DNA from: Paramacrobiotus metropolitanus
Taxonomy: Eukaryota > Tardigrada > Eutardigrada > Parachela > Macrobiotidae
Assembly: GCF_019649055.1 (NCBI RefSeq)
Contig: NW_026570316.1
Location: 248,001 to 312,000 of the forward strand
Direction: 5' to 3'
Length of the DNA stretch: 64,000 nucleotides
A model generated the notes under the pieces. It was not told the DNA's origin, made no database searches, and saw nothing but the letters and a program-made list of their open reading frames with translations. Shown piece after piece: positions 1-64,000 of this stretch (its first letter is position 1; each line of letters begins with the position of its first letter). A program made the position numbers and the translations under genes.

Positions 1-330
1 GCACAGCTGTTTTGTCGCACCAGCGCACAGCCAACTAGCGTGGCCAGACGGAAGGAGTATCTACCGGCGGTGCCAGCGGAAGTAGTGCTGCTGCGGTGTC
101 CACGTCTAGTGCGAGTTGCAGCACTAAAGAGACGTGAGCCAGTGCAAGTAACAGCACGCGCGGGATATTGAGTGCCGTGATTGGTTCGAGTACGAGCGCT
201 GAAACTTGACTTGTGCGAGTGCTGGTGCTGGCGCGGTATCCTTTAAAATTGTGTGAGTGGTGACGTTGGAGCATGCAATGCAGGTGACAGCATTGCGAGT
301 GCTTGTGCGAGTGCTTGTGCGAGTGTTGGC
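1..330 (+). other. Degenerate Ser/Ala-rich repeat sequence upstream of the first ORF
   Basis: The AGT/GCG-rich repeat character of the following ORF continues upstream, but all three frames are broken. Frame 3 reads a Gly/Ser/Ala-rich stretch from about 39 to a TGA near 141, then more Ser/Ala repeat to another TGA near 208. This may be an upstream exon joined by splicing (an AC|GTGAGC donor-like site lies near 134) or decayed coding sequence. I cannot decide between these. Confidence 0.35.
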
Positions 331-1563
331 ATGAGCGAGCGTGAATTTAGTGCAAGTGTTAGCACTGAGAGTGTCCGTGCGAGTTGTGGTATGGGCAAGG
401 TGAAGTCCTGTGCGAGTCAGTGCACAGTAGCGTGTGTGTCCGGCGTGAGTCATGGCGCGGGCAAGTTGGTTAATGGTGGCAGTTGTGACACTGGGAAGTC
501 GATATCCAGTGCGAGCGATGGCTTTGCAGAGATGGTGCCGGTCAGTACGAGTGCCAACACTAGCGAGTGCAATGTTAGTGTGAGTGGCAATACTGGCGAG
601 GATGGCATCGGAGTGAACGGCGCGAGTGGTCAGTGTGGTGTCAGTGTGAGTGGTGACAGTGGTCAGTGTGGTGTCAGTGTGAGTGGTGACATTGGCGAGT
701 GTGGTGTCAATGTGAGTGGTGACATTGGCGAGTGTGGTGTCAATGCGAGTGGTGGTATTGGCAGCAGAGTGGTCAGTGCGAGTAGTGGCATTGGCGAGTG
801 TGTGTGCGTGGGGAATACAGATTCAGAGAACATCAACAAACATGACGATATGTTGCGGACGTGTCAGGAGTTGTTAACCGGATACGTAGACCGGATGGGA
901 GACTCATTACCATTTCCGGCTGAGTTTACATGGATGGCGGAGGAGTTGGCCCGGATTTGCGTGCAGTTAAGAGCATTAGTCCCACATGGAGCGCGGTTTA
1001 CCCTGGAGTCACCAACCGATATCTGCTACGGACGCCACGTAGTGTACGATTTGGATAAGTTCATCTATGGACAGTTTCTTTACTACCGTGGAGACGACGG
1101 AGCGATGCGTTATGAGAGCAAATACGGCTTTGTGTACAAGGAGTGTGGCGCCCAGAAGGAGCTAGTGTTAGTGGGAGAACATCCACGATTCTTTAATCCA
1201 TTTAAATGGTTCGTGGAAGAGGCAATTCGCAATACGTACGGACCGCGCTTGTATCACATTACACTCCCGGAGATGCGCCTTCAACACATCATGCGGGAGG
1301 TGACGGAGCGGAGAGCGCAAGTTGCAGCGGATGCGGCGCCAGACTATAGTGGCATAATGGAAACGCTGGACTTTGCGGATCTGCTAGTGCGAGGGGGGAG
1401 CGCGCCGGAAGTTGTGAGCGAACTAGACGATGATGCCGGTTATCACCAAACGCCGGCTGAGTCAAGTGCAAAGGCGGTAACAATGCAGCCTGCACCGGTA
1501 GAGAAAATGGATACGGATTCGGTGGATACCGGACCGGAAGGGGGCAAGTGCCATCCGAGTTAA
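331..1563 (+). CDS. Unrecognised protein with Ser/Gly/Cys repeat N-terminus and globular C-terminus
   Basis: The frame is open from 253 (GTG) with the first ATG at 331, giving about 410 residues and ending in TAA. The first ~175 residues are low-complexity Ser/Gly/Cys/Val, including four 11-residue repeats (GVxVSGDxGxC). From about position 830 the composition becomes that of an ordinary folded domain, with aromatic and charged residues (for example FNPFKWFVEEAIRNTYGPR). The last ~60 residues are acidic and Pro/Ser-rich. I do not recognise the globular part and see no signal peptide or membrane segment. Repeat sequence continues upstream with stops, so the true 5' end is uncertain; an upstream exon is possible. 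A mobile-element protein is another possibility, but I see no polymerase, integrase or zinc-knuckle motif. Confidence 0.5.
   Translation: MSEREFSASVSTESVRASCGMGKVKSCASQCTVACVSGVSHGAGKLVNGGSCDTGKSISSASDGFAEMVPVSTSANTSECNVSVSGNTGEDGIGVNGASGQCGVSVSGDSGQCGVSVSGDIGECGVNVSGDIGECGVNASGGIGSRVVSASSGIGECVCVGNTDSENINKHDDMLRTCQELLTGYVDRMGDSLPFPAEFTWMAEELARICVQLRALVPHGARFTLESPTDICYGRHVVYDLDKFIYGQFLYYRGDDGAMRYESKYGFVYKECGAQKELVLVGEHPRFFNPFKWFVEEAIRNTYGPRLYHITLPEMRLQHIMREVTERRAQVAADAAPDYSGIMETLDFADLLVRGGSAPEVVSELDDDAGYHQTPAESSAKAVTMQPAPVEKMDTDSVDTGPEGGKCHPS
637..768 (+). repeat. 33-bp in-frame tandem repeat, four copies
   Basis: Four consecutive 33-bp units (637, 670, 703, 736) each encode an 11-residue unit with the pattern GVxVxxGxxGxC or close to it. 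Unit length is a multiple of three and differences between units keep the frame, so this is a coding minisatellite. Confidence 0.85.
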
Positions 1564-2959
1564 GGGATGGCAGTCACCCTCTGGGACGGTCGAACTCGAG
1601 TGTCTGGACGGATTGCGGAGCGCGATGGTGTATTAAAGCGACCCATGACGAGGACGTCATGATTTATAGGAGAGGTGTGTTGCGCGAGTATATAGCGCAA
1701 GCGTGTTCTGTGGGTCATGAGCAGCATGCATCATGAATCACATACATATTCATCATCATAACGGGCGTGCTTAAAATGGATACAGTTGCGGATGCGGTTG
1801 AATGCGGTTGGTTGTTGTGGTTGAGTGCAGGATAGTTTGTTGTTGTGAGCAAGTCAAATGTTGTGGTTTGACGATAACAAGCAAATGATTGAGCGTGAAG
1901 AAAGGAATGAATCATTGTGTGAACCAATAGTGTGTCTTTGTTGTCTGCAATGTTTTATCTCTCGTAACATGTATTAAGTGCCTGGCTAAAAAAGTAGTGT
2001 GCGATGAAGTTGTCAAATGATTTAGTACATCACCATCCAGCCTCGGAACAACTTCTCTTGGAATATCTGCCTTTATCTTTGGATGCCATTTTGTTAGCAT
2101 TCGAGTGTTGTCTGCTAATCTGCATTAAAGGTCATCGGGTCGGATCAGCCGCTGTTGTTTATCGTTGTAGTTAGTGGTAGAGAAAGGTCATATCCACCGA
2201 GTCGATCAGCACCTTTAGTTACGCGACAATGCATTTTAAGCAGGTCAAAACCCAAGATGCCGGATGATGAGTAATGGAATTTGATTTATATATTTCACCG
2301 GCAGCTCATGGCAAAACACACCAACACATCGGCTTGTTGCTATATAAATTTCGTTATTGCATTGATTAATAAGCACGGCTTACCGGTAAATTACTTTGAA
2401 AATACATAAAACTTATACGTAGCCGACTTACGAGCATAATACCGGTGTACTGTATTTTGAGTTTTGACGCTAACGACAATCAAAACAGCATCTACAAATA
2501 CATAGCTGTATGATCAGCTTTCATAATAATTATTTACTGTACGTACACGGTACATATCTGTACAATACCTATCGGCTGCTGACACATTCTTGTTTAGATC
2601 TTTAATTTTCACAGTCCAGAAGAACAAATAACATACAACTGTAAGTTTGTAACTGAAAATTGTACAAGAGAACTTTGTTGCATATTTAAGTAGTGAAATA
2701 CAGATATTATAACAGTTTGCAAATAAAATATTTTTATAATCTCTTCTGAGATGGAAAATGTTAGGGAAATCACTAGTCGAATCCATGCTGCGCGGCCTGT
2801 GCCATGAAAATACCACAATCCAGGTTAAGGAAAACAGTTATGGCTGATATCGATAACGGTGAAGTGACGCTTGAGATTACCGCAACCAAAGAAATCATTC
2901 CCGGCGCGACTTTATACGGAAAGCGTCGGAAATGATGAAATCGAAATGAACGCTAATCC
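1564..2959. other. Intergenic, AT-rich, no gene recognised
   Basis: Only short ORFs without family features are present. A 31-codon ORF at 2840-2935 (+) begins MADIDNGEV and ends GKRRK; it is too short and isolated to call. Confidence 0.5.
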
Positions 2960-3192
2960 CTAATGGCATGTGTGTCCACAACTGGTTGAGCAGCATTTTT
3001 TCCCGCTCGGGCAGTCTTTGCTGCTTTGGCATCCCTTCGCCGCGCGTTTACACACGCCAATAATACCTTCATTCTGAAAATAAAAATGTAGGTTCTATAT
3101 TGTAAACACGTCACAGCATTTGTAATACAAAACACATACCGGATTACACGGTGGCACTGAGCGTTTTGCGATAAAATGGCTGATATCGTATT
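2960..3192 (-). CDS. Mini-WAP secreted peptide gene (WAP1), exons 2-3; first exon not found
   Basis: Exon 3 (2960-3073) encodes seven of the eight WAP cysteines with spacing C-x6-C-x5-C-x5-CC-x3-C-x3-C, then TAG. Exon 2 (3140-3192) encodes YDISHFIAKRSVPPCNP: a propeptide with a Lys-Arg site followed by the first cysteine. Both exons match WAP3 in length (exon 3 is 114 bp in both), splice sites (phase 1 in, phase 0 out) and sequence. No signal-peptide exon is convincing. A related hydrophobic stretch at 3228-3282 has no ATG where the paralogues have one, and would leave only a 35-bp intron. The gene is either broken at its 5' end or uses a distant first exon. Family knowledge: WAP domains are four-disulfide secreted modules, often protease inhibitors or antimicrobial. 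Confidence 0.6.
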
Positions 3193-4850
3193 CTGCAAAA
3201 GAATCTGTCAAGCCAATTTTTAGTAACGGTATATGGCCATAGCGATCCCGCTAATCAGTAGGAACACTATGCTTTTTTTAAATAAATGGAATCGTGGAAT
3301 GTGGCACCATATATACCGGCAGAGGCAGTTCCTGTTAGTAAAAGGAGTCCACAGAGAAAACCGATTGCAACGAGATTACGGGTCATTTTTTTGCGCAAAA
3401 ATTGACCTGGAATTTGGAAAATATTCCAAACTTGTAATGTGCAGTATTACGAACAATACACAGAAATTAACTGCAGCTGACTTTTATACGGGAAAATATC
3501 TGCACCAGCTGAGATATGTATTTCTATTATGAGAATGGACAGTGTTCTATGCTCATGCAGTATAATATCAAAAATTTATTTCCCGCCACAGGGCTAGAAA
3601 AGGAAATCACCCAAGGGTATTTTTTACGTTGTTTTTTCGTTCCATCTAAACATTCAGGGGAAAAATAAATAAAAGCGGAAAAAGACTTATAAAATTCTGA
3701 AAACAGAATTCGTCTTGTGCATATATGTGCAGATTGTGCAAATATGGTTGGAACCAAATAGGCGAAATTGAATAGGAATACTGCAAGTTGCTGTAGAAAT
3801 TGTATTTCTTATTTGATTTTGCAAATTTGCCTGACGCAAACAAGTTTCAGAAACATCATGTTCCGGCTCTTCTGGGTACAATCACTATAAACACATTTTT
3901 ATGTAATTGTTACGAGTATAAATGTGGCTATATAATTATCCGGGATGGTGGGGAATAGTGGAAGATGGCAGTAAGACTAACCAACTATACTCGCAACAAA
4001 ACAGCAGCTAGTGGCAACTCTTTACTGATAAAAAGTCCAAATGAACAGAGAGCATTTTCTGGCAGCATCGCAGGGCTGCTTATATACTCTAAGCATCACG
4101 GATAGAAAATCTAAATCAGCATAAAAACAATTAAGAAAGATCTAGAACGTTATTTAACAATCGGGTGTGGCTCGGGTGTGACAACAGAAAATAAGCATAC
4201 AATGATGAATCTTATGCAACTAGTGCATTGATCGTTATTGTGTGATGGCAACAACTTAAGGGTCAGCTTTAGCTGCTCTATTTTAAACGCTTCGATGGTC
4301 ATATAATTACGCAGCAATATTTTACCTATAACATAATCCAATAGAAGATTTTGCGCAGTGACCGTTTAGACGATTATTTCGTAATTAATCCTTTAGCTAA
4401 ATTATTAAACCATGGAATTATAATTTGATTTTTGTAGCCATACTATTCAGATTTACCGGCTTACTTTTCAGATTGTAGAATTTGCAGATTTAGAACAGAA
4501 AATTTGCAGCGCACGGAATAAGTTATAAGGGCAACCTTGTTCTTTCGTCTATCGTATAATAAAGAAGAATAAACATGGCAAAATTAACGAAATTTTCAAG
4601 TTCCAGATAAACATCATTATGGCGTGAGTGGAACAATAAACTGTCCAGTCGTATGTTCTCAAAACTTCCAGACAAAAGCAAAACAGGACGTAAATGTTCG
4701 CAGTTCCTATTAAAATTTCACCACTCCCGGATTTATTTGCCGTGGCCTCTTGCCGCTAGAGCAGCGCAACTAGATTAGCCAATAGTGGACAATCGCTTAT
4801 GTCGAATGGTTGGAAAATCTGGCATCCGCATTGACGCCGATTGTTGCTGT
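3193..4850. other. Intergenic between WAP1 and WAP2
   Basis: AT-rich. A decayed signal-peptide-like stretch lies at 3228-3282 (-) next to WAP1. Nothing else is recognised; ORFs here are short and compositionally like spacer. Confidence 0.5.
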
Positions 4851-4854
4851 AGCA

Positions 4855-4862
4855 TATATAAA
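4855..4862 (+). promoter_or_regulatory. TATA box of WAP2
   Basis: TATATAAA lies 130 bp before the WAP2 ATG (4992), leaving room for a 5' UTR of about 100 bp. Similar TATA boxes precede several other peptide genes in this cluster. Confidence 0.65.
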
Positions 4863-4991
4863 AGCTTTTAAAGACTGGAGAAATCTGCATTCTGTTTGAT
4901 TAAACTGTACTAGAAACTTTTTCGTTGCCAACTTGCCATAGCCTTTCGGTTATTATTTTGTAACGATTCGTAGACGTGACCTTTCATTAAG

Positions 4992-5795
4992 ATGCATCGC
5001 AGTGTTATCGTGTGCGCCTTGCTGATGAGCCTGCTGCTTATGGCCGGAACGATTTCTGCAGGTAAGGTTATTCCATAGAGTAAACTTTCAGCGCATAACG
5101 TTCTTGATACTTTTGCTTAAAGTTTTATTTCATGTTTTTTTATGACTGATGGAAACGATAATAGTTAATCGATAAAGGTCATTAGGCTGAACATTTATAT
5201 TACTGTGATGTCGCTAAATAACGACGCCTTTTGTGGTGTAGGAGCCATCGATCTCGAAAAGGTCCTGGAAAAACGGGAAACGCGCCGGGATTGCAGGGTA
5301 ACCCATTAATTGATACTCGCTACTACGATTAATTTTTTTGTTTTGTTTTGGATAACATTTTTGAATTCATAAGAAACCAAATTTTGAAGTGACATTAGAT
5401 TACGGCTGATTTAATTTTGGTTACTAAACATGCATTGAGATCGTTTCCATTACATTGGTTAATCACATTGCGCTGTTGTTTATCTAACTATTACGCTAAA
5501 ATGCAATGTCACGATGAAATTTGAAGTAACTTCAGAGTTTTTTAAATTTTGGTCATTGGCTACCTAATATGCATCAAGGTTGCTTTTACTGGATCGGTTA
5601 ATTATTGCGCTACTGTTAGTTAACGATTACGCTAAAATGCAGCATCATGATGATACTAACGTTTTTACCTTTTGTTTGCAGAAGCGGGACCATCACTGCG
5701 ACCGCAAGGACCGTAAGAATTTCTGCGAGCATGATCGTGAGTGCGGACGCGGAAAATGCTGCTTCGATGGCTGTAATCTGCATTGTGAGAATTAA
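4992..5795 (+). CDS. Mini-WAP secreted peptide (WAP2)
   Basis: Three exons: 4992-5061, 5242-5297, 5682-5795, giving 79 residues. Exon 1 is a signal peptide (MHRSVIVCALLMSLLLMAG then TISA). Exon 2 is a charged propeptide (IDLEKVLEKRETRRDCR) carrying Lys-Arg and ending with cysteine 1. Exon 3 carries the other seven cysteines: C-x8-C-x5-C-x4-CC-x3-C-x3-C, ending in TAA. The CC-x3-C-x3-C ending and the eight cysteines fit the WAP four-disulfide core. Introns have phases 1 and 0, as in the other five copies. The expected product is a secreted, dibasic-processed peptide of about 40 residues, highly charged. Closest relative here is WAP4. Inhibitor or antimicrobial function is inferred from the family. 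Confidence 0.8.
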
Positions 5796-6929
5796 ACCCA
5801 TTTCTACCGTGTACTGAGTACCAGTTGCATGTATAAACCGTCCCTGAGTACCGTGCAGTTTTAAATTCATGAGCGAGCTTTTCTCTGATTTTCCCAATAA
5901 TGGAATGTCTTTAACATTTCGGTGTGATTAGATGTTATTAGAATTGTCGGATATGATGGAGTTTCAGTAATGATAATATCTCAGTATGAATTGTATTTTG
6001 CTTCCGCGTTAAATCACCCTAAAAACTACCGGCTAAGAAATCGTAACGTGCGCCAAATAAAACACATGCATTAAGGATTGAAAAACGTTGATTTTCTTAG
6101 TTGACGAAATCCGCATCCGGTGATTCGGTAGAATAACAAGATTTGTCAAAAATCGGGCCGTAGTACCGGTGGAATATCTATGAATTTCGTTTGTAGTAAA
6201 ATCGAAAATTTTCTGCACATCTTACGTTAGATAATTACATTTTTACTGCTGCCGTACTTCTGGGACAAATGATTTGTTTATCAAGGCACTGCATAACAGT
6301 TGTGCTTAACGCATAAGGTTTCATCGCCTAATTTTATTTGCACTTGGGAGAAAAGTTTTCACAGCGCGCGTGCCAAAAATGGGTCATCGCTCTCGTTGGG
6401 TGTTGCACAAGACCTTAAATTACATCGGCACGAAAATCCCCAAAATTTTTTCTGGACTGTGGTCACGTCGAACGTTGAATCAACATGACAAGTCCACTGC
6501 GTATAAAGTACTGTAAACTTTTCCAGCATTACGTTAGTCAGTTTTAAAGTCCTGTGACTATTTGATTTCCGTTAAAAATATTTTGTTTTTTGGAAAACAA
6601 AAACACCTGGAGGCGTTTGAAAATGTATATATTGTAATGAAGTACTGTTGTGTTGCACAAATAAACGTTAACATGCATAATGCATAATCGTCATTTGTCA
6701 ACAAATAGCTTCGCCATACCAGCAGCATTTCGCGAGAATTGATTTTATTGCATATTACATTCAGTATAGATAATATTCCATTTCTGCTTGGGATAACATA
6801 GTGCCGCAGTCATATTTAAACGATACGCGCAAAAGTTCCGAATACGCGTAAACCACAAATAAAATATGTACAATTATGCCAGGATCATTTTTAAGAGTTA
6901 CAGAGCTTCGCGGTCCGTAGCACTAGCCA
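5796..6929. other. Intergenic between convergent WAP2 and WAP3
   Basis: AT-rich spacer holding the 3' UTRs of two convergent genes. No further gene, repeat or RNA is recognised. Confidence 0.5.
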
Positions 6930-7453
6930 CTACTTGCACTGGTTGCCGCAACCCGTACTGCAGCACTTCTTCCCGCCCTTGCAGTCCTTGTTGCTCTTGC
7001 ATCCCTTTCCGCCGGTGCACTGAGTATCGAAGATACCTTCATTCTGCAAGAATAATATGAAATGATTAAGTTTTATTAATGCGCACCCACGATACAATAC
7101 TTGCAAAAACTAAAAAGCCGAGTTTTGCAAAAAGCCGTCAGATTGTGCACTTGAGAGCTTTCAACAATTCAACTCACCACATTGCACTTGGGCAGCGAGC
7201 GCTTCTCAATGTCATGGCTGACGTCGTCTGCAATCAAAGATTAATAACTAACTGCAAAACAAAATCCGTGTATGTAGCCAACCTAGCCAACCCCAATAAA
7301 AAAGGTTAAAAAATAGTAGCGTGTAAGGTGAATGAAATTAATTATGCCTGGGAATGCCGAGGATAGTAAAAATTTCTTACAAGTCGTTACTGTTCCTGCC
7401 AAAAGGAAGAGTAGCCCCACAATCAGGCTGACAATAAGGATATTTCGTTGCAT
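6930..7453 (-). CDS. Mini-WAP secreted peptide (WAP3)
   Basis: Three exons read on the minus strand: 7381-7453, 7178-7227, 6930-7043, giving 78 residues. Exon 1 encodes a signal peptide (MQRNILIVSLIVGLLFLLAG). Exon 2 encodes YDVSHDIEKRSLPKCNV, with a Lys-Arg processing site five residues before cysteine 1. Exon 3 encodes C-x5-C-x5-C-x5-CC-x3-C-x3-C and ends in Lys then TAG. The first intron uses the GTAAGA donor (phase 1) and the second has phase 0, matching the other members. Closest to WAP1 in exon length and in the NEG start of exon 3. The processed peptide would be small, basic and Gly/Lys-rich. Confidence 0.8.
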
Positions 7454-8047
7454 GATGAGAGAGCAGGATCAAGCGCCACGTTAAGCAAAGATCGTCTGTT
7501 TCGAAATAAACGAGGCAAGCATTACAATACTGCAGTATAAATTGTCGGCGGTTTGTGTGCATTGCTGTGTTTACCGGAACTTTCCACTTGGATAACCTGA
7601 TATGCCCGAAGCGCAAATACCGGATCTGTGTTCTGTATATGCCGGTGTGGTCAGGGTCTCTTGAATGTTAGTGTATATTTTGCAAGTGAACTGCTAAACC
7701 AACCTTTCCAGTACGTCGCTATGTGACATCCACAAAAAAAGCAACCGGCAAGGAAGTTTGGACTTCTGAACTTTTTTGCCACAGAACATTTCGCAGATTA
7801 AACTGATTTTAATTAAAAATATTTTCGAATAGTTTAAAGGTGAAGCCGGTGTCTTTTTCGAACATCATTACAGGTTTTAATTTACAGAGTACCAATGCAT
7901 CAGAATAAGAACGGGGTTTACATAGTAGTTATATGTATTATTCAGCAAAAGCGGCACACATAGCAAAAAACTAAAAAGCTAAGCATCACAATATATTAGA
8001 CTAGACGACACCAATGAAATCCTTCCAAAAAACTTCCATGACAGCAT
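7454..8047. other. Intergenic: 5' flank of WAP3 and 3' flank of CYS8-a
   Basis: No additional gene recognised. A weak TATA-like sequence (TTTATA on the minus strand near 7536) lies about 85 bp upstream of the WAP3 start. Confidence 0.4.
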
Positions 8048-8454
8048 TTATGGTGATCCGGTTTGGCGGTTATTGTCTCCGCAAGACATCTCCAAGTGGC
8101 ACTCCGGATCGCCGCTGCAGGTCGCCCACTGCTTCAAACCAGACGACACGCCCAGTTTCTGGGTGTAACACCAGGCATCGCCCGGCTGCATCTTGTCCCA
8201 ATCGGCGTACGCCCAACACCAGCCTTTGTAACAGCCACACGTACTCAGTCCCGCACAAGATGTAGCGCTGCCTTCCGATGCTACAACCAAAAATTTCGTC
8301 ATGCTAAGTGACAACTACGTTGTAATCTATTTATTACACTTTATGGGCATTTATTCGTTATTTAATAAAAATCAAAGACTCCAGGAGAGCATTTACGAAA
8401 GGTCATCAGCATGGCCACCGCCACAAGCATAGACACAACCAGAATTTGGTTCAT
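8048..8454 (-). CDS. Secreted 8-cysteine peptide, copy a (CYS8-a)
   Basis: Two exons on the minus strand: 8397-8454 and 8048-8280, giving 96 residues. Exon 1 is a signal peptide (MNQILVVSMLVAVAMLMTF). Exon 2 is the mature region of about 76 residues with eight cysteines, containing STCGCYKGWCW, DAWCYTQK and ATCSGDPECH, and ends QTGSP then TAA. From the SATSC motif onward it is identical in protein sequence to CYS8-b at 9440-9885, although the DNA differs at 18 codons, all silently. The signal peptides differ at several residues. The CYKGxCW...WCYT layout resembles Cys-rich secreted arthropod peptides I cannot name; the function is unknown. The two copies are arranged head to head. Confidence 0.8.
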
Positions 8455-9439
8455 TTTTGCGAGTAACTGACTTCCAAATAGAATAAAAAACGAATGAGTT
8501 ATCGAAGAACGCAACAGACTGTTAAAGAACTTGTTAAGTGTTCAAGGATGAACTGTTGGATATTCGTCGCATGAGTGTCACTTTTTGTACGGTTTTGTTA
8601 TAATCGACAGAATAATGTTTTGCAGTCGGCTGCAAGAAATGCTTGTCGGGTATAAAATTAATAGTAATAGTTTTAAAAAAAGGCTGGATGAGTAACCGTA
8701 TCCGCTTTGTTGTTGGACTCGTGAAGGTGACACAGCAATGTTGGGTCCTAACATCTGCGGTTTCCTTCGAAAGGCTTGAATTGTTTTGTCTACCTAGTTG
8801 TTCAGTCACGCTTGTTATTGCGGTACACCGTCACCGGCTGTAGTTTCACTATAAATGAGTGAGTCATCCGTGCGTTCTTGCAGTATGTATGCTGTTTTAA
8901 CATTCGCATAGTATCCACAGCTGTTGAAAGTGCGATAATTAAGTTGTTGTTGCTGCTCACGGCTGTTGTGTACGTAGACTTCCAATTTCGCAGTCATTGT
9001 CCGAAAATGTCTGGTTCATACACAGATGAATGCACTATTCCCGGTACGGCGTAACAATAACGGAGATGAATAGCGAAGGAATGCGGTGAATGATAACTAT
9101 GGTCAGAATAAAGCTGAATGTGACGACAAACTTCACGATACAACTATATTAGTAATACGGCATGTTTCGTTTTCCTGAATGTAGAATACATTTGTCGGTA
9201 AATCACGATATCTTAAGAACAATATTTTCATCATGACAGATACTCGTACACGTTTTTAAAAACATTTCTCAAACTGCTTTTAATTAATGCTTTCCAACTC
9301 AACGCTAATAAACCCGATGCCGTATATAAGCGCCGCAGCTACTGGCCCAAAAACCAACATTTCTTTTCCAAAATCTTTTCTCTCTTTCACTTTTCATACG
9401 TTTCTAAGTTCGTATACTTACAATCTCGTTGCAGTAAAA
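8455..9439. other. Shared upstream region between the divergent CYS8 genes
   Basis: About 985 bp separates the two divergent start codons. It contains a TATA box for CYS8-b (9323-9330); a TATA-like sequence on the minus strand near 8650 could serve CYS8-a but is about 200 bp from its ATG. No other gene seen. Confidence 0.5.
9323..9330 (+). promoter_or_regulatory. TATA box of CYS8-b
   Basis: TATATAAG about 110 bp upstream of the ATG at 9440, the same spacing seen for the RAEP genes. Confidence 0.6.
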
Positions 9440-9885
9440 ATGAACCAACTCTTGGCTGTTTCCATGATCGTAGCGATGGCCCTGCTGTTCGATATGCGTA
9501 AGTTAATAAAGGTTGTTGAGAGTTGTTCTTTGATATATAATTATAGATAATCAGTGTTTTTGCATAACGGTTTCTTTCGCTTTAGTTAATAATATATGTA
9601 CTGTATATACTGCTTTTGCATGAGAGCTTTTTAAATATTGTTTCATTTGCAGCGTCCGAAACCAGCGCCACATCCTGTGCCGGGCTCAGTACGTGTGGCT
9701 GTTACAAAGGCTGGTGCTGGGCGTACGCCGATTGGGATAAGATGCAGCCGGGCGATGCCTGGTGCTACACCCAGAAACTGGGCGTGTCATCTGGTTTAAA
9801 GCAGTGGGCGACCTGCAGCGGCGATCCGGAATGCCATCTGGAGATGTCGTGTGGAGACAACAACCGCCAGACCGGATCACCTTGA
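9440..9885 (+). CDS. Secreted 8-cysteine peptide, copy b (CYS8-b)
   Basis: Two exons: 9440-9497 and 9653-9885, giving 96 residues; the intron is phase 1, as in copy a. The signal peptide is MNQLLAVSMIVAMALLFDM. The mature region carries the same eight cysteines and the same residues as copy a apart from one Thr/Gly change just before the conserved block (SETSATSC against SEGSATSC). Exon lengths are identical in both copies (58 and 233 bp). A TATA box lies at 9323. The head-to-head arrangement suggests an inverted duplication. The product is presumably secreted and rich in disulfides; no family is named with confidence. Confidence 0.82.
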
Positions 9886-12451
9886 ATCCTTAAATTCACT
9901 GCTGGGAACGTCCTGTCGTTCTTTGCCTAGTCGAGAAATCTTGTGATGTTTAGTTGTTTAGTCTCTGTTTTTTTTGCTGTTTGCTCAAATACTGTGCATG
10001 TACTTATACCGTGTTTTCCCTCCATAGCGTCTTATACAATGCTTTTTACGTTAGGTTACGATATTAAGTGTAGGGCGAAATGTAAATCTGTAACAAATAC
10101 TCTTTAAACCTTGATATTTTACAAATCTACGCAAAGATTAATTATAAATAGCAGTATCGCAAAGTTGAAAACATTCTTTTCCTTTGCCAACAATTTGCAT
10201 TACGGCGTATCGTTGCAAACTACTTCATTAATTGACGTGAATTGTCTAATTTCTATTCTTTGCGAGATTATGCAGGTATTAGCATCTTATTTGTAAGAAA
10301 AGGATGAGAATTTCATAAATTTTTCCCCGTTAATACGAGCACTTTCGGTTTCATAAGGAGAAGGTCGGTTTCATAAGGAGAAGGAGAACGTAACCGAAAA
10401 CCATCTTACATCAACGTGCACCGGCAAACCGGGGTTTCTTATTGCTAATTAAAAAGCCGGCCCGTTTATTGTTACCGTAACCTTTGCGTGAAAAGTCTCG
10501 GATAACACTCGCCGAAGCTGGCATGGATGTACGGCCTACGAAAATATCGATCTGATCTGCAAAAATATTGATCCGATACCGGTTCGGTCATATGGTCTCT
10601 CCTCGCAGGGAGATCTATTATTGCAGTCACCACAGACTTTATTACTCGAAGAGCAAGGTTAACAAACCTGCGTTACTCTGTCGCATGGGAATTACAGATA
10701 GGCTGAGCAGATTTTCCGGGATAACATTTAAATTTTTACAGCATTATTACTAACTCATATAGACATTTACAGCTTTGTTAGTTAGCTACGCCTGGCATTT
10801 AGCTGCGCATACGTCACGGTGAATATTTTAATCTAGCAGTACAGTAATATTAAATAATTATATAAGGAGCTGACGGCAGCAAGTGCTCAGCTTAGCCTTT
10901 GCCAGCCCCTTTTTACAGTCATAGCAAAATTTAAAAGGTTTTAACGGTAACACAACGTACAGTGCGCTGCAATTTTGCGAACGTCCGCTTTCAACTGTTG
11001 ACGCCAGCAAAATCAGCATGGTACGGTCCACAAAGTCAGAGGTGAAAAATCTGACCTTACTAACGTCAAAAAATTATGGTACCATTATGAACTAATTATG
11101 TGTTGCATCTGTGTGGCAGTCCAAGCTGGATTACTATGTGAAGTTTGTTGATTAAAATGATGGTGATTCCGAAGTGCGTATGCTAGAACCTGCTTGACGG
11201 TCACAGGGCCGGCACAAAGAAGGGAGCGAGCGAGAGGGGCGTAGACCACGGTGGGCTGTTCAGCGCTTCAAACTGGCGGAGGGCCATAAATTTTGAGCCA
11301 TCCGCCGAGGAAGGTGGTCATTGTATTAAAAAATTAAAAATGTTAAAAACTTCTTAAAAGAACCCCAGAAAAGGTTGCAAAATTCAATAAAGTTAATAAA
11401 AGCTCCGCAAAAATTAAAGAATTCTGTTAAAACGGGCGAAAACGTTTATTAAAAACTTTTGAAAAATTCCGAAAAGAGTGCCAAAGAAGTGTGATTTATT
11501 CCTCCGCTGGATACCACCCACCCGGTTTTTGAGACCGCCCTCTGGCGGTAAAAAATCGAAAGCAGGGGAGCGGATAATCCCCGCCCCATTTCCTTTATGC
11601 CAGGCCCTTGGTCACAGTTGCCTTACGTAACTAAAGGGTAACTATGTAGGTGCTGTTCTGTGAAAAACAATACCCCTACTTGTACAGGAATACTGTTTTT
11701 AATATTGATATTGCTATTTGTTCCTTACCATCCCATTCGCAATAGTTACTCAAGAATTCCAAATCGTGCGAAGAAAAAATTTCAGCAAGAATTCTTAAAT
11801 CTGAATTTACTTTTCAGTTATGTATCTCTACCTACTTACTATACGCATAGTTAAACGCATAAGCTTTGTAAAAAAATTTGTAGACCTGGCGCTCGAAGCT
11901 GCCGCCACGGCATCGAAGCGCTTACGTAATTAGTAATCTAGCGGCTTAAATTATCGAGAATCCTCTATTAATTTTCGATCGATATTTTAAACGTGTACAT
12001 GTATGTTCCTTGGACGTGCATTACGCTCCAGTGATTTGGAAAAATCTACCAAGTACACAGCGCCTCGATCAACAGTTGCTGACGTGCACCGTTCTACCAT
12101 TGAATGCCAGGACCATTCTCCACCTGCTCACACGTGCTCTGGCCAATCCTACCGGTTCGGGAAGGTCGCAGGCAGGTCGTATGGCCAAGTATTTCACTGC
12201 TACTTTGAGACAGTGGCGAACAGATTCCTTTTCCGTTAAATCGTTGTACGGTTTCCATTAGGCTCCGATCTCGCTAGTGTCGGTTTGGATTTGATTACTA
12301 TAGGCTCCAACACGTATATTCTCAACTGCAGCGGTTCTATATGTTTTATCTACGTAGCCGACGTTTTGCGGGCGGTTGCATTGTGTGGCTGGTAGTGGTG
12401 TTGTGGATGGCAGCGCGCATCTACCGAAAGGTCAAGGTTCGAAATACCGGA
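9886..12451. other. Long intergenic stretch before the nuclear receptor
   Basis: No confident gene. An ORF at 12010-12261 (+) has protein-like composition (VHYAPVIWKNLPSTQRLDQQ) but no ATG at its start and no clear upstream acceptor; it may be a terminal exon or chance. A 20-bp direct repeat occurs at 10345-10384. The segment 11310-11480 is A-rich. Confidence 0.45.
10345..10384. repeat. Two perfect 20-bp tandem copies
   Basis: A 20-bp unit starting TCGGTTTCATAAGG is repeated twice without mismatch. Confidence 0.85.
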
Positions 12452-15400
12452 ATGGGTTTGGATGCCAATCTCTGTCGCATCTGCAGTGTCCCTCGATCCA
12501 CGCATGGATTGCTGCTGGGAGCGAAAGCATGCAATGGCTGCGCGGTAAATACGGTAATTAACGGGGTTATTATTCAGAGTGGTTACGAAGACGGGGACAG
12601 GCACTGGCTTCTTAGAGTGGAGTGCCGTTAACCCCCGCCACTGCCCACTGTATGCGCGGCAGTTGAGCGGGTGGTAACGGTACTCGCCTCTTAAACCGGG
12701 GCTGCAACGTGTGTCCACCTTCTCGTAACCAATTTTTCCGTTATACCTAACTAGTTACCTACTCTCCCTTGGAGAAACAGGTATGGGACAGATTAGTAAA
12801 ATTTTAATAACAAGACCGACGTTCACATTAATCGCAAGACAAACCCGCTTCTCCCATCTTCAGTCAAAAAACCGGTTTTTGCAAAAAAAACTTCGCACGC
12901 AAATGCTGCACCTGTGGGTAAAATCATAACGATATATTTTTAATAATATCGAAATCATTTTAAGTTTTGATAAACACTCTGTGCATCGCTTCCTTTCACT
13001 CTGCAAAAGGTAGCGAAAGGGAGTGTCCACCACCTTAAATTTTTTGTAATGTTAGATAAAGTGAATTTTCGGTCACGTTCTACGTAGATGATAAAACGAA
13101 AAAAACCTTCTATCATCGACTAAACTGCAGTCACTAGCAAAAGCCGGTATGAACGGTTGTGTTATACTTTTCAAAATTTAATGACTTTCACTTGTGTATG
13201 CTTCGCATAAACACAGAGGCATTTGGTTGCGCTTCAAACAAAATTCAATATTGTTACTACATGTGCCAGCACCAATTAATGGTGGAAAGAAAACTGTTAT
13301 TGCTCTTAACTGTTTGTACGGGAAGCGGTGAACAATACGTGTACTTGAACATATCGCTTTTGGGACAGGCATTTTTTTCACGGGCGATAAAAATTCCACC
13401 CGAGCGTTCATTGAAATGCCCACTGTCCAATACCTGCTCGACCGCATTCAACATAAAACGCGTCTGTAAAGCGTGCCGGTTGAGACGCTGTATTGAAGAA
13501 GGAATGAAGAAGAAGCCACAGTGTGTAACAGGTATGGTGATGTGTTTTTTTTCCGTTACCTTTATTCGCTGGTTGTTTTGCACAGTTCTCTTTTTGATCC
13601 GATACACCGTTTGTTCTTAACGACTTCTTTAAACTAGAAGCCATTTGTGATACTACGGTGCGGTCCGCCACTGGGATAGGGTAACGACGAGTCTGTGAAA
13701 TCGAGGCAGTTATAAGCGGCAAAGGTGCTCTCACCGGCAGCATTCGCTACAACATTTTCCTACAATCGATTTCACATTATCGTACGGGGAATGTGTGCTG
13801 CTCACTTAAACCTAGCTATGAAACGGGTACGGTTCGATGAGACAGAGAAGTACCACAGTCCCGTTCTGTTTAAAGTGTTTTACGTCATGAGCAGGCAGAT
13901 CCCTACAGAGCTTTCTGATTCATATGCTCCATTGGCGAGTAATACTGTACTCGTATTTTCAAGAAGTGAACTTGCAGCTTTCTGTTGAGCTACAATCTAC
14001 ACGTTGGTTTTGGTTCCCCAAATAAGACACCCCACTGTCCTTGACGCCGCATAATTTACCTGACGCAAGCGGTAGCGTCAAAGCAAAGTAGGTCATTGTT
14101 GCAACTTGCAGGCATGTGAAATGCATCAGTGACGCGACAAAAAACGAGATGCTCATTTTAACGCATCTTCCGCATTCAATCACTCTTCTGCTCGAATGCT
14201 GTGTTGAGTTTCTGCAGCACACTGTTTTTGATTTAGCTTTTAAGTTTTGAAACCGAGGGCCGACTGGCGAATTCCGCTTTTTGGCCATATGTTATGCAAA
14301 ACTAAAAGGAAACGGTGCTCAGAATTTGAAGGCAGCCAGTGCGAAAGGACTAACACGCAAGTAAAAAAAAAAGAAACTTACAGAATTTTTCAAATTAATA
14401 AAATCTGCAGTACGCCGGCACACCAGGCGCGTGGGACCTCTACCGGCGCCGGATGCCCTCAAAGGCTCAACCTCTTTCATTCAAAATTTACAGCTTGCAG
14501 ATTTCGCGTAGTACAAATGCAGGGAAACGGAAAATTGATTTTGACAGGAATACAGGTTGACCATGAGAAGATCGTCCATGTGCGTCATAGGCTATGCTTT
14601 TTGCAGCTGACGCGCGAGTGTTACAGATGTTCACATATACAGGTGGAGAAAAAGCCCAGCCCAGCGACCTCCTCTCCCTGTCAGCCAGTTCCAGTACGGA
14701 CATCGTTCCCGCTTGCAATCCAGCTACCGGCAACGCGTATTCCAACCTGCCAGCCGGGCATTTCAGCGAAGCTGCCGCCCGCACACATCGCAATAATTTT
14801 ATGGATGTTTTGGAACTGCGGAAATCTGTCGGTAATCTGGTGTTATTTAATTCCTGTAGCGACGGGACAACGCTTTCTCTCTAACGCCGGCCGTAATACG
14901 TCGATATAAATGTTACTATTGATGCCGGCAGGTGATGTTATGACTTTAACCATGATGTACTGCGTAGGCTATCAAAATCTTCCCAATCTGCTCATCTGCT
15001 CCGGTTATACGGCACCGTATGCGGGTCGGTATTGGTATCTATCCAGAGAACGCAGCGAGATGCTGCAGACAGCCGCATTAAACATAACAGCTGCCTACCA
15101 GGAAGCGTACGGGGATTTACTCCACTCCTTCGATGTGCTGCAAGCATCGGCAGCACAGGGATTCCTGCCGGTAAGGAAAATGTTGAAGTATGATATAGTG
15201 GAATGTTGTACAGCCTTTTACATAGATTAAAATAGTTAATTTATTTAATAACAGAAGATTGCTTATTTGCGGTATAAAAGACCTCGAACGACAGCTTCCC
15301 TTCATGAATGCCACATAAGCTGCAAGCCACACCTTCAAAAGCTTGTTTAAATGCAAGCTTATACAATGCACACTCTTATGTGATTACCTTCTATTTAATA

Positions 15401-16630
15401 ACAGAAGATTGCTGGTATACGATGTTAGAGACAAACGTTTGCCTTTGCAACTGCAGCACCAACCGCAAGCCACACCTGCACAAGCAGTTTGGGCAGCTAA
15501 AAGAACGCTAGAAGATCGCATGTTCCGATTATGCCGCTTCACTGCTATGCTGCCGTCATTTCAGAACTTGGGTAACGAGGATAGAAGAACGTTACTGGCG
15601 GAAAAGTATCTGATCTCGATCATGGTCATTGCAATGTTTCCGAATGACACTGAACCTCGCTGGTGCGTTTTAGAACACTGACTGGTCTAATATTACTTGC
15701 AGATAACCAATGCCCGATATTATTACCGAAGCGGCTATTACATTTATCTCACCGGCTCCGATCCGGCCGATTGTATCCACTACTGCCGCGACGTCAGGGA
15801 ACAACTGCAGTTAGACCCTGATTTTGTGCAGTTTATTGACAAGTTCAATGTCATGTTCAATGATCTGGGATTGACGGTGACAGAGACATACATGCTGCTA
15901 ACCGTCGCGCTCTTCGCAGCAGGTTGTATAAACGATCGATATTTTTGTTGGGGAATCGTATCGAGTACAAGCAGCCAGGTCTACCACTACGATTAGAAAC
16001 ACTGCACGTAAGATGAAATCAAAAATTTCCCTACATAGCGAAAAATTTATTAATTTTTGGGACCGGCATTAAAAGAGCTGTTGCCCGTTGGCTAATTTCG
16101 GTGTTGGTTGATTCCTCTTCGTCGAATTTTGTATAAGCTGGAAATTTACCGGCTGAGAACGGGTTTCCCATACTTGCTGCCGCCACCCGGCTGAAGCGTA
16201 ACATTGCGACTAATCGATGAAAACAAATATATTTACCTAGTTTTTGCTTACCTGAACGATTTGTCGCAACGCCACGCCCCAATGGGTTAACGGCAGCGAG
16301 GGCTGCGGTTAGTAGTATTTATTTACGATCTGACTGCAGTATATTACAGGAATTTCAAAATGGCAAAACTGTGTTTCAGATGTGACCGAAATCGTTGACA
16401 AACCGACCATGCGCTATCTGCACGCTATTTACTTGGACGCTCTGTTCTATTTGGTGGGACACCGGCTAAATCCCGCGGAGCGACTGCCGGTGTATGCCAA
16501 AGTGGAGACGTTGATGACCATGTTCCCACTGGTGGATCGCATCACCGCTAACTACCTAAGCCATGTGAAGATTCCCAGTATTCCAATGAGACCCGAATCA
16601 GTTGTATTTCGCGATTGCGTAGGACAGTGA
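12452..16630 (+). CDS. Nuclear receptor (DNA-binding plus ligand-binding domain), divergent
   Basis: Seven exons: 12452-12544, 13369-13531, 14643-14831, 14932-15187, 15405-15666, 15703-15922, 16380-16630 (about 477 residues, in phase throughout). Exon 1 encodes zinc finger I (LCRIC...ACNGC) and exon 2 completes it as CAAFFSRAI, then finger II with C-x5-C-x9-C-x2-C and the C-terminal extension RLRRCIEEGM. Exon 3 is a Ser/Ala-rich hinge. Exons 4-7 form a helical ligand-binding region (FVQFIDKFNVMFNDLGLT; TETYMLLTVALFAAG; LDALFYLVGHRL). The P-box reads CNGCAA, where most receptors have CEGCKG or CDGCKA. I see no clear AF-2 helix before the stop. The exon 5/6 junction is weak: only a GTTTTAG donor and a 36-bp intron keep the frame. 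The ATG choice is uncertain; in-frame ATGs lie upstream. Expected role: nuclear, DNA-binding transcription factor. Confidence 0.8.
15242..15476 (+). repeat. Local duplication of an intron/exon boundary inside the receptor gene
   Basis: The acceptor region reading TATTTAATAACAGAAGATTG occurs at about 15242 and again at about 15391, and a second shared stretch (GCAAGCCACACC) occurs at about 15322 and 15465. The downstream copy is the 5' part of exon 5. The upstream copy lies in intron 4, keeps the CAG acceptor but reaches a stop in every frame, so it looks like a decayed duplicate of the exon start. Confidence 0.65.
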
Positions 16631-16967
16631 ACTCATACACTTCCTCGTATGCAATTTGTTTTTCTAGACTTATATGGTGAAAATGAATTTACATAAATGA
16701 TAAAGCCTGGTTTGATGCTTTGTGAGCTGGCGAGTTAACAAATTGTAATTTTGGTGCCCTGCTTGGTCATGTACGTTCATTAGTGACACTGTTCTTTTAC
16801 ATTTCTTTAGCGCGAAATTACTGGTGTATTTTGTTCTGAAATATCTCAGCTTTTTGTTAACATCAGCGGCATGCTATTTCATACGCACAAAACGAAAACG
16901 AAGGTTGCATGCATAATACGAGAGCGCAGTCGGACATTCATTGCTATGAGGAGGTTAAAACGCAAAT

Positions 16968-17637
16968 TTAAAATCGGCGTTCACATTGCAAATTACACCC
17001 GTCAAAGCAGCAGTTTTCACGGCGACCGCAATCACGATCGCGCTGGCATCGGTTGACGCGATCCCGGCGTCCGCAATGGCGATCCCGACGCTGCAGATAC
17101 ACGGTCATTAAAACCAATCCTCGTTGCAACAAGAAACTTATTTATTCACTTACTCATGAAAGAGAAATCGAATGTTTATGTACGAACATAAAACTGCCGT
17201 AATGTACGTACCCGACAGTCCTGGCGACCGACCCGTGCCTCACGCAGCAGAGGATGATCGAGATCAGTGTTTTCTGTCAAAGAAAAACTATTTAGCTTAA
17301 GCGAGATTAACAGAAGGTTTAGCATAAAATCGCCGGTAATTGGCTACACGCTTCATGCTTGTAAATCCATTTGCGAGTATGTGCATAATCATGCACAGTT
17401 ACCAGCCACCAATACTCTCAGAATTAAATGTACAAGTACAGCAATGCACTGAAAGAAGCACGTGAAAAATCTTTCCAATAGGTAAATTTCAGAAATTATT
17501 TTAATCAAGGGTTAATACAACAGAAATACATTTAAAATTTTTATTGTCGGTTGTTCTACAAATTTACCGGCAGGCATCGCAGCAGCCACAAGGATCAGTC
17601 CCAGTAATAACGCCGATATGACGATGGAACGGTCCAT
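16968..17637 (-). CDS. Mini-WAP secreted peptide, Arg-rich (WAP4)
   Basis: Three exons on the minus strand: 17568-17637, 17212-17273, 16968-17090, giving 84 residues. Signal peptide MDRSIVISALLLGLILVAAA. The exon 2 propeptide is longer than in WAP2 and ends RQDCR, with cysteine 1 as the second-last residue. Exon 3 has C-x8-C-x5-C-x5-CC-x3-C-x3-C and ends ERRF then TAA. The mature domain is strongly enriched in Arg-Asp pairs (RRDRHCGRRDR; CQRDRDCGRR), giving a dense alternating-charge surface. CFDGCNLQC is shared almost exactly with WAP2, its nearest relative. Intron phases (1, 0) match the family. The dibasic Lys-Arg of other members is replaced by Arg-containing sequence. Confidence 0.78.
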
Positions 17638-18660
17638 TTTGCAACTAAGCCGGGAAGGTCGTCAAAACAAAACTAAACGTGCCCAAATGAAATTATGCTG
17701 ATGGAAATTATAGTGAATCTCGAAGTGTATTGGGAAAAACTCTGACATCAAATGGAATTAAATTAAAGTGCTAGAAGAACCCATAAACGACGCCCTCCTT
17801 TATATCATAGCACAATTCAAATTGCGGATGTCCGCTCAGTTACTCTTTGGAAAACATTTCCCTCCGCCTTATCTCATTGCGAAACATCTGTGCACATTGC
17901 CCTGTTCAAATAATGGGTTATATTCCGAAAGAAACCAATAACACCGGTATCTGCTGCTATTCCTTGCATCGGTCAGTATTGCGCAGTTCGACCGAAATGT
18001 CCGGTTAGAAAAACCTTTTGAGTGTAAGCTTTCAATATTTCTTTATTTCGTTTTCTTCAACGATCTCTTCCTGATTTTTGCGAGTATTTCTTGTACGCAT
18101 TGATCTCGTGATTTCTTACCCGTCTTTCGCCCTCGTGCCTTTTGTGCTATGCACTAAAACGCGAACTCCACTGGCAATAAAGTTGTTTTTGGTTATTTTT
18201 TGTTCCTTTTCGGAAGCTCTGACTGGTTAGAGCGGCGCTTGTCAGTAATGCCTTTCCGGGAAATTCTTACAATTCATTGTACTGGTTTAAATAACAACCT
18301 TGAAAAACTTAATTGCCGTAGCTTATCATGGATGACCTTTTCAGCTTGCTGTAAAATTAATTTCAAACATCAGTATTTCAACTATCTGACGAGAATGCGT
18401 AACAGCGCCTAGGGGACATTTACGAAGCGTTAATTTTTGAAGATTAATCTTAGTACTTTATTTTTCTTCGTACCAGTTCTCATTCACAATTTTGCTTTAC
18501 AACAGTAGGAAAATTACAATCATACTGTACTTGCGATAAAGAGTCATGATTATAGGACAGATTCTGCAATTCGGTGAACACAAACAGTTAGTCACAATGA
18601 AATACAATCGTTATAAAATAACTTTCCAATGTTGAAACAGTAGAATCGACGTGCTGTGCT
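17638..18660. other. Intergenic: WAP4 promoter side and WAP5 3' flank
   Basis: A minus-strand TATA box (GATATAAA, 17799-17806) lies about 160 bp upstream of the WAP4 start. No other gene is recognised. Confidence 0.5.
17799..17806 (-). promoter_or_regulatory. TATA box of WAP4
   Basis: GATATAAA on the minus strand, upstream of the WAP4 start codon at 17637. Confidence 0.5.
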
Positions 18661-19246
18661 TCATGACTTGTTGCTCGAAGACTTGGGAAAACATTCCAGG
18701 CCGCAATCTCGCAAACAGCATTTCCCTCCCGGGCAACTGTCACTGCTGGCGGTGCATTGGTTCTTTCTGGGACCTTTGCATTTCGATGGATTAGGGTGAT
18801 CGTTCTATAGTTTAACACACAAACAAGTCAACATGTATCTCTGTGGCGGGTATATCATAGCTGTATAATTGTATTACATGGGTTATACTGTAAATTAATA
18901 TAAGCGACAAACCAAACGTAATTAGTCGTTATTCCCTATCCTCGTATTATCTGCTGCCTGTTAGTGATATACCAAGCTCGCTAATACGACCGTGCTTTTC
19001 CTTACCGGACTGCACAAGGGAAGTGTCCGCTTGACAAGATGATGGCTGATGTCGTATTCTGCAAAGAAGACAACAGCCGGTTAATATACGTTCAAAATAA
19101 GAGCAAAATAATTACGGTTTTTTAAAATTATTCGTATCTTCATGTATATTCAGAAAAAGGGGAATTTTGCAGTTACCAGCAGATATCTGTGCGGCTAGCA
19201 GGACAAGCGCCGCTCCCAAGATCAATACGAGTGTGCTGCGATCCAT
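18661..19246 (-). CDS. Mini-WAP secreted peptide (WAP5)
   Basis: Three exons on the minus strand: 19177-19246, 19006-19058, 18661-18804, giving 88 residues. Signal peptide MDRSTLVLILGAALVLLAAQ. Exon 2 encodes YDISHHLVKRTLPLCSP, with Lys-Arg five residues before cysteine 1. Exon 3 has C-x7-C-x6-C-x4-CC-x3-C-x3-C, then a Ser/Lys tail and TGA. PGGKCC and DCGLEC fit the WAP core closely. WAP6 is the closest paralogue: same exon 1 and 2 lengths (70 and 53 bp) and a nearly identical propeptide. Introns have phases 1 and 0. Confidence 0.82.
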
Positions 19247-20535
19247 ACTAATCAAAGAGGCCGGTTAATAATTTTTAGTTCCGAATGTACGCTGTGCAAA
19301 AAACGCGATAAAGTTACCAGCAAACAACCAATTTAATAGTAAGTTGTTACACTGAAACGTTGACGGCCTCGATGCGGTTTTTTACCAGCGAGGTTGATCG
19401 CTACCGGCATTTTAACACCATGTTTTTTTTAATGGAATTACCTAGAAAAATGTTGCAAACGGTTTTGTCAACAGCATTTCTGAAAAAAACAAGCGACTGA
19501 TTGTGAATCCTCTCGTAACTCACAGCTTCACAGAAAAAATATTTTCTTTTTTGCACTTGCGCTGAACTTAAGGTTTCCCCACCCGGGACTTTGGTTTTTC
19601 GTGACCAGGCATGCACTTCCCAAGTCCTTAACTCCCTAAACTCAATATTGTGATGCGCACTGAAACATCAAACAATGTATGTAGACAGGGCACATTTCAA
19701 TAAACAATTTCCAAAACAACCCAATTAATTTCCAATGGCTTTCATTTAAAACACGAGTAAGCAAAAAACAACTTTTGGAAGCGCACCTTAGCGCAGCGTA
19801 TAATATATATCGTAACCAGATGTTGCATCACACGCACATGTGAACATCGTCTAACGAGTCGGTGCTCGAGACGTGTGACCGTTTGGCACGCATAGATTTG
19901 GAATTTAAATTTTTATTATTTTTGGTAATGCTCTGAATTGGGATACAAAACAGCGTGTACATTGTACAGTCGAAAAAAATTCAAGAGAGTGAAGTTGCGA
20001 ACTCAGGATGTTCCCTTCCGGTTTTGTGTATTGCTTAGGTTTATGGAGCAGTGCGAGTAAAGTTAGAGATAGCAGACAGGAAAACGGAAGACCGCGAGAA
20101 TCCTGGTGGAAGCCTTATTGTCCAGGCTGGAGTTGACAATGGGTGTTTATCGATGGGATTAAAGGCTGTCCGTATGGGCGCAGCTGATGTTGATGCGAAC
20201 ATGATTAAACCGCAGTGCATAAATGCACAAAAACTGTGAAATCCTCTTCAAGTTGTCATTATCTCTTTTACTGCTCTGTCGCTACTTCTGTATAGAAAGA
20301 AAACTTTTATCTGACAGGAAAACGTTTCTCAGACATGACCTTTTAAGTCGTCCTATGACGCTAGGCCGTACTCGCAAAGCGTAGGTTGCATTTACATACA
20401 GCAATTAATTTTTACACTTCTTTACTCAGCTGTTTTCGTAACTGGCAAACAGTGCTTTTTATCAGAGAAATGTAGGGTGGAATTACAGTGAAGCGCCACT
20501 CCGATTCACAAAAACTAGAGCAGACTTGATGCATT
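19247..20535. other. Intergenic holding a RAEP-type promoter module without its gene
   Basis: About 19380-19960 resembles the region before both RAEP genes (see the repeat entry), but no RAEP start codon or exon follows it. An ORF at 20051-20239 (+) has no recognisable features. Confidence 0.5.
19380..19960 (+). repeat. Duplicated ~0.6-1 kb module, copy 1 of 3
   Basis: Shares ordered segments with 21280-22260 and 23240-24460. These include GCTACCGGCATT, ACGGTTTTGTCAACAGCATT, a CGTGACCAGGCATGCACTT stretch and a GTAAGCAAAA stretch. In copies 2 and 3 the module leads into a TATA box and a RAEP gene; here it does not. Confidence 0.65.
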
Positions 20536-21148
20536 TCATGACTTGCTGCTGGAAGATATTGGAACGCATTCCAGGCCACAGTCCCGCGTACAGCATTTGC
20601 CCTTGCCTTTGATTGTGTTACAGTGATCGCTGCTGGCGTCGCATGAGTGTTTTCTTGGACCGTTGCATTTTGACGGGTCAGGATGGGCGTTCTGCAGTGC
20701 AAGAAATAAACAGATTAAGACTCGTTTTTGGAGCGAGTATGGCAGAACTTGCTGTAAAGTATAGTTAGATATAGTTTAGGACGATCAGATGTGTTAGTTA
20801 CGTATTTGATACTTATGTGTTAGTTACGTTTTTGATACTTTTTATGTCGTGGTGTACAGTAATAAAGATGTAGCCAGTGTACAGTAATAAAGATGTAGCC
20901 AGATAGAAGTTTACCGGGCTGCATAATGGAAGTGTCCGCTTGACGAGATGATGGCTAATATCGTAATCTGTAAATAATATGGGTCAGGTCCAAGCGTAAC
21001 TGCGGTTTTGAAATTTAACAACCATTTCGCTCGATGCGCTAGAAGCAGAAACGTTATCGCGGCGGAAGTAAAAATTACCGGCAGATATCTTTCCGGCTAG
21101 CAGGATAAACGTCAACCCCAAAAACAACAGGATAACACTGCGTTCCAT
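20536..21148 (-). CDS. Mini-WAP secreted peptide (WAP6)
   Basis: Three exons on the minus strand: 21079-21148, 20915-20967, 20536-20691, giving 92 residues. Signal peptide MERSVILLFLGLTFILLAGK. Exon 2 encodes YDISHHLVKRTLPLCSP, identical in protein to WAP5. Exon 3 has cysteine spacing C-x7-C-x6-C-x8-CC-x3-C-x3-C; the segment before CC is longer than in WAP5 (TIKGKGKCC), so one loop is expanded by four residues. It ends SSSSKS then TGA, as WAP5 does. The gene sits just upstream of duplicated module copy 2, in the same orientation as WAP5 relative to module copy 1. Confidence 0.82.
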
Positions 21149-21279
21149 TTTATAGGAAAGTGTTTTAATAATGTGGTATTGGTAATGTACTTTGCCTTAG
21201 TTCCGCTTTTAACTTATCAACAGACAACAAAGTTGGCTTTCAATATGAAACTTTGACTGCCTCAGCTCTCTTACAGTAT

Positions 21280-22260
21280 TGTTATTATGAATGAACAAGG
21301 CAGATTGCTAACGGCACTCGCACCGCATGTTGTTCTGTATAACTGGAAATCACCAAAAAAAATGCAATGAACGGTTTTGTCAACAGCATTTCTAACCCAG
21401 CCTGATTATTAAATTGTTTTTTATACATAAAAAGAGGAAACATGATATTAGCTCGAAGCATTTCTTCGTTACCGTAATTGAAAACAGTGTTGAAAACAAG
21501 CTGGTCAAATGTAAACAAACCAAACTACTCGTAATACACCAGCTTTATAAATTCCATAAATTACCAGCCTGCATAAATTGTATACCCCGTTTTATATCAA
21601 ACATATTCTGCACTGTGCATTATGTGAGCAATTCTATAACCTGTGAGGTCGAAACAATGAGCAATTTCAAAACGAACTAAGTAATGCCAGCAGACTACAA
21701 AGCGCAACCTTATTAAAATGTTAAACTCGAAAATTTTAAATCATAAAAGCTCGAACATGTACAGAAAAAAGTTATTTCAATTTTCTAAAGTGTCCTTATA
21801 CAGTTATACTGCAGTGCTGCACTTGCGCTTTCCACACCGGCCATTTCTTCGTGACCACGCATGCACTTTTCAAGTGCTAAAATATGTTATAATACAGTAC
21901 TGACTACAAGTACTTACTGTACCATGAAACGTACTGCAACCAGCACACATTTTCATCATAATTATCAGAAAGACACTACTAACTTTCAACAGGTTTCACT
22001 AAAATTCGAGTAGGCAAAAATCATCTCTCGGAATCATAGCATATGCCATATGGCAAGTCCATGTTGAGGAAGATCTGCTTCTGTCAGAGGAATTGATTTT
22101 TTGGAGTGGCAGTCCGATTTCAGGTAATATGACCAATACAGTGCCGGCGCACAAAGCTGACAGTATATAAAGAAAAGTAGCCCCTGTAAAAACCCAATAA
22201 TAAGTACCTTCAAGCGACGTTGTCATATGAAACCAGACTTTTTCTGACTTTTTCTAACTT
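21280..22260 (+). repeat. Duplicated module, copy 2 of 3 (leads into RAEP1)
   Basis: Contains the same ordered segments as copies 1 and 3, ending with a conserved block (TTTTTTGGAGTGGCA...GATTTC) and a TATA box at 22164. It gives the 'empty site' for the small inverted-repeat element present in copy 3. Confidence 0.65.
22164..22171 (+). promoter_or_regulatory. TATA box of RAEP1
   Basis: TATATAAA about 125 bp before the ATG; the flanking AG-TATATAAAGAAA-GTAGCC context is conserved at RAEP2. Confidence 0.7.
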
Positions 22261-22289
22261 TCCTCAATCTACTCAAGCGTCAAATCATC

Positions 22290-22808
22290 ATGAATTACTC
22301 CTTAGCAATCATCGCGTTATTCAGCTGCACGGTAAGCCGATGAGCCGTTTCTTATCACCCTATTTTAGTGACCTTTGTAATAACTTTTAACCACTGCTTT
22401 ATCACCCTATTTTAGTGACCTTTGTAATAACTTTTAACCACTGCTAATAATTTTCGAGTATCACCGTTAGCGAAACAGTTACTTACGCTCATGTTGCGAT
22501 ACATTTATTTATGTAGATTGCAAGTCGCATGCACTAACATTTACACTCCTTCGTAGATGCTGTTCCATGCGTGTGCTGCCATCGAAGAAAATCGCTACCG
22601 AGCCGGAGAACCACAAATTTCCGCCGAAGAAGACACTCCCTACCGAGCCGATGAACCGCAAACTGAACTCTCCCGTGCCGCTCGCTCCGTGGACAAAGGA
22701 ACCACTTATGACCACCAGATCCGAGCTGCCCGCTCCATGTGGTCTTCCGAAAGTTCCGATGAATCAACCTTCAGCGACCGCCCTTACCGGCCTCGCCAAA
22801 GAGGGTAA
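22290..22808 (+). CDS. Secreted Arg/Pro/Glu-rich peptide RAEP1
   Basis: Two exons: 22290-22331 and 22557-22808, giving 97 residues. The first ~20 residues form a signal peptide spanning the intron (MNYSLAIIALFSCT then MLFHACAA). The remainder is hydrophilic, with YRAGEP and YRADEP repeats, several Ala-Arg-Ser motifs (AARSV, AARSM) and a basic Pro/Arg end (RPYRPRQRG) then TAA. It has no cysteines in the mature part. The family is not recognised. The basic Pro/Arg tail recalls antimicrobial or processed bioactive peptides, but that is only an analogy. RAEP2 at 24482 is its paralogue, with an identical exon 1 length (42 bp), identical intron phase (0) and a conserved promoter. Confidence 0.7.
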
Positions 22809-23909
22809 ATAAAGATACTTTTGACCGGAATAGGCCATCATCCATACTTTGCTGCCGGTTTGATGTTTATAAAGACCACAATGTTTTTCGAATCCCGATT
22901 TTTGCATATTGCTAGTTTGAACCAAGCGCATAACATTTCTGATACCATGGTGTTATGCTCTGCATCGGTTGTTTGTACGTGGCTTTCTTACTGATTTAAA
23001 AAGCTGATAAAAATGTTTGCAAATAACTAGCTTTCCGCATTCATGACACTTGTAATTCGAAATTAGCGTTAAGCGCGAGTTATCTGGAGTGCGGCTGTAC
23101 TTTTTATAACATATTAATAATTTTGTAAACAGTTCAACAATAAATTACTTTCTTCACATACACTGTAATTATCGAAGCCGTGCAATCAACTTTTGATGCC
23201 ATCAACTTTCTCACAATTAAACGTTTTGATATACCAGTCACGCAGATTGCTACCGGCATTTGCGTGGCGCGTAGCCTTTGTGGAAGATTTCCAAGAAAAT
23301 TTCGTGAACGGTTTAACTTTGGTATTTAGCATTTCCGGATGACCGGTTGATTGATTGCCACTGCTTTAAAACCAGTGCAACAAAAACAGAGACAGTACAT
23401 CAGCTCTGACATCTCTTTCATTACTGCATTTAAAAATGACATTCGCTAATCAAGCTGGTTTTATGTAAACAAACACAGTATTCCACAAAACACCGGTTTT
23501 TATAAATAATCTTACCTTGGTTTGTATCATACATTTTTTTCGTTCTATCCTGGCATTCTATTTTCTGCCCGTATTTTAGGGCAGCGTTTATGTATAGTGT
23601 ACATATAGCTGTTAACTTACATTATACGAGCTGATATTGTATAAACCACTATACATATCGAACTATGAGCATCTCAAAACCGAGCTTAAGGAAGCAGATT
23701 TATGACAATGACCACGAAAGCAGCAACTTTCCTTAGATTTATAACTTTTAAACTCTAAATCATCACGAAACACCCAGATTTACATGAAAGAAATTATTTC
23801 TCTTATGTGCTGGCGCTGCACTTGCGCTTTCCCAACCATCCATTTCTTCGTGACCACGCATGCACTTTTCAAGTGCTAAATAATACTTAGTGCGTACAAG
23901 TACAATGTA

Positions 23910-24062
23910 GGACTAAATGGTCGCATAGCCCCATACCCAGCATTCTGTACGCAACCGGTGCAGTGCACTTGTACGAACCGGATATTTTGAACTCAGCCGT
24001 ACAGTGCACTGCACTGCATTCGTACTGAATGTGGAGATGTTGGGTATGCGACCATTTTGTCC
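23910..24062. mobile_element. 153-bp MITE-like inverted-repeat element
   Basis: The ends GGACTAAATGGTCGCATA and, in reverse complement, GGACAAAATGGTCGCATA form terminal inverted repeats that continue with gaps inward. TA flanks both ends, as for Tc1/mariner-type target duplication. Module copy 2 lacks the element at the corresponding place (around 21900), which supports insertion after duplication. No coding capacity. Confidence 0.75.
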
Positions 24063-24340
24063 TAAGCTGTACCTGTTTTATCCTGAAACGTAATGCAACC
24101 AGAACAACCTTTCACCAACAATTTCTAGAATGGCACTACTAACATTAAGTGAGTTTCTCAAAAATCCAGTAAGCAAAACCGTTTCTAGGTAGCGCAGTAT
24201 ATTATACCTGTTTAGGAAGACCTGCTCTTGTCAAATATATTTACGCGTATTTTTTTGGAGTGGCACCCGATTTCCGGTAGTTCGACTGAAACAGCGACAA
24301 GCGTGTCACTGTTTAAGCGTGCAGCTGGTAGTGTTACTAG

Positions 24341-24348
24341 TATATAAA
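24341..24348 (+). promoter_or_regulatory. TATA box of RAEP2
   Basis: TATATAAA about 140 bp before the ATG, in the same sequence context as at RAEP1. Confidence 0.7.
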
Positions 24349-24481
24349 GAAATGTAGCCATTGTCAAAACTCCCCAGTCCCCATAATAATTTCTAAAAGC
24401 AAAAAAGCATTCCAGTGAGACTGTCTTATTAAGCAAACACCTCTAACTCTCATTAAATCCACGCAGTATCAAGTGTTGACC

Positions 24482-24927
24482 ATGAATTACGCTTTAATGC
24501 TCGTCGCGGTATTCGGTTGCACGGTAAGTCGATTAATTAAAGTCGTATGGTACTGTTTCGGGGCTCTTTGTATTAACGTTTTGCACTTGGTCAACAACAA
24601 TACTACATAACCGTTAGCAAAACGATTTCGTCCAGTTATGTCGCGATACACTCGAGTACTTTGGCAAGCCGAGTTCGATGACATTTAGTCATTTATACTC
24701 GATCGCAGATGCTGTTTTACGCGTGTGACGCCACGGAAAACGAAAATCGCTATCGAGCCGAAGAACCCCCGCTGGAGCTCTTTCACGCCCGTGCTCTTCG
24801 CTCCGTGTGGACCCCCGCGGACAAACCACGCTACAACGGCGGCCACAACATCCGTCCTCCTCGGTCCCTGTTGGCGCTTGCGGACGAATCAGTCGGTCTC
24901 CGTTTCCGCCCTCGTCGCCCATGGTAA
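24482..24927 (+). CDS. Secreted Arg/Pro-rich peptide RAEP2
   Basis: Two exons: 24482-24523 and 24709-24927, giving 86 residues. Signal peptide MNYALMLVAVFGCT then MLFYACDA. The mature part begins ENENRYRAEEPPLEL, shares LRSVW/ARSMW-type motifs with RAEP1 and ends in a strongly basic tail, LRFRPRRPW, then TAA. The mature region has diverged much more than the signal peptide and promoter. The family is not recognised. It is presumably secreted, possibly cleaved at Arg sites, and co-regulated with RAEP1. Confidence 0.7.
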
Positions 24928-25730
24928 ATTGAAAGATAGTTTTAACTGGAACCAGCGAACATCAAGATTTTGCTGTCTGTCAAATATGTATAAAAAGTGT
25001 AAAGACCACCATATTTCTCGTATTCTGATTTTTGACTTCTCCTGCTTTCGTGCAACGGACATATGATTTTGGTACCATGGTGTGATGCCTGTCGGCGGTT
25101 AGTTTTTAATAGTGTCTTAATAAGTAAAGAACTTCTTTGGCCCCTAAAGTAAATACAATGGACTAACCTTCCGGGTGCATGACAATAAATTCCACACAGT
25201 TCTGTATTATATGGCATAGCCTCTAACCGGTTCGATTTCGGTAACATGCAACCTGAATTTCAAGTTGTTTCCCCTCTCTCATACGCCAATATTTACTAGC
25301 TACCTCTACGTTGGCACTGTGATCAACAAAAATGCCATCTACAATAATCAGTCCGAAACTAATACAGCTTCCATTACTGGCTTGGTAACCAGTGTTATTC
25401 GGAAAACCTCTACTTTTGAAAATGTCTGCCGCGTCTGCTGCATTTATTTTATTAGCTATGAGCCTATGACCATATTCCTATATTTACTTCCATTGAGGGC
25501 GGTAAGGACAGTCATATGTTTTGCAGGATTAAGACTGCTTTGCTTAGTTTTATATTCTGTCGTTACTGCTAGCAAAGTGATTGCATCGCATTCAGAAAGT
25601 TTTTTTTGGCATTGGTATTCGCTTAACTATCCCGCTATTTGGCGACACTCTAGAGTGTCGCCAAATAGCGGGATAAGTAGATAATAATGATGTGTCTAAT
25701 ATTACTATTAATGACGTCACATCCGTCTAA
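24928..25730. other. Intergenic downstream of RAEP2
   Basis: No gene recognised. Contains a perfect 48-bp palindrome (25628-25675). Confidence 0.45.
25628..25675. repeat. Perfect 48-bp palindrome
   Basis: Two 24-bp arms (ATCCCGCTATTTGGCGACAC type) meet at CTCTAGAG with no loop and no mismatch. It looks like two transposon terminal repeats joined head to head. Confidence 0.85.
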
Positions 25731-25928
25731 TCAGGCGGCAGGCGAACACTTTGAACAGTAGCACTCACAGTCAAACAAACCCATTGAGAAATTGCGCGCA
25801 TGCCGATAATTTCCCGAGTAGTAAATATTGTGGCGATTAGATACGTCCTTGCCGCTCATTAATGTGAGATCATCCCTATGACCCAATACTATCGTGAACG
25901 GTGTGTTGAGCTGCATCGTCACTTTCAA
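25731..25928 (-). CDS. Small ORF, unrecognised (65 residues)
   Basis: ATG to TGA on the minus strand. The composition is protein-like (TIVLGHRDDLTLMSGKD; HNIYYSGNY) with a C-terminal cysteine cluster (FDCECYCSKC). No signal peptide is seen. It is divergent from the ORF at 26158, with about 230 bp between start codons. It could be a real small gene or a terminal exon; not recognised. Confidence 0.3.
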   Translation of the reverse strand: MKVTMQLNTPFTIVLGHRDDLTLMSGKDVSNRHNIYYSGNYRHARNFSMGLFDCECYCSKCSPAA

Positions 25929-26157
25929 TAATATAGAGTTCGCTTTAACAAAAATCTCACTCTTGATTTCTATATTAGTTCATTCCTTCATTCAAAATTT
26001 CTTTCCGTGGTGTATAGCATTGAAAATCTATATCGGTACGACTTATTTCCGTACAGTTTATACAAGGTAGCGGAAGAGACAATAACTGGACGAAGATTTT
26101 GGTACACGGACAAATCGCTGCTGCGGCGCTGACGATTATAATCGCGCACTTCTGATC

Positions 26158-26511
26158 ATGTCCGGCTCGTCTCAAGATTACCAACACTTCTATACCGTGC
26201 AGCCGTTGGATTCATCGGAGGGCATCCGTTGCCATCTGCAGATTAAAGAAAGAGACTGCCCACCGAGGTTCTCCTTGAGTTTCCGCCAAGCCTGCTGGGT
26301 CATTCACGACTTATGCTGTCTCATACCGTGCTATGTATGCTTCCTTGGCTGTGGCTGGTGTTTAGATTGTCGGGCAAATTGTTCACAATGCTACAAAATA
26401 CGTTCCGAAGCGTGCTCGTGCACCTGTTGCAATGCTTCTGACGCAAGTCCTGCTGGGCTAACGCGGACCCAGAAGCCGAATGGTGAAGAGGTTACCCCAG
26501 ACCCAAGATAG
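26158..26511 (+). CDS. Cys-rich small protein, unrecognised (117 residues)
   Basis: Single open frame from ATG (26158) to TAG. A hydrophilic N-terminus (YQHFYTVQPLDSSEGIRCHL) is followed by a cysteine-dense hydrophobic segment at residues ~45-72 (DLCCLIPCYVCFLGCGWCL), more cysteines (CSCTCC) and a polar tail. There are 19 cysteines in all. An AATAAA signal lies near 26682, about 170 bp downstream. The hydrophobic Cys-rich stretch suggests membrane association, perhaps by acylation, rather than secretion, since there is no N-terminal signal peptide. The family is unknown. It converges on the UGT gene. Confidence 0.5.
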   Translation: MSGSSQDYQHFYTVQPLDSSEGIRCHLQIKERDCPPRFSLSFRQACWVIHDLCCLIPCYVCFLGCGWCLDCRANCSQCYKIRSEACSCTCCNASDASPAGLTRTQKPNGEEVTPDPR

Positions 26512-26855
26512 AGATAGCATCCCGTTTACTGCAGCTTCTCAAGCGATGCAAAGTTTTTTGGAGTTTTAAACGAGTGCAATGTGCAAGTGAAGCTTCAGAG
26601 CATGTCAAATCACTTTTATTCTCAATTTTCTGAGGAATCGATGGGAAACTGTAGTATACTGTATATTTGCTCCCAAGAGTAAATAAAAATTTGCCGGTAG
26701 ATGTACATTATGTAACGCGCAATTATAATGTGCTTTGTTATTACTATTTGTAAACGAAATATCGAGGTGGTGTTACGGTATTATTTAAGTCCTAGCAATA
26801 ACAAAACATCCTGAGGATGCAAGAGCCGCCACCAGGCAAACTGCTAAAACATAAG
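26512..26855. other. Convergent 3' region between the Cys-rich ORF and the UGT gene
   Basis: Holds the AATAAA near 26682 on the plus strand. No gene. Confidence 0.5.
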
Positions 26856-28160
26856 CTACGGAGAACTTCCGACCAGCTTCTTAAACTCGTTATCCGAACT
26901 TCCACCTGCCGCTACCGCAGCGCGCGCCTGTTCCTTCATAATCCCGCAACATCGAGTGAACTCGCTCCCATACGGCCCATTGGACCATCCGGTCAACTCC
27001 AGCACCCGCTGCCCAATCTGCTGCGTACTAATCACCCTCTCAAACAACATGCTGGTGTTTGGGATCTTCAATGCAACGCCTGAATCCACCAGAAACTGAC
27101 TGTTCTGGTGTTGGTCCGCCGCCATAGGCCAGGCTACTACTGGAACTCCGCCCCACACACTCTCCATCGTACTATTCCATCCGCAGTGCGACACGAAGAT
27201 CGCCGTGGCCGGATGCGTTAAGACAAGTTTCTGTGGAGCCCAACGGACAATCAAATGATCCGTGTCGGTTTCCGGGAGATTCAGTGCCTTCAAACAGGTT
27301 TCTTCACGTTCTTTCAAAACCCAGAGAAACGGTCGATTCAACGATATCAGCGTCATCCAGATTTCGGTTAATTGTTTCGCTGGGAAGTCAATCAATAGAC
27401 TGCCAAATGACACATAAACAACGTTGCGATACGCTTGTTTGTCGAGCCACTGCACTACAGTGTCGTCCGAGTCGGTGTCAACAGGAAACAGCGGTCCGAC
27501 AAATAAAACATCTTTATCTTTCGTAACACGATGACCGGCAAGAAAATTGATAGCCTGTGGTTCCAGTTCACGTATGGAGTTCAGGATAATTGCTTGTGTG
27601 TTTTTCATTGCGGCTTGAATGCTCAGATTATTTTGTTTCATCGATTCGGGAATTCCGTGCGCCCCGATATCCGCGTTCCCGTTGCGAGGATGCAGAAACT
27701 GTTCATCCGGAATCGTCACCGTGGTTTCGGTAACCGCTAGTTTATTGCACAACGCTGCCGCCGACGCGGTGTGGAAGACACCGGTGGCAATGTTCCGTGC
27801 ATGACACGCATCCAGAGACGCCGCAATCGGGAAATCCGCAATGACAAAGTCCGCCGCGACCGTGGCGTATAATTTCCGCAACGCTTCGTTTGAGGCATTG
27901 GCGATAACACTCAGCTGGCCAGCGCTGACATTTTTGTCGTTTTCCGGTGTTAGTCCGTCTTCCAAGGGAAGGAAGGTGATGGGGTACTCACTTAGTGGCG
28001 GCATTAAATTTCGCTCGCGGATGACGGAGAGTTTCACAGCGGATACAACAAACGTTACATCATGAAAATGAACAATTTTCTTGGCCAGTTCTAATGTAGG
28101 GATGATGTGCCCGAATGCTGGAAACGCAACCAACACGAAATGTTTTCGTGGATTTGACAT
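26856..28160 (-). CDS. UDP-glycosyltransferase with plant-type PSPG box
   Basis: Single exon of 434 residues, ATG at 28160 and TAG at 26856. GT1 glycosyltransferases transfer sugar from UDP-sugar to small lipophilic acceptors. The N-terminus has the acceptor-domain motif with the usual catalytic His (FPAFGHIIP, H18). NVVYVSFGS is at residues 246-254. Residues 307-350 form a complete 44-residue PSPG box: WAPQ...H...F.SHCGWNS..E....GVP...WP...DQ. Animal UGTs normally have an N-terminal signal peptide, a C-terminal membrane anchor with a Lys-rich tail, and HGG rather than HCGWNS; all three animal features are absent here. The enzyme is therefore predicted to be soluble and cytosolic. The lack of introns contrasts with neighbouring genes. 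Horizontal acquisition from a plant, alga or other PSPG-bearing source is inferred, not shown. Confidence 0.9.
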   Translation of the reverse strand: MSNPRKHFVLVAFPAFGHIIPTLELAKKIVHFHDVTFVVSAVKLSVIRERNLMPPLSEYPITFLPLEDGLTPENDKNVSAGQLSVIANASNEALRKLYATVAADFVIADFPIAASLDACHARNIATGVFHTASAAALCNKLAVTETTVTIPDEQFLHPRNGNADIGAHGIPESMKQNNLSIQAAMKNTQAIILNSIRELEPQAINFLAGHRVTKDKDVLFVGPLFPVDTDSDDTVVQWLDKQAYRNVVYVSFGSLLIDFPAKQLTEIWMTLISLNRPFLWVLKEREETCLKALNLPETDTDHLIVRWAPQKLVLTHPATAIFVSHCGWNSTMESVWGGVPVVAWPMAADQHQNSQFLVDSGVALKIPNTSMLFERVISTQQIGQRVLELTGWSNGPYGSEFTRCCGIMKEQARAAVAAGGSSDNEFKKLVGSSP

Positions 28161-28798
28161 TTTTTGGTGGAATGTATGGCAGTAATTCAGATCAATGAGA
28201 AATCTGCAGGCATGGCGATGTGATCATTATTGTGAGGCCTTTTTCGGCGGTGCATGTCGAGATAAACGCGCTCATCGCTATTACCTTGAGCGATAAGAGA
28301 TACTACTTGCTACAGTACGAGCCGGTTCGTTTACAGATATGTACATACGGTATATTTTTATATTTGCACTAAAAACCGGTTTACGGCTAGCGGCGTTCAT
28401 AAGCCACTTACACTTTGTTAAAAAAAGTGCGCTGGTGTACTGTACAATTGTACATAATTATCTAACAATATGTTTAACGTATGTACTGTACATATCGAGA
28501 CAGGTGCGGTTACGAACAATCTATAGTTGTTACAGCCTAAATTTTCAATTAGTGACAAGAGTATTGCAGAGTGACGGCTTAAATTGTGAGCATTAAATAC
28601 TAAAGGGCCTGCGAAACGGTACCACGTTAACGCACAAATTTATCGGCATCTTCTTCCGATACTTAGACACCGTACGTTTATACAGATTAACTGAACTGGA
28701 CGGTGCTTCTTTAGGTCATCGTATATCGATTTGGTAGCTTGGTGGATGGCTCACATTCATGACAAGTTGTCAACCATTCACTTACTTAAAGAAAACTT

Positions 28799-28890
28799 TA
28801 AAAGGAATTATCGGAGATAATGAATGTTAATTCTGGCGAGCGGCATGATTTGCAAAGATTTTTGATGTAGTTCACGTCGAACGCAATTTT
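28799..28890 (+). mobile_element. Deletion derivative of the 211-bp repeat
   Basis: Begins AAAGGAATTATCGGAGATAA like the two longer copies, then jumps from GGCATGATT directly to GCAAAGATTTTTGATG, skipping about 130 bp, and ends TTCACGTCGAACGC, as the 32.7-kb copy does. Confidence 0.7.
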
Positions 28891-29539
28891 TCGCGTTCAA
28901 ACTTCCATGCTGTTCTGCTGTACTCACGTATAGATAGTTACAGACAGATAAGTTCTTGATTTCACCAAGTGGTTGATTTGTAAAAATTTCTGGAAGAAAT
29001 TCCATGTTGCTGTGCTTTAGTGTATTTGCTACTGCCGTATGCTCCTGCATTATGTTATGGCGTAATCTCGTCCGCGGCATATCTTGTCGACAATTATTAC
29101 GTCGTGTCTCTCATGACTTGTATATAGCCGCTTGTGTTTCGTACATCAATTTTTGGAGGTCTTTATTTACGTTTTCTTTATCGAGGATTAGTAATAATTT
29201 GCATTTGCACAATATATTTGCTTTTTATTTGTGACTATCACCATATTGGCGGTTGCCCTGTTCTTTCAGCCCGGCATATTGCCGGGTGCACAAAACGCCT
29301 AACTTCATTTGCTTGCATTCTGGCTACCATTCTAGAACGTGGACGGCCATCTCGCACGTCAACATTTGTTATTTCCATTAGGTCATTCCTATATAATACG
29401 AGCTTGTGTGCTCCTGATCTATTACATAGATTTTATATTTGTACATAGATATTAGTATTATATATTAAATTATTTTTATATTGTATACATGTTGTAGGCT
29501 TACATATTTGTGATATGCATTACAACATAAATTTTATTA

Positions 29540-29690
29540 TTGGTTATTATGATTATAAATATTATTATTATATATATCATCATTAATATTGTTATTATAT
29601 ATATTGTTATTATATATAATATTATCAATATCATTGTCATATTATTATTATATTGCTTGTATCATTATATCACAATCTTCAAGGGATTGG
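29540..29690. repeat. AT-rich low-complexity (ATT/ATAT) tract
   Basis: Consists almost wholly of ATT, TAT and AT runs; the apparent ORF here is an Ile-rich artefact. Confidence 0.8.
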
Positions 29691-30163
29691 TCATGACGAT
29701 AAGTTTCGTCATTTTACGGTTTTGCGATCATTAAGTTTCCCGTATAATCCTACTTTCCAAAACTGACCAGTTCTCTTATGGTTGTACAGTATATTTTAAC
29801 CCTGCTAATTCGTCACTTGTACAGTTTCTGTACTTATTTATTCTATATTCCTACTATTGTGTGTCAATCGACATTTGGCGCTGATGCACATTTCTCTGCT
29901 TTATAATCAGTCACCGTGATTTCCGAATTATTTTGAGCGCAGTTTGCGTCGTCTGTAACCGGCATTGCCTTCCTTTCTACAGTTTCCGTATCAGTGCTGC
30001 AGCTGCCACGTTGGTCATTGATTGGATATTCTTATGTTCCTGTTTGGGGGTTTGTTTGGGGCGTTGGTGCTTGTTGTTAGATCATTGTGTTTTTCGTTGT
30101 TGATTCATTGTATTCATTAAAATACCCGGCAAACCCCGTCGTCGATCGGTTACAGCACACGCG

Positions 30164-30374
30164 AGCAACAGAATTAAAAGGAATTATCGGAGATAATGAA
30201 TGTTAATTCTGGCGAGCGGCATGATTTTGTCTCGCCTTTGACATTAATGTGCTGTCGCGGTTGAGATTTATTGCTGGCCATCTGGGTGGTCAGATGGTAT
30301 TCCTTGAGATTGCTCTGGCTTCATGCTGCCTTTAGCAGCTTTACATCTCAGTGTTCATTTGCAAAGATTTTGAT
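30164..30374 (+). mobile_element. 211-bp repeat, copy A
   Basis: From GCAACAGAATTAAAAGGAAT to GTTCATTTGCAAAGATTTT, nearly identical to 32503-32713. An adjoining 42-bp stretch (CGTCGTCGATCGGTTACAGC onward) before copy A (30137) reappears after copy B (32838), so flanks have been rearranged. Confidence 0.8.
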
Positions 30375-30748
30375 GCACTTTGATTTTGATTGCACTTTTG
30401 ATTTGCAAAATCATGCAGTTCTTATCTGTTTAATTTTATTTCATTGTGTCTCATTGTGTTTCAATGATTTTGTCGTTTGGTTCCGCTTGATGCCTCATAA
30501 TCACTTAATGCTTATATCCGTTGGACACATGTGTTTAGTGGAAACCCGCATCATGATTCCTTTGTTGTCGTTTCGGTTCCCTTTGATGGCTTCTTATTCG
30601 GGTGTACAATATGCATTGCCTTCTGCTTGCATCTCAGTTCCCTTCATTCCTCAGTGATGACCATACTGTTCAGTTACGTAACTTGCCGCCTGATGACAGT
30701 CATAATGTTCTCCTAATCGCTTTATACAGTGATTCATAATTCTAAAAT

Positions 30749-30922
30749 TGACCAGTTCTCTCGTCATTAAACAGTTTTGTTCTTTAATCCTGCTGATCGA
30801 TCTGGACATTTGTTGGATATCAAGTGCGTTCTCGTCTTGTCGCGAGATATTATTTGCGTCCCATAATTCTGCTTATACAGTCCATCACCATGTATTGAGC
30901 CTATTGGCTATTCACGTCGAAC
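30749..30922 (+). repeat. Left arm of a 174-bp inverted repeat
   Basis: From GACCAGTTCTCTCGTCATTA to TATTCACGTCGAACG; its reverse complement lies at 32319-32494 with few differences. The arms enclose about 1.4 kb. Confidence 0.8.
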
Positions 30923-30969
30923 GTCGAACTCGAAAAAGAACGAACGTCGAAACGAACGTCGAACGTCGA

Positions 30970-31740
30970 AAAAGAATAATATTGAATATGAACAGATATA
31001 TAATAAATAACAGGAATACGAAAACAGGGATAATAAAATACTATTATAGCAACAGTGGAAATGAGGATACAATAAATAACAGCAGTAACAATAAATGACA
31101 ATGAATAACACATATAAGACTGCAAGAGTAGCCAGAGTGTGAACAAATGAATCCATCAATACTCCAGACTGAAAGAACAGGGCAATCGCCCATGCGGTGG
31201 TAGTCACAAATTCACTCCGATTTCGAATTATAGAGACACCGTTTACTGAAACTTCAATGAAGAGAACTTAAATAGGACGCTCTAAAGTAACAACAAGAGC
31301 AGGGATGTAAGGATAACAGAAATAAGGATATACAAACAATAAGAACCGGGATGCAACAAACAATAGGAATAGAAATAACAGGGAGAAAGAATAAGAATCG
31401 CAATAATTATCACACGGATAACAAATATCAGGGACGACAAATAGAGAAATAAATAACAGGGTAACGAAGATAAAAATAATTCGGATAACAATAGGGATAA
31501 CAATAACAGGACGAATAAAAATTATAACAACAAACAATAGTAAAACGGGAAGATAATACAGCAATTATAACAATAACGATCATGACCACAGCAAGAGCAA
31601 CGGTACATAATAATAACAATAGTGTTTTAAATAAAAATAAGAAGGGTAAAATAATAATAACTTTAATATTACCAATAACAACAAATAATGATAAAATAAT
31701 AATAATAATACATAAATAATATATATATAAATAAGGTAAA
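30970..31740. repeat. Strand-asymmetric AATAACAGG/GATAACAA-type low-complexity DNA
   Basis: The plus strand is rich in A and G with many AATAACA, GATAACA and AATAAG words and almost no T runs. It lies inside the inverted repeat. No coding signal. Confidence 0.7.
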
Positions 31741-32318
31741 ATTTTGTACACAAATATCAAATATGTACTGTATTCGCTCGCACATCCTGGACCACAGAGT
31801 GTGTGTACGGGAAAAACGCGCATTCAATATACACACTCTAACCGGGCCAAACGCGCGATTCGCGATTTGATAAATTTCTGATGTCTTACAACATCTGGAC
31901 TGGAGAACTTCTTGAATAATGAAAAAAATTAGAGCTCTAACAATTTTTATCATGTTTAGGCTCGAAAGCAGCCATTAACATACAGCTTTGGCGTAAGCAC
32001 GAGTTACAAACGGATTTTGTTGTGGTTTTGGGGTGCCCCTGGAGGGAGGGGTACGTTCCGCGTCAACATTCTTGATGGCGATGAACCACCGAACAATGCG
32101 AGCTTTCAGCTACAGAACCTTTTTTTCCAGAGTGAATTGCCATTTAAATGAAAAGACTTGATTTAATAAACAAAAATTCACAAGAAGAACTGTTCATCTT
32201 GAAACCAAATGAGGAATATTTCGTAGTCGTGCATTTTCGTGCATTTTGATGCACTGCAGTCGCAAATGAAAAGTGCAATTATGATATATACTATAATATA
32301 ATATAATATATTGTAATC

Positions 32319-32494
32319 GCGTTCGACGTGAATAGCCAATAGGCCCAATACATGGTGATGGACTGTATAAGCAAAATTATGGGACGCAAATAATATCTCG
32401 CGAACAAGACGAAAACGCACTTGATATCCAACAAATGTCCAGATCGATCAGCAAGATTAAAGAACAAAACTGTTTAATGACGAGAGAACTGGTA
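32319..32494 (-). repeat. Right arm of the 174-bp inverted repeat
   Basis: Reverse complement of 30749-30922. It starts at GTTCGACGTGAATAGCC and ends at GACGAGAGAACTGGT. Confidence 0.8.
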
Positions 32495-32502
32495 AAATAC
32501 CC

Positions 32503-32713
32503 TGCAACAGAATTAAAAGGAATTATCGGAGATAATGAATGTTAATTCTGGCGAGCGGCATGATTTTGTCTCGCCTTTGACATTAATGTGCTGTCGCGGT
32601 TGAGATTTATTGCTGGCCATCTGGGTGGTCAGATGGTATTCCTTGAGATTGCTCTGGTTTCATGCTGCCTTTAGCAGCTTTACATCTCAGTGTTCATTTG
32701 CAAAGATTTTTGA
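32503..32713 (+). mobile_element. 211-bp repeat, copy B
   Basis: Near-identical to 30164-30374 and followed by GTAGTTCACGTCGAACGC, as in the deletion derivative at 28.8 kb. It abuts the right arm of the inverted repeat. Confidence 0.8.
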
Positions 32714-33021
32714 TGTAGTTCACGTCGAACGCGATTTTCCCACCCACCCTATCCCTTTTTCCTGGGAAGGGCTGTGGAAGGGGTGTTTGCTTGTTATTGG
32801 TTCATTGTGTTTTCTTTCATCGTGTTCAATATTCCCCGTCGTCGATCGGTTACAGCACACGCGAGCAACAGAATTAAATGGCGTTTATGAGCACTGACGC
32901 CCTTAAAAACGCTTTTCAAAACGTCAGCACAACATCCATAAGATAGACTCTGTGCCACACATTTGTAATAAACTGCAAGCATTCTTAATCATTTTAGTTC
33001 TCCAGCTGTTTGATTTTGTCT

Positions 33022-36000
33022 TCAAGATATGGAATTGTGGGGATCTAGCTTCTGGAGAAGGGGTTGCTCCAGCGCACTGCATTCGATTGCTGCTAGATCT
33101 ACAATGAAAACAATCAACTGTGTTTTAGCAACAACGATAAGTTCTACCAGGATCGGCTTCGTCAAGGACGGAGGGCGGGGTTGTGATGAGATCTTATGTA
33201 CTCGTAAGAACCTTCCGGCACTGGGCTTATGAGCCGATGAATCCCATGTTAAATATTCAATTTCCTTAAAGCAACCTTTCTTCTTTTATTGCTTTAATAT
33301 TGTTCATCTAAAAGCATAGAAATATTTTTTTTCTTTTGAGATATAGCGCGCCCGTATGTGATCAGAACTACAAGAAATAGTTTTTGGTCCCTTAAATTGA
33401 TTAATCATTAATGTAGGGATACATAAACCGTGTCGTATCCTTCGTTACATGACTTTTTCGGGTCTCCTGCACAAGTCGCTCGTGGTTCTACTATTGCAAA
33501 GTTACGTTACCTGAAGAAAATTGCATGCTGTCTTCTGGGTTTACATTCTGGATACCACTGTGTACGGAAATGTCAGTTATTGGCTCTGCTGCGCTCCTAA
33601 AAATGTCGAGCTGGGCGGGATCACACAAGCCGACTGCTTGTGGATTAAGAAAGAACTCGAGCCCATTATGCTCCACCTCCAGCATAAGTTTGGGATTGTC
33701 CGATGCGGACGTCCACAGCGCCTGCACCGTCAGCGTGGCCCCAATCAAGCTTGCAAGGGCCGGTAACCAGCCGTAAAATTCTTCGGTTTGCACGGCCTGG
33801 AATGCAGTTTCCATGAGGATTACCCGAATTTTATCGCCAACCTGGACGAGAGAACCGTCGCCACATAACACTGTAAAAGGGAAGGATTGTTGCTTTTCAT
33901 CGTTAAAGACGGCTGCTAATAGTCCTTATCTCCTCGGAATGCAGTTTAAAAGGCTGTACTGACCTTTGCCTATTTTCCTTAGTGCTTTCCGATTGACGAA
34001 GCTACTTGTCTTGTTTACTCTGACGCAGACATCGCCGTCTTCATTAAAAAATAGGATATCGCACAATTTTCCCGTCGAAACCCCATGACCATTATCCGGT
34101 CTAGAGGGCCTCGGTTGTAAAAGATCGGCAGTGTCGACTTTCCCTACGATGAGCGCAACATCTTTGGCCTTAATCACTTGGCCATCGGCATCGCGGCCCT
34201 CATAACCATCTGCATTTAAATGCGTTAACGTTACGAACCTTCGAATAATAAAGCCAGTTTCTCATTAGCTGCGTACCTCGGGACATAACAACTAGGGTTT
34301 CGGGATGACAGACTAGAAGTTTCCACGCCAGGGATGGTGCGGTGATCATCTTTAATATTGCATCACCGCTAGACGTGAACATCTCAACGGTTCCCCAACA
34401 ACTACACATCCCTGCTTCGAAGTCCAGATTGTGTTCCACTTGTTTCCTCCGCACTAACGCTGGGTCTTGGCGAATAATAACATGGCTACCCACTACGGGC
34501 CGGCCCATGCGCAGTGCATACTTCAGGGTGTAATGCAGCAGAGTCCCGTTGACCATATGGGGTTTTATCCGCATGGCTGTCTTCAGTGCCTCCGGCGCTA
34601 CATTAAAATATTCTAAATTTGTACCTGCATTTATATATCTGTATAACATTCGTGCATAAATTTTGTATAATTGTCGTAACAAATACGGAGCAAAAAGTCT
34701 GCCTTATATTGACATCATACGGAGCGCCGTTCAACGTCAAACATACCATTTGACGGGTCCAACCTGCTTCGCAGCACCGCATGCCGTTCCCCCCGAACAG
34801 CATCACACATGGTTTGCGCCAAACGGAGATAACCCGTACTAATGGCAAACCGCATACACCGCCACACATCATCCACCGCATACCGGTCAATGCCACCGAC
34901 CGCTATCAGACAATCGACCATCTTCTGGTTGCCGAACATGGCCGCCATCCCCAGAGCGTTGACCCCGTGTTCGTCCTTCAGCGTGGGATCACACTCAGGA
35001 TGAGCCAGAATGGCGTTAATCTTCTTAATCCGATCTTCTTCGTCCACACTGCCACCCGGAAAGGCACACATGGCTAACGCCGTTATCTTGTTGAAACCAG
35101 TTGAGGTCATGTTGATATCGATGAACGGAGTGTCCACGAGCATTTGGACAATCGGTATACTACGTCCAAAAATGGCCAGCATCAGCGGTGTTAAGCCGAC
35201 CACTTTCTGGTTGACGTCAGTGTCTGATTGCTGCAGGATTTCTTGGACGGCGACAGTGGATTCACGTAAAATGGCGCAATGCAGTGGAGGTATATTTTGC
35301 TCAGGTTCGACTGGATGGTTAGCGGCGTCAACCGCCGGTTCGTTATCTAAAATTTCTGCAGCCACACAATTTGATTTGCCAAATCGCTTACCAGATCAAT
35401 ACTACAAATAACTTTATCACTTCGATCTAGATTTGAAATAGGCAAAACGAATGATTCTCAGTCGTAAAGCACCATACTGTATACGGCGTACGCGAATATT
35501 TACAATATTATGGGTGCGAAACCAAACCCCTGTAAATGCAACCAGTAAAGTAAAATTTGAAGCTGAATTTAGCGGAATATGACCTCTGCTGGTCATAAAC
35601 GAGCAAAATATTTTCCTACTGAAAATAAATCGCATGACGGCATAGTAATACAGTTCATTCATTCGAAAATTTTGACTGCATATGATGAGATGGCTTTGGA
35701 TTTGTGCATTCACATGCGATCCATTCAGTTTTAAAATCAGTTTGAAGCTGTATAGCACAGCATATAAAACGCGCATTATAACCTGAAGAAAAATTTCCAA
35801 AAGAGTTGTACTACATAATATACGTTACGCATACAGCGCCCTAAAACCCTTGTCGTTTCTAAACGTCGTACGGTGAGTGACCAGGACAGTGATCGTACAG
35901 TGAATGACCATCCCTAATGATCGCTGAGGCCGAATTCTTGTGCATATTACACCCGTTCCGAAAGTGAAGTAACTATTAACGTGAAGTAAGTTATTTGTGG

Positions 36001-36853
36001 TTGCATTTTATAAACGTACCCTTTGCAAGGTCCAGTAGCACTTTCTGAATCCCCTCCGGAACACTGTCCAAAATCGCAGCCACCAGATCCACGTTGTCGC
36101 TCTTCACAGCCCACGCACCCATCCTGATTATATCTTCCGGTGTGTACTGCGTAATTCGCTCACCGGGTAACAAACACCCAATAACGGCGAAGTTCTGTGT
36201 GAGTAGCGCCATTTCCAGCGCAGTTCGATTCTCGCGATTCCGTAACGCAAACCGGCATCGGGGGTGTGCTGCTATGAGTTCCGCTTTCTGCAGGATGCTG
36301 GTTTTGGAACTGAAGAGACTTGAGAGCAGCACGGCGGTCATCAGCGGAGTGTTTTGCAGTATTGTGGTCGGTTTGTTAACTTCCAAACGTGGACACTGTA
36401 GTAGCTCACGGAGAACGGCAATATCGACGCAATCCCGCAGTGCAAGCGTCAAGGGTGTTTCACCGTTACATTCCTGGTTGATTACACTAACTTCAGCAGT
36501 CGAGCAGAGGTGGCGTACTTGCGACACGTTCGCTTCAGCAACAGCTGCGTGCATAGGTCCAGCTAAATAGTCCATACATACCTCAATACTTCAGTGAATT
36601 AACGCTTTAATGGGCTCGTAGGTAATAACCATGCCAGGACCGGCAAAACTCAATAACAATTTCTAATTGCTCACAGTTTAACACAGAATTATTCTAAGTA
36701 GCGTGCTACAGGTTTATCGAAGGTGGAATGACTGGAATCTAAGTGAGACAGCTGAAGACGAATATGTCGCACATCCTCGACGCGTAACACAGCACGCGGA
36801 ACCGGAAATCTGCACAGTGCTAGCTTACCTTCTGTGCTAGCTGACGCTCCCAT
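33022..36853 (-). CDS. ANK-MIB-repeat protein, copy 1 (N-myristoylation-type start)
   Basis: Seven exons on the minus strand: 36829-36853, 36020-36562, 34747-35355, 34277-34597, 33964-34209, 33511-33870, 33022-33098; all introns are phase 1; 726 residues. Exon 1 encodes MGASASTE, a classic N-myristoylation context. Exons 2 (res 9-189) and 3 (190-392) each encode an ankyrin block (GETPLTLALR, NTPLMTAVL; GLTPLMLAIFG, GVNALGMAAMFG) followed by a similar helical tail. Exons 4, 5 and 6 each encode one repeat of the MIB type (VGSHVIIRQD...; GDVCVRV...FVNRKALRKI; VQVGDKIRVIL...FFLNPQAV). Exon 7 is a short Leu/Gln-rich end (LEQPLLQKLDP). MIB repeats bind Notch-ligand tails in Mind bomb, but that enzyme's MIB/HERC2, ZZ and RING domains are absent, so ubiquitin-ligase activity is not expected. 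Predicted location: inner face of membranes. Confidence 0.82.
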
Positions 36854-38303
36854 GTTTCAATACAGACGTAGTACAGATCCCGTTACATGGAGATTGCTGG
36901 TACGTACCACTGCGAAACGTTACTAACTTTATGTTATTCGTTAAGGAGACATGATAACTGCTCAGTGTAACTACATATCTCGGATTTAATGGTAGCGGCA
37001 TACGTATTATCGTGTATTGAATATTAACTGCCAGTGCAGTTTCTTATCTAAACACAGTTTTGGTTTTTACCGATATGATCGCAAGGCTTCCACGCGCTAT
37101 TGTTCACAATAAATCAGATAGCCGACAAGCTGAAAGTATGTTATCAACACTTCGGTGTTCGTCTGTGTCTTGTGTTCCAAATCTTATCACTATAAGATAT
37201 TCCTCTTAAAATCCAGCCTCCTAATATTGGGGTGCGTGAATACCTATTCGCCCCCATGGAGGACCAGCAATCTGTGTTTGCTGCATTAATTTTAAGTCAT
37301 TTTAATTAGTTTATACCTTCCCACGTTAAACCGTAATGCGAGCTCACGCTGTTATGTAGACCGGATATTGCCAAAATATAAAAAAGTTGCCGTTGTTTTG
37401 CTAAAGTAGATCGGTAAGAAATTGTTTATGAGAACGGGCGAGAGTCGTTCAGCTTATTTTTTGCTTCAGAGTTTTAGTTTCGAAATGATGCGTGGTAATG
37501 CTATGAGCGTTTTGTGCCAAGTCTCATTCCGTGTTAATTGGGACAAATTCTTCATCTGATTCTATGTACGGAGCGCAGCTCGCTTATATGCATATTGAGA
37601 AATAAAAGTTCTACGTTATATTATTATGTTTTCCTATGTTATCGGGATGTCGTTAGTAAAATGTCGGTGTTCATCAAAATGATCAAATGTAGTCTGTTAG
37701 CAATCGGCTTATCATCGAGCTGTGGTTTCAACAAGCTGTCGGCTAATCTTTTGTTGGTCAGCAAAAAGTCGTCTGTAAGTTGTCGGTCAGCAAATTAGCG
37801 GTCAGCAATATTGTCGGTGTACCGAGCAAGGCACACTTACATATCTGCATACGTCCTCTTGAACGCCTGCATATCCGAGTTACCGGTATTACTATCGGAT
37901 ATTACTAGACTATTTGTGCAACAGGTCTTGGTAACGTTATTACAAATTTCGGGGTGCTTAAGCAACAGTTATCAGAAATTCTATGAATGTGTACCTGAAT
38001 TCCATGAATGTGTCATTCATAATAATATGCTATCAAGTTTGTTCTATACTGTCAACCGTCTGTATCTGTACTATCAATTTTTTTGCTGATAATCAACGGA
38101 CAAGCGTTTACTGCGCGGATGCAACCGATTAAGTAATTCTACTGGCTCACAACATAATTTCTTGTTTTTACAGCATAATCTTGTTTATCATTAAGTTTAG
38201 CACACGCTCAACGTCCAGATTTTAGACTCGAACAAGTCCATTTCTTATTGGCAAGGCAGACATCGAAACAGGGAATTTCAAACTCTATGGTACACAGCGG
38301 AAA
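36854..38303. other. Intergenic between ANK-MIB copy 1 and the glycosyltransferase
   Basis: Contains the 5' flank of ANK-MIB copy 1. Short stretches (a TACCGATATG segment at about 37070, for example) resemble the flank of copy 2 near 49160, as expected if upstream DNA was part of the duplication. No other gene recognised. Confidence 0.45.
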
Positions 38304-39720
38304 ATGCCATCAAAGAAAGCTCTGTTTTTTTCTACCGGCTCCGCGTTGGTCGGGCTGGTTTGGCTTGTATCCACGTCTCGGTACACCATGTTCTCCGCCA
38401 GGATTTTTGTCAGACTGCCATTCCAACCTAATTTAACCAACCGCACAGTGGATATTCTGGAAAATCCTTTGCCAGAAATCACCAATGATTTGGTGAAACC
38501 GGAAACCGTTGGCTATTTGCCGGTACACATTGTGCGCTTTTACAGGACTGTACCCAGTGGAGACAGCCATAGTTTCTGCTGGACCGAATGCATCAGTCTC
38601 TTGTCGGTGCTGCTGTACGTTCGCCCATCGGTCATCTACATTCACACTAATTATCCGGATTATTGGCCTTTAGGGCGGTGCTACATGATTACTGATTATT
38701 CAAAGATCAGACTGATCTATCGACGGCGACGCATGGTGGCCCACGGCCGACCAATTAAGCGCGTTCCTCACGAAGCCGATATGGTGAAGTATAGCGTTGC
38801 CTACAAATATGGCGGAATTGTTATGGACATTGATGTGTTCTACTTGCCGAAAATGATGCGTAAGTATTTGTAGACTTTATTCACATGCAAAAGTTTATCT
38901 GCCGGTTTCGGACCAAATTTGTATTCGGCTAAGTAAGAAGGTCGCTGATTTTGGTTAAACATAATCAGCAAAGGTTACCATAATTCAATACACTGGTTTG
39001 TACACACGGTATGATAAAAGACTGATATGGCGATGTATAGAGTACGTTTGCATTTTAGCCTTGTTAAAAAAAAAATGGAGAGATGGAAAGTACGAATGTT
39101 TGCTTACGCGGGAGGACCGCGTGATGAATAGCGGATTTATCGCGTGCCATAAAGGTCATCCTTATATTCGTGATACTCTTATCCGCTATCGCGATGATTA
39201 CCGCGACAGCTGGCTATACAATAGCGGCAGCGTTCCCTGGGAAGTTTACAACAAAACTCCCGAGTACAAGACGAAACTGTACGTCGACCACCAGATGGGC
39301 AACCACAGCAACACATACCGAGGACCCATTCGGTACAGGGAAATACCAGCGTGGCATTCGTACTTCCACGGTTGCAAGCAGAACGAGAACAATACCATCC
39401 AGCAAGCGGTTAACTCGACCTTTTGGGAAATGCTGCATTTTATAGCCGCGGAAGGTTACGAGGCCTTCCCTTATTCGACTACGCCGAAAAGGACAACTGC
39501 CACCACGAGAAAATCAAGGACTGCTACGCTGCATACGAGAATCTCAGCTGTGCAGCCAGAACTCAGCCGTCATAAGAATGTGCCAAGCGTAACGTCACTG
39601 CTGGCTCTGCGTACATTTCAAGTAACGCCACGGCAGGCCACTGAAAATCGTACTGCGCCGCATACGATGACAAGCACGGCAGTCGTCTCCTCGACCGTGT
39701 CATTCAAACCGAGTATTTAG
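38304..39720 (+). CDS. Golgi-type DXD glycosyltransferase (alpha-1,4-glycosyltransferase-like), tail apparently frameshifted
   Basis: Two exons: 38304-38859 and 39059-39720 (405 codons, phase 1 intron). The type II topology has a short basic N-terminus and a membrane anchor at residues ~6-23 (ALFFSTGSALVGLVWLVST). The core resembles the DXD sugar-binding family that includes alpha-1,4-galactosyltransferases: HEADMVKYSVAYKYGGIVMD is followed by IDV, forming the D-x-D motif; later MNSGFIACHKGHP and EIPAWHSYFHG fit the family's acceptor side. After about residue 320 the frame becomes Thr/Ser/Arg-rich and unlike the family. Another frame from about 39465 instead reads a balanced sequence (LFDYAEKDNCHHEKIKDCYA) and continues coding-like to TAA at 39798, interrupted by TAA at 39573 and TGA at 39642. 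So the tail is probably frameshifted. The ER/Golgi transferase role is inferred from the family. Confidence 0.78.
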
Positions 39721-39800
39721 AACCACTGGACAGTCGAACACCAGGGCGCCTTGAATACCACAGCGGCTGGAAAATGGCCGCAGAAAATTCCCGGAACTAA
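39721..39800 (+). other. Coding-like remnant beyond the glycosyltransferase stop
   Basis: In the alternative frame this stretch reads LEPLDSRTPGRLEYHSGW and ends NSRN then TAA (39798-39800). It is the end of the out-of-frame ancestral-looking C-terminus described for the preceding gene. Confidence 0.5.
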
Positions 39801-41846
39801 AAATTCACACTGCGCAAACTCGTTTCATACCTGGATAAGTAGAGCAAAACGTAAGAAAACGAGGGAATGGGAACGAGGGAAATAGGAATTCAGACTGGTC
39901 GCTTGGCACTCATGATCCGTCTCGTACCATGTCAGTCGTGCTAATCGCTAGCTGATACGGTCGTATTATTATCGGTAAAAGAATAGATTGCCTAGGTATC
40001 ATGGTTGCCTGTTATTAACCATAGTACCTTTGTTCATTAGAAAAAAGGTATTTTAAACTTTGCTATATGGAAATAACTGAACGTTAACGGAATACTCGTA
40101 CAGTAACGTAACGAATAGATGTTCACGTACGTACAGACAATTCACCGTAAATATTTTTGGAAAGTGCCCTGTAGTGTCTACATTGAACACCCTGTACGAG
40201 TACACTTTTATGCGACAAAACGTTCGGGACATCCGAGTGCTTCTATAGTACTGTAGCAACAATAATAATAAAACATTTTTTATTGTATCAAAATGTTTTC
40301 TTCGGCCGTAATAGGAGCAAGAACAATAAAACGACGTCATGATCGAAGCAACCAGGCATAATAATGGCTGGCCATGATAAGTTTTGCGCAAATATAATCC
40401 GGCGCAGCCCATCTTGACCCTGTTACACACTGACCGAAAATCACGAAATTTTTTGATTATAAATTCAACCATGAATCTTTTCATGATGAATTAATTTGCA
40501 TAAATTAACTCTTGTAAACAGACTGAGAACAGCTACCAAAGCCAGGTCGATTGGAGTAAATCAAATGGCTACGACGTTGTGTAGAACGGAATTTGTGTGG
40601 TGTCGCACCGGCAACCGCCTTGCCCACACCGTGCGTATTCACCATATTGTATGTAGTCAATGACCAAGCGGTGGAATTTTCACCTTTCACCCTTCAAATT
40701 TTAAACTACTGCAGCAAAAATTTGAAAAACTTAGCTTAAGTTATTGTTAATCTATGGCATGAATTTCAACTTCGGTAAAATAATACGTATAATTCTGCTT
40801 TCGTAAGGTTTATTGATATCACCGTAATTAGCATGTACCGGTAGTTACATGGCTAAAAGCGCAAAATCACAGCATCCGGTAGAAATCCGGTAGAAAACTT
40901 TACACACTGACCGCACTCTTCAGTACATACAGTGATACACACGTGCATACACATGCATTATTAAATAGATTTACTTATTGATTAATAAACCGAGCTTAAG
41001 CGCGGACCAACTTAGGCCAAAACGTGGTTGAATTTCCGCGATCTCGCAACAAAAACTGGCTCTACCGTACGTAACACCAGCTGCTACCCTGGGAAGCAAT
41101 TCAATTAAGCTCTTTATGGAGCTTCCAGTTGGAGATCCTCTCGCCTTGTCGTCTGCGTCCCAGACCAGACGCAACTGACGGGCAAATAAAAATCAATAAA
41201 CTGCGGGTTATACTTGATACCGCGGCAGTCTCGAAAAAATTTTCCTTGGAAAAATTTTCTAGTAATTTTGTTTAAGCACATGATAGCCAATACTGGGAAC
41301 CCAGCCTTCCACATTCCTTTATCACATTTGAATTCTATTCCGAAATGAAGCCTCCTCTGCCATATAAGCCTCCCCAATACAGTTTGCAGATTTAGTAGCC
41401 ACCTCGGTATTAGAAGCCTCTTTCCGTAAACGGCGTTATTTTCAATGCTTCAAGTTATTCCACAATACGAGATCTGCTGCTGCTGCTCCAGAAACGGAAG
41501 GATTAATTCAAAAAACACGGCAAGTATAGTTCTGCATTTTTTAAAAATGTAATTATTCTAACATTGGGCGAATACACAATTTTTATATTGGCATATTTGT
41601 ATTAGTGCTGCATGAGCGATTTATACTATGCTTATATTTATATGAATATACTTCTATTTATTTATGCAGTATTTACATTTAAATAGAAATGCAAATCTTG
41701 CCTGGAATTTCCGTTCTCATGATCGGAATGGCCATCGGAAAGGCAATAAGAACCGAAAATAGCTATTGGTGGCAGCAACCAGGCGAAGTACGAGATACCT
41801 CCAAGTCTCCAACCAAACCGGCGTACGCATGGATTCCATTATTCTG

Positions 41847-41918
41847 GAAAGATCGCGGAACTCTTCCAAGCAGAATTTCAAATCTGAAACTCTGTTTGAA
41901 AGAGTTCCGCGATCTTTC
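41847..41918. repeat. 72-bp near-palindrome (hairpin)
   Basis: Arms GAAAGATCGCGGAACTCTT and AAGAGTTCCGCGATCTTTC are perfect, and the inner part also pairs with only transition mismatches, so the whole 72 bp folds on itself. It could be a small MITE or a hairpin RNA source. Confidence 0.75.
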
Positions 41919-43294
41919 AAAAAATATCGAACGGAAAGAAAGCTGACCAGAATGAACAAAAGAAAGATAACGGCAAACTGTTTATGTACGGAGGTGTTGG
42001 AATTGGAATAGGGACATAAAGACTATGGCGCTCCGGTCTCAGCAATTCTTGCGACAGTTACAGTAATTGTAGCAAGAATTGTTGAGAGTGTGGCGGTATT
42101 ATAAGCAGAAAAAAGGCTCCATTGGATGGAGCTGTCTCCGCACGAAAGCCAGATGAATTGTTGTTTTCTGCAATTTAGTTCGATTTTTTATTTCGCAAAA
42201 TTGTTAATTCAAACCGATCTAATTTTAAACTTTTGATTCTTGTGTTTTTAAGGTCATTCTACTTTTTCCCATTTTCTTTCTGTTTAATTTTAATCTTTAT
42301 TTCAATTCTCTTTTTCATTACTTTTTCCCAGAAGGAGCTCGAAGTGCAAAGAATTGGATGATCTGAAAGGCGGGAAGCACTTGATTAATTGATCATCAAC
42401 CAGATCAGCGGCGCGGAAGCCCGGTTTCAACCAGCGCCTAATGCCAACGCTAAACGACGTCATTATGTTTAAAACGTTTTATTCTATGGTATAGAATATA
42501 ACAAACAGAATACGTTTCAAACATAATGTCGTCGATTATAATATTGCAAGAATCAGTTGGATTTTAGTACTCAATAGAAAATAAAAGTTATCAGGCACGG
42601 GTAACGTGTTGCAGTGTATTGCATGCAAAAAACAACAAGTAAGCCACTTTTAAGAATGCCGTTTTCCAGCACATTTTTTCCCTTGTAGTGATGGTGAGTG
42701 GTAAAATGTACTAACTGCTTATACTAAGTGACTGCAGCGCAGCGAAACTAATTATATGGCACAATTCTCATCTATAATAAATGTCATTCTGAGCTTAATC
42801 GCGCGTATTCTGCATCGCAATAAGCACAAAACTGGCCTGGATTTCCAGGACTTGAATAACTAATCCCGACGCTCGGGCGTCGGTATAAACACGCTCTCCT
42901 TCGTCGTTGAGTGATTATCGATCGCTCATTTCCGCATTTCTCACCCAATATATATCGTACAAGCCTAGTCACATTGTAAATTTGTCACAAAAACAGAGTT
43001 AATTATAATAGTAAAATTTCCCTTAGCAGTTTCATCCATGGTTCCGAAAACGGATATCGCGTTACCCCGTTGAATTTCAGTTGACAGACGCTGGCATATG
43101 AATTTGTTCGGTGAGCATAGTTAAAATCTTGCTTTACCTAACCTACCGAAATATACACACAGCCAGCAATAACAAACTCGTACATACAACGGTGCAAATA
43201 CTGCCTGTATTATGTATAAATCGAAAAATACGTACGATAGCTACGATTATTAATCGGCAGGTGACTGCAACAGCACACCGGCGAACCTAAGAGG

Positions 43295-43534
43295 ATGATG
43301 TCCGGTTCGCAACAGTACCGCCATGTGTTGCTGATGCGCAGCTCGCTAACCAACCAAAGAGGATTTCAGTTGATCAACACCCGCTCCTTCCGTAGTGCCG
43401 CAGATGGGCGGGAAGCAGCAATGGAATCCACTCAAGTTCACCACCAGCACGGCATCCTCAAAATCCTTACCGGGCAGTGCTGTACGTTACCCTTCTACTC
43501 TATTTCACAACTGAGTACGCTACACACACCGTGA
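43295..43534 (+). CDS. Possible first exon or small ORF with a mitochondrial-presequence-like start
   Basis: ATG ATG start. The N-terminal ~50 residues are rich in Arg, Ser, Gln and Leu and poor in acidic residues (QYRHVLLMRSSLTNQRGFQL; NTRSFRSA), like a mitochondrial targeting sequence. The frame continues to TGA at 43532, but later residues look like spacer, so a splice donor may lie before the end. No downstream exon could be assigned. Confidence 0.3.
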   Translation: MMSGSQQYRHVLLMRSSLTNQRGFQLINTRSFRSAADGREAAMESTQVHHQHGILKILTGQCCTLPFYSISQLSTLHTP

Positions 43535-44065
43535 CACACGTAATTCATGGATAACTTGCGGATTATTTTCTGGTTAAGTTTCTGTTAGCCTGGGTGAGCC
43601 GATTAGGAAATTGCATGTACAGATGTACTCGCACGCTGTGGCGATGTACTATAGACGGTAGCATTCACGCAGGCCACACTGATCAACATTTTCATAACGT
43701 ATGTATTCATTATTCAAGATGGTCTAGAGATCGAAAGTACAGAGTACGTACTTCTGTAAACCAAAATTTAACCGGAATAACGCAAAGAAATCTCAAAAAA
43801 GAATTTGATATACACTTTAAAACCGTTTTTGTTGCAGGCTGAATTCACATCAGCCGTTTTACCGAAGGTACCTCTAATATAAAACAAACTTAATGTTATT
43901 TTTTTACAAACCACAAGTTTTCTATAATAATCGACTATTAATTGTGTTTTGGATGCGCATTGATGTGCGATTTCGGCTTTTTCCGTTGAATTTTTCGATT
44001 TTGGCCTGATTTTTCAACATAATTTTGTACTTTTCATACCAGATACGGATATCTGCATTCTTCAG

Positions 44066-44329
44066 TCACTGTGAATTTAAACTAGAGCCACCATTACCAA
44101 TCACAGCAGCACCGCCGGGAAAACTGTTAATTAGATGACATTTCCCTTTACAGTCTTTCTCTACCAACAACTGGATATTGTCCATCTTCGCCCGTTCGAT
44201 GGACTGGGCTTCATGATTCTGCTAGTACCAAATACCAATACCGATACCGCTAATGCCCCCCGAAAGTATCAGCCACTGTGAGGTACAACCTTTTTTAAAG
44301 TTTGCAGGAAGCAGCGGTTTTAAGCTCGT
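44066..44329 (-). pseudogene. Broken small membrane-protein ORF with an internal TAG
   Basis: On the minus strand the frame from 44329 reads a hydrophobic Gly/Ile segment (WLILSGGISGIGIGIWY), then TAG (44222-44224), then a protein-like hydrophilic stretch (QNHEAQSIERAKMDNIQLLV) to TGA at 44066. No in-frame ATG. Either decay of a small membrane protein or a programmed readthrough (the stop context is TAG CAG). No relative recognised. Confidence 0.35.
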
Positions 44330-45254
44330 TTAACATGACGGGATTGTCGAGGTGATGCAAAATGCAAACGAAAGAAAAGTGTAAGCGCATGAAGGTAACA
44401 AATCAAGTACTGAACGGGATTAAAGAGCGGAAGCTGTATGCATGGGAAGAAGCGTAGGGCAAAGGTCACAAAACGCACAAAAGACGACGCATGAAATACA
44501 GATGGTGTAGCAATTAATCATTTGGCGGAAAAAGAAACGAAGCGCAGCATGTACTAGATATTATTATTGTTCAATTATTGACGTTGCAGTTTTGAGAACC
44601 AAATTTCGGACATTTGAGAAACAAAGTTAGCACAAATTGTGCGGTTTTTCCGTCATTTTTTAACGATTATTGAATATTTATATGCCGGTAAAATATTCAG
44701 TCTTGGGTTGTATCAATATATGAGCAGGACCTGATGCCGCACCAATTACGTCAAATTTAGTCCGATAGCCGGCAAAAATTTAATACGCATCAATCCATCG
44801 TGGCATCCAGGTATGATCGTGAATTACTTTTCAGTTTTCTATAATTTCAGTGATGGGCCGCCGTATGCTGACATAAATGGATTGAGATCTATATTTCTTG
44901 ACATACAAAGAGTTCTGACAGCTGAAGAGTGGATTTGTTGATTTTTTAGCACGAAGCCGTCATTTGAACCACGACAAATAAATACTCGTACCTCAGTAGT
45001 GGCTTAAAAGTTGCAGGATTACCACTGTCCGCGTTGGTATGCCGAACAACCGAACGTAAAACAGTTCTTCATAGTACACAGTTAGCAGTCACCTGCTGGG
45101 CGTGCTACGCAGAAAACATCAATAAATTCTTTTCCCCGCAAATTACAAATCATAGCAAGCACTGGTTTCCGGTAGCTTTCGAACCAAGGCAGTATCGGAA
45201 GTGCAAGTTAAGGAAAAGATCACACTGGTTTAATCACGTGATATTATTGATTAA

Positions 45255-48200
45255 TTAATTAGCGCTGCTCAGATCGGGTTTGGAATAATTTGGATCCAGT
45301 TCCTGAAGCAGGGCCAGCTCCAGTGCATTGCGCTGCAAGGCTTCCAAATCTAAATAAAAATACCTAACAATGTTTTATTATCGGTAGCAAGCACTCAGAT
45401 TAATAATCATTGCATACCACATTCAGACACATGTAGCGTTACCTGAAGAAGAAATGCCGCTGCGTTCTGGATTGGTACTCGGGGCAGTAGTTTGCATCGG
45501 TGCTGCAGTTACCGGCTCTAATACGTTGCCGGTCACGTCCATATTAGCGTTATCAAGCGAGCCGACTGCTTGTGGGTTGACAAACACTCGGCGGCCGTTA
45601 TGCTCTACTTCAAGCACAATCTTGGGGTCGTCCGATGGAGATGTATACATCCTCTTCACTGTCAACGTGGCCCCAATCAGACCGGCCACAGTAGGTGACC
45701 AATCACCGAACTCCTCGGTTTGTACGGACTGGAATGCGGCTTCGGTGAGGATTACACGGACCTGATCGCCGACCTGGATGCTGGAACCGTCACCGCATGG
45801 AACTGTGATAAGATCGATCATGCACATTGTTAACTACAAAGAAAACCCGAACGAAGAGCAAGCCAGCTACTTTGAGCAAGCACTTAGGTATACCAGCCAG
45901 ACAGCATCGATAAAACCTCTTTCTCGTTCTGCAGCCATCCATAGTCAGTAGTGCAATATGACTAATTTTGAGAATTTCTGTATTGAACTTGAAGACTGAC
46001 TGACCTTTATCCACTTTCCTTAGTGCTTTTGGATTGAAACAGCTGACTTGTTTGCCCACACTGACTTGTACATCGCCGTCTTCATCGAAAAACAGGATAT
46101 CACCCAATTTTCCCAGAGCGTTCAGATGATCATCATCTAGACCGCCGTGAGTCTTCTGCAGCTCACGAGCGATGTCGATTTCCGCCACGACGCGCACAAT
46201 ATTTTTGGCCTTGATCACGTGCCCATCGCCGTCACGGCCTTCGTATCCGTCTGCAAGTTAAAGACTTAGGCATTTCTATAAGTTTCGCAACATATTTAGT
46301 TTGGAATATCTTTTAAGCGGTGCTCCAAATGCTTACCTCGCGATACAACCTTCAGGGCTTCAGGATTGCACAGTACAATGCGCAAAGCCGGTACTGGAAC
46401 GTTAAAGAGTTTTATTTCCGCATCACCGCTTGACGTGATCATCTCCACAATTCCCCAGCAACCGCACATCTCCGCAGCGAAATTCAGGTTGTGTTCCGCT
46501 TGTTTCATCCTCACCAGTGCCTGGTCCTTGTTGATAACAACGTGGCTGCCCACCACGGGCCGGCCCAGCCGAAGGGCTAACTTGATGGTGCGATTCAGCA
46601 GTTTTCCGTTGACCATGTGCGATTTTAGCAGGATGGCCGTCTTCAGTGCTTCCGGTGCTGCATAAGAATAATTTATTTAAGCATGTACAATTTACGCACG
46701 CACTGACGTCTGATTTTAAATAAACCAGTTAGCCCATTTACAATACTGCGAACGAAGCTAATACTTCTTTACTGTATCGATACTGGCGCGGAGTGCCAAT
46801 CTTCCTTTCTAAGTTCTACCACAGCTCTTAAGCTTACCTGTTGGCTCCAAAATACGGTGCTCCTTACAATTTTAACTACATAGTACAATATTATACTGTA
46901 CACTGCCATACGTACCGTTTCCATTTTGCGAACGATCCAATCTCATAGCCAACACCGCTCTGCGATCATCCCGCACGGCATTACATAAGGTAAGCGCCAA
47001 ATCCTTATGCTCCGCACTGATGGCAAACCTCACGCACTGCCATACATCATCCAGCGCATACCGATCGATGCGCCCGTCCGCTATCAGACAATCGGCCAGC
47101 TTGTCATTATCGAACACAGCCGTCATGCCGAGAGCGTTGACTCCGTCTTCGTCCTTTAGCGTGGGATCACATTGCGGATGAGCCAGTATGGCGTTCATCA
47201 TCTTGACCCGCTCTTCTTCATCCGCAATGCCACCCGCAAAAGCGCACATGATTAATGCTGTCGTCTTCTTGAAACCGGTGGAGGTCATGTTGATGTCGAT
47301 GGACGGAGTGTCGACGAGCATTTGGACAATAGGCGGGCTGCGTCCACAAGCTGCTAACATTAAGGGCGTTAAGCCGGCGACTTTCTGGTTGACGTCAGTG
47401 TTCGGTTGCTGAAGGATTTCTTGGACACCGGTAATATCTTCTCTCATAATGGCAGAATGCAGCGGAGGTATGTCTTTGTGGGTTTCTATTGGTTGTTTTG
47501 CCCGACTATCTGCCTCTTCGTTATTCAGAACCTCTGCAAGCAGATGCTACTATTTTTTAACTGGCCCGGTTCTAAGCGCCTCGATCAGCTAAAGCAGTAA
47601 AAGTACTGTTTTTAAATTTTTTAAGTTTGTTCAACAAAATTTAAACTGTCGTTAATTTCATTACCGAGTATATTCGTAATTTCGCTATTGCAAAACAAAA
47701 CCCGAATTCTTAGTTTTAAATTTTTTCCGTCGTACCTTTCGCGACTGCCAGAAATATCTTCTGAATCCCCTCGGGAACACTATCCAGAATCGCCACCACC
47801 AGATCCGCATTCTCGCTCTTGACAGCCAATGCACCCACCTTAATGATATCCTCTGCCGCATAGTGCTTGACCCGATCACCGCGTAACAGACACCCTACAA
47901 TTGCTGGATTCTTGGTTCGTACCGCCATCTCCAGCGCTGTCCAGTTCTCGCCATTCCGCAACGCTAACCGGCAGCGTGGATGTGCTGCTATGAGCTCCGC
48001 TTTCTGCAGAATGCTGGTTTTGGCACTGGGATGCCCTGCCAAGACTACAGCGGTCATCAGTGGAGTGTTTCGAGCGCTGGTGGTCGGCTTATTGACATCC
48101 AGACGTGGACACTGAAGTAATTCACGGAGAATGGCGATGTCGATGCCGTCACGTAGTGCTAGCGTCAACGGTGTCTCCCCGTTGAATTCCCGGTTGATCA

Positions 48201-48967
48201 CGCTGCTGTTGGCCGTCGAGCAGATGTGACGCACTTGCAGCACATTCCCTTCCGCAACAGCCCCGTGCAGAGGTCCCGCTGCAATATCAGTGAATACTTT
48301 AGTGATCTGTTTGTGTTTCGTATGCGGTTCTTAAACTCTATATATGCACAATGAAAGCATCTGTCACACAGGGTTCTCAAAATGCACATGTAACACGGAA
48401 TACTCGGAATACTCATGATCATTTCTAAGCATTATATGTCTTTAACCATTATATGTTGGGCGCTTCCTTTACGGTACTTTAAAAGTACATCGCGCAGAAT
48501 GCACAGGTCATTTTGATTGCGTCTATTAAAAGTTCTCCTCGTAAGAAAACGCTTCCATCTGCATTCGTACAACTAAAAACCCACAATGCTAAAACAAACC
48601 CTTCGAATTCGCGATGCACAATTGTAGCTGACTCTCATAATAAGACTTATGGTGGGTCTAAGGTTCGAAGCGAATCTGGTTGCGATACAGCAACTCCACC
48701 TCGCGAGGTGGCTTCACGTACTGTATCTGTAGGCGTGACCACCTCGTGCGGTTGAGCAACCTTACCATAGCAAATAGCAAGATTCGCTTTGAATCTGAGA
48801 CCCACCCTTACACTGCCACTACACTGTATATATTACAGCATACATATTTAGCTCTACAAAAGCTCTTTGAAACTACAAGCACTACCTCCAAAAAACGGAA
48901 CAGTGCGTGCGACCGGAAACACGCAACATAACACTAGCTTACCTTCCGTGCTAGCCGACGCCCCCAT
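45255..48967 (-). CDS. ANK-MIB-repeat protein, copy 2 (N-myristoylation-type start)
   Basis: Seven exons on the minus strand: 48943-48967, 47736-48278, 46916-47533, 46337-46657, 46005-46250, 45443-45802, 45255-45349; 735 residues, all introns phase 1. Exons 1, 2, 4, 5 and 6 have exactly the lengths of copy 1 (25, 543, 321, 246, 360 bp); exon 3 is 9 bp longer and exon 7 is 18 bp longer. MGASASTE is identical. Ankyrin blocks lie in exons 2 and 3 (GETPLTLALRDG; GLTPLMLAACG). MIB-type repeats lie in exon 4 (VGSHVVINKDQALV...LCNPEALKVV), exon 5 (GDVQVSV...CFNPKALRKV) and exon 6 (IQVGDQVRVILTEAAF...VFVNPQAVGSL). The end is LELALLQELDPNYSKPDL. Both genes lie in the same orientation about 9 kb apart, as a tandem duplication. 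Role unknown; see copy 1. Confidence 0.83.
48651..48807. mobile_element. 157-bp MITE-like element in intron 1 of ANK-MIB copy 2
   Basis: Ends GGTGGGTCTAAGGTTCGAAG and, in reverse complement, GGGTGGGTCTCAGATTCAAAG form imperfect terminal inverted repeats continuing to CGAATCT. The interior has a second short hairpin (CCACCTCGCGAGGTGG). No coding capacity. Confidence 0.65.
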
Positions 48968-50282
48968 TTCTCAACCTTGTACGGATGGTTTTTTGACTGA
49001 GATCCTATGTAAAATTAGCAACCGTATGCTAACTGTTAAGAATTCATAATTACTGTACAATGCAGGAAATTCGAATGTGGCAGAAGTTTATCGTCTACGC
49101 AGCCTTTATTGCCGGATATACGAGAGTTTCTTATCAAAATACATAATTTTCGGTTTATACCGATATGGTCGGATATTTTGTTATTATCAGTCAGATAGCT
49201 ATAATCACAATCAGACTACGAATCCCAGTGAACACATGACACCACTTACACACAACGTGATGAAATGCCGTAAACAAGTTACCGGAATTTGGGTGTGGAG
49301 TGACCGTCATTGACGTAATTGTGCCAGTATGTACGAAGTCATTCATTTGTTACTAACGCGATAAAGCATTTGTGCCGCCTCTTAATATTTGTATATACGC
49401 AAGTACTTACTATAGTAAGTTCTTGATATACGACAATCTATGCGATTTTGTAGCGTGTTTCTCAGCATATGCAGGTGGTACAAAGAAGGCATACGCATTG
49501 CAACAACAACAACAACGTTAAAAACACTTGCTTTAAAAGGCGAGTCATCATGATTATATTTATCAACCCAGACAATCTACACTGGTATACTGTAAATTGT
49601 CCCGTTTGGTTTATCCTTAACTGGATGCCAGTGTTACAATCTTATCAGCCTGCAAAATATCATCAGGATTGTGCTGGCAAAATGACGGTTCAAAATTACT
49701 TGATAAAATTGTATGAATGCTGTCGGTGCTACTGCTTCTTGGTTTCTCTTGTTGACCTTGAGTTACTCTGTACATGGGCATACCGTTAATAAGTATCTTA
49801 ATACGAGTACAAACTATGTACCAACTACCAAACAAACGGCATTTATAACAGAAAAACTTCCTCTATGCTATCCTGGCCGGGGAGCGTACCCATAACACAA
49901 ATCGCGTTTCCCCGTTGCTGATACCGCCTTCAGGTGCGCGACTACCTCCTGTGAAGTCCGTAGTGTAGTCAGCCTTAAAAATATATATACATATATATAT
50001 ATACAAGTGTCGGTCGCGCTAGCGCGCGACCAGTTATGTTTGAGGTATGGAAGAATGAAAGAAATACAAAATATACTCTTACTTCGTAATAGCAATAAAA
50101 AAAATTTTGAGAAATATTTCAAACATAAAAGCTCTGCGAGGTCAGCTACGAAAATATTTTAAACATGTAGAAATGTGGAAAGTTTATTGGTTTTCAAGCA
50201 TTCCGGTTAAATTCGACCAGCTTTATGAAAACTATGAAAGCCTCCGTAATTTTTCTTTTTTCATGGTTGTTTTTAACGTTTT

Positions 50283-50357
50283 AAAATCGGACTACCCGTT
50301 CGTCCAAACATAATTTTCTTAGCAAAGGCCGTCATAGCTGTTACGGATGTAGTTAAC

Positions 50358-50441
<84 letters not shown>

Positions 50442-50516
50442 GTTAACTACATCCGTAACAGCTATGACGGCCTTTGCTAAAAAAATTATGTTTGGACGAA
50501 CGGGTAGTCCGATTTT
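50283..50516. mobile_element. 234-bp palindromic element with (TA)n centre
   Basis: Two arms of about 85 bp, running from AAAATCGGACTACCCGTTCG to TTACGGATGTAGTTAACTAT, are reverse complements with at most a mismatch or two. They flank a pure TA run. This is typical of a foldback/MITE element; the TA run makes an antisense Ile-Tyr ORF that is not a gene. Confidence 0.85.
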
Positions 50517-50640
50517 GAAGCGGTAAAGTGCGCCAGAATCGTCGCAACGACGCGGGTAATGTTGCGTTATCGCCGACCCAATGCGCCTCGAGGGGAAAGC
50601 AGGTGCCTCAAAAAACAAATTGTTACAATGGGCCTGTCAG
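50480..50640 (+). repeat. Associated repeat, copy 1
   Basis: From TTATGTTTGGACGAACGGGT to CAAATTGTTACAATGGGCC; similar in order to 50895-51060. It overlaps the right arm of the palindrome. Confidence 0.65.
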
Positions 50641-50832
50641 CCTCGGCTCCAGACATCGATCTCATCTGGTTAAAGCAAAGTATTGTAAACTATGTTGACT
50701 GCTTATTACTTCCGGGTGTAAAGTAGAGGGCGCACCTCGGCCACCGGCCTCCATGCGTAAGAAACCCAAAATTTATCCGGAGAGCGTTGACAAATTATAA
50801 TGTATACGTCCGACGCCGTATTATCATACAAC

Positions 50833-50881
50833 TGGTTACGGATGTAGTCCTCCGTAAACTGGTTTATCTACATCCGTAACC
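50833..50881. repeat. Short hairpin sharing the palindrome core
   Basis: GGTTACGGATGTAG and CTACATCCGTAACC flank a 20-bp loop; the same TTACGGATGTAG word forms the inner arm of the 234-bp palindrome. Confidence 0.8.
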
Positions 50882-50894
50882 ACGTATACACTAT

Positions 50895-51060
50895 TGACAA
50901 TGTAGCCAATGTTTGGGCGAACGGCTGAACCGATTTCGACACGGCCAAGTGCGTTAGAATCGTTTCAACGGCGCGAAGATTCATACGCTATTGCGGAATC
51001 GATACGCCCCAAAAGGGAAGGAGTAGCCCCAAAAAACAAATTGTTGCCATGGGCCCAGAT
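50895..51060 (+). repeat. Associated repeat, copy 2
   Basis: Diverged second copy following the short hairpin: ATGTTTGGGCGAACGG ... CAAATTGTTGCCATGGGCC. Hairpin plus tail is thus present twice in tandem. Confidence 0.65.
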
Positions 51061-51244
51061 AGAAATACATGGGTAAATGCTTTGTCTGTTCGCGGACCGT
51101 TCGGAAAAACCGAGACAGACCGCGGCCTTCGGCATCGGCAGGTTACAAAGTATTGCAAATTTAAGAAACATATGCAAAAATTAATCGCAGTCAATCCCAC
51201 CCGCGTAATCAATACTTCTATACCTCGTATTCTTTCATATACAA

Positions 51245-51322
51245 TATTTCTTAGATTTCTTAGGTTTCTTAGATTTCTTAGGTGTATTAGGTTTATTAGG
51301 TTTCTTAGCGTTTCTCAGGTTT
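51245..51322 (+). repeat. 9-bp minisatellite (TTTCTTAGG-type)
   Basis: About eight tandem units of TTTCTTAGR or close variants. Confidence 0.8.
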
Positions 51323-53020
51323 TTTTAGACACTTTGCCGACACACTGGGTCCCCGACACTTTGCCGTTGTAGCGAATGTTCTCCCGTTCCACACATCCAA
51401 TCTGCACGCTCTAAAGTGCTGCAGAATCCTCACAGTGTCTAGAGTGTTCCTGCATCATCAATTTTCTGGAAAGCCCACTACCCACAGTCCAGTGGTCACT
51501 CAAAAGCTTGTTACCATGGTGGCCATTAGCTTAACATGGGCTGCTTGCAAATTGCCAAATTCCCAGATTGTTACTATGACGTGTTATTATATCGAATTGT
51601 CACTTAACTTAGCGAACTGCGAATTAGCAAAAATAACAGGTTCTGCTCACGCCTGTTTTTTTTGTTCGTGCCTCCTTATTGTAATAAACATCGTGCCATT
51701 ATTTAATACATATGCAGTTAACCTTTTTACATGCTCGAAATCCTAAGACATTATTCATCCGTGCTGGGCTTGTTATTATATATTCTATAGATATACCTAC
51801 TTCTATATACAGATATCTAAATAAAGGGCCAAAGGGAGGCTGTTGCGATGTGGCCACACGTTGAACAGCGAAAGCTTTGCTTTGCGAACACGATAGCTTT
51901 GCGAACATTGTGTCAGATAGCCCGAATTTTGGAATGATTTATGATTTTTGGTTAGATTTATGTAAGTAGCGCCCTTGTTTAGGTTGGAGATCATAAAAAC
52001 AGTATAGTTCGACCGAATACAGAGACTCCAATATTCCGCATGGCAAAACTGACTTATAACTATTCAAACTGAAGTTTCATTGTGTATACCAATGTGCACA
52101 TTGAAAATTGATTACAAGCACAGAATGTCCATAAGAACGTTGTAAACTGTTGGAGGAATATCTCGAGATTTTATCCCTTTCGCTGTATGAACCAGCGAAC
52201 CGAACGGTTGACAGAATTTACTTTCACTGCATTGAATGGGCACGGTCTCGCACTTATTCATCCTTAACCCAACCGCACAGGGCGCACACTCGCATCTATC
52301 CTGGATGAAACCAAAAACCGGCTGTATTGCCCGTTAAGCAGCCGCGCTTGTAGGGCGGGATTGCTCCTGCAGCGGAGTGTTCGTTTCGTCGATTCATACA
52401 ACGAAAGTGTTCGGTTCGTTGAGAATCTCGAAGTAGTGATTTTGTTTTATCAAAGCCATAATGTGAAATGCGGCGAAAACGCTTGTAATATACGGCGACA
52501 GTCGACATTATTATTGTAGGCTTTTCTGCTTATCCGACACACTCGCATAAAAAGTATGCCCTTGAAGTCGAAACAAGTTGTGAGTGATGCTTCTGCACGG
52601 CATCTCAGTTTCTTGATGAAATTTTGACCTGATTATTAGACACACTGTCAAACACCTTGAGGATAGACATTTATAAAGCAAACAGAGCGTGAACTGGAAG
52701 CCGCCATTTGGCCAATCATGGATGTGTGATTTGTGAATTATACCGGAAACACCTCATTAATTGCACTTACACCTGCTTACATTAATGCGTAGATCTGTTA
52801 ACCTCATACGGCGCCGCTTTACTGTGGAATATATTTGGTGAAATCCACAAAAAAATTAAGTAATCAAAAGTCATTGTTCGCAGACTTAATTTCGTCTACA
52901 GTAAGCGAGTAACACTACAAGTAACGATCGTGAGTGTCAAAAAACGAACCTCGAAATGTAACGTTTCTTGATTTATAAACCACAAGAAGCTGCTTTTAGA
53001 AAATTAATGTTACAACTATG

Positions 53021-53027
53021 TATAAAA
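53021..53027 (+). promoter_or_regulatory. TATA box of the lipocalin gene
   Basis: TATAAAA 52 bp upstream of the ATG, consistent with a short 5' UTR. Confidence 0.6.
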
Positions 53028-53072
53028 ATGCGCAGTAATTAACTCCCTACAGAATATTCTTTTTTTTCAAAA

Positions 53073-55480
53073 ATGGCTCTTCGTTTGAGGCATATTTGGT
53101 GGTTTTTTGTTGCTGCTGGTAAGTCCGTAAGCGGTTCACCGTAATTTGCTACCGACGTTTTATACAGTAAACAGATACACTGTGCCGGTTTTATAATATC
53201 CGCCTGTGGTATTGACTATAAGCTGTGTTTTTCTACATAAGTAAACCGGTCAGTGAAAACCTTTATGATATTTCTAGAAAACTTGTGACTGTTGTACTCT
53301 ATTCCGAATTAATTTTTAAAGAAGATATGGATATCCCTCATAATTTTCGATGAATTTATAACGGACTGGTTTTGATTGTTACTTGAAACAGCACATTATA
53401 TAAATCGTGGCAAACGTTTTTTTAGTTACCGGAGAATAGTAACGAAAAAGTTGTAGCGATTCGCTAGAAATAAAATAGCCTTTGTTGTTTGTTGTAGGCG
53501 TAGCAGATGTGGTCCGCGGGCAGTCGTCTGGGTGCGCAAGCAACTATGTCGGCTTAGGTGGTTATTCCTCGACCGGGTACGGCACGAATCCATCCTCATC
53601 TAACGGTTTTTGTGGAATTGGCAATGCTGTCAAGGGACAAACCGTGGATCTCGATAGGGTACACAATCTTTTATCTACACTGTAATTAGAGCATTGACGA
53701 CGCATTTGATACTATCATGTTACGCTTATTTTGAAATATTTTCACCATTTTGCGTAGTACTTAATTCATAAAATGGCTAGGACCGTTATTTTACCGGCTT
53801 GGTTAAAATTCCGTAGAAAGGTCAACACTGATGTTGATGCTTACATTTAAAACTAAATTTTGGATACAGTTATAGCGCTGTTAACATCAGTTTTGGTACC
53901 AAATGAAGAAGCGCATAAGCCACAGTGTCATACTTTAACGATTGTTTAACATCCCGTTTGACAATGTAGTTAACGGGAACATGGTACTCGTACGCCACCT
54001 GGACGCCAGATACCAATGCCAGCGATGTGGACAGTGTAGTCAGCAACACTATTAACTTCTATCGCATTCTGGGCAAAGGGCTCTTCCCGACGACCACGAT
54101 ACCGGCAGCCATTATGGTCCAGGAGCAGCTATTCTACAATAATGCCTCCGATACGACGTGCCGTTCGAGTCGGGAAATCTGCTACATGACCACCGATGGA
54201 CGCCAGATCGGTGTGTACTTTAATCCCCCGAATCCTGCCCGAAACAGGAGCGAATCAGCCGGTATGTCAGGGTAAAACCATTATGCTTCCTTACAGCTTT
54301 TTTTTTACATGCGTTGCATTGTATTTTTATCTGCATGCTAGTACTTATACTTAATGCTATACATATTATTAGCAGCATGCAAACAAAAATAGTTGCTATA
54401 TTATCAGTAGTATGTTGTATAAACGCTTACGCTTCGTTTTCGCATCATGATTACGCGAAAGTCTTCTAACCTTTGCGAATTACTCCTGTACGGTACTCTG
54501 ATTCTCACACTTCAAAGTATGCATTTTTCCCCCAATTTATTACTTCGGTATCGCCTGCATTTTACAAATTGTGCTACACCTGCACCAGATGCCATAACGC
54601 GTGACTGCAAAAAAAATAACAACTGCATTTTCAAGAAAAATATCTCAAAGTACCTGTTCACACGAGAACCCTGCAAGATTTTAAATTCCTGAGGTGTAGG
54701 TGTACTGATAGGTGTCCGAATGTGAAACGTAAAAATTAAAAGTGAAATAAATAAATGAAAGATGAAAGTGAAAAATACAAGTGAAACGTGAAATATAACA
54801 TAAAATAACGTGAAAAACAATGTGAAAATAACGTGCAAAATAATAATTATTAGTTCGATGGAGCAATAATGTGAAACGTTGTGCATATAAGACGGCAGAC
54901 GTGAACTGTTTAATTTTTTTGCCCGAAAATTTCCGTGCAAAGAGTGGATCTCTAACAGAAAAATTTGTAATTAGGCGTATAAAGTGCGGGCGAAACCAGA
55001 ACACTTGTTTATCGGTAAGTACTCTATTTGTACGAGTATACGTATGTCATGACGTTTCGGTTTTATGTCGGGCGTGGGATATAATGCCGTTGCTTGAATT
55101 TTTCAGCTGAAGACCTTTTGTTTCTGTTCTCAGGTGTGGATAGCTCCATTGTTCTGGCGACGGATTATGATACGTACGCCATTTTCTATTTGTGCTACGC
55201 GACAAACAGCAGTTCGGGTTTATGCGCTTATCCCGATATCTATGTTAATACCAGAAAAAAACCGACGGACATCACGGCGAGCGACCGGCAAACGATAAGC
55301 GGCGCCGTCAACGCTGCTGTGAAGCCATACTGTCTGGATGTCAACGCTTTTCAACTCTCGCTCTGGAGCACAAATAAGCCGGACTGTCCCCGGGTGGATC
55401 CCTCGCCGTGCTATACAACCGTAGCCAAAGGGTTCAACGATACGATAGAAGCCTTCCCGGACAAACAACCCGAACTGTGA
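53073..55480 (+). CDS. Secreted lipocalin
   Basis: Four exons: 53073-53118, 53498-53658, 53970-54261, 55134-55480 (281 residues; phases 1, 0, 1). Exon 1 and the start of exon 2 form a signal peptide (MALRLRHIWWFFVAAG). Exon 2 gives a Gly/Ser-rich N-terminal extension with cysteines, ending TVDLDR; exon 3 starts LTGTWYSYATW, the lipocalin G-x-W motif. Exon 4 starts with a G completed from exon 3 and contains LATDYDTYAIFYLCYA, the T-D-Y motif of the second structurally conserved region. Its second half carries further cysteines and an amphipathic C-terminal segment. At 281 residues it is longer than usual lipocalins (about 170-200) because of the N-terminal extension and a Cys-containing tail. 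An AATAAA lies at 55657. Role: extracellular binding or transport of a small hydrophobic ligand, by family. I see no further exon in the 872-bp third intron, but one with phase 1/1 cannot be excluded. Confidence 0.85.
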
Positions 55481-55965
55481 TTATATATACGGTGACATAT
55501 ACATAGTACATTTTATGGAAATCGTGGGTGCTTAATTTTGTCGTGGATGTTGATGGTTTTGCAATTTCGGATTAAGAAGATGATCTTGTGTTCAGTATTT
55601 TTGAACGACCGTCATATCGAAAGGTCGAGGCTTGTTGCATAATTCCTCTTAACAGGAATAAAAGTAATTACTGTAATTAATTCGTGAAATGTTGAATGCC
55701 GCCCGTTCCGGTTCAGAGCCGAGATTAACCTTTTCGTCGTGAGTACTGTATCTGTACGTAAAGAAAAGTTAAGCATGTGCGAAACGTTGGTCTTGCAAAG
55801 AACATTTTGATTGGCGTTAAAATAAAATAATACTGAAACTACTCGTACTTCTACAGGGATGTGTACAAATTTTACGGCTAGAAAATGATAAATCTAAATT
55901 CTTTTTAAAGAAACAAAGCCGTATCTACCACAAAATCGTATAAAATTAATTTCCGGTGAAATCAT
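55481..55965. other. Lipocalin 3' flank
   Basis: AT-rich; holds the AATAAA at 55657. No gene otherwise; the expected N-terminal exon of the TraB-domain gene could not be found here. Confidence 0.5.
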
Positions 55966-57324
55966 GAAATCCTAATTCGGACGCTCAAGCCGGATGCGGT
56001 GATGCTGGAACTATGTTCAGGTAAAGCCGCAATAATTAAACATGTACTACTGTAGTATATTGAATATTGATTATTTATGTTCTATTGATTTTATGAGAAT
56101 TTTATTTAAAGAATTATTATTGGTTAATATTTTCTATTTATTTTATATTTATAAATATTTTACGAAGAAATGTTAGTATTTGTTGACATTAATTTCTTAC
56201 AGTACTGATATTTCGTATTTACCTAATAAATATTTTCTAAATTCATATTTTACAACTTACGAATAAATATCTTTCGTAGCAGTAATATATTTGCAATCAT
56301 TCTTAACGAATCAATAAACAAAAGGGATTAACAAACCAATAAATGGAAAATAAATGAATAACTGCAGAAATACAATTTTCTCTTATTTTACTTAGATGTT
56401 AGTTATCATACGAGTGCCTTTTCGCTGCGTTTCAGCTCCATAGCTATGCTAACTGTTGATTGAAACATGTTTGCAGAACGGATGGGCCTGTTAACGGATA
56501 AGTCTTTATTCGATGAAGACCACGCCCATCTTGTCCTGAACGACCTGACGATGGAACGCGTGAAATCCGTGGCCAAAGAAATCGGCTTCCTCAAGGCCAT
56601 CATGGCGTTCTTCGTGCTAAAATTAGCCGCCGTCTACGTGGAAAAATTTGGGCTGGAGGGTGGTGACATGCGCACCGCCTACCGGGAGGCGGGGAACATT
56701 CCCCACTGCACGCTGCAGCTGGGGGATCGTCGCTGGAGCATCACGAGTCAGCGCGCCATGAATCCCCTCTCCCTGTGGGAACGACTGCAGTGTGTCGGGT
56801 TCAAAATCCGCACCATGCGGACGGTTATCTTCAGCCCGGAGAACGTGGAAACGCGCCGCTGGCGCGCTGTCGTGGAGGAACTGCAGGCCACATTCGCCGC
56901 GGCGTGTCCCACGGTGTACCGGGCCATTGTACAGGAGCGGGATGTCTGGCTGGCGGGGTCGCTGCAGCAGTCTGTGTCGCAGCCGGTGCTGACTGCGGAG
57001 GGTCCGCGGGGCCGGGTGACGGTGGGTGTCGTGGGGATCGCGCATGTGGCCGGTATCCAACGGGCCTGGAACAATCCCCCGCTGTCGCCGGAGGAGATGG
57101 CGAATCTGGAGACCATCCCGCCGCCGTCCGCCTTCCAGATGTTTGCGCCCGGTGTGGTGACGGGGTTGTGGCTGTCGCTCTGTGGGTACGGCGCGTACCG
57201 TGGTGGGAGGTTCGCGTTCAACCGCATGCGAAGACTCTACCGGTATTTATCCCCGGCGCGTCCAACGGTGATCACGGTCGTTATTACAAAGCGGCATGCG
57301 TTTCCCGGACAGCGCGGCAATTAA
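55966..57324 (+). pseudogene. TraB-domain protein (TRABD-like), N-terminal part missing
   Basis: Exon fragment about 55966-56020 (EILIRTLKPDAVMLELCS) and exon 56477-57324 join in phase to give ELCSERMGLL, matching the TraB/PrgY core. The large exon contains LQLGDRRWSITSQRA, IVQERDVWLA and the family motif VVGIAHVAGIQRAW, then a C-terminal hydrophobic segment (PGVVTGLWLSLCGYGAYRGG) and a basic tail. The family's N-terminal VGTAHxS exon is not visible, and the small exon is preceded by stops without an AG acceptor. The gene therefore looks 5'-truncated or has a distant first exon. The large exon is an undisrupted 282-codon frame of high GC, so the loss would be recent, or a shorter product is made from an in-frame ATG (56467 or 56482). 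An AATAAA lies at 57551. Human TRABD is an outer-mitochondrial-membrane protein; location here is inferred. Confidence 0.65.
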
Positions 57325-58809
57325 CGAATTCGCAGGAGCTTGGACGAAGTCGAAAAACCCGATGATGTTTTCTTATTTGTTTTTTCCTGTTTTGTTAATT
57401 TTATATACCATATCTGGGCCGTTATGAAATATTTACTCACGGTTAGTTCAGAGAAGAGGTTGAAAATCGTCAAGATTTCAGCAGCGAAGCGGACAATTTT
57501 CAGCCTTTTGGAAAAATTTGACGAAACTTAACTGTAAAATTTCGGAAAATAATAAAGAAACTTAGCGATTTTACTAAGCCATTTAACAAAACTCGGGAAA
57601 AATTTTAAAAGATTACTTATTGAAACTCAGCCTACATTCCACAGAAAGGTCAACACCGACGTTAATGTTACACATTATTAGGCTGTCTCGCCACGGACTT
57701 TAAATGCGTTGTGTACGATACAGTGCCGGAAGTTCTGTGACTTTTTAATCCCACCGCCTTAACCGCTGATTGGACGCTAGAGTTAGGGTTTTCTGTGTCT
57801 GAAAGGAACTCTCCTGGCTCCGTTACGATATACTGTAGAACTCGCATTTTTTACCAAGTCAAAATTATTTTTTGATGTGGATGCACAGTCCGCCAGTATA
57901 GTCTTGCCCAACTACTTAATATCGGTTTCTCGTATAAAACCTGATTTTTATATACGTAATTAATATGTGCACTCAGCTTGTGCAGTAACAGGTGAGTGTT
58001 TAGAGCACACATGTGAGTGATGTGACACATCCATGCTTGTTTATTACAGTACGAGCCTACTAATATTTACTAAAACAATATTGTTCAACGTTATTATTAA
58101 TATTAGAATGATTTTTAATATTACCATTATCTAATATTGTTTATTTATTACTGTTTAACATAATGTGACAACTTTTGGCACACCTGAATGCATTTGAACT
58201 TTTTGTGATGTTTTACCGTTATAACAGTAATAACACCGCAACCGGAAGTTAATTTATTTATATTTATTTATGTAATTCTTGTTTGTTCTTTTCTATATAA
58301 TTTTACGCTATATTCAGAAGATATTGATTAAACATCTAAATTGGTTGTTTTGGTTGTTTTAAATAATATTAATTTAGATAATAATAGTTTTAAAGAATAA
58401 TAATAATTAATATTAATATAGTTTTAACTCGAGCGTGTCTAGTGGCTGCCACCTGGAGTCGGCTGCCAAAATGTGGATTGCGCAATACCAAGGAGTAAAA
58501 TATCGCTCTGTCTTTTGATTCTTTTAAAATTTTGATATGGCGATTTTGATTTTCATTCGGATTTCGCAGCTGTTTCTGTTTTTTTTTCTTTGGGATTTCA
58601 CAGTTTTCCAGTCATGATTGTTTTATAACAAAAGGTTTTCCACTTGTTGAATTGAATTGAAAAACTTGACGCTTGTGAATTGCTTCGAACTACTAGTCCT
58701 CTGTGCATTACGGATAACTGAAACTCTTCATTAGTGACCATCCGATTGATTCCCACTGACATTTTCTTCGTTGGGCTGCAGTTTGCGCGGGGTTCATGGA
58801 AGCTTGACC
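57325..58809. other. Intergenic before RBM19
   Basis: Strongly AT-rich. A stretch at about 57640 (GAAAGGTCAACACCGACGTT) resembles one at 53815 inside the lipocalin gene. No gene recognised. Confidence 0.5.
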
Positions 58810-61800
58810 ATGTCGAAATTGTTTGTACAAAACCTTCCTAATGGAGTAAGTAATCATCCATGATGCGTTTTCTGCCAAAGCCACCAATGGAAAGCTGCTG
58901 CGTGGCCAATTAAACGCGGCTCTCATGGCGAACTTTGCCAGGGTTCCTCGCGAGTTTCTGGCCTTTCCCCTGGGTTCTATGTGGTCGTTTTATTTACCGC
59001 TGCTTTGAAGACACGATTCCATATTTATTTTTTAATTTTATTAATAGTCTTATCGATTTATTGTTTTGTTATTTTATTTGTCTTAACTGCTACGAAAGCT
59101 TTGTTTATCGAATTCTGTGTCGTTGCAGATAACCGAAGAGCGACTGAAGAGCATCTTTGAGCAGAAAGGCAGCGTGACGGACGTGAAGCTCAAGTACACC
59201 AAAAATGGGATTTTTCGCAAATTCGGATTCGTCGGCTTCTTCTCGGAGGATGACGCCAAGACGGCCATGGATTATTTCAACAGCACCTTCATTGATACGT
59301 CCAGAATTAAGGTAAAATTTGTATTGAATTTCTGCAGTTAATTTTTATAGATGTGTACAGCCTCCTCTTGAGATTCGCCAAAAACTAGATTATTTGTTTA
59401 CAAATAATTTTATGGATTTGGCTTTCTTAATAATTTTCAATTCATGTATTCCATTTGTGTGCCGTTCCTCTGCAGAGAAATTCAGGGAAAATTGATAATT
59501 TCATACTTTTATATTGTTCTTGATTTTATTTGTAAATTTATTTTTTTTCCCATTTGAATTTCGGAATATTGTGCGTTTTTTCTTCTTTCGGGAAAATCCA
59601 GAGAAAATTTATAATTTGAATTTGGTTAATTTATTAATTTTGATTGATTTTTTTATTTTAGTTTATTAATTTGAATAATTTTTTTATTTTAATTTATTTA
59701 TTTGATTGTAGTCTGATTTCGTTCTTGGTTTATTTCATTCGTTTGAGCATTTGAATTTTGTGCCGTTGTTCTGCATTTAGAGACATTCCAGGAAGAATTA
59801 AGTGTTATCATTTTATGTCCGTCCGATTCGGTTTCTAACTTTTGTTTTGTAGTTTTATTTGTTTGTTTTAAATTTAAAGTCTTGTTGGATTTGACATTTT
59901 TTAGTGTTTTTTTTTTCATTCTGAAACAGAGCAAATGTACTAGTTTTTCGGTTTTTATTCTGGCTGAAATTTTGCGCTACAAATTATTCGGCGCTTTATT
60001 TAAACCAAAGTACTTTTGTAAATAAAATCATTGGAGGATTCTTTGGAGGTTTTTTTTAATTGCGGAATTTCGTTGGGTTTTCAAAAAATTACGGCAAAAA
60101 TTGAATAGACTGATTTCGGTCCTTTTTTTTATTCAATTTAATTCATTGAAATAACGTCGCAAGGATGGCAAGACGAATAATTTCCGTTTGTCCAGACAAT
60201 AAATCCTGACATCAGTTGCATTGATATTATTCTTACAATTAGTTAAGTATAATAATTATGGAAATGTTCAACTGATATCAGTAGTTTATTTATGACATAG
60301 TTCACGCACTTTTGATCAGGTGGAATTGTGCCGCGATCTGGGCGATCCGGATAAACCGCGCGCCTGGTCTCAGCATAGCGCCGATTCCTCCCGTTTCCAA
60401 GCCCGCGAAAAAGCCCAACAAAAATCTACAAAATCCCCAGCGACACCTGCCGCGAAGAAACCCTCCAGAGTGGCCTTAAATCGTTTCGAGCAGCTGTTGC
60501 GGAATCCCTTGTTGTCGGAAGCGGAACGCGCCATGTTCGATAAAATCCGCGACAATCCCGAATTCGTGGAATTCCTGGAGGTGCAGCGGAAAAAAGGCAG
60601 TTTATGGGATAACGATGATGTCGGTGTGGTGCCGGAGAGTAAAGAGAAAAAGACGGAAGAGGAACCGGAAGTGGCGGTGGGGGACAAGAAGGAGGATTTC
60701 AATAAAATGAAATTCGCGGTGAAAATCAAGAAATTGCCGAAAGGCGCCAAGAAGGAGAGCATTCGGGAGTTTTTCAAGCCCCTGGTGCCGACACGGGTGC
60801 ATTTGCCTAAAAAAGCTCGAGGTGGGTGTGAGTTCGCGGAAAAAAATTTTATGGTATACTGTATAAGATTCAGTGAATTTTTATACATTTCCTTAATCAA
60901 AATTTGGCTTATTTCTGCTTATTTTACTGTTTATTGTATTACTGTTTAACATTGTTTATTATTTCACTGTTTATTAAATTTTGTTTGCACATTTTACGGT
61001 TATTGTTGACATTCATTTTTAGCTGAGGTAAATTTTCAAAACATTTTTAGCGAATATGTTATACTCGTACTATCTTTGTTAGTGAGTAATTTAACTTTGT
61101 TAGTAAATTACCCTGTAGGCTGTATATATGAATATATTAAGCATGTTCGAGCGTAGTGCGATGCCAAAACAAACTTTGGCCAGTTATTAATGTGCCTTTA
61201 ATACAGTACACAATTAATTGTACAAATTAGTGTGAGAATTTTCCTTTTCTCGATTTTATTTTATTTAAACATAATGTGAATGTTTGTGTTATTATGGCCG
61301 ATATTCCTGATCCCGTAGATATCGCTTTCGCCCAGTTTAACAACGCGGAAGACGTTACCAAAGCGGTGCGGTATGATCAGCGCTTATTCAATGGCTCCGC
61401 CGTACACATTGTACGCTGCCAGAATGAGGAGGACGCCGATGCGGCTGATCCTGTGGACGCCGCAGATAATCCATCCAAAAAATCCCCCGATTCGGCTGTC
61501 GAACCGGTCGGCGATTCAGGCCGGTTGTTCATCCGGAATCTGTGTTTCCGCTGCACCAGTGACGATTTGGAGAAGCTCTGCTCAAAATTCGGTAAGACAT
61601 TATTGTGCATATTAGGTAGGCTTTCTTTATCTTATGCAGGAACCCACTTTTTCATAATTTCCTTAGTGGTGTGGGAATTTACTGTTAAATATCCAACTTG
61701 CACGGTATTTGTTGTTCGGTTGTACTTTGTCTGATAGGCTGCCATTTCTTTCTAAATACTAACGACACATTAGCTAGACGGTAATTAGTTGAACATAGTA

Positions 61801-64000
61801 CTTAAAATTGCGGTAATTGTCATGGCGTTACTGGTGTGTCGTATTATAAAATCGCTACTTATAATCATATACTTACACGTTGCGGTTATTTGTTGCTTTC
61901 GTGAAGATCACCAGTTTATCGATCGTGAAATTATGTTTAGAAAATAGAAAGTTGTAGTGCACTGCCACGAACGTGTACCAATTACCGTTGTTATCAATGG
62001 CTGTCTATCAAATGATATGTCAAAATAAAACAATAACGAAGCTAAATTTAACGAATAAGGAACATTCTAAACTTTTTCTTGACACATTATTGTATCGGAT
62101 TGTTGTTATTGCAGTTAAAGGTGTGTAATCTTTGTACAGATGTACGTACCTGTCAGCAGTAAATTTCTGTTTTGTTGTCGCTTGAACTGATAACACAATT
62201 TAAACTGTTTGATCATTCGGTACAGGGTTGGTCGTGGAAATCACGCTACCCGTTGATCAGATGACCAAAAAATGCCGTGGTTATGGGATCGTCACGTTCG
62301 CTCTTCCCGAAGACGCCGTGAAAGCGCTCAACGCGCTGGACGGAAAAGACTTTCAGGTGAGTTCCCGTATACGCTTATTGCAATGGATTACATGTGTGTT
62401 TGTTGACGTGCTGAGAATCTTGCTGGAGTTGAATGTCGATCTAACGTTACCGGACTGAATGATTCCTTCGAAATGTTGTTTTATTTCTTGACTTTTATTA
62501 GTGGCAGGCGTTTTTTATTTGTAACTTGCGTCAAATATCAGCATTCGTTGCGTTTTAATACTGCATGCAAAATTAATTTAGGACTGCAAAATATTTGTAA
62601 AAAAGACTGCTAATTAATTGGAATATAGGTTTCAGTAGCATTTGTATGAAATTATTTTTTGGTCGATTATTTATTGCTGCTGATTTAAAATCAGCAGTGG
62701 GAATGCGAATTTTAAAATGAAAATGCGAAATTAAATTACAATGGGAATTTTAAAATTGTCCTACGGTTTGGTTTAGGGAAGAACGTTGCACGTGATGCCG
62801 GCTCAGCCGAAACCAGAGGAACAGCACACGGAGAAGAAACCTGCAAAAGAAAGCTCCTTTAAAAAGGAAAAAGCCGAAAAACAAAAAGAAGACAGTCAGA
62901 AGTATGGTCCAGTTTTTTGTTCTCGCTTGTCAGTTTCTTGACTCAAATGTGTGTACATATATTATATTTCTGATTTGTTTTTCTGTGAAATTTTCATATT
63001 TTTCTCCTGACTGCAGTCAGAGAGTTGAGGCGTTAGTCTTTATCCAAAGAGTTTATTATATTATATCTGAATTTTGTGGAAATATAAGAATTAGCGTGGT
63101 TACGAAATCTGAATAATTTTTTCTGAATTTCGCCGTGCGTTTGCTTTGCAGAGCGCACAACTGGAACAGCCTGTTTATCGGCGTTAACTCCGTGGTGGAC
63201 GCCATGGCGCAGCGCTACAACGTCTCCAAGAGCGCGGTCCTGGACAGTGATGCGTCCAAGCAGAGCACCGCCGTGCGTCTGGCCCTGGGGGAGACGCAGA
63301 TCGTCAACGAGACCCGCGATTTCCTCATCGCTAACGGCGTCAATCTGGACGCTTTTTCACGGGTATTTTGTAGTTTTATATTTATCACGATGGCCTGATA
63401 GTGCCACGGAGTTCTTTACAGTTATAGCTTAAGCAGCAGACGTATGATTCTTCTGTTCTTCTTTTGAAAAATTTAATTTAGGATCCTATTATAGGCATCT
63501 CAAAATTCCCGGTTTTTTTCTGGAATATTTTTTGCGATATTAATTGTGACTTGTTTACTGTTTTGAAAACGGAGGGATATAGTTCATGCATACATACAGC
63601 GGAAAATCGTAGTGTGATGGCTGGTAAATTCTAGGTCAAGATTTTACAGCATAATGTCCTTTGAATGTGTATTTACCGATTCGCGGTACCTTCTCTCTTT
63701 GGGAAGAAATTTTTTTTTGTAAAAAAAATTCATATCTGCTTTGTACAATGATAAAGTTTTTGGAATATTCATGTTTAATTTTGTTTTTATTTCTTAATTT
63801 CAAAAAGTAGTTTCTTTTATTGTTTCATTTTTTTTACGGCATTCGTTCGATTTGGTTGTGTTAGTCTGGCATTTTTGATTTCTGGTACATTTTTTGTCTT
63901 GTTTTTTCAGCCGGCGTCGGCGCGCAGTAAGACTGTGATCCTCGTGAAGAATCTCCCCGCCGGCACCCAGTCCAGCGCCATCCTGAAGCTGTTCCAGGAC
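58810..64000 (+). CDS. RBM19: RBM19/MRD1-like multi-RRM ribosome-biogenesis factor (5' part, runs off the window)
   Basis: Eight exons in the window: 58810-58845, 59129-59311, 60320-60821, 61319-61591, 62226-62356, 62777-62901, 63152-63362, 63911-64000; 517 codons in phase. RRM1 spans exons 1-2 (RNP2-like LFVQNLP; RNP1-like KFGFVGFFS). Exon 3 encodes a charged linker (FEQLLRNPLL... KKEDF) and the start of RRM2 (VKIKKLPKGAK), which continues into exon 4 (IAFAQFNNAEDVTKAV). Exon 4 ends with the start of RRM3 (RLFIRNLCFRCTSDDLEKL), finished in exon 5 (CRGYGIVTFALPEDAVKAL). Exon 6 is a Lys/Glu linker. Exon 7 carries the RBM19-typical inter-RRM block (NWNSLFIGVNSVVDAMAQ; VRLALGETQIV; FLIANGVNLDAFSR), and exon 8 opens the next RRM (KTVILVKNLPAGT). 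RBM19/MRD1 acts in the nucleolus in pre-rRNA processing of the small subunit. The remaining RRMs lie beyond the window. Confidence 0.92.

Follow-up and report, generated by a model that had tools for sequence, protein, structure and literature searches.

Results

The window, a 64,000-nucleotide stretch of Paramacrobiotus metropolitanus DNA (contig NW_026570316.1, positions 248,001 to 312,000), carries on its minus strand gene A, running from 36853 to 33022, and gene B, running from 48967 to 45255. Each is predicted to consist of seven exons with AG/GT splice sites and internal introns that are all phase 1 (Table 1). A preliminary description of this DNA had proposed two genes with the same seven phase-1 exons, and its outer coordinates coincide exactly with B's start and A's stop. 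Ankyrin exons 2 and 3 precede repeat exons 4 to 6 in both genes, the order reported in that description, and a short exon 7 follows; ankyrin models score above the Pfam cut-off in A and in B. At least eight copies of this ankyrin and MIB-type repeat (ANK-REP) family are present in the genome: A, B, C96c, C54, C58, C9, C7 and C36. Counterparts of B exon 2 in C96c, A, C54 and C9 are 46-74% identical to it, and the second ankyrin block of B is approximately 27% identical to the first. No exon 2 was found in C58 or C7, the models of C96c and C9 omit exon 7, and in the C9 model the donor of exon 2 and the end of exon 6 are non-consensus guesses.

Table 1. Predicted exons of genes B and A, with positions in the window.
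Feature	Position	Strand	Basis
B exon 1, MGASASTE(G), start Met, MGxxxS, phase-1 donor	48943..48967	-	upstream stop, gtaagc donor
B exon 2, ankyrin block 1	47736..48278	-	Pfam Ank_2; paralogous exons
B exon 3, ankyrin block 2	46916..47533	-	Pfam Ank_2, best stretch 214-290
B exon 4, possible divergent MIB repeat	46337..46657	-	weak
B exon 5, MIB repeat (SH3_15)	46005..46250	-	Pfam, MIB1 4tse, family profile
B exon 6, divergent MIB repeat and linker	45443..45802	-	family profile to MIB1
B exon 7, short tail like kinase-exon start of C54 and C58	45255..45349	-	shuffle test
A exon 1, MGASASTE(G)	36829..36853	-	
A exon 2, ankyrin block 1	36020..36562	-	
A exon 3, ankyrin block 2	34747..35355	-	
A exon 4, possible divergent repeat	34277..34597	-	
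A exon 5, degenerate MIB repeat	33964..34209	-	55% identical to B
A exon 6, divergent MIB repeat and linker	33511..33870	-	68% identical to B over repeat
A exon 7, short tail	33022..33098	-	weak similarity to kinase-exon start

MGASASTE opens both predicted proteins, and an in-frame stop lies 6 nt 5' of the start. An MGxxxS start occurs in all five first exons modelled from the eight copies, so that the myristoylation-type start noted earlier holds as a conserved motif. At each of five loci scanned it was the ATG plus phase-1 donor candidate closest to exon 2; overall it is found in 5 of 15 such candidates and in none of the other 10. MGxxxS/T at the start of a protein is the N-myristoylation consensus. 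Judging from this motif, A and B are probably N-myristoylated and would therefore be membrane-bound.

Similarity to the MIB repeat differs among exons 4, 5 and 6. B exon 5 alone scored 31.7 bits against SH3_15 (Pfam cut-off 24) and, as a single sequence, matched solved MIB1 (4tse) at E 6.4e-11; the family profile, built from seven of the eight copies with C36 left out, reached solved MIB1 at E 1.5e-16. By these matches exon 5 is clearly predicted to encode a MIB repeat (SH3_15). The same profile found no relatives in viral_contigs or genome_contigs (a single short pattern in each). B exon 6 alone scored 15.9 bits, below the cut-off, and its seven-copy family profile (C36 has no exon 6) matched MIB1 at E 4.9e-8, which suggests a divergent MIB repeat. 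Whole-protein SH3_15 scores were 42.8 bits for B, 37.2 for C96c, 38.1 for C9 and 56.5 for C54. The whole protein of gene A showed no Pfam SH3_15 match at E 0.1; its exon 5 is degenerate.

The exon-4 profile retrieved no MIB chain from the PDB; its eight matches, at E 0.35 or more, were all unrelated. Profile-profile comparison of exon 4 with exon 5 gave a probability of 1.0 (P 0.052), and Pfam SH3_15 was found in one of eight exon-4 members at E 0.071. Against an HMM that combines exons 5 and 6 with MIB repeats, the eight exon-4 sequences reached 0.5-6.2 bits, and at least 7 of 2,000 shuffles exceeded the best of them. Searched against 17 repeats, the exon-4 HMM matched Mind bomb repeat 2 best (E 5.7e-5 for one sequence, without decoys). 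AF2 models of exon 4 (B aligned with A, two rows; mean pLDDT 37.7) and of exon 5 (B aligned with three further exons from the window, four rows; mean pLDDT 49.7) were too low in confidence for a fold reading. Exon 4 is thus a possible, divergent MIB repeat. Where three MIB repeats per gene had been proposed, with an HMM search of exons 4-6 as the check, the family profiles of exons 5 and 6 match MIB1 and that of exon 4 does not, leaving two repeats and one possible repeat.

Domains that flank such repeats in ubiquitin ligases were sought at the two genes. RING (PF13920) had no match on contig C96 among the 150 places listed of 219 candidates, and none in Pfam scans of A, B, C96c, C9 and C54, in agreement with the earlier claim of an architecture without RING. 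MIB/HERC2 (PF06701) was found at three places in the genome, two on C88 and one on C2, and at none on C96. For kinases, neither query gave a match below E 2 in the window, and C96 had none at E 0.001.

A complete kinase is found in other members of the family. Exons 7-10 of C54 encode it behind ankyrins and SH3_15 in one predicted 995-aa spliced model (Pfam Pkinase 7.1e-42, 144 bits, 2-258 of 263). The kinase of C58 is 56% identical to it over 283 aa and has the same position and the same piecewise exon breaks. AVKK, HQD and DFG can be read in both, which we take to be the kinase lysine, the catalytic aspartate and the DFG motif. Against solved chains, the best full-length single-stretch matches of the C54 kinase were to RIPK1 (1.5e-23); the top row was an EGFR chain (3.6e-36, in two stretches, the best 2-167). 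By sequence, the kinase of C54 and C58 is complete and RIPK1/TKL-like, a likeness to RIPK1/TKL kinases that A and B do not share. In the ankyrin RIP kinases RIPK4 and ANKK1 the kinase is placed first, and neither is known to have MIB repeats. The kinase is absent from five of the seven copies in our trees, which were all built without C36, a broken copy that lacks exon 6. A candidate kinase-exon remnant in C9 (L002, about 7622) was rejected (E 12, wrong phase).

A tree of exons 3-6 from seven copies resolved (C54,C7), (C9,C58) and (A,B,C96c), with splits at 100/99 or better. The exon-3 subtree rooted by exon 2 (95/99) and the exon-6 subtree rooted by exon 5 and MIB repeats (95/92) both place A/B/C96c with C9/C58, apart from C54/C7; the exon-2 tree leaves the root unsettled. 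Because these rooted subtrees split C54 from C58, each side of the first fork includes a kinase-bearing copy. C54 and C58 thus fall in different well-supported clades, and the ancestor was most simply ANK-ANK-REP-kinase. The same pattern would be expected from two separate gains of the kinase or from gene conversion.

Exon 7 of B occupies the place of the kinase-exon start, with the same phase-1 acceptor, and resembles that start, its score being equalled or exceeded in 94 of 100,000 shuffles. The likeness is weak in C96c (560/100,000) and A (1,033/100,000), and A, B and C96c are sister genes, so these tests lack independence. A second null, of 3,260 AG-peptides from the window, includes the tested exons themselves. 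The homology spans about 15 residues, a shortness that favors the alternative of a kinase-less ANK-REP ancestor with the kinase gained either once, before the C54/C58 split and with loss elsewhere, or twice; the number of kinase-less copies points the same way. However, the two kinases agree in sequence, place and exon breaks across the first fork, and even a single gain would date the kinase to before the seven copies diverged. We therefore regard an originally kinase-less family as unlikely and descent from a kinase-bearing ancestor, on these trees, as very likely.

Evolutionary rates bear on whether A and B are functional. dN/dS was 0.24 for A-B and 0.17 for B-C96c, and 0.17-0.28 among A, B and C96c with dS near 1, as for genes under purifying selection. 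The degenerate exon 5 of A, its long branch in the tree of exons 3-6 (0.46 versus 0.09 for B) and the broken C36 copy would fit decaying duplicates of little function. Yet reading frames are open and splice sites sound in A, B and C96c, and with these rates we consider decay quite improbable.

Discussion

The preliminary description placed A and B as ligase-dead relatives of Mind bomb that could bind or compete for Notch-ligand tails at the membrane. In Mind bomb, as described, a pair of mib/herc2 domains and a ZZ finger are combined with two mib repeats, ankyrins and three RING fingers (PMC3979679). MIB1/MIB2 and the genes studied here have MIB-type and ankyrin repeats in common, exon 5 matches the solved MIB1 REP, and the start motif agrees with membrane tethering. 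Against such an offshoot, ankyrins precede the repeats in A and B, the reverse of the Mind bomb order as described; MIB/HERC2 is confined to C88 and C2, the canonical Mind bomb-like gene of this genome sitting on C88; and a kinase, not a RING, follows the same exons in C54 and C58. We find this origin very improbable: the description was right that the architecture is not that of Mind bomb, and its ligase-dead reading is not supported by the paralogues. Exon shuffling, also suggested, fares in part. One repeat per exon in 1-1 phase fits exon duplication, but the repeat exons were not lifted from the genome's Mind bomb as now built, since its repeats are interrupted by introns.

We consider it rather likely that A and B are kinase-less, probably myristoylated scaffolds or decoys derived from an ANK-REP-kinase family. 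They would be cytoplasmic proteins in which a pair of ankyrin blocks is followed by SH3-like repeats of the MIB type, two or three in number. Their ancestor would have carried the C-terminal RIPK1/TKL-like kinase that C54 and C58 kept, and the A/B/C96c branch would have lost it, leaving the short exon 7 behind. By analogy with module use in MIB1 and KEEP ON GOING (KEG), ankyrins and repeats may bind protein partners. A and B might then sit at the site where the kinase-bearing paralogues meet a partner or the membrane, and thereby affect their signaling as scaffolds or as dominant-negative decoys, a role for which we judge the case evenly balanced.

Arabidopsis KEG is described as a 1,625-aa protein of RING, kinase, ankyrins and many SH3_15 (HERC2-like) repeats (PMC11020294, PMC11701565). 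Compared by description, it resembles the ANK-REP-kinase family in joining ankyrins, SH3_15 repeats and kinase in one chain, and resembles A and B in placing ankyrins before the repeats. It differs in that here the kinase is C-terminal if present, there are two or three repeats, and the searches gave no RING; the KEG set is incomplete, with kinase in C54 and C58 only. Zebrafish ftr97 is likewise an animal protein other than Mind bomb with SH3_15 repeats, six as described, but in that account it differs from A and B as predicted here in having RING domains and in lacking ankyrin repeats (PMC11701565).

More speculatively, an animal lineage may have brought together MIB-type substrate-reading repeats, ankyrins and a RIPK1-like kinase in a myristoyl-anchored protein, and later shedding of the kinase would have produced decoys at the membrane by which the kinase paralogues are tuned. 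The KEG-module arrangement may then have arisen independently in animals, and the kinase would have been shed in at least three branches (C7, C9 and A/B/C96c). In mammals, binding and ubiquitylation of RIPK1 by MIB2 have been reported (PMC7815719), so such a fusion may link, in a single protein, two partners in a cell-death or stress axis. We hold this scenario only tentatively.

The best reading of the predicted proteins is that the family comprises KEG modules in another order and without RING. The tempting annotation of such genes as Mind bomb-like is corrected accordingly. On present evidence, MIB repeats would work outside ubiquitin ligases in an animal, joined to a kinase, and the kinase-bearing and kinase-less paralogues of this one genome are a natural set for tests of decoy mechanisms.

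Architecture and copies of the gene family

The window covers G000:C96:248001-312000. Genes A and B share seven exons (25, 543, 609 or 618, 321, 246, 360, and 77 or 95 nt) bounded by AG/GT splice sites, with every intron in phase 1 and an in-frame stop 6 nt upstream of the ATG in each gene. Pfam places the ankyrin blocks of both proteins in exons 2 and 3, which probably arose by internal duplication since the two blocks are approximately 27% identical. dN/dS is 0.24 for A-B, 0.17 for B-C96c (the third copy on this contig) and 0.28 for A-C96c, with dS near 1; purifying selection acts on all three genes. Two other sets of frames were seen in the window: alpha-1,4-glycosyltransferase-like frames with a DXD-type stretch between A and B, and a UDP-glycosyltransferase-like frame recognized by eye.

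Genome-wide searches (169.8 Mb, 533 contigs) with exon 5 found eight places: A, B, C96c and copies named after contigs C9, C54, C36, C58 and C7. Exon 6 was detected in seven copies, exon 3 in eight with an additional weak match on C74, and exon 2 in A, B, C96c, C54, C9 and C74. The C36 copy is broken into pieces in different frames, with a stop within exon 5. In C58, a long short-repeat array (peptide frame APTKVSGLK) upstream of the ankyrin exon occupies the region expected for exon 2.

Coordinates of family members and neighboring features
Feature	Location	Strand	Description
Gene A	window 36853-33022	minus	seven exons, 726 residues
Gene B	window 48967-45255	minus	seven exons, 735 residues
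C96c	C96:124805		exon-5 match, ~169 kb away from B
C36 broken copy	L004, G000:C36:531500-541400		frame breaks, two exon-4-like places
C58 copy	L005, G000:C58:158400-168300		short-repeat array
C7 copy	L006, G000:C7:316700-326600	minus	kinase upstream
C74 ankyrin exon	L010, G000:C74:542500-552000	minus	exon-2-like
RING places	G000:C88:252857-260769		at least five, two clusters
Alpha-1,4-glycosyltransferase-like frames	window 38226-39720	plus	between A and B
UDP-glycosyltransferase-like frame	window 26856-28223	minus	455 aa

Start candidates were defined as any ATG that lies no more than 3 kb upstream of exon 2 and has a GTRAG donor in phase 1 at most 120 nt downstream. The five loci scanned contained 6, 4, 2, 2 and 1 of them; for C58, C7 and C36 no first exon could be modelled. 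The candidate nearest exon 2 reads MGxxxS in 5/5 loci (MGASAS, MGASAS, MGSSFS, MGGNAS and MGGKGS), as do 0/10 of the remaining candidates. The N-myristoylation consensus is MGxxxS/T.

Relation of the repeat exons to Mind bomb

The preliminary description had assigned one Mind bomb (MIB)-type repeat to each of exons 4, 5 and 6. Against Pfam SH3_15 (cut-off 24 bits), the whole gene B protein scores 42.8 bits, exon 5 by itself 31.7 and exon 6 by itself 15.9; exon 4 by itself gave no match in the Pfam scan. Solved MIB1 was matched by exon 5 of gene B in a single-sequence search (6.4e-11) and by the family profiles of exon 5 (1.5e-16) and exon 6 (4.9e-8). Four of seven exon-6 members match SH3_15 at E <= 1 (best 3.1e-6). 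The assignment holds by profile for exons 5 and 6; exon 4 is a possible MIB repeat. Owing to the divergence of exon 5 in gene A, its protein had no SH3_15 match at E 0.1 in the Pfam scan. Viral and prokaryote collections contained no relative that matched the exon-5 profile.

Contig C88 bears a Mind bomb-like gene with two MIB/HERC2 places, SH3_15 places and then ankyrin-like frames (ankyrins by eye). Judged from matches, its repeat 1 is apparently split into three pieces and its repeat 2 into two, whereas the A/B family has one repeat per exon. In a small midpoint-rooted tree, MIB repeats group with exon-5 repeats, not exon 6 (100/99). Among the matches listed, RING places lie 21-28 kb farther along the contig and are not counted here as part of the gene; the RING clusters downstream of it are possibly a duplicated 3' end.

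Kinase-bearing copies and probable kinase loss

A complete kinase lies downstream of exon 6 in C54, where a ten-exon, 995-aa model keeps the ankyrins, SH3_15 (56.5 bits) and the Pkinase match (144 bits, E 7.1e-42) in frame along a single chain. The kinase exons are broken in phases 2, 0 and 0, as opposed to the phase-1 exons preceding them. C58 has the same kinase (56% identity over 283 aa), and among the 122 matches listed (137/312 candidates scored) kinase exons adjoin only these two of the eight copies. Among the best 60 of 939 solved chains matching the C54 kinase, an EGFR chain, matched in two stretches, ranks first (3.6e-36). RIPK1 fills the following 13 rows (from 1.5e-23), with matches that cover almost the entire domain, and MAP3K5, MLK, NEK7 and others fall below. 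We call the kinase RIPK1/TKL-like on this sequence likeness.

A tree of exons 3-6 from seven copies yielded (C54,C7), (C9,C58) and (A,B,C96c), with splits of at least 100/99. Exon 2 served to root the exon-3 subtree, and exon 5 together with MIB repeats rooted that of exon 6. Both rooted subtrees join A/B/C96c with C9/C58, separate from C54/C7 (95/99 and 95/92); the exon-2 subtree did not resolve the root grouping. Kinase copies therefore occur on each side of the first split; most simply, the ancestor would have borne the kinase, which C7, C9 and A/B/C96c then lost.

Exon 7 of gene B (DLEALQRNALELALL) lies at the same place and phase as the kinase-exon start of C54 (DLQIIQKKELKLEKK). Equal-or-better shuffles per 100,000 numbered 94 for B, 560 for C96c and 1,033 for A, which are sister genes. 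B's score was reached by 1/3,260 window AG-peptides, a set that includes B's own exon. No kinase remnant was detected in the window (best E 2.2).

Likely role

Arabidopsis KEG runs from a RING through kinase and ankyrins to HERC2-like (SH3_15) repeats, and the ankyrin and repeat regions capture a substrate in pull-downs (PMC11020294, PMC11701565); Mind bomb is described as mib/herc2, ZZ, mib repeats, ankyrins and RINGs (PMC3979679). The A and B proteins have modules in common with both, but fall outside either definition. Literature matches listed (titles, abstract starts and some passages, with subscription papers mostly outside) included no paper on an animal ankyrin-MIB repeat-kinase protein.

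On C74, the exon-2-like exon is 38% identical to B, and the kinase that sits ~2 kb beyond is a different one, in which HGD and GDLD replace the usual motifs; no repeat exons were detected between them. On C7, a kinase 35% identical to that of C74 lies shortly upstream of the ankyrin-repeat copy and shares its strand. If the two form one gene, its order would be kinase-ankyrin-repeat, as in KEG.

By analogy, the ankyrins and repeats of A and B would bind partners. With a predicted lipid anchor and no enzyme, A and B would most likely serve as membrane scaffolds or decoys for their kinase paralogues.
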